A stretch of DNA of 64,000 nucleotides from NCBI GenBank assembly GCA_008360975.2, contig CM039187.1:13471094-13535093 (forward strand). Direction: 5' to 3'. The translations under genes were made by a program, and so were the position numbers. Under the pieces are notes generated by a model. That model worked only from the letters and a program-made list of their open reading frames with translations. It had not been told where the DNA came from and did no database searches. Origin of the DNA: Lichenostomus cassidix (Eukaryota; Chordata; Aves; Passeriformes; Meliphagidae). Position 1 is the first letter of the stretch. Each line of letters starts with the position of its first letter. Positions 1-64,000 of this stretch are shown in pieces.

Positions 1-1990
1 CCCCACTACCACTGAAAGCACTCCCAGTGCTGGGGAAAGCAGCTGCCAGGCCCTTTGAAGCAGAGCTGGAGCAGCTGACAAGCTCTGACAGGCCAGGAGA
101 GGTGTTCAGCAGGCAGTGGGTGCAGGATGGAGCCCCAGGAGTTGGTCCTGGGCTGGTTGCAGGGCTCCAGCTGTCCTGAATAGCTCTCAGCATCCTTCTT
201 GGACTGCAGGGACGGTTGAGGTGCTGGGATGGGGTGCAGCACTGTGGACCCAGAGACGCATTAGGGACACCCCCTGGTCCTGGTCCAGGAGCCAAGTGCA
301 GGGGCTGGAGATGGGGCACTGCTGGGGCATGGCTGCTGTGATGGGATGGGCAGAGGCACTCTGTTGAGGGCTGGCCACAGGGGTACCAAGTGTGCCTCAT
401 GTCTGTCCCATGGGGCCAGGGACAGGGCTTCTGGGAGGTTAGCCAGGGCTGGGGGCAAGGAGAGATCTGCGGGGTCTTGTCTACAAGACAGGTCAGAGCT
501 GCCTCACTCCAGGTGCAAGGGAAGAGCCAGGCAAGGGAGTAAAGGCAGCTCTGGCATCAACCATGCCTATCCCTGGTGATGCAGAGCCTAAAAAATAGCC
601 CCTTTGGGCTGAGCAGATGGAGCAGAAGGGCCAGAGCCTTGCCAGTCCGTCTCACAGTGCAGGGGTCTTGGAAGGGCAGCAGGGCCACACAGCACTTTGA
701 GGCTGCCCCGAGTCCCTGCTGTCCCTGCTCCTACTGCCTGGGATTCCACTGGCTAAGCCAGCCTCCCTCCACCTCTGGCCTGCCCTGCTGGAAGCCACAG
801 CACAGCATGGCATGGCATGATATAGCACCAGTCTGTTCCTTCTGCGTGGAAACCAGCAGGATCTGTCCTTGCTCTGGCTAAAACTAGAAAGTCCATGACA
901 TCACATCCTGCACGGGGGAGCTGGCAGACCCCAGTGGGCTCTGGAGATGCCAGGCTCTGCGGGCACGACAGGCAGGGCCAGGATCTGTGTGGTGATGGGG
1001 AGCGCTTTGGGACAGGTCTGTGTCCTGCCTACCCCTGGGCAAGGCTTGGTCCTGGGCAGGACCAAGCAGAGGTGGCTTCCTATGGTGGGGTGATGTTCCA
1101 CCAAAGGATACTCCTTGACATGTGCTGTGGTCCTGCAGACAGCAGGTCCATGGCCTGTGAGGAACATGGAGCCCAGAACTGAAAGTCCTGTGCTGGGCTG
1201 GGGTGGTGTAGCCAGAAGAGACAACCTGGGGCAACACTACAGGATGCAGGATGATGGGCAGAGCCTGGGGTGGCAGGGAGAACTGCTCCCCACGCCTGCT
1301 CTCGGCCCCTTGCTGCAGCACAGGAGAGCAAACTTCATCTCCTGGCAGGCACAGTATTGCCATGGCAACCGGCAGGACCTGCCAGGCGGGCAGGCGAGCA
1401 CTGACGTGGCAGTGGCATGCAGCACGGGGAGGAGATGGGATGTAGGGTCTGGGTTTGGGCACTCTGGGGACGGGCTTAGGTGTGTGAGCACATTGCGTGT
1501 TCACCTGGGTGCGTGCCTAGGGTGCCTGGGGTGTACAGGCAGATGTGGGCATCTGAGTGCATGCATGGGTGCCTGTGCCAGTGTGCATGCATGTGTTTGG
1601 CTGCATTGGAGACTTGACACACCACCCTTCAAGGGGGGTCCTTTGGTTTTGTGGCACCATCAGGGCAGGGTGTACCTCACTGCTGTGGGATGTGGGCTGG
1701 CAGGCTTGCTCTGAACTGTGGGAGCAGCAGGTTTCCCACAAAAGCTATGGGATCCATAGTTTTGTGTCTGGGGGAGATGAGCCCTCCAGCTGCGGTCCCT
1801 GATGGCTCGTGTCCTTAGATCCCTTGGTCACAAACCCTGCCATGCTCCAGAGAAGAGGGGCTGCCTACCAACCACCCCAAGGCCCTGCCTCTATTTGCTC
1901 TACCCTAGGCCTGGGCTGGTGCTCAGGGCAGGGAGCAGGAGTCAGAGAGAGCTAACCCTGTGCTGCAGACAGCTGGCCGTGCTGTGTTCG
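1..1990. other. Gene-free flank, no recognised feature
   Basis: I see no exon-like segment here on either strand: the open frames lack flanking splice sites and resemble no protein I know. In human the next gene beyond GOLGA7B on this side is SFRP5 (from memory), so this is probably the SFRP5-GOLGA7B intergenic interval. Confidence 0.5.
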
Positions 1991-1995
1991 CTGTG

Positions 1996-2872
1996 TTCAC
2001 TGTGCTAGTTATGTGTGTTAGCGACATGTATTAGCTGTGTGTTAGCCATGTTAGTTATGTTAGCCATGTGTTAGCCATGTTAGCTGTGTGTCAGCTGTGT
2101 TAGCCATGTTAGCTGTGTGTCAGCTGTTAGCTGTTAGCTGTGGGTTAACTGTGTCAGCTGTGTTAGTTGCGTGTGTTAGCTGTGTCAGCTGTGTGTTAGC
2201 TGTGAATTAACTATGTTCGCTCTGTGTTAGCTGTGTGTGTCAGCTGTGTTAGCTGTGTGTGTTAGCTGTGTGTTATCTGTGTTGGTTGTGTTAGCTGTGT
2301 GTGTTAGCTGTGTTAGCTGTGTGTTATCTGTGTTAGTTGTGTTAGCTGTGTGTGTTAGCTGTGTTAGCTGTGTGTTAGCTGTGTGTGTTAGCTGTGTTAG
2401 CTGTGTGTTATCTGTGTTAGTTGTGTTAGCTGTGTGTGTTAGCTGTGTGTGTTAGCTGTGTGTGTTAGCTGTGTTAGCTGTGTGTTAGCTGTGTGTGTTA
2501 GCTGTGTTAGCTGTGTGTTAGCTGTGTTAGCTGTGTGTTAGCTGTGTGTGTTAGCTGTGTTAGCTGTGTGTTAGCTGTGTGTGTTAGCTGTGTGTGTTAG
2601 CTGTGTTAGCTGTGTGTTAGCTGTGTGTGTTAGCTGTGTGTGTTAGCTGTGTTAGCTGTGTGATAGCTGTGTGTGTTAGCTGTGTGTGTTAGCTGTGTTA
2701 GCTGTGTGTTATCTGTGTTAGTTGTGTTAGCTGTGTGTGTTAGCTGTGTGTGTTATCTGTGTTGGCTGTGTGTGTTAGCTGTGTGTGTTATCTGTGTTAG
2801 CTGTGTGTTAGCTGTGTGTGTTAGCTGTGTGTGTTAGCTGTGTTAGCTGTTAGCTGTGTTAGCTGTGTTCGC
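1996..2872. repeat. TTAGCTGTG(TG)n tandem array, about 0.9 kb
   Basis: A long degenerate tandem array built from the core TTAGCTGTG with variable TG insertions, giving mixed spacings of about 9, 11 and 13 bases. The left end (to about 2230) is more diverged (TTAGCCATG, TCAGCTG, TTAACTG) and the centre and right (about 2340-2860) nearly homogeneous, a pattern expected from ongoing unequal exchange or slippage in the centre. It is not the telomeric TTAGGG repeat. It ends about 0.85 kb upstream of the GOLGA7B start codon. Open frames across it are repeat artefacts. Confidence 0.95.
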
Positions 2873-3199
2873 TGCCAGAGCAGACGTTCCAGCAGGGCCC
2901 CGCACTGCCTCCAGCATCGCCCAGGTGTTGAGGGAAGGGCTGGCTGCTCTCCTGCCTGCTGAGGGCCCTGTGCCCAGCGACTGCATCCCTGTTGCCCCAC
3001 CGCAGCCCCAGCTGGGAGCCCCCCTTCTTCGCCTCTCGGGAGAGCCTCTGTTCCCCTCGTTTGGCATTTCTCCGGCTCTAATTGAGCTGTCAATGGGCAG
3101 AGATAACAGGGAATTCGTTAGCTCCACTCTTTGATGTCTGCCCGCGCCGTGATCGCAGCACCAGCTGCAACTCCTTCGCACACAAACAGCTTCAGACGA

Positions 3200-4000
3200 G
3201 GGCCCTTGGCACGGCGGGCTGCCAGCCCTACGGTCGACTCCTCAAATCCCTGTCGGGCCAGCCTCACGGCCACCCAGACCTTCTGTTACCTCCAACACCA
3301 CCCTCTCGGCTGCCAAGTTTTCCCCAGGGACCTGCAGCCGCATCCCAAAGGCATCCGGGCTCCGGCACTCGCCGTGCCAAACCCCCGGGACGCACAGCAG
3401 CAGCCCTCCCTCGCAGCCCCTCTCCGGGACCAGCCCCGGGGCAGCCGGTATCGCCGCCCGCAGCAACGGGGCCACGTCCTCCAGGGGCTCCGCAGCAGTG
3501 GCGGCGGGTGCCCGTCTCCGGTGCCTCGGGGCGGGCCGCGGCGGACCGGGCGGCTGCGCACACGGGGCGGCCGGGCCCGCCTCCGCCGCTCGGCTCGGCA
3601 GCACCGCGGACAGCGCCCGGCCCCGCGCTGCTCCGCACGGCCCCGGAGACGGCGCCGGTCCGGTCCGGTCCCCCCGGCACGGCACGGCACAGCCCGGCCC
3701 GGCGCCAGCCGCGCCATGGCCACGGAGGTGAGTGCGCGGCGGCACGGCGGGGGCATCCCGGCGGCGGCACCCCCGGGCCGGGCTGCGGCGGAACTCCGCC
3801 GCCCTGCGCTGCTCGCCGCCAGCCGCTGCCGGGGCGCGGCGGGGACAGGGCTCCGCGTGGGGCGCGCTGGTGCGGGAGGACGGCGTGGGGCTGGGGTCCG
3901 TGGGGAGGGGAGTGTGGGGCTGGGGGCTGCCAGGGCTCCGTGTGCACAGAAAGGCCGGTGGGATGCCTGAAGGGGTGTGGGGCTGCAGCGTGGCTGCACG
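3200..4000 (+). promoter_or_regulatory. GOLGA7B: CpG-island promoter of GOLGA7B
   Basis: A very CpG-rich block surrounds the first coding exon and contains many GGCGGG/CCCGCC-type GC boxes. No clear TATA box is seen, consistent with a broad CpG-island promoter. The transcription start cannot be fixed by eye; it should lie upstream of 3716. The large open frames through this block, including one of about 600 codons, follow from the scarcity of stop codons in GC-rich DNA. Confidence 0.7.
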
Positions 4001-5936
4001 GTGCCCTTGGTGAAGGGAGCAGCGTGGGTCTGGGTGGTGCTGTGGGACTGAGGGTTCCTCTCCCAGGCACCATGGGTCGGACGCGGGACAGCGTCAGACG
4101 GTCTGTGGGGCACAGAGCAGGCAGTAGCCCCATGTCAACCAGGGCAAGCGCAGGGAGAGGCCTGATGGCCGCCCTTGGCACAACCTGGCCCCTCCGTTCC
4201 CGTCTTCAGCCACCAAAGCTGCCCCACAGCCCGGAGCTCGGGGGCTGGCACGGGCTTTCACACCCCGTGGGGATTCAGGGCTTAGCACCGGCTGCCAGGG
4301 CTGGCATCCTCTTCATGCAGATGCCCCACTGCAGCCTGCCCACCCGCTGTGCCACGGTTGTAGCCCTGCTGCCCAGTCCCTGCTCCTGCTCGGCTCGCTG
4401 CCAGCCTCCCGCCTGGGAGCTTTGGGGTTGGCTATGTGCTGGGACGCTGCTGGGGACAGGGAGCTGTCCCCTCCCCATGCCGTGGCCCACTGGCGATGCA
4501 TGCTCATGCATGCAGGAACCACTGGGGATGAGACCAGACACCAATCCGGGGTGGGGAGCACATGCACTCACCCTCACTACGAGCAGGATGCTGCCACAGC
4601 GTCCTCCCCTCGCCACCATCCTCCCCTCGCCCCTGGCCTCGTACCTCCAGCGCCGTGCTCATGGTGTGACAGAGCCTGTGCTAGGGGCTCACTGCCCCGG
4701 TGTGTGTGAGCCTGCAGCCTCTGACGCTGGGGGAACGGCGCTCCTCCCCAGGCCCTCAGCTCTCCAGCGGGGATGCCCAGCACCCCTGGCTGCAGCCCCT
4801 CTGTCTCACCCTCTGCCCCCAGGTGCACAGCCTGCAGGAACTGCGGCGCAGTGCATCCCTGGCCACCAAGGTCTTCGTGCAGCGGGATTACAGTGACGGG
4901 ACCACATGCCAGTTCCAGACAAAGTTTCCCCCTGAGCTGGAGAGCCGGGTAGGGAGCCTGACAGGTTGTCAGGGTGGGGGGTGCCTTATGGGGGCTCAAA
5001 GGGGAGGGGGGTCTGAAAGTGTGGGGATTCATGGGGTGTTGTATGGCCCTGGGCCAGCCAGTGCTGCTGGGTGCATGAAATCACAGCCTCCTTGGCTAGT
5101 GTGCAAGGACTTTGGTGCTCCTGGGGGTCGGGAGGCTTTAGTGAAGGCTGCAGGCTCAGCAGATCTTGGTGTGCGTGCGAGGTGGGCAGGGGCCAGCAAA
5201 CTGAGGCATCAGCTGGGCAGGGAGAAGAGGGTTAAGTGCTCCCTGAGGTCCCCAAGGAACGGTGACAAGGCAGTGTAGGGAGTCAGTCCCTGGCCAGACT
5301 CCTTTTCACCTTGGTTTCTGTCCTAGATTGAGCGGCAACTTTTTGAGGAAACCGTGAAAACCCTAAACGGCTTCTACGCTGAGGCAGAGAAGATTGGGGG
5401 CAGCTCATACCTCGAGGGGTGCCTGGCCTGTGCCACTGCCTATTTCATCTTTCTCTGCATGGAAACACATTATGAGAAGGTGCTGATGTGCAGGGGAGGG
5501 CTCAGGGATGGGCATAGCCGGCAGTGGGCACAGAGATGGCACAAGGAGCATGGGACTGGAGGCCAGAGCAGACGGCAATGCTGGCAGGCCCTGAGTGTGC
5601 CTCCCTGTGCTGACAGGTCCTGAAGAAGATCTCCAAGTACATCCAGGACCAGAACGAGAAGATCTATGCGCCACGGGGGCTGCTGCTCACTGACCCCCTG
5701 GAACGTGGCATGAGAGTGGTATCCTTTGGGCAGCGGGGTGCCTGGGAGATGGCAAAGGGTGCAGGGGCACTGGGCATGGGTGCTGCCAATTGGGCTGGCA
5801 CATCTCACCGATGATCCTTAGCAGGGCCCAGATCGAGATCTCCATCTACGAGGACCGGTGCAGCAGCGGCAGCTCCAGCAGCGGCAGCTCCAGCAGCAGC
5901 AGCGGTGGTGGTGGGGGCGGGGCAGGGGGCCGGTGA
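3716..5936 (+). CDS. GOLGA7B: Golgin A7 family member B (palmitoyltransferase accessory protein), five coding exons
   Basis: Exons: 3716-3727, 4823-4948, 5327-5479, 5617-5718, 5832-5936 (stop TGA 5934-5936); all junctions are GT-AG and phase 0. Product 165 aa; the human protein is about 167 aa (memory). The start MATE sits in a Kozak-like GCGCCATGG, and exon 1 encodes only those four residues. The body carries the family core ([20 protein letters not shown], about residues 73-92), whose cysteines are candidate palmitoylation sites. The C-terminal exon encodes ISIYEDRC followed by a Ser/Gly tail of AGC-GGC-AGC-TCC blocks and a Gly run. GOLGA7-family proteins are palmitoylated membrane-associated cofactors of DHHC acyltransferases; GOLGA7B is linked to ZDHHC5 (literature, from memory). 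The exon 3 donor (GTGCTG) is weak but frame and homology fix it. The last exon lies antisense to a CRTAC1 terminal exon. Confidence 0.95.
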
Positions 5937-5950
5937 CTGGCAGAGAGTCC
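5805..5950 (-). CDS. CRTAC1: CRTAC1 terminal exon A (low-complexity Ala/Thr/Pro tail), antisense to GOLGA7B exon 5
   Basis: Acceptor GTCCCTGCAG precedes 5950; the exon starts with two bases completing the phase-1 codon and stays open to TGA at 5807-5805. It encodes [13 protein letters not shown], a Thr/Ala/Gly run, then [18 protein letters not shown]. This matches, from memory, the human CRTAC1-A tail (GTLGQSP..., Ala/Thr run, [12 protein letters not shown]), a region reported to be O-glycosylated. Bases 5832-5936 are simultaneously the last coding exon of GOLGA7B on the plus strand. The final nine codons are antisense to a GOLGA7B intron end and differ from what I recall of human. I found no AATAAA downstream on the minus strand within GOLGA7B, so the 3' end of this isoform is unknown. 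Homology is strong; use in this species is inferred. Confidence 0.8.
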
Positions 5951-8900
5951 CTGCAGGGACTCGTTCTGCCGGGACAGTGGCCTGTCCGAGCTCCGCAGGC
6001 TGCACTACCAGAGCACCCGCTTCTGAGCCCAGGGAGAGCAGGAGGGGGAGGCCGGGGACTCCCCGTGGGGCTGCCCACCCCCATCTGCTCTGTATCCCCC
6101 GCAGTTGGTCTGCCCCTGCTCGGACCCACTGTGGGCAGGGACTGATGCTGGGGAATCCCAGGTGCTTCCCACTGAGCCAAACTGTTGCCAAGGGGCTCCT
6201 ACAGCCCTCCATGTGCTTGGTGCTGCTGCCCCTGCCCCAGGCGAAAGGAGCTGGCCCTGCTACGGGCAGTCCCAGCTGAGAGTGTCCCTGTTGCCGTGCA
6301 CTGGGGAGCAGTGGGACTGGCAAAGCCCCAGGCAGTGCTAAGCAGGGGATGCACACTTAGCCCCATGCCCACAGACACTGACAGCTCTTGCTGCATCCCC
6401 TCCTTGGGGCATTCTGCTCTTGGTGCTGTGGTGTGGGCTCAGCTGCTGCTTGTCCACTCTTCAGGGAGCCTGACAGAGCACTGGTGCCGCTTCTTCTGCA
6501 TGATGGGCCATGGATTCACCCTAGCTCTGTCCCACACTCTGCCCCATTGCTGCTCCCTCATCCCCCTCCCCCATCTGGCACTGCATCCTCGCCAGCAACA
6601 TCCTTCAGCTCTGCCATGACGCTGGGCACTTGCTTCTGCTCCCTGCATGACCTGCTGCCATCCCCTGCTGCACCCAGGAATCTCTTCAGCCCAGTGTCCA
6701 GGGAAGGGAGGTGGAGTGCTGGGCATGATGCTGCCCCTGTGCCCATGGGCTCATTCATGGCCCAGCACAGTTGAGGCTGAGCTGCAGCATGGGTGAGGCA
6801 GGTTCCCTGCACAGTCCTGGCTGAGCCTGCTTGTACCTGGCTGCCAGCAGCCATCTGCCTACCCTGCCCCATGACCTGCCCTAATGCAGGGAGGGTTCCC
6901 AGTGGAGCAGCTCCACAAGGACCCTTCCTCTCACACTGCTGAGCCCTCCCCTGCCCACGTGTCCTGCATGCATCTGCCACCAGCACCCCAATTCTCAGCC
7001 TGGCCTGTAAGAGGGGACCTCGAGGTGCACCTGGGCCTGGCTTCAAGGTGTGGAGGTTCACAGTCCAGGGTCAGATGGGGGAAATAGGAGGGTCCCTGTG
7101 ACATCCAGCACCCCGAGGAGAAGAATTTCTGTCTGGGTGCAAGGCTGAACTGAGCTGGCATTTCTCTCCTGGGGACCTGGAGGGAGGACTCTGCCCTGTG
7201 GGACTCCCTTTGGCTCGGTCATGACGTGTGTGGGGTGGCCCTGGCCTCAACATTCCTACTGGAGCCCCCCCTGCCTGGAGACCTTCCTCAATAAACCCCA
7301 CGCTTCTTCCTCCTTCCTGCCCTGCATCTTCTTGTGTTAGAGAGGTGAGTGAGATAGCACTAGGGGGGCACAGAGTCAGGCTAGGAATTCCTTTTCACAC
7401 TGGGTTGCACAGAGCCTGAGGAGCATGAGCATGGGGGAAGGGAGGGGAGGAGGTGGAAGAGGCAGTCTAGGGGGGTAGGGACAGACCTGTGTAGCAGTCA
7501 TGTGGCCCTGGGACAGGGACACACAAGGAATACAGTGCAGGAAAGGATTTATTCAGTTTGCACCAGGTGCAACTGGCACAGGGCTTGGGGGGGCAGAGGG
7601 AACACCTGGCTGTGCCAGAGCAGGCTAATTGCGCTGGCACCGTCCACCAGCACCCAGGGAGAAGCCATGGTGACAGTGGCAGTGGAAGGAACCAGGGCTG
7701 TTGTGGCAGATATGGTCGCAGGGGCCAGGCTGGGCCTGGCACTCATCTATGTCTGGGAAAGAAGAGGAAAAGGTCAGAGCTGTGCCAAGGGTACAGAGGT
7801 TGTCTGGCATGGGCAGGGCAAGGGATGGAGGGGGCATGATGGGGTGGTTCAGGGCTGGGTGAACCTGGGACGTGAAGGCAGGTGATGCTGCCACTGCTTG
7901 GTCCCAAGGCTGTTGGGTGACAGAGGTCTCCTTGTTCTACCAACTCCTGCACAGCCACAATCTGTCCCTCCTACCCCCCAGCACTACAGCTGTGAGCACA
8001 ACTGGGCACCGTTGACCATCCCTGCTGCCAGGGCAGCCTGGCAGCACCAGGTGGCTGGGCACTGCAGGTACTCACCCAGGCACCGGCTGGCAGCCAGATC
8101 AAGGGGATGGAAACCTGGGTGGCAGTGGCAGGTGTAGGCCCCAGGGGTGTTGATGCAGAGCTGGCTGCAGTTGTGCAAGCCCTGAGCACACTCGTTGATG
8201 TCTGGTGGTGGGGAAGAGAGCAGTGTGGGGTTATAGCATAGAGGGGGAAAAAGCAGCACAGCCCTGTTGGGGTGCAGGCAGGGCTGCTTGTGCACCCCAG
8301 CCCCTGCAGAGCTGCACATTTGCAGAGCTGTCTAGGGCCACCATCACCCTCCAGCCAGCTCCTGGCCCTGGGGTGGGAAGACCTGGGGCATGCAAGGGGT
8401 GCTCCCCATCCTGGGCTCCCTCCCCGTGCAGCCCCAGGGCGGGGTGGGTAGAAGCACAAGCACAGCCCTGCCCCGCAGAGCGCAGCAGACCAGGGTAATA
8501 GATGGGATATAGTTTATTGGGGGTTCTCTGGGAGAGGGGCTGGAAGACTCTTGGGACTAAGCAGGGTCTGACTCCAAACAGTAGGGTCAATACGTTAAAA
8601 AACAGACCAGGAGGCTCCTGCCCCTGCAGGGCTGGGAAGACCCTCCTCTGCCAGGGCTGGGGAGGTGGTCCCCATCACCGTGGAGGGGGCAGGCAAAGCA
8701 CACACGTCGCAGGCCAAACCAGCAGGCACATGGTACGGTATCGAGGCGACGGAGCAAGCGACCACCAGGGAGGTGCCAGCATGGCAGGAACAGCACTGGG
8801 GCAGTGGGGTGCTGGGGAAGGGGCACTGCCGGGCTGCCCCAGGGCTGCTTTCCCAGAGACAGTGCACAGGACAGCCAGGTCTGTGCCTGTCCCACTGCAG

Positions 8901-11900
8901 GTCGCCCCGGCAGGTCCCAGCCGGCACTTCCAGGGTGGTTCGACATGGACAGAAAAAGAGACAGGCAGAGGCCAGCCCATCCTTCCACCAAGGCTGCTCT
9001 GGCATGTTACAGGTAGGGGTCAAAGTGCATAGAGGCAAAGGCAGAGTCCGAGGACTAGAGGGAGGAGGGCACTGTGTGGGAGCCCAGGCCAGCTCCCAGC
9101 AGAGGGATATCCCCCAAAAAAGGCCACTTGAGCTGCACAGAGAAGGAGAGAAGGAGCAAGAGAAAAAAAGAGAAAGAGAAGGAGAGTCAGTGGCAGCTCA
9201 GTGGGAGGCACATGACAAACACACAGAACCAGGGTGGAGGTAGCTGGGCTGCCACCAGACAGGTTGCAGGATGTGGCCTGGCCTCTGTCAGGGATGTCTT
9301 GGTGTCAAGGTGGTGCTGTGGGTCTGATGCCAGCAGGCATGGGGTCAGGGTGTCCCAGCTCTCACTCACCCACACAAGCTGTGCCATCCTCGTTTGGCTC
9401 AAAGCCCCGGCTGCAGCGCTTGTTGCTGCGACAGCGGTACCCGCCATAGGTGTTGATGCAGACAGGCTTGTCCCGGGGACAGATAAAGGGGAACTCAGTG
9501 CACTCATTTGTGTCTGCAAGAGGGTCCTCAGTGTGAGACAGCTGTGCAGAGAGCTTGGGGCTGCTAGCCCCTCCAGTTCCCCCCAGTACAGACTAGATGG
9601 CCACCCCGGTGGTAGCCATGCATAAGCCATGCCTCTGCCCAGGAGGCTCCCAGCACGGCCATAGCCGCCCTGCTGCATCCCTGCAGCCCCTCCGTCACTC
9701 ATGGCTCCAGCACAATGCCTGCCACGCCTCTTGCTTCAGCACAGCGCTCTCACCGCTCCCTGTGACACCACGGTGTCCCTCTGGAGCTGTACTGCTGTCC
9801 CATTCCCAGGCCGTGTGCCAGGCAGGCAGCTGTACCTGGCACTGAGCCATGTGGCAGGCAGCCACCTCCCAGTCTCAGTGTCCCCCATGGGACAATGCTG
9901 CAGCACACCTGTGCCCCCAGCAGCCACTCACCTACACAGCGTCCATTCTCGTGCTGGGAGAATCCCTGCCCGCACTGCATATGGGGAGAAGCAGAGACAG
10001 CTGGGATGGAGAGGAATCAGCCCTGGGCAGCCACTGAGCCAGAAGAGCCCAGCCCTTTACTCCCGTCCCCAAAGTCTCGCACCCTACACCCACACCTGGC
10101 CCTCACCTCCAGCGGGGCAGGCATGAGTGGCTCCTCCACATCCAGAGGGTAAGGGATCTCCAGGACAGAGTTGGTCTCACTGCTCGCCACAGCTCGTGAC
10201 ACCACGCGGCCATCCGGCCAAGTCACCTCCAGGCTGCTGGCTTCATCACGCCCTGCAGGCGGGCAGCCCATCAAAGGGAGGGTCTCCGGGGTGGGCAGGG
10301 GCTGAAAGGAGGCCAGCCGGGTGGTAGGGATGGGAGGGGCAAAGTCTCCCCTTGCTCCCTGAGCCCAGGTGCTTGTGCTGACAGCCAATGCACGTGGATG
10401 TACTCTGGGGGGTGTATATGGGGACAATGGGATGACTTGCCAGTGGGTAAGGACACCCCTGCAGGCTTGGCTGCTGGACACGCTGAGCCATGAGAGGGTT
10501 AAAGGGCAGGGAAAGCCCTAGTGCCTGGGCAAAGCAGCAGGCAGGGGATGGGGAAGGGGCAGCTGCCCCTTGCAGCAGAGCTGGGCACCCTGCCCACAGC
10601 CTTGCACAGGGCCTACCATACCCAGGGTGACAGACATGAACGACTACTGTGCTGCAGGACACCAGGGCAGCAGACACGGCCCCTGCCCAGGGCAGTGCCA
10701 GGGAAGGCTGGGGGTGGAGGCAGCCCCTTGACCCCCTGGCTCACCCAGTCCGAAATGTGCCACAGGCTCCATCTCGCAGAGATAGCCGGAACCGCCGTCG
10801 ATGATGCGCAGGTGAGCCCCGCTGCGCCGCGTGAACAGCACCACCTTGGCTCCCCGTGCAAAGGCCCCGAAGCGGGTACGGGGAATGACACGCAGCCAGT
10901 TGTTGCTGGTGCCCTGCGAGGGAGGAGAGAGCAGACTGAGCTGGGAGGGACAGAAGGGATGGGTACAACACAAGGACTCCCTGCTTAACTCACCTGGGTG
11001 CCCTTGAAGATGGAGATCGGCTGTGCCATGGACTCGCCATGGGATAGGATGAGGTCCAGCATCCCATCTCCATCAAAATCTGTCACTGCACCTCCTGCAA
11101 GGACAGGATCATGGTGTCCTTGGGGCCTGGCCCCATGTCTCCCAGCACCAGACCTTGCTGCTGCTGTGGCCTTCCACAGGCAATAGCAGCATTTCTGGCC
11201 ATGCAGGGACAAAAGGGAAGGTGGGGTGACTCCAATACAGGAGTAAGGGTCTCTGTGTCGTTGGCATCCTGTAATCAGGTGCGTTGGCACCCTGAGCAGT
11301 GGAGTGGTCAGGCAGTGCCTGGAGGGCTGTGGGTCACAGGGAGCTGCCGGATCTCCTCCCATATTCTTTGAACAGTGGGCACCCAGGAAGGGGCCCTCTA
11401 AGAGTGCATCCCCAGGGTACTGGAAAGGGCACTGTTGACTGGGTATGGGTAGAGGAAGAAAGCATGGGCCTGTTCCTGAGTGATGGGAGCTCCAGCCTGC
11501 TGGTGGGGAGCAGGCAGATAATGCAGCCAGGTGTGTGGCATCCTCAGGCATAGAAGGTGCCAAGCAGTGTTGTGGCAGATGGACTTCCTCTGCCAAAACA
11601 GGGTGGACCCACCTGTGCCCCGTCCCTCAGGCTCCAGTGCATCCCCTGGATTCAGCTCTTCCACGATGGGGTCTGAGTGTTCTCTGCGGATGAGCCTACC
11701 GAGGACACAGAGAGTATTACTGCCAGCTATTGCAGCCCTTAGAACCTTCCTGGGCATGTTGCCCCCTCCTGCAGAATCATGGCAGGGGTGACAGCCCAGT
11801 GGCTACAGGGTGTGGATGGCGGATGTGACTGTCCCCTGCCTGTTAGCATATCCCCACTCCATGTAGGGGCAACAGGGGTTTCATGAGAGCTTCTGGGTCT

Positions 11901-14900
11901 GAACTGAAGAGTAGCAACACCATCTGTTGCATCTCTCTGCAGTCCAGGGCTCCTTGCCACACCCCTGCCCTCTACCCACCCACAGCTGCAAGCATCGGGT
12001 AGACAACCAGCTCCCACCACCCTACACAGCAAGCAAGGAGGTGCTACACAGAAGTAATGAAGAATTGACCCCCACAATTAACAGGAGCCACGAACAAGCT
12101 TCCACACGGCTGCTAATCAACGGTGCTGGGGACCCCAGGGGCGGCTGCAGGCACGATCACAGTGGCTGGTAATGATGCTAGGAAGGGCTCAGTCACGGCG
12201 CCCTTTATTAGCTGAGCCCGAGCTGTGGCACTGCTGGAGAGGAGCGCTGTGCGCCTGGCTGTGCAGTGAGGGCTGCTCGACTCCCAGAGCAGGGTGCAGG
12301 CTCCCTGCCCCCCGGGCTCCTACCGGAAGAGGCGGTTGGCAGAGGAGCCGCGGTATGCGATGTTGTTGAAGAAAACCTCCAGCTCCTGGTCATTGTCGAA
12401 GTCGGCCGCGATGACGGTCCGGACAGGGGACGGCATGGAGAACTTGGGGGTGGCGATGTCCTGCATGAGGGATGGGCATAGCCTGGCAATAGGCACAGGA
12501 AGCAGGACACCGGGTCCTGCTTTGATGCCTCGGGTCGCCTCCTCACTGGGAAGTGGGGCTCAAAGGCAATTCAGAGTGAAGCCAACCCCCCTGGCCGAGG
12601 TGGCTCAGTGTCAAAGCCATCAGTGCGGGGGTTCCCAGCCCTCACCCGGAATCGGACACGCCCAGGAGCTCCACTCTGCAGGTAGAGGCGGTGCGGCCCG
12701 TTCCAGTTGCCATAGACGATGTCCACTCTGCCGTCGCGGTTGAAGTCAGCCAGCGCCACACCGCGTCCGTGCTGGTAGGGGTCATCCAGCCCTAGGGAAC
12801 CGCAGGGGGACAGGGGGAGACGGGAACCCCTCTCTGCTTCCTTGTCCCCAGCACACTTCCTAGGATGTGACCCATCGTCCCCAGACAGGTCCTGCACGCG
12901 CAGGGCTGCGTCCCTGCGCTGATGGATGCCCCGATGCATCTCAGCCACGGCCCAGTGGTAGGTGGGGCTCTGGGTCCCCAGGGCTGTCCCTCCACCCTGC
13001 ACTCATCCAATGCAGGCAGGGATAGACAAAGCCAAGTCCTGCCCTGAGGTCCCCAACATCTGGGTGTTCCCCCCACCTTCCTCTACTCACCCACAGCAGC
13101 TGCCACGTCCCTGTACGTCCCGTCCCCCCAGTTGTGGAAGAGGAAATTGGGGCTGTTCTCATTTCCGCAGAATATGTCAGAGGCGCTGTCGCTCAGGATG
13201 GGGCCCACGGCCACCCCACGGCCCCCTGGGGACAGCAGCCCGGGGTGAGGGGACAGCTGCCCCACCGGAATTTGTGCTCCCCATGTTCCCAGTGTTGCCC
13301 GGCCGGTGCTCCCAAACACCCCCTACCCCATGCGCCCCCCATGCCCACCTCCGGCGTCCCCTCCTTGCCCACCTGCAATTCCTCTCATCAGGAGCTAATT
13401 GGGCCTGGCAGCCGCTTGTGTCGCTCCCAACCCTAATCACTGCCATCGCCATGGTGACAACACTCTTAATTAGTGACAATTTACCGCTGGGGCATGCAGC
13501 GGTCCCCGCGGCGGCAGGGCAGCATGGGGCGCAGGCGGGCTTGCTCCCCCTACACCTACGTTCCCAAAGCCCGCTGCCTGTGCTGTGAATGCTGTGAGCT
13601 GTGGAGGGACCAGCCCCGGTGATGGTGGGCACAGGGGTCCTGCCAGACGTGCATCCCATGGTCCTGGTTCCCTTCCACGGCCGTGGGGCTGCCACTAGAT
13701 GGGGCAGTCAGGCAGCCCAACGCGTGGCACAGACCTCCGGCTACACTGACCTGCCACGGCGGGCTCTCACACTCGCCATGCCCTGCAGTGCCCCGTCCCC
13801 TCCTCAGGGTCACGGCAGCCGGGTACCTGTGTACTTGCTGACGCCAACCTGGGCGGCCACATCCACCAGCACCACGACACCACGGGCAGGGTCACTGGCA
13901 GCCACATCCATCTCAATCAGGGCATGGGGGCCCACGTTGCCGCTGGCATAGTTGGCTATGTAGATGGAGTACCTGCCGGAGCCCTGCAGCCGGCAGCACT
14001 GCCTCAGCACCCACCCACCCAAAACTCATCTCCACGGGGAGCACAGGATGCCTGCCGTGAATGCTCTTATTGCTCTGTGGGAGCAGGCATTGCTATTGTG
14101 TCCTGAGCAAGAGCTCTGCATAGCCCACAGTGAAAAGCATCCCAGGAGTAGGGATGTGCCCCATTGCCTCCAGGAGCTCTCTGGTCACAGTGCTGGCACG
14201 GGGCACATTACCCCCACCTCCCAGCATCCCCGGTGTGCCAGGTCCTCCCAATCTCCATCGCCCCCTTTGTCCCGTGCAGCAGCTGAACCCTGATTTAGCG
14301 ATAATCATTTGGAAACAAACCGCTGGAGGAGGAGGACGAAGAAAGAGCAGGTGACAGGAACATAAATCACCTCGACAGGCACGTTTATCAGCTGGTGGCA
14401 ACCGTGTGGACAGGCATCCACAGTCTCTACAGCTGGGGGGGTTGCCAGCCCTGACAGTCAACAAGCAGCTGGGGGCACTCCTGGCCCAAGTGGGGGGTGG
14501 GATGGGACTGGCAAGGGGAGCAGTCCTCCAGGACTCCACTGGAGGGGAACTGGGGGTGGGAAGGGGGCAGAGATGCCCCTGTCCACAGAGCCCTGCCTGC
14601 TCACCGTCCGGTCCACACAGGCAACGGAGCGCCCGGCAAAACGGCTGGCCACGTCCCGGTTCACCTCGTCACTCAGGATGTCCTCCCAGCGCCCATTGCG
14701 GAGCTTGAAGAGCTTGTCCGTGTAGGTGGCCAGACCTGGGGGAGGGGGCACAGGTCAGTGGGCTCCCACACCCTGCCTCCTCCCCAGTAGGGTGCTTTAC
14801 AGCAAGGGAGGCTGTGGAAGAGGCACCCTTTTTCCAGAGCATCCCAAATACCTGCCGTCCCTGCAGCCCCCCTACAGTGCCATAGGGCTGGGCTGCTGCA

Positions 14901-17900
14901 GGAGCCCCATGACCCTTAAGGGCCACTGGGAGACACACAGAAGAATCAACTCATTAAGCTAAAATATGTCCCAATGGGGCACAGCTCTGTAGATCATCCC
15001 CAGGAAGGTAAAAAAAGAAAAAAATATTATAAAAGAAATCGATTCAGTGGCAGGCACAGTCAGCGAGCTACACTGCTTGTGACAGCGCCAATAGCAGAAC
15101 CTGATTTAGGGACAGGTGTGCCAGCAGCCACCGCCAGCCTGGGTAATTAGGAGCACTGGGAAGACAGATCTGCTGCCTGGAGGTCAGGGACACAGGGCAG
15201 AGCTGGGCTGGAGAACCAAGCCAGGGAGCTCTGGGGATTCCCAGTGCCAGACTGGAGCACATAAGTCTTGTTCCCACAACAGCCAAGCCAGGAGCACAGA
15301 CAGCACTAGAGGGGCAGGATTAGACCTGACTTAGTCCAGCAGGAACAGGAGAGCCAGGAGACTGAAGGGCACAACTGCTGCAGGGCACAGCTGGGATTTG
15401 TACTGCGGGGTCCCTGTGGCAGGACAGCCCTGGGGGTGGAAGGGAATCTTCTGTCCCACTTGGGGTGCCGTGAAAAGGGTGATGGGCAGCTGGAAGTGCT
15501 GACTCGGTGGCTGGCTGGGCTCAGTGTCCCACCCGTGCTGCCATCAATCAATGGAGCCACTCAACTGAGAAATTAACTCCAGCCCGCACACATCCCTCAC
15601 ACACCGAAGGTCGCGGGCGGCCATGCCAGGGGCTCCCCCCGTGCCTGGGGCTCGGCTGCCGGCAGGGCTCACCAGAGAAGGCGTTGTTGGTGTTGAGGAA
15701 GTAGATCTCCTCGCGGCCATCGCCATCGATGTCACAGGCTGTCACTCCGATGGCATTGCCCTGCCGGTCCCGCAGTGCATAGTACGGGGAGCCCCGCTCA
15801 TCCTCTGCCATGTTCACCAGCCGCCCCTGTGCCTTGTCATACTTGAGCACCAGGTTGGGGCCATTGTACCTGTGAGAGCGAGCAGGGGTGATGGCCTCCC
15901 AAGGCCTGGGGACAGGATGAAAGCCCCTGTCTCATCCCTGAGGGGACACTGGGTGTGATACTGGATTTTCCCCATGATAGGCACTGCAGAGATCTGCATG
16001 GTCCATGGAGGCCAAGGACCCTGTCAGGCATCCCATGTCTGGCAACACCAGGGCAGCAGTGTGGGCCGGCCAGATTAGCAGTACAGGATGGGGTACAGGT
16101 CCCTGCTTGCACAGCTTTCCCAGGGCAAGGAAACCAGCACACAAGGAAAATCCTCTCAGCACGGTGCGTCCCACTGGCTCCTCGCCTGCTCCTGCCCAAT
16201 GCACCAGTAAACAAGTTATACAACGGGAACCAGGACTGCTTACAAAACCCCAGCTGGCTCCTTGACTCAGCACAGCTGGGAGTGGTGGCCCAGACCCCTC
16301 CAGGGCTCCCAGTGCTGCCCATGTTTTCCTGCCTCGATTATGCTCAGAGCAGCAGCAGCAGGGCCAGGCTCTGTCTGCCACCATAGTGCCTCCATCCAGC
16401 TGGATGGGATCTATGAGGGTAGAGAACAGTCTCCAGGTGGGCACACCTGTGTGTGCAAACTTCTTTCAGGAGTGAGGATGGTGGTATGCACACAGACACC
16501 CTGCAGCAGCAGCTCACAGCCATGCCAGCACACACACAGAGTCTGCACCATGGTCCCTGCTGCTCCTGACCAGGGCTGGACCCGCTGGCAGCAGCTGCTC
16601 TGTGTCTAGCCCCGCTTGGGCACTGGCAGCACAGCACACGGCTCCCTGCTTCCCCAGCTCCTGCCAGCCCTTCCCAGCCATCACTCCAATAAAGGACTAT
16701 AAAAAACCTCCAGCCAATTAACTGAATCTCCGAAGAGCGCTGAGTCCTGTCAGCGGAACTGAGACGGCTTGGGGACACGCTGGCTGTGCACTGCAGGGTG
16801 GACCCTGGCTGCTGGGCAGCTGCCACCACCCCACAGTGCGGCGACCGATGGGGGCACTCACGTGGAGCTACACAGGCACTCAGCTGGCATGAACACCCTG
16901 TGTGGGTGCACAAACACACACACTAGTGGGTGCATACCGACCCCCACCCACCCACATTTGTGGGCAATCCCCCCAGCCAGCCACAAGACCACGGAGGAGG
17001 GAGGAATTCCTGTTGACAGCAGGGCTGTCGCTGAGGCATTAGGTGCATCACTCACCCTGCCACCACAATCTCGAAGTCACCATCGGCATCCAGGTCGGTG
17101 ACGGCCACACCATAGTTGAGCTGTGTGGGATTGCTCTCGTAGTCAGGCGGGAGAAAGCGGTGGGTGACGGCTGCGAACATGGGCTCGCTGCGCTGGGAGC
17201 CCTCGCTGAGCCAGGCCAGGGACAGCAGGCACAACGCCAGCATCCTGGACACCTGGGAGAGACCTACAGCCCATCAGCTCCAGGAGTAGACCCTGCTCCA
17301 CAATGCCCAAGCAGCCCCACTGTCCTTGTATGGGAGATGCTCTCTTTTCACCCCTTGCCACATCACCTCAGCCTGCATGGCACCACCTGTCCCTTGACCT
17401 TTGGCACTGTCACTGTGGCATCCCCTTGGGGGACTGCCCTGGCTGCTGCTCACCCCTGGGACAAGATCATACTCCAGAGAGCTGGGGCTGAGCAGCAGCC
17501 CAACCTTGTGAGCCCACCCCATGAGAGGAACTGGGGAGGCAGCAGCAAGGTTGTACGGTGCGACAAAGCTGCGCTCAGGCCCAGCTCGCTCTGCCCTAAG
17601 AGGCCACTGGCATCCAAGGTCCTGGTAAGTAAAAAGGTCCATCACTGCTTCCTTGGCAGGATCAGAGGAAGAAGGCATTCACTGGCCTGAGGAGCTTGTC
17701 TTCTGTCCCATTGGTCTTCCAGAGCTGGGGAAGTCCACAGGGAGAACATAGGGATACTTTACCAGGTTACTCCCATGTGCCTCAGCTTCCCCACCCTGCT
17801 GGTACTATTCCTCCCACGCTCTCTGCAGGGTGAGCTCCTTCCAGCCTGGCAGAGAAGGCTTCTGCACAGGGATGCAGCCACAAGAAGATGCTGGGAGGAA

Positions 17901-20900
17901 CAGGAGACTGGGAGGAGAGGCTCATTTAACCTGGACTGCGGAGGACAGTGTCTGCCAGCACTGCTGGCAAGGCTGCAGAGATTTTGGAGCTGGCTCTGAC
18001 CTGGCTGTAGCACAGGTGATGAGCAAGATGGCACTCAGGAGGGCTACCCCTCGTCCCAGGCCAGGCAGTCCCCTACAGAGGGGAAGAGTCCAGAAACGAG
18101 CTGTATGTCCCCAGGCTATGGGCATGAGCCCACAGGCCAGTGCTCCACCTGGGAGGAAAAAACAGCCTGGCCCATGCTTGCAAACTGGATGGCTGGTCGG
18201 GGCACCTGGCCACCCAGGGGACAGTGCCTCATGTGACTGTGCCATCCCCTGGGACAGGACTGCTTTCCCCAACCAGGATCAGACCCCCTGTACAGGAGTG
18301 AATGACCCCGCTGCCAGCTGATGCCCATACTGTTGGGCTCTGAGAGCAAGCCAAGGAGGCTGTGGCAACTGCACAGTGCTACATATGCCCAGCTTGGAGA
18401 GGGGAAGGTACTCAAGATTTAGATCCTGGCAGACCCACCGGATTATCGGATTGTGGAGAACAGCCTGCTGCTGCCTCCCCTGAGGACGGGAATGGTCCCA
18501 AGGCTCTTTGGGGGGCCAGGATTCCCCTGCCACAAATAAATAGCTTCCAGACCCACACAGCTGGGCACGAAGTGGCTGTTCTCCAGCTGCAGAGGAAACC
18601 TTCACCCCACTGCCCAGAGCACCCAGAGCCCTCAGAGCCCTGTATTCCATTACACCACTACTGCCCCCTTTTCCTCTCCAGCCCCATCTGTACCTCAGGC
18701 ACAGCTGCAAGGGTGGATGTGTGCATGTCCCCAGCTCTACCCTCTCCTGCTCCTATTCTCTTCCTGTGCCCCTTACCTTACCATACTGTCTGGAGCAGCT
18801 CTTGAGGGCAGGAGCCTGGATCTTTCCCTGATGCATGGGTCCCATTCAAGACACATGTGATAGGGACAGGGTTCATTGGGTTGCTCAGGGATGGTACAGA
18901 CCCTCGGTGTCACTCTGTAGTGCCAGACAGTGGAGGGGGGTCTTTGCCACAGCCCCACTCCAGGCTTACCAAAGCAAGCATGAGGAAGAGCCACTGACAT
19001 TGCGGACAAATGGGTGCAGGGCTGCCACATGAGCCCCTGACCCTGCAGAGCAGTGCTGCCTCAGTCCCAGCCACAGCCAGGTGATGGGTGGCTCTCCCAT
19101 AGCCATTAGCAGGACTCTCTGTCTTTTCCCACTTCAGCTCCCACTCCCCAGAGCTTGGACTGTTACCCAGGCTCCCCCCCTGCCTCATCCAGCTGCAGCT
19201 GAAATCCCTCCAAGTTGGATGGAGCTTTTCCAGGGGGAAACAATGCTCCTGATTGGAGACAAAAGACTTTTCCCAGTGGATCCGGTGCTTGGTGCCATGG
19301 GGAAGGGATGTCCAGCCCAGAGCCAGGCCATTTTGGGAAGGGGAAGGGAAGGAGACTCAGGCTCTGTATGTCAGATGCAGAAAAGGCCTCAATCATTCCC
19401 AGCATGCTGTTGGTAGCACCACAGTCCCAGCATGAAGCTCTGAGGTTTGAGGCTGTGGGGCTCTGCTTGTGTGCAGGGCAGACCTCAGTCTGTCTAGTTC
19501 CAGCAGAGTCATGTCCTGGCCTGTATTGTGGCATCTGGTGGCAAGGTCACCCCAGGGTGCTTCCTCAGTATGGTTAAGCCTAGTGACATGAAGCCAAGGT
19601 GCCAAGCAGGGGTAAAGGTGCTGGGAGGATGCCAGAGACACCCAACGCAGGGTACAGCCAGGCAGCAGAGGGGCAGGGTGCTGGCCCCATGGCAGGGATG
19701 CAGCACATAGGGTTCATCTGACCTCATACATTGCCATGACTGGCACTGCTCAGCGTGGAGGATGGTATGGGACTGGAAAGGAAGCCACGGGGCAGGCAGA
19801 CGATTGTACCCCAGACCTCTCACCACAAGTGGGGAGATGCTGTCCCAAGAGCTCCTCCTTGTACACACATGGACATCCCCAGCCCTGGTCTACATCATGG
19901 GGAAGGTCCCACATGTCACCGTGACATTGCTGCCCTCCACACCATGCACCCCAGCGATGTCATGCGCCACCACTGCAGCAACATCCCATTCTGGGCCGCA
20001 GTCACCTCCAGCACCTCTACGACATTTCTTGATGTCATGCTGCAAGGGCCTCACTGCACCCCAAATACACCCCAAAACAGTGACAACATGGTGACATCAC
20101 AGCACCTCATGCCACCATGCTGCACGTGCCCCAGTAACATCACATTCTCATTCCTGCCATTCCCAGGCTGTCACAGCTATACATGCCAGGGCATAGGATG
20201 GACAGGAAATGTCCCATAGAACCAGCAGACCCCTCTTCCGCAGCAGCTGGGCTGCCTAGAGTACCAGCAGTGCTCCCTCCACAGCACCTCAGTCCCAAGG
20301 AGCCCAGATCCTGCAGTGCCTCTGCTCCAGCCAAAGCCCATGAGCCTGGGTCCTGCTGCGACGTCTGCTCGCTGCTGCGAGCCTGTCCCTCCTATGCAGG
20401 ACTCCTCAGTGCCGGACCTGGCAGGCTGGGGCTCAGCCAGCAGCAGCTAATGCAGTGTGGAGATGAGCAGTCACCTTAGCCTCTGAGCTCACCCCAAAGA
20501 GACACCAGGTCCTTGGGGGGCTCAGGCCCACCAGCACACAGCCAGCCCCATCCCACGGAGGCAGATACATGGTTGGACCCCTCTGCCCACTGCCCCCCGC
20601 TCCTCCGCAGGCTCAGCCACGACCAAGCACAAGTGCCGCTGCAAACTGGGGCTGTCCCTCGCTGCTCACCGCCCTGCTGCCCCTGCCAGCGCTCCCCAGT
20701 CCCAGCACACACCCCCTATCACCGCCCAGCCTCTTGAGCGCGGTCCTCCAAACACCCTTCCATCCCCATCCCATCCTTCTTCCCGCTCGCTCCCGGCCCA
20801 CTGCCCCGCATCCCCTCCACGCCGCGGGGACAGGCTACGTGCCCGCGGTCCCGCTCCGCCCTCCACCAACTTCTCCCCGGGCCGGTGACCGTGCCGGAGT

Positions 20901-21017
20901 TGAGAGCCGCCCCTCCCCGCCCCGGAATCCCCGGGAAACTTCACGGAGCAGCAAAACCACACCGCTACTCACGGGCCAGGGGGGCCGCCCGGCGCCCCCA
21001 CGGCGGCGGGAGCGCAT
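5805..21017 (-). CDS. CRTAC1: Cartilage acidic protein 1 (FG-GAP beta-propeller, ASPIC/UnbV domain, EGF), shared body plus alternative C-termini
   Basis: Minus-strand body exons: 21017-20973 (inferred), 17252-17056, 15869-15673, 14735-14605, 13983-13827, 13225-13091, 12791-12646, 12460-12324, 11695-11613, 11094-10994, 10913-10745, 10252-10107, 9974-9932, 9513-9370. Phases are continuous and the body is 1831 nt, ending in phase 1. Order of parts: signal peptide ([10 protein letters not shown]), repeated calcium-type loops ([45 protein letters not shown]) of a beta-propeller, an ASPIC/UnbV-type segment ([16 protein letters not shown]), then EGF1 (DTNEC...). The body ends at GTACV and joins a terminal exon: A gives about 658 aa (human A form about 661, memory), B about 647, the two-EGF route about 694. 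CRTAC1 is a secreted matrix glycoprotein; the neural form LOTUS is a Nogo-receptor antagonist (literature). Downstream ATG at residue 19 (MLAL) is an alternative start. Confidence 0.95.
5937..7315 (+). promoter_or_regulatory. GOLGA7B: GOLGA7B 3' UTR ending at AATAAA (7290-7295)
   Basis: After the stop at 5936 there is no further coding-like segment on the plus strand. The first plus-strand AATAAA is at 7290-7295 (CCTCAATAAACCCC), which would give a 3' UTR of about 1.37 kb. The CRTAC1 EGF-exon poly(A) signal lies only about 250 bases beyond on the other strand, so the two transcription units converge tightly here. Confidence 0.65.
7548..7553 (-). promoter_or_regulatory. CRTAC1: Poly(A) signal AATAAA for the EGF-ended CRTAC1 transcript
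   Basis: Minus-strand AATAAA (plus strand TTTATT) lies 72 bases past the TAG stop of the third EGF exon. Its position supports a genuine transcript end with a very short 3' UTR. Confidence 0.7.
7625..7752 (-). CDS. CRTAC1: CRTAC1 alternative terminal exon: third calcium-binding EGF domain
   Basis: Acceptor TCTTTCCCAG precedes 7752; the exon begins in phase 1 and reads to TAG at 7627-7625. It encodes [12 protein letters not shown] through GGRCQRN and stop: six cysteines, the calcium-binding DxDEC start, and [12 protein letters not shown], which fits the C-x-[DN]-x4-[FY]-x-C-x-C beta-hydroxylation consensus. Together with the EGF2 exon it makes a CRTAC1 form with three EGF modules and no hydrophobic or poly-Ala tail. 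I do not recall these exons from the mammalian gene, where one EGF-like domain is annotated. Confidence 0.8.
8076..8201 (-). CDS. CRTAC1: CRTAC1 alternative internal exon: second calcium-binding EGF domain
   Basis: A symmetrical phase 1-1 exon of 126 nt flanked by acceptor CCCCACCACCAG and donor GTGAGTACC. It encodes [12 protein letters not shown] through AASRCLG with six cysteines and [12 protein letters not shown], again a calcium-binding, hydroxylatable EGF pattern. Because it begins and ends in phase 1 it can follow the EGF1 exon and join either the third EGF exon (7752) or terminal exon A (5950) without a frame change. Confidence 0.8.
8513..8518 (-). promoter_or_regulatory. CRTAC1: Poly(A) signal AATAAA for CRTAC1-B
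   Basis: Minus-strand CCCAATAAACTATA lies about 500 bases downstream of the exon B stop and upstream of the EGF2 acceptor at 8201, so use of it would exclude the EGF exons and exon A. Confidence 0.65.
9020..9132 (-). CDS. CRTAC1: CRTAC1 terminal exon B (LOTUS-type hydrophobic tail)
   Basis: Acceptor CTTCTCTGTGCAG precedes 9132; the phase-1 exon runs to TGA at 9022-9020. It encodes [15 protein letters not shown], a short linker, and a strongly hydrophobic end ([16 protein letters not shown]). I recall the mammalian CRTAC1-B tail beginning AQVAF and ending LYAL, so identity is good. The pattern (small residues, spacer, terminal hydrophobic stretch) resembles a GPI-attachment signal or a C-terminal membrane segment, fitting the membrane-bound neuronal form LOTUS. 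A minus-strand AATAAA at 8518-8513 would end this transcript about 500 bases downstream. Confidence 0.88.
9133..9190 (-). promoter_or_regulatory. CRTAC1: Extended polypyrimidine tract at the exon B acceptor
   Basis: On the minus strand more than 50 bases immediately before exon B are almost entirely C and T, with repeated TCTCTTTCTC and CTTCTCTCC blocks, far longer than the tracts at the other CRTAC1 acceptors. Such tracts are typical of acceptors controlled by PTB proteins. Neural-specific control of exon B is an inference from its LOTUS identity. Confidence 0.6.
17253..20972 (-). other. CRTAC1: CRTAC1 intron 1 (inferred)
   Basis: The interval between the inferred first exon (donor CCC|GTGAGT at 20973/20972) and the exon encoding the signal peptide (acceptor TCTCTCCCAG before 17252). 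I see no other exon, RNA gene or transposon in it. Confidence 0.6.
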
Positions 21018-21450
21018 CCCGCACCGCCGCCTCGCCGCCCGCCGCGCCTCCCGCCTCCGGCTGCGCTGCTCCCGGCTCCCGACGGGGCCGCTCCGGCCGC
21101 GCGGCGCCTTATGAACGGGCGGCGGCGGCGGCGGCGAGCGAGGCGGGGGGCGCCGCTGCCAATGGGGAGCGCGGGGTGGGGCCGCCCGTCGCCAGGTCCG
21201 GCCCCGCGCGGCTGCGGGGGGGTATCCGGGAGCATCGCCCCGAGCACCGCGCCCGCCAGCCGCGCGGGGCTCCGGGAGGAGCGGGGCGTCGCGTCCCGGT
21301 ATGCCGGAGCCGCGGCCGGGAGAGCTTCCTGGCCGCGGTGGGGAGTGTGTCCCCGTTCGCTGCGGTCACTCCGGGGGTGCTGAGTGGGAAGCAGTCGGGG
21401 CATGACTGGGCACAGCCCCCCAACTCCCGCGAGGGCAGCTGGGGTGGTGG
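20700..21450 (-). promoter_or_regulatory. CRTAC1: CpG-island promoter and first exon of CRTAC1
   Basis: A dense CpG block with GC boxes and GGCGGCGGCGG runs. On the minus strand ATG at 21017 begins a 15-codon segment ([15 protein letters not shown]) ending in a consensus GTGAGT donor, in frame with the exon that starts GTG TCC AGG ATG at 17252. Human CRTAC1 likewise has a short stretch before its MSRML segment (memory). The transcription start is not fixed. Confidence 0.65.
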
Positions 21451-21570
21451 AGCAAGCAGAGCCAAGGAGCTAACCCGGCTTGGGGGCGGCGGGGGTCTGG
21501 CATAGGAGGAGGAATGGGAATGGAGCTGGGCATCCCCTGGTGCAATACTACGTCCTTGGAAAGGCAAGGG

Positions 21571-21830
21571 AGAACAGTTTTAAACTAAAAGACGGGAGAT
21601 CTAGATTAGATGGTAGAAGGAAATTACTCATTGTGACCATGGTGAGACACAGGAACAGGTTGCTCCGAGAAGTTTTGGGTGCCCCATCCTTGGAAGTGTT
21701 CAAGGCCAGGCTGGATGGGGCCCTGGGTGACCTGATCTAGCAGGTGGCATCCCTGCCCATGGCAGGGGGATTGGAACTAGATGATCTTTAAGGTCCCTTC
21801 CAACCCAAACCGTTCTATTGTTCTATTAAT
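21571..21830 (+). mobile_element. CR1 LINE, 5'-truncated 3' fragment
   Basis: The sequence follows the avian CR1 3' end: ...GGTGAGACACAGGAACAGGT, GTGTTCAAGGCCAGGCTGGA, GAACTAGATGATCTTTAAGG, CCTTCCAACCCAAACC, finishing in short TTCTATTG/TTCTATTA octamers instead of poly(A), as CR1 does. About 260 bp remain; it lies about 0.55 kb upstream of the CRTAC1 start codon and opposite to it in orientation. Several substitutions indicate a moderately old copy. Confidence 0.93.
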
Positions 21831-24800
21831 CTAACAGCCGCACCCCTCGGGGTCAGCACCCTCCCGTGCCGTCACCCTGCAGGTCCCCACCTCTGTCTGC
21901 AGGGACACCAGAGGTGACTGTGCCCTGGCAGCCAGTCTGAGCTGCAAGAAAGACCCCATCTTAGGTTATGCAAGACATTGACTTGCCCAAAATCTTGTAG
22001 CCAGTAGATGCCTGAGGTAGGATCACATTTACACAAGCCTGCCTTTCCCAACATGTTCTTCTCCTGAGGGGCTGGGCACAGAGCTTTCTGTGTGTCTCTA
22101 GAAGCACAAAGTGGCTGTGGCAGGGACTGGGTTAGCACTGACAGGGCACAAGGCTACCAGGTCACCCCAGCACAGAATCTGGGGCTGCAGCCACTGGGAG
22201 AGACAGCAGGAGAGACATGCTGGAAGACAGCAGGAACTACAGAAACTCGTGCCATTTGGGCTGCTTCAAGTGGCTAATTGCCTCCTCTGCTAAAGCCCTT
22301 ATTTCTCATTGAACATGTCTGGCTACAGCTTCTGCCTGTTGCTCTTGGTTCTTCTCTCCCTGCTGGCTTTGAGAGCTCTCCAGTTACAGTGATTGTTTCC
22401 CGCAAAGGTGCTTCCATATGGCCATCAAATACCCCTTTATTTGATTTCTGATGACTCCCTCGTTCAGGGTGCTTGGCTGAGCACCGGGCTTGCTGCATTG
22501 TTGCCTGCTGCAGGCTCCTTGCAGCCAGCATGTTGGTGTCTAGGCACATGGAACCTGCTATGGGGCACTTCCATGGGGCAGGAAAGACGTCTGCTCTCTG
22601 CATTTGCCATGGTAAGCCATGACGTCAGGCAAACCCAGACTGGGATGTCAGTGTGACCATCACACATGTGCAAGGCTGTGCTCATGTGGCCCCATACACC
22701 CCAGAGCTGCAGGTGTGCTCTGCCTGCCAGTGTCCACATCCCCAGTGCCTGGCTGCCACCTTACACGCGTGTGTGTGTTCTCAGGCTGAGCACCCCTGCT
22801 GCCGAGTTGTTCGCTCATCCCAGGTTTGGTAACCACCTGGATAATTATTCTCACAAACTGCAAGCTGCCTCCCAATGCCCTCACTGCAACTGGCAGGTAC
22901 AAAACACACACATTCCGGCAGCAAGCCAGCTCAAGCATGCCAAGACTGTGAATGGCACTGGGCACACCAGCTCCCTGGGGCTCTAAACTCAGCGTGCCAG
23001 CACAGCTCTGACTCTGGCTGTGAGCACATGCACACGCAGGCAGGGCTGCCAGCGTGCCAGCAGCTGCACGTGCACCCATACAGCCGTGTGTGTGCATCGG
23101 TGTTTGCAAGCTGGGCACAGCTGGGCACACAGCGCCGTGCGCGCACGCGTGGCTCTGCAGGTGCACACGCCGTGTCCGCAGGGATGTGCTCACCCCATGG
23201 CACTCCATGAGCACACGCGTGCTGTGTGCTAGCAGGACACACGTGCTGAGAGGGCCTTGCACATTGCAGCTCACAGCCGCTGCCACCAGCACCCAGCGGG
23301 GTGATTTTCTGCTCATGGGACTGCAAGGTGTTCACCAATACCTGCTGTCAGAGCTCCTCAGTGCCCTTCCCATGGGTGCTGCCACCTTGCTGGGCTAGGA
23401 TATTTCTCTGGGGGAGAAGAGCAGCCAGCAGGCACCTTGGCACAACAGCCATGGCCTTAAGAGACAGCCTTGCCTCAGTCCCTGGGCCCCGTGCTAGCCC
23501 AGATGTCTCCATCCCACCTCTCTGGTCATATCCATGTTGGGGACATAGAGGCGCAAACATCTGGGGGTGGGACACAGGACTCTGCAAGGAGCTGCAGAGG
23601 GGAGCACAGAGCGTCAGTGAAACGAGCTGGGATGCATGAGGACATCTGCAGGGACATTTGCAGAGCAGTGGGTAGGGCGCAGGCGTTGGGGCACAGGGAG
23701 CCTGGCAGTGTGGTGCACAGCGGGGGGGTGGGATGTGCAGGGAATGGTGGCGCGGTGATGGGGACAATGCACAGGAAATTAGAGCGAGCGGCAGCCAGAC
23801 ACGCTGAGGGGGGAAGGGAGATGCTGCGCTCCGCTGAGGGCTGCACGAAGGCAGAGGGAGGCTCTTCTGCTGAGCTGTGGCCAGAATGAGCACCAGCCAC
23901 CTCTTTGAACATCTGGGACCACCCTTTCCCATCCCCAGGGCTAAGATGTCCCAGTTTACCCTGGCCCTTGCTCCTAGGGCCCCATCCATGCCGACCCAGC
24001 TCCCAGGGAATGGGGACTCTCTTCAAGCTAGCAGCCCTGACACTCGGTGACCCTCTGCCTGGTGGCTCATCTGCCACCCCGGGCTCTCGCTGGGGAGAAG
24101 GCGGCAGGACTCTGGGGAGCAGTCTGCCCCTTGCTTGCACTGCAATGGGCAGAGGCATGGCACAGACTGTTAACTGGTACTGCCAAGCAGAGTAAGCCTG
24201 TGTGGTGACAGTGCCAGACGATCCCCATGGCTCTTGCAGGGACAGTACTGGTCTGGGAGCAGGACAGGAATCCACCCAGGATCAGCTGGATTCACAGAGC
24301 ACCCATCCAGCAAATGTCCCCTCTGACAAATTCCAGATGGTGCAACACAAACAGGGTGCAGATAAGCACAGGAGTGTTGACTCAAGGCACTAACCTCCAA
24401 GATACTTCACTGGAGCCCTCATTCCTCTTTCTAGAGCATTATGAGGGCCAGACACCTGCACACAGCCTGGCAGGTGCATAGCACATGCACACACACACTG
24501 CTAGCACGCTCACATGCACCTACATGCACACACCAACAGTGTGTGTGCAGCCACCCCATCTGCTTGTGTGAGCACTCAGTGTGCCACCCAAATGTGCATT
24601 CAGCCCATGCATGCACACACAAACACCTGCACCCACATGTGCATGCAGCAATGTGCATGCACCCCATCATACACCCTTGCTGCTTTTGTACACAAGGAGA
24701 GGGCACATGCTGTCACCACAACACGCTGCAGGATCCCTCAGCTGCCAAGCCAGCCCTGGCTCTTGCCTGGCACTGCTTTTTTCTCTGGAGGGGCTGTGCT

Positions 24801-27800
24801 GGGACATCCCTGCTCCGAGGGTCTAATTTCCACCGTAAATGTATTCATGGATAATTTATCCCCAGTTGTTCCTGTGCTAATGTTGTCTTTTAGCTGAAAT
24901 AGCTCTCCTCCTCCCTGGCGTTCGCCCTGCTGATGTATTTATAGTGAGCGCTCCGTTTCCCCACAGCCTGCGCTGTGCTGGGCATGAGTCGCTGTCCTCC
25001 CTTCACGGGTCTCCTGGGTTCTGCTTCCCTTGGCAGCCCTGTGAAACCTCTGATCCTCTTCCAGGCTGATTCCAGCACGGGCAGGTCCCCATGGGCCCAT
25101 GCAGGGAAGAAAGCCAGTGCCCAGTCCTGCCAGAAATGCCTCCCTGGTTCCTCCTAGGATTGGTTTTGCCTCTCCCATGTCTGGCATGCCCGTTGTGCCG
25201 TGGGTCACAGTGATGGACTCCCATGTTCAGATGGCTGCTTGCTTGTTCCCTCTTCTCCCTGCTGTCCCTTCCCTGTCATTGTCCTGCAGTGTTTAATCTC
25301 TGGTCTTGCCCACAGACCTCCCCTTCCTCTGGTCCTGCACCCCAGGCCATCACACCACTCCAGTGTCCCCTGGACACCTCTCAGCGTGGGGGGCTCTTTG
25401 TGCCGCGGCTGGCAATGACCTGGCGACTGTCTGCCATCCCAGCGGCTCCCGGTGAGCTTTTGCCTCCCAGCACCCTTCCCCAGTCCTCTCCTCCTGCCAG
25501 CAGGAGTCAGGAGTCCCTCTCAGGTGCTCGCTGGGCATGGGAAACCCTGCGAAGGCATTGCCATCACAGAGGTCAGGTTAACCCCCAAGTTTGTTTAATC
25601 TAGTCTTCCAGCCATCTTATTCACATCTTATTCACAGGTTTCCTGCACCCTTGGCAGCAGCAGGGTGTGGATGCTGGACCCCAGACACTGCTCACCCGGG
25701 GGAGGGGGGGGGCTCAGGGATGCCCAACTCCTGCCCTGGGACCCCCAACCCTGCAGCTCTCTCACAACTTGGCCCCTGTATTTGCACAGCCTCCCTGGAC
25801 CCCGCACGGTCCCCAGCCTCTCCTGTCACCGTGCACAGTGCCCCCGGGTCCTTGCTTGGACTCTTCCTGTCGCCGGGACATCATTAGAAATGTTAATTAT
25901 TTATTATCACTAAAAGCCCTTTTTGCTGCATTGCTGTTCTCTGCCTATCTCTCTGCCCCGTGCTGCCTGTAACCGGATCCGCCTGTGCTTGCCTCCTGCC
26001 TCGCAGTCCCCGTCCCTGCTTCCCTCCTACCTGCTGGGACGCAGGGTGGGGGAGTGAGAGCATTCCACCATCCTCCTGCAGGACGTGGCCCGATGGGACG
26101 AGCTGGACTTGTCCCTCTGGGCTCCCAGAGCCATGTCTGGTATGGAGATGCACCGGTACCAGCGCTCAGTGCGGGGACTGCCCTGTCCCATGCCAGGACA
26201 GGGGACAGGAGGACAGAGAAAGGACCTGGCTGGTGCTGAAATGGAGCCAGGGACCATCAGCTCTTCTCAGCCAGGGACAATGGTGTTCCTCTCCAGAAGC
26301 ACTGGGATGGGGCTCTCTAGCCAAGGGGTCTCAGCAGGGTGTGGGCATCAGACTGTGCTGTAGCCCTCCAGGCAGCATCCCTGTGTGGGAAAGAGCAAAC
26401 GGACTGCAGGGGAACCTGGGGTACTGCTGGCAGCCAGCTGGGGCTGGCAGGACACATGGGGCTGGCAGGACACACACGGGGCAGCTGGCTGCTTCAGAGA
26501 AGCCATGCAGCTGCAAGGAGGCAGGGGAATGCCTAGCCTGCCCAGCTCAGCATCCTCTGCCAGGGCTCTTGAAAGATTTATCAGCTCCAAGTGGATCCCA
26601 TTGATGAATCAATTAAAGTTTATCAAAAGCAGTGGAGTTCCTTCCCATGGGGCAGGGCTGGCACTGGATGCAGCAGCACTGCCACAGCCAGCGCTGGGTG
26701 AGATTGGGAGCTGCTTCAGGTTGCAACATCCTTGAATGCTGTCCGCTGGGCAGAAATCACATCCTGGCAGTATCTGTGCCTACTAGAGCCAGCCATGGCA
26801 CCCTGGTGCCTTCTAGGGACTGTGGCAGAACGGGCCGTGATGGAGTGGGCTGTGACAGTGCTGATGGGAGCCAGCTCGAGTCGGTATAAAACCTGGATCC
26901 CTCACAAGAGGTCTCTCCTTCGTGCTCTCCCCATCTCCAAAAGGAGCCAGGCTATCCAGGTTAGCAAGCTCCCCATCCCCGGCTGTTACCCCCTGCGGCT
27001 GCACAGTCCTGCTGAGCGCTGGAAAGCAAGGCAACAGCGGGAAGGAGACAACAGCGATAGCTCAGGGAGAGAGGCTGGGGGATGGCTCCCACGGGAGTGC
27101 GGGGAGGAGCACCCAGGCCACTCCTGGAGCGGTATTGATTCCTGCAGCACCAGCACTGCCTCTGTGCCTATTCATTGTCGATGTGCAGGAGAACAAGGAG
27201 CAAGAGAACCTGGCTCCCCCCTCCAGAGCCAGCCCACACTCCTCGGGGCCGTACCGCTTCCCTGCCCGCCAGCCGCCGGCAGCACCAGTGTCTGCCCGCA
27301 CCACCGCCTGCTTCCCTGCATTATACAGCACTGTCACGAGCCGCCGAGTCCCCAGGTGTTTGGTGCAATAATGCAAAGCAGATCTAATCCACCCCAGCCT
27401 CAAGCTCTCTGCAGTCCTCTCCCCACAGGCTGAACGTGTTCCCTGGCCAGGCATAGGAGAGAGACCCAGGGCTGTGGGTGCTCTGGATGCTCCTGGCACA
27501 ACGGAGCTGACAGGCGATTCCCCTGTTGTTCCTGCACACCCCTTGCAGTTCCCCAGAGCTTTTCTCTGCCAAAAGCACTCTGTAAGCATTTGCTCCGCAG
27601 CAATAAATCATAAGGATGCTCACACAAGCACGGGCTGGCCCTGTGCTCCCTGGGACCAGGGTGCAGCAAGGTGCTTGAGGCAATGCTCAGCCCCAGAATG
27701 TGGTTCATTCATTTCCTGGCTGCCCACAGCTTGCTGGGGTTCCACACAGCAGTTCTCTGGACTCCCTGGGTTGTCTGGGTCCTTTAGGACCAGAGCAGGG

Positions 27801-30150
27801 CAACGAGGGACCCCTCTGCACCCATGTGCAGTCCCAGAGGGTCCCCAGGAGGGGCTGGGGTCTGACATGGGTGCAACAGCCGCAGTTGTGGACAAGGTGG
27901 CTCCGTGTCCCTGGACCATGCCTGGTTGTCCATGTTCCCCCTGCTCAAACCCTGGCAAGATGCCAGGGAGGAGCAGCCAAAACCCCTCTTCCCTCTGACA
28001 CCCCAATATGTATGTTGAGCCAGCAAATCCTCAGCTTCCTGAGAACCCGAGGGTTTGACAGACTCTCTGGCAGCTGGGAAGAGGCTCCAGGGTTCACAGA
28101 GAAAAGGTTGGTCAGGGAGAGCTGAGGTCACCCCATGCTGTCCTCCCTTCCCATCCCAAAGACCGGAGTTCAGGCCAGAGCAGGATGTTGCACAGGCAGG
28201 AGCTGGATGCACAGCTCACTTGAGATCAGTCCCAGATCTGGGGCTGCCGACAGATCCTTTCTCTCCCGCACTGCTCCTTTCAGCCTGTGCCTCCCCATGG
28301 CCCCAGCTGATGCAGCTGCAGATGAACAGACAAGGAGAGCCAGGCAGCAACTCTCGGCTTGCTCTGCTGTCCCCTGGGAGGCACAGACATGGCAGCTTTA
28401 GAACAAGACTCTTCAGAAGCAAGAACAACCCCAGCTATCAGCCGAGAGCAGCTGGTTGGCTCCTGGCATTTGCTCCTGCTGGGTGCATTCCATGGGCAGT
28501 GGGGTTTTGGACCAAGGTGCTGGGACCACTGATGCAGAGCCATGGGATACTGCAGCTCCCACCAGTACTGAGCTGAGTGCCTGGGGCATAGCTGGGGGAA
28601 GACCACGCAGCAACAGTTGACCCCCTGTCCCAAAACTGGGAACAGTGGGAGCTCAATGCCACCCTGCTCAGTGCAGAACATCAGTCAGCCCTTAGGGTGT
28701 AGGATCTCCATGCCTGGGAAGACTCCCAGCACACCTCAGATCACTCTAGACCAGGAGAAGCTGAGCCATGGTCAAGCCAAACCCTACAGTACCATTCTGG
28801 GGTAGCTAACCTCAGGGATTGGCTCAGGTGGGATGCCCTGACCCATCCATCCTTTCCTTGGGAGCGTGGGGGTGCAAGAGGTCCCTGTCCCCATGGGTGG
28901 CACTCTGGAGGGTACCACTGTGTCCTTTGAGGAAAGCAGGAGCACAGACACAGTGGCTGAGACTGGAGAGGACATGAGATTATGTTTCTGGTGGACAAAA
29001 AGAAGGGGCAGCCCACACTTCTGCAGCCCACACCTTGCAGTGCTTGGACTGTGTTACTGCTGCCATGGAAACTGCTGTGGAGCATCATTCTGTTGCACGG
29101 GCCAGGGTGACCAGGCCATGGCCACAGCAGTCCCCAGCCTTCTTCAGGCTTTGTCCACACACACCTGGATTGACAGACTGGGAGAGGCTGGATGCTGCCT
29201 GCCAGTCACCATCCTTGGGTCACCCTGGGACTGCAATATGATGGGGGCATCCCTGTGTGGGGCACCCAGGGAACAGAAGGGATAAAGAAACTAGGGAAGT
29301 GCTGGCGGGGGATGTCTGGTGCCATTCTCAGACAAACCCAGCTCCCACGCGGCCAGGGGCTCCACGCTGCTTGGCCTCCCACAAACATAAATCATTTTCT
29401 AATTTATAACATGAATAATTGATTTTGCCTCCATAGCTGGCGATAAATCTCCTGAGCGCACATGCATAAGAAAATAATAATAATGAAAGCGATCAGGATC
29501 TGCTGCCATCGATTACCTGTGAGAGGGAACATGGTCCCCTGTGTGCCACACGACGCTGGGATAGGGGCCGCTCCCCAGGGGATGCTGGGTGGCCCTTCAT
29601 GGTGTGAGCTTTCCTTGTCCTGCACAGGGGCACCTGTCTGAGGTGGGACGACTGCACCTATCCTAGTTTGAGCCCCCGGGGCTGTACTGGGACCCACACT
29701 GGGCAGTCAGGAAGGTACGAGTACTTCAGGGTATCCCAGACCTCAGGCAGCAGTGGTCCCAGCTTTGTAAGTGCATCTAAGGAAGGGATAAGAGGATTGG
29801 TACAGCCCCATTCACAGATGTCCCATCCGATGCCTCAGTGGCACCTTGCCAGGGTGGCCCGTGACCGGTCCCCTGTCCCTCGGCAGCTTCACAGTCTCGG
29901 GGGAGCTGCAGAAGCTGCTCTGGCTGCCGGCTGCCCCGGTCCCTGCACGGACAGGCAGCGTGCAGGCCACGGGACATTCCTGTTCCCCGGGTCGCCTCTT
30001 CTCCGGTACCCACACCATGAGGCTGGCTAAGAAACAGCTCGTTGGAAACTGAATCGGAGAGCTTCGGCTCAGTGGGAAGCAGGTCCTGGGGCGGGTAGTG
30101 GGCAGAGACCCTCTGCCCATGAGCCAAACTATCCAGGGCGGCTGTACCAG
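21831..30150. other. Intergenic region between divergent CRTAC1 and R3HCC1L promoters
   Basis: No exon-like segment or RNA gene is seen in these 8.3 kb. It holds degenerate CA/TG-rich stretches (about 23010-23240 and 24470-24670) and several AT-rich islands in otherwise GC-rich DNA (about 24820-24950, 25875-25915, 26570-26640, 29385-29530). The islands contain homeodomain-type ATTA/TAAT cores and are candidate regulatory elements. Open frames here lack splice context or recognisable domains. Confidence 0.5.
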
Positions 30151-30720
30151 CTTGCCCAAAACCTTCGCAGCCCGGTGTCCCCCCGTCTGCCCGCCCCTCA
30201 CAGCGAGCACCTCCGCTCCCGCCCGGCGTGCGGCATCAAACGGTAACGGGAGACCCACGGCAGCCTCACGCGGGGCCACCCGCCGGCAGGAGCGGCGGTC
30301 GCTCTCCCTCTCTCCACCACCGTCCCGGCCACGGAGCCCCTTCCTGCGGCTGCCGGGCGGCGCCGGGGAAGGACGGGTCGCCGTGGCACCGGGGCCGCCG
30401 GCGGGGCCGCGCGGAGCACGCCGCTCGGCGGCGGTGAGCCCACGGTCCGGGGGAGGAGCGGCGGCCGGGTCGCGGGGCGGGGCGGGGCGGCTGCCGGGGC
30501 CGCACTACAGGTCCCGGCGCTCCCCACGGCGGGGCGGGCTCGGCGCGGCGGAAGCGGCGGCGCGGCGCGGAGCGACGGGGGACCCGGCGCGGCCACTGGT
30601 AACGGCGGCGGCCTGGCGGGCGGCACGGCCCGGCTCGGCACGGGGCGCTCGGTACCGGGGCACAGCACAGCAGCCCGGGGTGCGCACCCTGCCCCGTCCC
30701 GGCGCTGCCCCGCTCTCCCC
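30150..30720 (+). promoter_or_regulatory. R3HCC1L: CpG-island promoter and noncoding first exon of R3HCC1L
   Basis: A compact CpG island in the position expected for the R3HCC1L promoter; the first coding exon lies 5 kb downstream with its own acceptor, so the first exon must be noncoding. Two possible donors are GCG|GTGAGC at 30434 and CTG|GTAACG at 30599; I cannot choose between them. Confidence 0.6.
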
Positions 30721-33700
30721 CACCCTGGTGTCCCAGCCGTGATCCTTACCCTCTGTCCCAGCCCTGTCCCCTGTCTCTTCTCCCAGGCCTGCCCTCACGC
30801 CCTGTCCCACCCCTTCAGCCCCAGGACTTGAAGTGCCACCTCCCCCAGTCCCCAGGCAACCCCCGGGGTAGCCGGGTAACGTGGCACATTGCAGACCCCA
30901 CAACTCTCCGCACTGCACAGAGCCACGGGGCGATGTGTCAGCCCTTGGGTGCAGGGGAGTTGCACGGATCCCGGGGTGCTCGGTGCCCAGTCTCTCATGC
31001 CTCGTAAAACACGTGTCTGGTGCTCTCAGGTGCTGGACACTGTTTTTCATGGTTGCCTGCAGCCCCTGTGCCCCGTCTATCCTTCACACCACCTGCGAGG
31101 TTCTGTGTGCTGCCTGCTGTGGGGCTGTCACAGCCCTAGAGTGTCCCGTGGCATGATGCTGGTGACTAGATTCTGCCTCTTGCACATTTCGGGGTGGTCA
31201 CCCCAGTCACTTGCTTTCTGGTCTAAGTGCACTATGGAGCTCTGGGCCTTGCTTTTCACGCTGCTCTGCCCCCTGAGTAGCCGCTTTGGGTTATTTTACC
31301 TTCATTTTCCCAGGCTGGGTCTTGCTTTGTTTCCTGCTTACATTTCTTGGATCCTTTGAATGGTGTTTCTACGCTGGATGATGTTTGCAGCAGCTTACTT
31401 CTCAGTATCATCTGCAAATTTAATGACAATTCACTATTCAAGTAAAAGTTTGAGAGATGGTGTAAAACGAGATCCTGAAGTTCAGCTAAGTTGGCTCTTG
31501 CTTGCCTTATCAAAAAGCTTTGCCCAGCAATTCTTCTGAAATAACTGCCCTGGGTGAGCCAGTGTCCATCATCCATTGTGTTGGGTATGCAGGCCCCTTC
31601 AACTTCCAGTTTTGTTCTGTGTTAGGGATGGTATCAGGGTTTATCCTGTTCCCAGCTCTGGTTTTGTTGTTCTTTCTTGAAGAGAGAATCAGTGCCCTGT
31701 TTGCTCTGCCCAACACCGGGGCCCTGGTTTCTTCTCTGCACTGTGTGTTAGCGGGTTAATAGGTTCATCCACACTGACCAGGCCAGCCAGGTGACTGTGT
31801 CTCTGTGGAGATGCTGTTTTTGTTTTCCCTGCAGCTGTTTTTGCAAGGGTTCTGCCTAATTTGCATTTTTCTGTTTAAAAACAGTGATTTTTCCCTTTTG
31901 AGTCATCTTTATTTTTGAGCCATCATTAATTTTCCCTCCCTTCTTGTTTATTAATAGACCTTTTCACTTTTGTGCTGATTCTGCCTGGGTATATTTGTAA
32001 AGTCCTTTGTATTCCCCTTAGCATTCTGGCTGTTAACTCCTTCTGCTTGTTGGTTGTGCCTTCCCCTCCCCCCAGCTGTGAGGGGACACTATTGACTTAC
32101 AAATCATCTTCCTGTCTGGAATGTTCCCCTTCTCTTGTTCCAGGTATCTCCTAAGAGCATCTATTCCAGGTGTCTCCTAAGAGTATTGCAAGTGAAAGGC
32201 ACGATTGAAATCTCTCTCAGTGCCTTTGATGCTTTTGCCACCTCCTCGCATAGCCAGTGTTTGCTGTGGCTGCTCGGGAGTGTCTTTCTCCTGGCAGTAG
32301 GGGACAGAGACGTCTTAAAGCCCGTGGGGCTGCAGGCAGGACTTGGATGGGATGCAGCTCTTCACTTCTTGAATGCTTTGCTTTGCCTTGTACCAGTGGC
32401 TCTGTGTTCTTGCCTTTGCTCTGTCTGTCTCCACCAGGTATCCAGGTCCTTCCCTGACCCCACCATCTGCTTTTGAGCCAGGTGGCCTGGGCTGGAGCTG
32501 TGCTGAGAGCAGGAGAAGTGCAGGGTAGCCAAAACCTCTGACAATTCTTGCCTGGGCAGCCAGGGGCTGGTGTTGTGCAGTTGGTAAGTGTGCCACGGCA
32601 CGTGCCTGGCATGGGATGAGTCCTGCGAGTGGCAGGTTCCCCAGCGGAGCTGTTTAGAATCTCCTTGTACCTGCCTTTTTATTAATCTTGTTATTATAGT
32701 TATTTTTTTCCCCTTCAAAGAGCCCAATCTGCTGCAGGCTGTAAAGAGTGACATTGTGGTGTGTGAGCTGCGTGCCAAGGCTGCGTGAGGTCCCCCAAGG
32801 CTCCTGGTCCCCCAGTATTGCCATCCCTGTTCACTGTCAGGGCTTTAAGGTTATCTGCTCTATCGATGGGAATATGGATTGAGTGGAATTAGAAACCTCG
32901 AAGGCTAAAAATACAGCTCCCTGCCAGGAAATGCGGCAGCCTGCTGAGAGGGTGCTGCATGGCACTGAGACTTCTCCAGGAACTGGCATGTTCCACGTGA
33001 GTGCCACAGACCAGCATCCGTGCCTGTTCCCAGGTTCCCTGAGCAGGACTGTGGCTGGCTTGCTTTTGTTTGTGGGGTCCTTCCCTGGACAGGACAGGGA
33101 GAGAAATCAGGGAGAAAACACTGCCCATGTGTGCTGCAGATGTTCGCTAGAGGAGAAACACAGGCTGGCACATGACCGGGCAGCTCACTGAGAGCTCACA
33201 AACAACATACCATGAGCAGCATGTTCCTGGGAACAGCGTGAGAGGAGCCTGTGCCTTCAGGGAGCTCTGGCTGCCTTCTGGCTGGTGATCCTGGCCCTGC
33301 CAGGCTGTGTTGTGCTGGCCTCATGGGCTTTACATGCCAGACAGCTGGGCAGCGCTCCATCACTACTTTTACCATGGTACCGTGGCCTTTCCATGCCTGG
33401 TGCCACAGTGCTGAGTTGTTTTGCTAAGCAGCTTTATAAAACAGGACAGTATCTGGGGCAGTATAGGCCTTTTTGGGGATGCACTGCCCATCTCTGCCTG
33501 ACTCTGTGGGGCAAGCGTGGTCCCAGACTCTGGAAGTGGCAGGGTTGCCCTGCCTAGCGTAGTGTGAATGAGACCCAAAGCCAGGGCCATTGCTCTGCCT
33601 CCTGGAGCATGAAATCAGTTGGTGCCGACCCGTGGCTGTGGCATCGATGGAGTGTGTAATAGGCTGGGGGCAGGAGCTGTGCTGCCCTGTTGGGGAAAAA

Positions 33701-35650
33701 CAAAATGCTGCAGCATCCCTGCCAGCGTGGGTCATCTACCACCTTGCTGTGCTTCTTCCCCGGCTGCAGGAAGCAGCTCTTCCCCAGCAGTGTGTGGCAG
33801 GCAGAGGCAAAGCTGTGCAGGGAGAGGATGCTCCCAGCACCAGCCGTCTGGCTAATGCTGCACCATCTGCTTTGGAGGGTGAGGCAAGGTGAATGGCAAG
33901 CTTTCGAGGAGCCCATAAATCCTGTGTGCAAAGGCTCTTGGAGGTGACATGGGATGTGCGTGGAGTAATGCTGCTCCTTGTTGCTCCTCGTGCTGGCAAT
34001 TCTCAGGAAGCAGAGCCTGGGGAGATCACTGACCCCCACAAGACATTCAGTGATGAACCATGGGTTAAGACTCCGGGCTTGGCTGGGAAAAATCCTTTAG
34101 CAGAACATGCTTCAGTGCAGTTGGAAGCTCTCTGTGGTTGGAAATGGTGGTGCCGGGGGGGCTTCCAGTGCCCCCTCCCCTCTGGCACCCGGGCTGCCAC
34201 TTGGTGAGAAAATGTATAATGCCTCAGTGTTGAAAAATGACTAATCCAGTCCTTGGAAGGTTTGTAGGATACATTCCTTTCTTGCGGTCGATAAAGATAA
34301 AGGGGATCGTTCTGCCAGCAAAATTAGTGTATCAAAGAGGGGGAAAAAATGACAAGAGCTGTGGAGACAGAAAAATGATTGGGGCAGCCCTGGTATGGTG
34401 CTCAGTATCACCGCGGCGCCCGTGCCTGCACCTCGTGTTCCTGCCCACCTTTGCAGCATGGGATGCAGGCAGAGGCGCCGCGGTCATGCTGGGGATACTG
34501 CCTTGCTGGGCTTTTCCAGTGGTTTCCAGAGAGCCATGAGAGACTCATCCATCATTCCAAGGCAACGGTCTGTCCATCCACCAGGAAGAGGGGATGATGC
34601 CGTGTGGCATGGGCAGCCCCAGCCACTTTCCAGCCACTGGTTGGCCTCCCCTCGCCTTCCCGGCACCGCTGCTGGCTGTTGGTGAGGGGCCACAGAGAGC
34701 GTTCGCGCCTCGGTCAGGGGCTGCGTGGAGGGGAGGCTAATGTACCGGAGGTGCCTCGGAAATGAGAGCCTTGGATGGGTTCCTGGCCCTATTGATCTGC
34801 CGGCAGTTTATGCATCCTGACATTCATAATCTCAGTCGGCGCTGATGGTCCAGATTAATGGGCCCAGGGGCTGTCCATCCGTCACTTCACATTAATTACT
34901 GAAGAGGTGTTTTTCCAGTGATTTACCTGACAGCGGCCTGTGATGAATCCCCCTAAACGGAGTGGGCAGTGATTAATCATGGGGCCCCAGCCCAGCCCCA
35001 CTCTGCCTTCCCCTCAACCACAGTGCAGCCCCCTGCACCATCCGTCTCCATAAACCCTGTCTGATGCATATTTATAGGGGCAGGGGGGCCTGGCCGCTTG
35101 CAGCGTGCCTGCTTCTGCCAAAGATGATGAAAAATAAATCTCTGTTGGGACGGGGCAGCAGGTGAGCAGGGCTGCAGCATGCCATGGTCCTGCGCCAGGG
35201 TATCCCTGGGCTGGGGTTTGCTTTCTGTTGTTCTGTGGCTGCCTCAGGCTTCTCTGTGGTTTTTGATGCCTGAGCAGTACATGGTCTCAGTGTTCTGCTT
35301 CAGCTGCAGACACTGGTCCCTTGGACTGGAGGGTCCCAGGCAGCAGCTGCTGGAGTAGGGCTGGTGCCTCAGTGATGCCGGTAGGATTTCCCTGCTTCCC
35401 CCAAGCCAGATACACCCCGCCAAAGGCTGTAGGGCTGTGGGGTGCTGCAGGTGCCAAACCCTGTCTGCAGATATGCTGCTGCCTGGCAGCGTTGGGGCTT
35501 CACAATCCATCACTGCATGCCAGCTGCTGAGGGAGCAAGGCTGGGTGCTGGGACCCTGGCTTGGTGACCTGGGCAGGGGCTGCCCTCTATGCACTTGGCT
35601 GTGGGGCTGTTGGGCTGTGGATGGGACAGTGACAATGTTCTCTTTGGCAG
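30721..35650 (+). other. R3HCC1L: R3HCC1L intron 1 (5' UTR intron)
   Basis: No exon is recognised. About 31150-32500 is less GC-rich, with transposon-like texture I could not assign; it includes an imperfect tandem duplication (TTCCAGGTATCTCCTAAGAG and its copy, 32138-32190). About 34770-34985 is an AT-richer island with repeated ATTAAT motifs that could be regulatory. Confidence 0.5.
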
Positions 35651-35664
35651 GCAGTGGTGGCACC

Positions 35665-41861
<6,197 letters not shown>

Positions 41862-42135
41862 TAGATTCTGCACTGCATTCAAAAGCACTGGGCTGCATCA
41901 CCAAAAGGGCTGAGCAGCATGCGGGCTGGTTGGTGCTGTGGGGATGCTGTTGCTGTCAGGCAGCACTGCCCACCCTGCCGAGGGCAGAACCCCCAAAAGC
42001 TGCCAGCCGCAGCAGGAGCCAACAGCAGGATGCAGGGAGCTCACCAGAGAGCTCCCTGCAGAGGGGGACTGTGTGGGGCGGCCCTGGCCACCTGGCAGGG
42101 CCTTGCGAGTGAGAGTTTCTGTCCTTTATTTTGCT

Positions 42136-42141
42136 AATAAA
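42136..42141 (+). promoter_or_regulatory. R3HCC1L: Poly(A) signal of R3HCC1L
   Basis: AATAAA in TTTTGCTAATAAATGCCA, about 350 bases after the stop codon, giving a short 3' UTR followed by T-rich sequence. Confidence 0.8.
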
Positions 42142-42159
42142 TGCCATTTATTTTATTTG

Positions 42160-43770
42160 CTTGCCTGGGTGGTGGCTTCCCATTCCCTTCATACCGGGAG
42201 AGGGTGTGCGTGCCAGGGGCAGCTGCGCGTGGTCCCCACCGCTGCAGGGATGTCCACCCCTCCCAGGTGCTGGGTGTCCCCAGCGGGTGTGGGGGATGTG
42301 CAGGCAGGAGGGATCGGGCAGGACGGCAGGCAGGAATGTGCTGGCAGGGACCCTGTTTACTTCCGCGGAGCAGCTGCAGCCCCGAACAGCGGGGCCCTTG
42401 TCAGAGCATGGGCAGGGCCACGTTCCTGGCCCCACATGGGGCTGTGATGTGGCCACGCTGCCGGCCGTGGCGGGCTGGGGGCTTCCTGCCCAGCCCCCGG
42501 GCAGAGGCTGGCGGCTGGGACCTGCCTTTGGCTCCTCTGCTTTGCATCATCTCTCAGCACCTGAAAAACAGCCCTGTGTGCCCCAGCACTCCCACCCTGT
42601 AGCTCTGCAGACTGAGGTTTTGGGGCCTTTCACAGGAGGTGAGGATGGGGATGATGCTTTCCTACCACCGCTGCCAGCAGTTTGCGTGTTTTTGGTCGCT
42701 GAAGAGCTCATGTGGCTGCCCTGTGTCCCCTGGCTGTCCCCCAGCTTGGCAGCAGCAGAGCTGGTCATGACCCTGTGGTGGTGGCTGTCTGCCCCTGCAC
42801 CGTCCGGCAGCGCTGCCAGCTGGGAGCCATCTCGGCTGCCGTTCCCGGATGCTCGTGGCTTGGCCAGTGGAAATTTCAGGGCGCAAAGCTGCTCTCATGT
42901 GGAAAACATCTTCCCCGCCATCCGGCATCCCTCAAACCTCGACCCCGGCCGAGTGAGCCTCCACCAGCACGTGCCTTGCCACGGTCTCTGGCCTTGGGCC
43001 ACTCCAGTGCATCAACGCTGTTCCCAGCAGCAACTCCACGTGCAGGGACCATCACGTGTGGGTGCAGCCTGACTTGTCCTGGGCCTAGGTGGGTGCCCAC
43101 CCTGGACTGGTGCCTGCCAGTGAGGCAGGAATGCGCAGACGTGTGCAAGGAGAGGGGTGGCATTGCCCTGTGGCTGGCAAACTGGTGAACAGACAGTACA
43201 GAGTGCATTGGTGATATTCCCTTTTATTTCCTGTTGTAAGAAAAAAGATAGAAACCACGGGAGGTAAGAAACAGGGAGTAAAGGCATGGTGTACCTTGTG
43301 TCCCCACCCTGTGCCCAGAAGCAAGGGCTTTGAGGGACAGAGTGGCCCTACCACTGCTCCCATGTCTGGGAAGCTGCCAGGACAGTCTGGGAAAGCCCAG
43401 CATGTCAGCTGCAGACACAGTGGCTGGTGGGCTGGCTGCCAGCCTGTCCTGCCACAGAGCTGGCTGGGTCCCTTTGCATGCACAGTGTTAGCCAGTTCAG
43501 GGCCAGGGTGTCCTGGTCTGTGAGGACCACTGATGGCAAGCCAGAACTGCTTGATGCCAGCCACATGCAGAAAGCCAGGGAGCTGTTGTGGCACAGGGGG
43601 GACACTGCTTGGCTGGGGACATATTGCCTAGACCAAAGTTGTTCCCAGCTGGGGACTGCCTTCATGATCCTAATGGGAAAGAGCACAGGGGAAGGAGCAG
43701 GTGATGGTGGGATTGATAAGGGAGTACCCCTTCTCCCATAGCACAGCGGCCTGCTCCCATCTCACAGAAC
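42160..43770. other. Convergent 3' interval between R3HCC1L and LOXL4
   Basis: No coding-like segment is seen. A second minus-strand AATAAA at 43228-43223 could be a distal end for LOXL4. Confidence 0.5.
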
Positions 43771-43771
43771 C

Positions 43772-43777
43772 TTTATT
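43772..43777 (-). promoter_or_regulatory. LOXL4: Poly(A) signal of LOXL4
   Basis: Minus-strand AATAAA (TCAATAAAGGTTCTG) lies about 345 bases past the LOXL4 stop codon. Confidence 0.75.
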
Positions 43778-44121
43778 GAAGACAGGACTGGTGCATGGGT
43801 GGCTGGGGACTGTCCTGAGTCTGCTGGAGCATGGGGGCTGGGCAGGCTGAGGTAGTTGTCCTGGGGGCACTGGGGCCATGGAGGTGAGGGCTGCTGTGGT
43901 AGTTGGGTCACTCTTGCAAGTCCCGCTGGCAGCATGGGACCGTGCACCCCCAGACACTCCCCGCCAGCCCTGGCACTCATCTCCATCCTCTGCAGCAGCA
44001 TCAATAAATACAAAAGTCTGCAAGTCCCTGAGCTCAGTCCAGTGCTGCCAGGGCACAGGGGCTGGGGCGTGGGAGCTGCACTGTCCTGTGGCGCTGCTGG
44101 GGCCATCCCAATGCTGAGGGT

Positions 44122-49101
<4,980 letters not shown>

Positions 49102-49656
49102 CGTGGTTTTGTGGGTGAGATGCCTGGGGACAGCCCGACAATGAGCCCTTAGGGACCGTGGCAGAGTGGGGGTGCAGCTGCAGCCCCCCTGTGCCCCAGG
49201 AGCTCAGCGATGCTGGAGGGTTATCAAGCCCTCTTTCAGGGTGGTGACATCCCTGTCCCTGTGCTGTGGGGGATGCATGGAGGGGTCCCTGTCATACTCA
49301 CAGCGTACCCCATCCCAGGGCTCAGCCCCAGCCCCGTGCCCATCACCGAGTCACCCAGCCCTGACACAGCCCTTCCAGACACCGACAGCCACGGGCAGCC
49401 CCACGAATATTGCCTTGAGCTCTTGTTGCTTCCTGTCTGCCCCATGCTTCGGGACATGGGTGGGGGCCCCACAGAGCCCCCTTTTATCCTCCACCTGGAT
49501 TCTCTATCGAACACCAGGGTTCTATCGCATCCTGCACACAGCCCGCTCCCCATCACCTCACCTCTTTTCCCTCTCCTCACTCAGAGCATTGGTGGGATTG
49601 CTGACCCCCCTCCGGGTGCCCAGACCTCCCCTCCCGGGGCCACCCCCGGCACTCAC

Positions 49657-49850
49657 CCTGGCAAGGGTTGGCGGTGCAGGACCGGCAGCGGTGCGGGGCA
49701 GGTGGTGGCGAGGGAACGCTGTGGTGGAGAGGGGACGCGGTTGTGGCGAGGGGACACGGCTGTGGCTCCCGCGGCGGTGCCTCCCGCAGCTTCTGCCTCC
49801 CGCCGGGCACCGCCTGCAGGCGCTTTTATGGTGCGGCGGGGTGGGCCGAC
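49657..49850 (-). promoter_or_regulatory. LOXL4: LOXL4 noncoding first exon and TATA-like promoter
   Basis: On the minus strand GCCAGG|GTGAGTGCC at 49657/49656 is a strong donor that can join the acceptor CCCCAG before 49123. About 170 bases upstream is CATAAAAG (49830-49823), a TATA-like box in a CpG-rich context, which would put the start near 49795. The noncoding exon is inferred. Confidence 0.55.
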
Positions 49851-52060
49851 CCGGGGGGGCCCCCCGCCTCCCCGCCTCTGGTCTGGAGCCCAGCCCTGCT
49901 CCCTGCCCACCCCCGGCCCTACTCTGCCACTGCACACTGGGGCAAACCTGTTCCTGCTCCAAACCCTCTCCTTCCCCCAACCGGGGGGGATCTGAGCTAC
50001 CCCGGGGAGTTCCTTCCTGCCATGAGGGGACCTCCCCCAGTCCCAAAGCCCTCGGTCAGGGATGCTCCCCTCATTGGGCTGTCCCCAAGCCAGGCAGAGC
50101 ATGGACTTTCTGGAGATGACAAACTGGTGTGCTAGGGACGTTCCTTGCACCTTCCCACTCGCTCAGTGGTTCAAGTGGGTACATAGGCATAGGATGCGTG
50201 GAGGCGCTGCAATGGGGTTAGGACTCGGGGGGCACAGAGACTACGGCAGGCTGTGGGATGTAGGTACCGTGAGCCCGGAGCACAGTTCCCCCAAGGCTTG
50301 GGGCTTCACCTGCACCATCCCTGAATCAGGCTGGCTGTGAGGGTCCTCAGGCGTAGCCCCGCTCCGTGGGACGTGGGGACTGGGGATGTCCCCCCCACCC
50401 CCGACTTGCCCCGGGAGCAACCTCCGGCTTGGGATGCCGCCAGTCCCCGGGGCACCCTGCTGCCCACACGCCCGCCGTGCTCCGCCGTGGGACGGGGATA
50501 AACAGGAAGCCCAGTGCCCTGGCCGTGCCCAGGGACCGGCCAGGAATGTGCCGGTGGCCACCGGGCTGTTTGTTTGGAGTCAAAGCAGCCGGATCCTGCC
50601 GGGAGGAGCCAGGATCAACACGGCCGGGAATAGCCCGTGGGCTCATCGCCACGTCTCACAAGAGCCTCCAGCGCCTCTGGGTGTGCAGGGATGCACAGCT
50701 CTGGACCCTCTAGCAGGGGACCTTCATTCCAGCCCTCTGCCTTGGCCGGGATCAGGGCATGTGCTGAAGCCTCTGCTGGGACAGTGCTCTCTGCCCAGTC
50801 CCAGAATGGGGGCCACGGAAAGCTCTGGGGAAGGGCAGGGTTGGGACCAGCAGTGGAGTCCGTGACTCATTCGTCTCGACGTTTTGGAGCTGAATTGCTT
50901 AAGTGTGAGGCCAGGAGCTTCCCCCGAACTCCTCCCCCGGCAGATGCTGGCAGGGATGCAGGGCAAGCGGGTTCTGGGTCCCACTCCCAGCTCTGCCTCT
51001 GCTCCTGGGGACAGCAAGAAAAGAGAAATGAAGGGGCTGGTGGGCTCTCCCACATCTGGGACCTGCCAGCCTCATCTCGCAGCAGTGCTGGCACTGTGTC
51101 CTGCTCCTCGTGTGATCGTGGCAGGCTGGAGGTGTCCCCTTTTGCTCTGAGGTGTCAGCCAGTGAGCCCCTCATCTCCCTTGGGGCTCACTGGGTGCCAG
51201 CACCTGCAGCCCCGGGCAGCCGGCAATGGCAGCAGCTAAAAATACGCGGCCGGCAGCAGGGCAGCCCCGTGCGCGGGAAGCTGTGGGCGGCGGGCAGGCG
51301 TGCGGGGCTATTCTCAGAGGGCTGCGGGACTATTCCTGGCCGGTCAATATTGATTCAGCCAGCTCAGGTGCAGCAGCTCACCCTGTCAGCACCGTATTTA
51401 GGGCCCGGCAGGAGGCGAGGCGGGCGGCTGAATCGGGAGCATTGTCTGGGGGAGGAAGAGGGCAGGGAGAGGATGTGAGCTCTGTAATCTGCAGCCAGCG
51501 GCTCCCGGCAGCAGCCCGGGTGAGTGGCACACCCCGGGCCTGCTGTGGCTGAGGAGTGGCCAGCACGGAACATCTGCCCTGGGATGGAGGGACGGGGCCA
51601 GAACACGTGCAGGCAGCTTCCGTCGGGAATAGGAGCATGTGTGAGGCACGAGGGGGCAGCCGCCAGTCCTGGCTCCTGTGGTTTCCGAGCCGCTGGGCAC
51701 GTGTCTGCTGTACACACAGCCACCAAGAGCTGGGGGACTGAGGACAGCTGGGGACTCCAGGTACCAGAGCAGTTCCCAGACAGCTTCCTGGCTTCTAGCT
51801 TTTTCTAAGTCCCTTGGGATAGTCCAGACCTGCCCAGAGCTGGGACGCTCCATACAAACGGTTCTGCATGCACCCGAGCCTGCATCAATGAGCAGAGGAG
51901 AGGGTGAGGGGCTGTGCATTCCTTTTTATTACTCTGAACTGTGCCTGTCCTCTCTGGCAGCTCCCCCAAGGCTGCATCACCAGCAAGTGTGGATGGCACA
52001 GTGGGAGATGCAAGAATTGCTCAAGAAACACAGTGAGAGTGCTCATGACAGAGCTTGGGA
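49851..52060. other. Intergenic, LOXL4 upstream to PYROXD2 3' end
   Basis: No exon or RNA gene is recognised. The block around 51230-51420 contains CTAAAAATAC, GTCAATATTGATTCAG and GTATTTAGGGC, which could be transcription-factor sites; nothing more can be said. Confidence 0.45.
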
Positions 52061-52065
52061 CAGGG

Positions 52066-52071
52066 TTTATT
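52066..52071 (-). promoter_or_regulatory. PYROXD2: Poly(A) signal of PYROXD2
   Basis: Minus-strand AATAAA (GGAAATAAACCCTG), about 275 bases past the stop codon. Another copy is at 51930-51925. Confidence 0.7.
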
Positions 52072-52343
52072 TCCATGGGCACAGGCAGGGGCTGAGTGAG
52101 GCTTGCCATGGTAATGCAGAGCCCAGGAGCCACTGGGGCGAGGCTGGGTCGTGGCAGGCTGGGAGCAGCCACCTGTTCAAGGAGCAGCTGGGAGCACAAG
52201 GGACGCTGTCAGCCTGCACCTAGCTCTCAGGAGATGCTGCTGCCCTGAGGTGCTTGGGAAGCAAGTTGGGGATGGACAGGGCTCTCTATGGGATCAATAG
52301 CTGCTGTCACAACCCTGTGTTGGTGATGTCGGTGTCACCAATC

Positions 52344-55300
52344 TCATGAGAGGTGCCTGAAGTCCTTGATAGCCACCTGGGCAGCATTGCGTCCTGCTGC
52401 TCCCATCACTCCTCCTCCTGCAAGAAAGCAGACATGGGGAATGCTGGTGCACCTCTTCCACATACCCCTTCCTTCCTTCTGCAGGTCCCCACGAGTGTCC
52501 TGACTCCCGGCTCTGCTCACCAGGGTGGGCTCCACTTCCACACAGGTACAGGCCGGGAACTGGGGACCGGTAGCCAGAGTAGGATGGTGCTGGCCGGGCA
52601 AAATACAGCTGGTCCAGAGACATCCCTCCATGAAAGATGTTCTGCCAACAGAGCTTTGTGTGAGGTGGCTGTGCCTGGCCCAGCCTGTGTACCCACTAAC
52701 ACCAGCACCAGAGTGATGCTCAGAGTTGACATGCATGGTACCCACTCCACCGGGCAGCCCGAAGATCCTCTCCAGGTCTGGTGGTGTCAGGATGTCCCTG
52801 CCAATGACGGATGCCTTGAACCCTGGGGCATAGTCTTCAATGCAGTTAAACACTAGAGAAAGATGAAAGGACTACTGGGGGCAACCTGGGGGGACATGGT
52901 AGCAGCTCCAGGGCATCTCTGCCCATGGGTGTTACTAGGGTCCATTTTGTGCATCACAAACCTGTGTCTGCATATGCATTTCTGGCCTGCTCATCCCAAG
53001 ACCGACCACCTGCCAGCGTGGATGGGGTGTACTGTGTGAAGAGGGACACGACGTGGCAGCCTGGTGGGGCCAGCCCTGGGTCCAGCGCTGAGGGAATGCA
53101 GAGCTCGATCATGGGCCTGGGGGAGCAGTACACCAGCTGGGCGGGCAGAGGGGGAGCCAGCCACTCCACACCTCTTTCTGCAGCACCCACTGCCATGACT
53201 GTCCTGTCCCTTCCCCAGGGCACCAAGGTGTGCCAGTGCAGGCTCTTACCTGCTGGAGGGATGCCCGTGGGTAGCATCGGTAAATGCCTGATGCAGGAGG
53301 TGGGTGCCCTCGCAGTTGAGATGTATAGAGCACTGGTGGTGGGGCAGGGGCCGGCCGTCACGGGCATTGGGGGCAGCCAGGAAGCTGGGCAGCCGATCCA
53401 CTGCCACTGGGCATGGGATGTGGAGATGGAGGAAGCAGGGTGCAGCCTCTTGCTGGGCCTGGCACCAGTGTTCCTCCAGCAGGGACAGCAGCAGAAGCAT
53501 CCTTGCTGGTACCTACCATTGATCTTGGTGACAGGGGAGCGTGTGTCAACCTGCTGGATCCGCTGGACAAAATCCTTTGGCAGCTGCTCCTGGGGTGGGA
53601 TATATTGGTGCAGAGGCTGGCTATCAGGGACACTGGGGGTGAGGGGGATTCCAACATGCCAAGCGCCCACCAGCCCCATGCACCCTGTACCTGAGGAATG
53701 AGTTCCAAGAAGGTGATTTGGGGGGAGGCATTGGACAGCACCAGTTTGCTCTTCACCTCCGTCCCGTCCTGCAGCGCGACACCCTGTGCCTGCCCATCCC
53801 TGCCCAGCAGCACGTGGCACACTGCCTGGGCATGTGTAGGGGACAAGACTTCACCAAGAGCATCCCTGCTGCCTGCAGGGATGGCCAGGCTGCTCCCCTC
53901 TCTCAGACACCCCATACCTTCTCAGCAAAGATGTGGGCTCCCCGGGCAGTTGCTGCGTGGGCGATGGCTTGGGACAAGGCTCCCATCCCACCTGCCACGT
54001 AGCCCCAGGCCCCCCGCCGTCCGTCCAGCTCACCCATGACGTGGTGCAACAGCACATACCTGCGGTAGCAGGACCCTGGTCAGCTGCCAGCTGAGGGGAT
54101 GGGTGTGTTGCCTGCATGGGCAATGAGGATGATGCCACAGCCCCCACAGGTGGGACCACGCCAGCTGATAGGATGCCAACTCAGTTACAGGGAGCACACA
54201 CCAGCCAGGACTCAGCCCGACCCGAGGACAGAGGTGTTCAAACAGTGCAGCTGTTGGGGCCACTCAGGAGAGCCATTTGGCATGGATGGGGGGCTGCCCC
54301 CTTCAGGGGGCAGGGCATGGGCTACTGGGGTGCAGCAGAGCCAAGCACAAAGCATGGCAAGGAGGGACGGTGCAGGCATGAGCCCAGAGAGAAGGGACCC
54401 TCACCCACTGCCGGGGGTGTGTGGGCTGGCCATGGCTCCTATCACCGCATCAGTAGCCAGAGTTGCCTTCAGGGGTTCTGACTCAAACCAGTGATCCAGG
54501 ATCTGGCCCAGGAGAAAGAGAGCATGCCAGGTGTGGGGGTGGGGACCTGCCACAGCACCCTGGCACGCAGGAGTAGAGGCAGTGGGTGTTTCCACACCCC
54601 CACTACCAGCACGCACCTTAGAGATGGGGGCTGTGAGCACCTCGTAATAGCGGGGCAGCTGCCGCCCCAGTGCCAGCCCTGGGGGTGAAGAGGTAGTGTG
54701 AGACACACATGGCTGTGCCAGGGCTGACTGCTGGTGCCCAGCTGGGTTTGGGGGTCTGTCAGCCGGACCAAGGCAAGTCTACCAGGGCCTGCCAGCCCAG
54801 CTGGGACTCCTGAGGAGGCTCTGCATTGCTCACCATTGTCCAGGTGCTGGCAAACACCCCTTGCCATTGGGGTTCCCTGGGATCCTAGATGTACCTGCCT
54901 GCAGCAAAGGCTTCAGGGTCCACAGGTTTCTGAGCTGCTGGAGCAGGGAACCCTTCCCCAGGGCAGCTGTATCCACTGGAGGGGCATCCAGCAGTGGGTC
55001 AAGGGCTGACACCATGTGCCCCATGAATGCCTCATACTCAGGGTAAGCCTGGAAGGGGACAGAGTGGGGACAACAAGGACTGCACCATGGTGGGTGCAAT
55101 GGATATTCCACCCAGGAGCATCCCTGCCATTCCAGGGGCAAGGCAGCCCCTCGTGGGTTTTGCTGTGCCCTGTGCGTGTCCCTGGTGGTACCTGGGCATC
55201 CTTCTGGGAGAACTGAGCAATCTGCTGCTGAGTCTGAGGCATGTCATGTCCTAGCAGGAGAGAGCGAGGAGGGCTCCTGTCCTCCAGCAGTGGGGTGAAG

Positions 55301-56552
55301 GAGTAGGGGTCCCGTGGGAGCACCCTTAGACCGTGCCGCTGCAAGACAGCGATGTCTCCACTGCAGGACCCACCGTGCAGGGACAGTCTGGGAGCAGGGT
55401 CCCCCTGCTTGCATGCTGGGAGTTGTCAGCAGCCCAGCAAACGGTGGGTGCCAGTACCTGCAGCTCCAGCTCAACATAGATTTGTGGTCGCAGCAGGCTG
55501 AGCAGATACGATGCCCGGGAGAACTTGAACCCTAGAAGATTTGGAGTAGTGGGGGATGTCCACCACCAGGGCTGGCCAGGGCCAGGGGGACAAGGGGCAT
55601 GCAGAGGTACCTGGCACAATCTCCTCCGTGACGGCTGCGCCGCCCAGCACATGACGCTTCTCCAGCACAGCTGTGCGCAACCCTGCCTGCTGCAGGTAGG
55701 CAGCCTGTGGGGAGCATGGCACACACTGCCCATCCCTCCAGCTGGGCTGTCATTGTCAACCTGAGCACCCTCTTGCACAGGGTGCCCCCCTCACTAGGGA
55801 GGGCCTGTGGGAGCCCCAGCCCCATGGACGCTGCCACCAAAGCCCTCCCTTGTCCACAGCGCTGACCCTTCCCAGTCCCCTGCTGTCCCCCGTGGATTGA
55901 GGAGAGGCAGCATGCCACTGTTAGTACTCACTACCACCAGCCCATTGTGTCCTGCAAGAGAGAGGGAGGTGAGCAGAGCTCAGTGTCAGTGATGGGCCCT
56001 CAGCATAGGGCACCCTGCCATGCCTGGGGCATGAGGCTGTCACAGCAACCCCAATAACAGGCTCTAGACACCGGGGTACAGCTGACAAGGAGCATCCCCG
56101 CACGGTCCTACAGCCCTGGCCCTAGTGGTGCAGCGGAGGGGGACAGAAGTGCTCAAGGCAGATGCTCCAACAATGCTCTGCATGCCGGGGGGGCTGCAAT
56201 TTGTGCCACACCCCTGTGTCCTCCCTGGCATGAGGAGCAGTCTGGGTGTCCAGCACTGCTGCGGTCCCCACCAGGCCACTCCCCTGCCGCCTGCCCTGGG
56301 GGGAGGGCAGATGGGGGACCCCGCCGGCTCCCCGCAGCTCGACTCTTGTTCCCTTGCTCTGTTACCTGCCCCGATCACCACCGCGTCGTATTCCCGCTGC
56401 AGCCGGGGTGCAGCCCCGGCATGGGCCAAACGCGCTCCTGATGGCCCCACGGACAGATGGCAGAGATGGCAGCCCTGCAGCCAACGGGAAGAGCAGACCA
56501 GACTCAGTCTTCCCCTGAGCCCGGCTGCCATCGCCCAGCAGCGCCTGGCCAT
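52344..56552 (-). CDS. PYROXD2: Pyridine nucleotide-disulphide oxidoreductase domain-containing protein 2, 16 exons
   Basis: Exons: 56552-56366, 55951-55932, 55704-55611, 55531-55458, 55338-55192, 55048-54895, 54678-54617, 54502-54405, 54059-53918, 53825-53691, 53589-53517, 53406-53250, 53116-52962, 52852-52746, 52641-52521, 52417-52344 (TGA). Product 599 aa from MARRCW, or 592 from the next Met (MAAGLRG); human about 581 (memory). The arginine-rich, acid-poor N-terminus suits a mitochondrial targeting peptide. The FAD-binding [13 protein letters not shown] (G61-A-G-H-N-G66) is split by an intron and completed by a 20-nt exon. Further conserved blocks are [32 protein letters not shown] and, at the C-terminus, [20 protein letters not shown], the second flavin-contacting motif of phytoene-desaturase-like amine oxidoreductases. 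The substrate is unknown; a mitochondrial inner-membrane/matrix location is reported. Confidence 0.95.
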
Positions 56553-57785
56553 GGCTGCCCTGCGTCCGGCAGCCTGGACTTTGCTTTCACGGCGGAACTT
56601 TTCCCAGGGCTTCCGGGCACAGGGAGGGGACGGGGGGGCCAGGGCAGGGAACGCCTTGAGGAGGCGGGGAGGCTGGTCAGGACAGGGGCACCCGCTGGGA
56701 GCTGGTTGCTGGTGCTGTCCCCAGCGAAGAACTGGCCCTGGCACAGTTTTGCTGGGGGCTTGCAGCGGGGCCGGAGACAAACCCCAGTGCTCAGAAGCGA
56801 CAGATCCTGCCTGGGGCTCAGCAGCGTGCCAAGAGCCCCCCAGCCTGTACTCCTGAGCAGGCAGGTGGAGGCCTGAGAGCCCCCCTTCCCAAGGTCCTGT
56901 TCTGCTTCAGGGATGATCCAGAGGCACATGGTTGGGGTGATGGGCCAAGCACTGCAGGACAGAGGGAGTTTGGCCCCCCCTTGAGCAGACAAGCTCCAAG
57001 TACAGCCCTGAAAGTAGCAGGAAAAAAGGTAGCTTGGGGGTGAGCTTGGCTTTGAATCCAGCACTATTGCTCAGCAGGGCAAATTCCGGTTCAGGAGGAT
57101 GGGGCAAAGGCCCTGTCATGGTCCAGTGCTCCCTGAATCGCCATCCCCAGCTCCAGTGAGTGGCATGGGAGCAACAAGGGGCAGTGCCAGCCTGACTCCC
57201 TTGGGGCTGGCCCCATTCCCAGCTGTACTTGAGGTTTGGATGTGCACTGAGCCCAGACGTGCCTGGGAAACACATAAGCTGCCTAAGGATTTACTCGCTG
57301 TTCCTGGCTAAGCTCAGACCCGTGGCTAACTGGTGCCTGGAAGCCTGGGTGTGGGGCAGGAGGTGCAGGATGCCCCGTACCTCCTCAGAGCCTGCCAAAC
57401 TTCTGAGGGCCCCACACCACACATTTGGGGTGAGGGGGAAGGGGGATGCATCCTAGACCATTGCTCCACTCAGGTTTGGCTACACTATCTTGATCTCTGG
57501 CCAAAGCCTGGCAGCAATGCCAAGCTAACATTATAAATCCTGCTCTGGAAATGTACTTTTCAGTAAGACAGTGATTTGCCAACAACCTCTCAGCCCCACT
57601 CTGCCTGTCCCCAGAGGCTGCTGGGTGGCAGTGAAAATCATGGGGAGCAGGAAAGAGGACAGTGCCAGCCCTGACCAGGCTGGAGGTTGAGAATGTTGCC
57701 TGTTGCTGCCTGCAGGCACAGTCCATGGCATGGCACACACACATTGAGAAAGCAACCCAGGCTCTGGGAACACCCACACACCCAC
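56553..57785. other. PYROXD2 upstream and HPS1 3' flank
   Basis: No exon is seen. The PYROXD2 promoter should lie just above 56552, where CpG content is only moderate. The rest has no recognisable feature. Confidence 0.45.
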
Positions 57786-57799
57786 TTTAATCCTTTAAT
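57786..57799 (-). promoter_or_regulatory. HPS1: Twin ATTAAA poly(A) signals of HPS1
   Basis: Two minus-strand ATTAAA hexamers (GGATTAAAGGATTAAAGTGG) lie 28-41 bases beyond the HPS1 stop codon. ATTAAA is the commonest variant signal; this would make an extremely short 3' UTR. Confidence 0.6.
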
Positions 57800-57826
57800 C
57801 CTGGCCCCAAGGTGGCTGGAGGCAGC

Positions 57827-60800
57827 TCAGAGCAGAGGGATGCGGGATGGCTCCCAGAGGCGTCGGGCCAAGTCGCAGGCCTGCTGGACCACAAGCTCGG
57901 AGGGGATGATGCCCAGATGCACGGTCAGCAGCTCATAGCACTTCACTACCTCTGCCTGCTGGTTCTTGCTGTAATAACGCAGCAACTTCCTGGGGAGGAG
58001 AAGACAGGGGCCTTGGCAGGTACAGTGCACACAGGCAACCCCTTTCTAACCACCTTCCCTCTATAAAATACTTTGCAAGGACACAGCAAAACCATGGCAC
58101 CAGGCTGGGGAAATGGGCTGGTGCAATGCCAGTGACACCACAACACTGGTACTACCCTGCAGTGACGTCCTGGCATCACTCTCAGGGACCTCTGTGCCAT
58201 CACAGCTTCGAGCCCTGGTGCCAAACCACATGGCTGATGATGCTCACCTGTAGTAGTCCCCTGCGAGCATCCCAATGGGAGCAGAATCATCAGACAGCAC
58301 GGGCACCTCCATCACCTCCAGCTTGTAGCCCTGGGGAGAAGAGGGCAGGAGCCAGGATGGGACCACTGAGGAGCTGGCTGCACCTACAGCCCTGCACCCT
58401 GCCCCAGGGAAAGAGGGACTCAGCCCTTTCCTGGCCCCACATACCATCTCATTCTCGAACCAGAGGAAGTAGGAGCAGCAGTAGTCGCCATCCTGCAGCA
58501 TCAGTGTTGTGTAGCCCTTCTGTAGGTATCGCCGGGCTAGAGTGATCAGGGACCAGACCTGGGGGACAAGGGGCACCTGAAGCCTGGGCAGAAACCCCTC
58601 CCATTTCCACCCTCTTCTGCAGTTCCCATCCCACACCTACCCCATGAGCAGTACCTTTCTCTTGATGAAGGTGGCCAGGGGACCCTTGCCCAGCTCTGAG
58701 CTGGACTTTTCTGTCACACTGAGCGATGGTGCCATCATTTGCCCAGCTGTGCGGTCCACATAGATGAAGTGCACCAGACCAGGAAAGTCTTCCAGGTACG
58801 TGGGGTGGGTTAAGGGTGTCCAACAACTTTGGTGCCCTTCCAGAACAGCCCTGAAGCCTCAGGGAAACCACCTTCTCCCACTACATTCCTCCCCTTGATC
58901 CCAATGCTGGGGAACAGGGTCCCACTCCCACATCAGCTACCCCCTTGGGGACACCCCCTTGCCAGGCTGGGTTCCCAGCTGCAGAGATGGGTATGACACC
59001 ATGGTGATATTGCGCCTGCTCTTCACCAGCAGGAAGTCCCGCCAGTCCAGCAGCTTCTCCCTGCCGAGAAGTGGCATGGTGAGAGGCCATGACCCACAAG
59101 CCCCAGCACTGCTGGGTGTGGAGCAGCCCCCTGTGGATGCTGACCATCCCCATGCACTCACCTCATCAGCTTCTGGGCACGGTCCCGCAGCCCTTGGGAC
59201 AGGCTGTGGCCAGCAGAGGTCAGGAAGAGCTGGCGGTACACGGAGCAGAGCTGCCGCTTCACGTGTGCCACTGACTGCAGCAGCCTGAGCCAGGAGACAC
59301 AGACAGCGCAGAGCTTGGACACTGGATCCCCAGCACTGCAGAAACAGCTGTGCATGCCCCCAGGCTGGGAAAGGTCCCCCTGCCCGTCCCAAAGACTTTC
59401 CCTGGCTAACCCCTACTCACTCCAGGGAGCTCCCAGGCTCACTCCGTGAAAATATCTTGTTCTTGAAGTCCAACCAGCTGTTCTGCAACTAGAAAGACAC
59501 AGGACTGTGTAAAGCTGTGGGAACAACAGGAGAGGGTTCTCATGTCCCCACTCCCACCTGGATGTCCTGTCCACTCAGCTTCTTCACAAATTTGTCCATG
59601 CGTTGCCGCAGCTCAGCCAGGAAGGGGTAGGAGCGTGCGACTCCCACCTCTGGTCCCTCTTCCAGCTTCTTCTCCAGCACCAAGAAACCATCCAGCAGTT
59701 GGTACAAGGTGATAGCCACCTGGGTCATGGGCCCCTGCCAGGGAAGGGAGAGGCAGGTCAGGCAGGACTCAGTCCAACATAGCTTCCCTCACCTCAGAGG
59801 CAGCTCACCTTGGTCAGTAACACAAGGGAGATGCCTGGCCAGAGCGGGAGGCAGTGCATGGTGTGTGGCAGCAAGGGGCAGTAACCTTCCCGCAGGCTGG
59901 CATCCAGAAAGATCCTTCTGGGGTTTGAAGCTTCAGGGACCAGAGGCCCCAAGGTCTGGAGCAAGTCTTCTGCCATCTGGGAAGACAGGGGAGATGCCCA
60001 GTCCCTCATGGGAATGAGACAGCCCACACCAAGGATGCTCTGTAGGGATGTAGCAATGTCCTGAAAGCTACAACCAGGCACGACAGAACCAAAGGAGCTG
60101 GAGGGGCCATGTAGCAAAAGATCAGCAGTGAGGAAAGTGCCCAGAGACCCCAAAGGAGCAGCAGAGAAGCCTGTTGCAAAGACAAAGATTGCAAACGCCT
60201 TAAACTGAGGCCAGTGCTTGCTTTCAATGTGTGAGGTGCTGCAGCATCCATCAGGCAAGCAGCCCAGAAAGCCCAACGGCAGCAGAGGGAGACACTGGAC
60301 TACTCTGAGGCAGCCCCGATCCCTCTCTGCTGACAGCTCATTGTAAGCAATGCCTCAGAGAGGGAGATCAGAGCTGTCACAGATATGCACAACATGGGGG
60401 ACACAGGGCACCCACAGCTGCAGCACAGCAAGTGATGAGTGACAAAGACCAGGAACCGCAAAGAGCACCGGGACAGGCTGGTGAGGTGTGGAGCTGGGAG
60501 GTGTTGCAGGACTCTGTGCTCACCTGAACGTCTGCAGCGTCCACCTCCCCGATGCTCAGCATCTCAGCACCCTCTGACCAGCTCTCGCTGCCTGCAGAGA
60601 ACATAGCAGGGCACCCTTTCAGCCCCCCTCGCAGCCCCGGAGCCTCTGCAGGGCTGGGGGTGTGGGCCATGGCTGCTGCCCAGCTAGGCACTCACCTGTG
60701 CTGTGCCTGCCTGGCGAGGGCTCAGGTGTGTAGTAGACCTCAGGCACAGAGAGATCATCTGTGTCCTGCCAGCAAAACCGGGTAAGTCAGTGATGGCAGC

Positions 60801-62458
60801 GATGCAGGCAGCCCTTCCAGCATCCCACCCTGCACCTCCTCATCTCAAGGACTCACTTGGTCATCGGAGTCCTTCTCTGCAGCTCCATGGGAGCCAGGGC
60901 CACTCACAGGGATGCTCTCGCTTCTCTTGGGTCCCTGAGGGAGAACATTCCCTGCTGTGGGCTTTCAAAAACAGGGAAGAAAAACTAAGCCCCAGCTGTC
61001 AAGGCATCACCCCATGGGAGCATCCTGACCTGCTGCACCCCCAATCCTGCTCTGAAGCACCTGTGGGCCAAGCTCCTCGTCAGCACTCTGGCTGGGGTAC
61101 AGGTCCTGAACCAGGAGGATGAGGACGAGCAGGTCGGCCGGGCGGATGGAGCTGGCATTGCGGCTGCAGGCCAGAGAAGGCAAGGGTCAGCTGGGAGGGT
61201 AAATGGCAGCCCTGGGGAGGGTGGTGGGGCTGGGCGCACCTGGAATAGAAGGCTAGTAGCTTGGTGTGTACCAGGAGAAAGGCATGGCCCACTTCATCCC
61301 CACCCCGCTCGGGGCTGGCATTGATGTACTGTACCACTTGTCGCTCCAGGAACTCGATGCACTGCTCACACAGCTGAGGATGGATCAGCCGCTCCACGGC
61401 CTGGGGTGCAGGAAGGAGGAAGGCTGCTGAGCTCCCTCAGACCCAGTCTTGCAGCCCTAGGGGCAGGTCTGAGCTTCCACTGCTCCAGGGAGCTGCCCTA
61501 AAGTCCCCAGTCTGGCACCTTTTCCCACATCCTGGGACTCCACACAGCCTCCCAGCCCTGGAACACCCCAGAAGTGAGGGATACCCCAGAGCATTGGTAC
61601 CTCCACTACAAAGCTCTGGTCCTCCTCCCGCAGGTGGCTGTAGGTCTCCAGCAGGCCCCGCAGCAGGCTCCACACACGCTCCCGCTGCTCTGAATCGGCC
61701 GGTCGCAACCTGCAGCAGTCAGAGTGTAAACTCATAGGTGGCTGTCACCTCCCTGCGAGGGACTGACACACCAAAACCCAGCTGCAGCCCAGCAGGCAAG
61801 GGGTCCTGCTGCAAAGTGGGGGTCCCAGCTGGAGACACTCACTCCCAGCCCCCTGCACTGCATGAAGGCACCGCCCTGCAGCCAGCCCAGCACCCCGACA
61901 TGCCACCCTGTGCCGGTGGCCGTGCCCACTCACTCTTTGCGGATGAGGTGTGAGTCGAGCGTGACGAGGCCACAGTGAGCCTCCACCAAGCGCCGCAGCA
62001 CGAAGAGCGTCCGGCGCAGGTCGTCCTCGCTCTGCGTCCCGTCGCCGTTCACCGCGATGTACAGGCAGTCCCCGAACTGCAACAGGCAGCGGGGTCAGGC
62101 GGGGACCGGCCAGAGGTCCCTGGTCCCCGGTGCCGGTCCTACCGTGTGCAGGACGTGGAGGTGCCGCCCGCCCTCGGAGGCGAAGCAGGTGTAGGTGTCG
62201 GATAGCTTCTCCAGCAGCGCGGCGCAGGAGATGATAAGGGGGGCGAAGAGGGTGTTGAGGCTGTCCTCCAGCGCCGGGCCCTGCGCCACACGCTCCCGGT
62301 CAGCGCCCGCGCACCCCACGCTCCCTTCCCCGCACCCGCGCCGCCCCGTCCCGCCCCACCTGCCCGGCGTGGGACGACCGCAGCCGGCGGAGGAAGGCGG
62401 CATCGGCCCAGTAGAAGAGCAGCTCGGCCGCGGTGCTGGCGATCAGGACGCAGCGCAT
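57827..62458 (-). CDS. HPS1: Hermansky-Pudlak syndrome 1 protein (BLOC-3 subunit), 18 coding exons
   Basis: Exons: 62458-62360, 62280-62143, 62076-61934, 61709-61601, 61400-61240, 61163-61061, 60934-60857, 60765-60696, 60591-60524, 59976-59809, 59734-59558, 59482-59421, 59284-59162, 59060-58995, 58799-58655, 58558-58445, 58330-58248, 57989-57827 (TGA). Product 689 aa; human 700 (memory). Conserved blocks: [100 protein letters not shown] and the end SRIPLL. HPS1 pairs with HPS4 as BLOC-3, a RAB32/RAB38 exchange factor needed for melanosomes and other lysosome-related organelles. The acidic linker (60934-60524) is the least conserved part. The 59060/58799 junction has AT-AC ends. The exon 61163-61061 donor (GTGCTT) is weak. 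Remaining introns are GT-AG. Confidence 0.96.
58800..58994 (-). other. HPS1: AT-AC (U12-type) intron in HPS1, 195 nt
   Basis: No GT-AG pair joins the exons 59060-58995 and 58799-58655 in frame. Cutting at ...ATGGTGTC|ATACCCATCT and ...CCCTTAACCCACCCCAC|GTACCTGGAA restores MVSYLEDF exactly, as I recall for human HPS1. CCCTTAAC matches the U12 branch-site consensus TCCTTAAC, and its adenosines lie about 10-11 bases from the terminal AC, the spacing the minor spliceosome requires. The 5' end ATACCC differs from consensus ATATCC at position 4. Mammalian HPS1 is reported to have an AT-AC intron, number 16 when two noncoding exons are counted, which corresponds to this position. Confidence 0.88.
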
Positions 62459-62595
62459 GGCCCACGGCGGCGCGGACACCGGGACCGGGGACACCGGGAC
62501 CGCGCAGCTCCACCCGCCCCGCGCCGCTTCCTGCTCCGCCGCGCGTGACCGCCGCGCCCACGCGCGCAGCGCCCCCGGCGGCCCGGCGCGGCACT

Positions 62596-62764
62596 GCACC
62601 GTGTGACCCCGGCGGCCCGCACCGTGTGACAGCGGCACCGCACCGTGTGACCGCCGCCCCGCACCGTGTGACCACCGCTCCGCACCGTGTGACAGCGGCA
62701 CCGCACCGTGTGACCACCGCCCCGCACCGTGTGACAGTCGCCCCGCACCATGTGACAGCTCCCG
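62596..62764. repeat. 21-bp tandem repeat array upstream of HPS1
   Basis: About eight copies of a 21-base unit beginning GCACCGTGTGAC followed by a variable half (AGCGGCACC, CGCCGCCCC or CACCGCTCC types). Two subtypes alternate in part of the array, suggesting a higher-order unit of 42. Each copy carries GTCACACGGTGC on the minus strand, the HPS1 sense strand, about 140-300 bases upstream of its start codon. Confidence 0.93.
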
Positions 62765-62817
62765 CCCCGCTCCGGCCCGCGGCGGACAGAAGACGCCGGC
62801 GCGGTTGAGAGCCCAAC

Positions 62818-62823
62818 TTTATT
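62818..62823 (-). promoter_or_regulatory. HPSE2: Poly(A) signal of HPSE2
   Basis: Minus-strand AATAAA (GTAATAAAGTTGGG), about 730 bases past the HPSE2 stop and about 360 bases before the HPS1 start codon. An ATTAAA variant at 62947-62942 is an alternative. Confidence 0.65.
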
Positions 62824-63552
62824 ACACCTCCGGCAGCGGCTGGGCGCGCCGCAGCTGCTCCTGCCCGCGACACCGCCACTCTCCCGGGCAGGACACGCTC
62901 CCAGCCCGCCGCTCCGCCCCTCTCCGCTCCGGGATGTATAATTTAATGATCAACATTTCCCGCCGCGGAGCCCTAGCCCGCCCGCCCGGCGCGGCCCCCG
63001 GTGCCCCCTCCCATGCCCCGCCTCGCCCCGCCCCGCCCGGTGCATCCCGCGGCAGGCCAGGCCGCCTGGCGGCATCCCGGAGGCAGTAGAGGGAGCTGCT
63101 TCCATGCGCTTGCTGGACCGGAGCACTGCTCGCCTTCGGGGAGGGGGGTCCAGCTGCTGGAGGGGTCATCCCGAGGGGCAGCGGGACCAGGGGTTCGTGG
63201 AGGGTGTCCGTCCCGGGATATACCGGGGCTCAGCACCCCAACCTTCCCCGCAGCCAGTGGGCACCAGGACTCGGGTGCTTCTCGCAGCTCACGGGACAGA
63301 CGGTGGCAAGCCCTGCAAATTGGCTGTTGCACTGCTCTGGCGGGATGGCGGCCAGGGCATGTGGAACTCTGCGGTCACAGAGCAGGGGTGGTGCCAAGGT
63401 GGAGGACATCCGGGGTGTGAGGATGAGGGCATGGCGTGGAGCTGCCCAACACGGCCCCACGGCGAGGCTGCGTGGGCTGCCAAGGAGGCAACGTGACCTG
63501 GGCAGTGCACGGGGGCAGGAGTGGGGCTGGCGAGTCCATTGTGGGCCGCGGG

Positions 63553-63947
63553 CTATCGGTACCGACAGGCCAGCGCATTCACATTCTTCACCACATAGAA
63601 GCTCATAGTCAGTGGGGGGATGACCAGGGTGCGGCCAGCCCGCAGCGGGCGAGGCTTCAGCTCAGGGAGAGTCCCGTCATCCACCATGGCCAGCGGCTGC
63701 CCATTGAGCTGGACCGACCTGTGGGACCAGGAGAGAGTCAGGGCAGTGGCACTGAGGATGGGACAGCGGTGGCAGTCCCAACCACCAGCATCAAACTTAC
63801 TTGGAGTGAAGCCCATCCTTGCCATAGGGCTGCAGCAGGTACTGGTGGACAATCTTATCCCGCAGCGTCCCTGCCAGCTTGATTTTCTTCCGGGAGCGAT
63901 GCAGGTTAATGATGTACAGGGTGATGGATCCCCGGACATAGTTGTGA
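63553..63947 (-). CDS. HPSE2: Heparanase-2, last two coding exons (partial, continues beyond the window)
   Basis: Exons 63947-63801 and 63718-63553 (stop TAG). They encode HNYVRGSITLYIINLHRSRK, a KLAGTLRDKIVHQYLLQPYG block, SVQLNGQPLAMVDDGTLPEL and the end YVVKNVNALACRYR, nearly identical to human heparanase-2 as I remember it. The first exon starts in phase 2 (one base completing a codon), so upstream exons lie past 64000. HPSE2 is a secreted family GH79 relative that binds heparan sulfate without known hydrolase activity and inhibits heparanase; human mutations cause urofacial syndrome. Only the C-terminal beta-sandwich part is visible, so active-site residues cannot be judged. Confidence 0.95.
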
Positions 63948-64000
63948 CTGCAAAGGGGAGAGTGGGAGATGAGGGCTGCACTGCTGTGTGCCCAGGGAGC

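Follow-up and report, generated by a model that had tools for sequence, protein, structure and literature searches.

An open CRTAC1-A-type tail frame antisense to the last coding exon of GOLGA7B, with probable use in therian mammals and doubtful use in birds

The window analysed here is a stretch of 64,000 nucleotides from the genome of Lichenostomus cassidix (GCA_008360975.2, contig CM039187.1, positions 13,471,094 to 13,535,093), and all positions are counted from its first letter. GOLGA7B and CRTAC1 lie in the window as convergent neighbours. GOLGA7B is on the plus strand and has five coding exons, all with GT-AG borders. The first four (3716-3727, 4823-4948, 5327-5479, and 5617-5718) were placed by reading frame and splice borders, and the last (5832-5936), which encodes IEISIYEDR followed by a Ser/Gly tail, additionally by the Erf4 family and the GOLGA7 paralogue. 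The stop codon TGA is at 5934-5936. The predicted protein belongs to the GOLGA7/Erf4 family, as it contains the Erf4 domain (PF10256, 119.7 bits against the Pfam cut-off of 29.3) and matches the GOLGA7 structures 9oa6 and 8hf3. No relatives of GOLGA7B were found in viral and genome contig collections, and Rfam at gathering scores gave nothing in the whole window. Upstream of GOLGA7B, (T)GTTAGCTGTGTG-like units are repeated irregularly over a long tract of the raw sequence (~1980-2870).

CRTAC1 is on the minus strand and has 13 coding exons between 17243 and 9370 (FG-GAP, UnbV_ASPIC, and EGF_CA by Pfam), which were chained with the human protein as a guide. The exons form a single frame with GT-AG borders and exon 13 stops in phase 1 at 9370. 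Three 3' ends are compatible with this phase. End B (9132-9020) is of the membrane-form type and is followed by AATAAA at 8513-8518. End E consists of two exons (8201-8076 and 7752-7625) that add two further EGF repeats, and is followed by AATAAA at 7548-7553. The third end is an open frame of the CRTAC1-A type (5950-5805), which is in phase with exon 13 and pairs with GOLGA7B in other amniotes. Acceptors were scored with a simple profile; by this measure the acceptor of end B is at the 99.8th percentile, the two acceptors of end E are at the 98.1st (E1) and 100th (E2), and the A-type acceptor is weak.

The last coding exon of GOLGA7B lies entirely within the open A-type frame. A preliminary description of this DNA had claimed this, together with an exact codon register and the facing of ISIYED by VLVDGD, and the gene models confirm all three. 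Codon position 1 of one gene is opposite position 3 of the other, the GOLGA7B stop TGA is opposite a Ser codon (TCA), and IEISIYED is opposite VLVDGDL[DN] codon by codon. When exon 13 (9370) is joined to 5950 the frame is kept and an A-type tail is read, and the joined tail fits the CRTAC1-A pattern (exon 13 phase 1 plus G[TS].xQSP..VLVDGD) as therian A tails do. The Leu after VLVDGDL[DN] is opposite the CAG of the GOLGA7B intron, the Ser of QSP is opposite the GOLGA7B stop, and the part of the tail opposite the intron varies among species. The description does not mention the nearer ends B and E. It also calls the exon open and spliceable, which holds with two caveats. The site at 5950 is CAG/GG in the right phase, but its score (-0.2, the 62nd percentile of 4972 AGs) is the lowest of the 20 acceptors scored in both genes. 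The frame is indeed open in the sequence, but openness is weak evidence, as the antisense register was free of stops in 43% of simulations in which the protein of the GOLGA7B tail was held fixed and codons were drawn from the local usage of GOLGA7B and CRTAC1.

Openness is hardly telling here because codons with a middle G (Gly, Ser AGY, Cys, and Arg) face codons with a middle C (Ala, Pro, Ser, and Thr). The latter are never stops, so a Ser/Gly tail gives a small-residue antisense tail almost by itself. The last exon of the GOLGA7 paralogue in the same genome is also free of stops in this register, and reads VFINGNFN where the window reads VLVDGDLD. The conserved parts of the A-type tail are mostly opposite GOLGA7B residues, the GOLGA7B stop, the splice acceptor, or the conserved stretch that continues in frame beyond the stop, and GOLGA7B alone would largely account for the survival of the antisense frame. 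A conserved open antisense frame is therefore not proof of a second protein, as one gene can keep the other frame open. The overlap also illustrates a simple route to a new tail, in which Ser/Gly read backwards in register becomes a linker of Ala, Thr, Pro, and Ser. The last exon of the GOLGA7 paralogue (L003, G000:C24) reads IEITIYEDRGLTSGR up to its stop and has neither a Ser/Gly tail nor the stretch after the stop.

Whether the two tails share an exon in other species was examined with a codon-pair test, which requires that each residue pair be encodable by complementary codons and that the tail lengths be equal. The best 120 of 776 GOLGA7B matches (107 with a tail that could be parsed) and the best 120 of 3096 CRTAC1 matches were taken from the protein database. 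A search with the tail only gave 12 matches, 11 of them named and all of these therian. The A-type tail of the window was compared with ten others, taken from QSP to VL[VI]DG (P0156, P0158, P0159, P0161, P0162, P0163, P0228, P0239, P0241, and P0242); P0243 and P0244 duplicate the tail of P0239, and P0238 (killdeer) does not have the QSP part. Each pair sets the CRTAC1-A tail of the first-named species against the GOLGA7B tail of a relative among the matches listed, and only the pair in the window comes from one species. At register 0 no incompatible residue pairs were found for Mirounga/Ursus (0/36, tail length 26), Myotis/Eptesicus (0/38, length 28), Monodelphis/Gracilinanus (0/38, length 28), Macaca/rabbit (0/37, length 27), or the galliform-like P0242/Phasianus (0/31, length 21), and sliding by 1-6 codons gave 7-16 incompatible pairs. 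Fully compatible tail shuffles per 20,000 numbered 3 for Mirounga, 0 for Myotis, 0 for Monodelphis, 6 for Macaca, and 55 for P0242. The human CRTAC1-A and GOLGA7B tails gave 0/37 incompatible pairs and 4 compatible tail shuffles in 20,000. Whole-sequence shuffles gave 0/20,000 in each of the six pairs, counting the human one. GOLGA7B tails of the same length from remoter taxa fail (4 of 5 for Mirounga, at least 4 of 8 for Myotis, and at least 5 of 8 for Monodelphis). For Macaca the partner with zero mismatches is the rabbit, and rodents, which are equally near, miss by 1. Further compatible partners are Lagopus and a partial passerine model for P0242, and at least five birds for the window. 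The A-type frame is open in the galliform-like ORF P0242 as well and, in part, in the killdeer model P0238.

Three tails do not find such a partner. For Sarcophilus and Dama no GOLGA7B with zero mismatches is present among the matches listed (the best has 1 incompatible pair of 37), and for Manis the best among them, from an eagle, has 2 of 33. The only marsupial GOLGA7B tail listed is one codon longer than the Sarcophilus tail needs, and the matches listed include no full-tail ruminant or pangolin GOLGA7B. It was considered that two unrelated low-complexity tails might be compatible by chance, with no exon shared in mammals. Ser/Gly is easily compatible with Ala/Thr/Pro, which speaks for such a coincidence, but equal lengths, zero mismatches at register 0 only, the shuffles of whole sequences, and the occupation of the same bases by both frames in the window make it negligibly probable, and it was rejected. 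The four therian comparisons (0 incompatible of 36-38) uphold the earlier suggestion, made from the human tail, that mammals have the same overlap, and they support the view that in therians the tail of CRTAC1-A corresponds to the last GOLGA7B exon read antisense and in register.

In humans, CRTAC1 overlaps GOLGA7B head-to-tail according to passages of PMC10477339. The same passages describe CRTAC1-A as a secreted, non-neural form of 661 residues with an O-glycosylated low-complexity C-terminal segment, and the neural form as ending in a presumed transmembrane segment. The human tail is of the same type as that in the window and the overlap is already in print, but these passages are silent on coding against coding sequence, on codon register, and on other species. 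The closest known system is TRalpha2/Rev-erb-alpha (THRA/NR1D1), in which a variant final exon of one of two convergent genes lies opposite the final exon of its neighbour (passages of PMC4569393 and PMC3047299) and an antisense coding overlap gives one gene a new C-terminus (PMC4569393). The window shows the same arrangement, with a variant terminal exon frame opposite the last coding exon of a convergent gene. In the passages available the TRalpha2 overlap is reported in mammals only, whereas the CRTAC1-A frame is also open in birds. Unlike the TRalpha2 case, CRTAC1 and GOLGA7B are unrelated in family and the tail is rich in small residues and O-glycosylated. Overlapping coding regions were counted in 51 human and 28 mouse pairs among 13,484 orthologues in passages of PMC2335118, the main text of which does not contain "CRTAC1", and according to passages of PMC2151771 nine human exon/exon overlaps are conserved in chicken. 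Coding-on-coding overlaps of unrelated vertebrate genes are few and are seldom common to birds and mammals. Where an open frame is conserved across from a genuine coding exon, it may be a by-product, the PhyloCSF "ghost" of PMC6886504; in the passages of that source the ghost frame shares the third codon position, whereas in CRTAC1/GOLGA7B position 1 faces position 3. Within the main texts of the literature searched, no description of the CRTAC1/GOLGA7B coding register was found, and a search for C10orf132 together with CRTAC1 gave nothing; the passages of PMC12528901 have no bearing on the tail.

The reading that we prefer, with a probability of about 0.65, is that the A-type frame arose by overprinting as an alternative terminal exon, in the manner of TRalpha2/Rev-erb-alpha, and that it is used in therians, whereas its use in birds is doubtful. 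The CRTAC1 transcript would run beyond the nearer ends B and E, exon 13 would be spliced to the acceptor just past the GOLGA7B stop, and CRTAC1 would then read the last GOLGA7B exon backwards in exact codon register. The Ser/Gly tail would thereby give CRTAC1 a small-residue tail open to O-glycosylation. Constraint would be mainly one-way, from GOLGA7B on CRTAC1-A. Against this reading, Sarcophilus, Dama, and Manis are without a zero-mismatch partner, and the pairs are drawn across species. Additionally, passages of PMC8536980 place the fish Crtac1 duplicates nearer to human CRTAC1-A than to human CRTAC1-B; this would be consistent with a greater age of the A form, although the comparison does not concern the tail.

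Of the two frames, that of GOLGA7B is the older and CRTAC1-A would be the overprinted newcomer, because the GOLGA7 paralogue and fish GOLGA7B share the segment. GOLGA7 in the structures 9oa6 and 8hf3 carries IEITIYEDR, and those GOLGA7B proteins of fish and cartilaginous fish that retain this exon, among the matches listed, have the segment as well, followed by a Ser-rich tail. The claim that each tail constrains the other was not substantiated, as GOLGA7B accounts for most of the conservation. The motif VL[VI]DG[DN]L[DN] is present in 11/11 of the A-type tails compared, which share ancestry and so are not independent, and 11% of random back-translations of IEISIYED yield it. The synonymous changes that can be deduced in IEISIYED are ATC/ATT and TAC/TAT only, and both are conservative for CRTAC1 (V/I and D/N), as selection on both frames would allow. 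At four-fold Gly sites, where P at three positions had looked preserved in therians, the changes deduced from the proteins (10 over 6 sites) gave P = 0.165, which is not significant, and the argument for mutual constraint from these sites was dropped; Manis, whose tail is four codons shorter than that of Macaca, was omitted. The signal at these sites may also reflect CpG decay.

The use of the A exon by birds is doubtful, judged from acceptors, poly(A) signals, and protein models. Neither AATAAA nor ATTAAA occurs on the minus strand between 5805 and 1, and a search of the same interval for 12 poly(A) hexamers gave only ACTAAA (5142), AATACA (2032), and AATAGA (1895). The best-scoring AG in 5820-6500 is at 6022 on the minus strand (8.1, 96.7th percentile); it keeps the phase, lies within the open A-type frame, and would define a candidate longer A-type exon (6022-5805). 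Sites as good occur at ~2.5 per kb, hence it is unremarkable, and no such junction was present in the proteins fetched. The 120 CRTAC1 matches listed were sorted by hand into 53 bird, 22 other non-mammal, and 44 mammal proteins (one of the latter Myotis-like), with 1 unassigned. The birds comprise 27 with end E, 13 with end B, 12 with other ends, and 1 that enters the A frame via another junction; the other non-mammals comprise 11 B, 6 E, and 5 other, and the mammals 8 A, 28 B, 8 other, and no E. The A junction is thus present in 0/75 of the non-mammal proteins listed, a count that is weak because the proteins are clustered at 90% identity and an A form may be concealed by a B form. We infer that the exon is little used in this bird and that ends B and E dominate. 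On the other side, the acceptor dinucleotide and the phase are kept, the in-phase acceptor at 6022 is better than that at 5950, and GTLxQSP is common to the bird tails and most therian ones. The proposal that the overlap is at least as old as the bird-mammal ancestor stands for the open frame and not for a working exon.

Two other accounts of the age of the exon were weighed against this evidence. The A exon may have been born in therians, with birds never having had a working one and with E as their better soluble end, which we regard as a serious possibility at somewhat under even odds; it is comparably plausible that the earlier minus frame was just open and was held so by GOLGA7B and the conserved stretch after its stop. 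Both fit the restriction of A-type junctions to therian proteins among the matches listed, the distribution of E ends there (27/53 bird, 6/22 other non-mammal, and 0/44 mammal), the poor bird acceptor, and the ease with which the frame stays open by chance, and passages of PMC4569393 describe TRalpha2 as having arisen likewise, by stepwise exaptation in mammals. However, a decayed bird exon would look identical, and clustering conceals isoforms. Two-way dual coding across amniotes, in which birds would make a translated CRTAC1-A with 5950 or 6022 as its acceptor and selection would act on both tails, is unlikely. The correct phase and CAG/GG at 5950, the motif common to all 11 tails at 11% of random back-translations, the exclusively CRTAC1-conservative changes (D/N and V/I), and GTLxQSP in bird and most therian tails speak for it. 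They are set against the weakest of 20 acceptors with no AATAAA or ATTAAA downstream, the junction in 0/53 of the bird proteins listed, the shared ancestry of the tails, the four-fold Gly result, and the position of GTLxQ opposite a conserved plus-strand stretch. GTLxQ lies outside the GOLGA7B coding sequence and is the best independent sign of CRTAC1-A, yet it is rivalled because of this stretch.

The stretch in question (5937-6026, plus strand) consists of 29 in-frame codons after the GOLGA7B stop and appears to be conserved in birds and mammals. The residue of the window is allowed at 28/31 positions in P0242, 25/31 in Octodon, and 22/31 in pangolin, compared with 8.8-9.9 in shuffles, where the allowed sets are deduced from proteins in other frames and are upper bounds. 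The length is the same in Octodon and pangolin, and P0242 has one codon more, which was left out of the comparison. A GOLGA7B model of the ruff ends in the sequence of this stretch, which it reaches via an odd junction and not by readthrough. On the strength of the ruff model and the compatible positions it may tentatively be proposed, as a possibility on the less probable side, that the stretch is kept as a C-terminal extension of GOLGA7B (by readthrough or an alternative ending) and that this, instead of CRTAC1-A, preserves GTLxQ and the acceptor region. Against the extension are the upper-bound nature of the sets, the oddness of the ruff junction, and GOLGA7, in which the stop is followed by unrelated sequence with no such stretch; moreover, the same pattern could come from non-coding conservation or from an extended CRTAC1 exon that starts at 6022. 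It is improbable that the locus holds three coding layers (the GOLGA7B exon, the 29-codon extension, and the antisense CRTAC1-A exon) that have shaped one another since before the bird-mammal split, the more so as a minus-strand exon from 6022 rivals the extension; in such a case the possible acceptors at 5950 and 6022 would sit inside or at the end of the extension.

The readthrough motif is TGA CTA, from which the GOLGA7B context TGA CTG differs. A selenocysteine reading of the TGA was rejected, as Rfam at E<=1 gave only a weak mir-2009 match (6883-6935). A search across this genome with the stretch gave, besides its own locus, a single match (E 1.8), and no description of a C-terminal extension of GOLGA7B was found in the main texts of the literature searched. 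Translation of the stretch would give GOLGA7B, which partners palmitoylating enzymes, a form that this literature does not describe. In Manis javanica, the models P0239, P0243, and P0244 enter the A frame via another junction and read 31 codons opposite the stretch. The amino acids encoded where the homologous acceptor would lie are incompatible with AG in that place, and the usual acceptor may have been lost in the pangolin. Beside the GOLGA7B stop, at 5945-5962, lies a perfect palindrome of 18 bases, GAGTCCCTGCAGGGACTC, which is centred on CTGCAG and yields CAG/GGACTC on both strands, the minus copy being the A acceptor.
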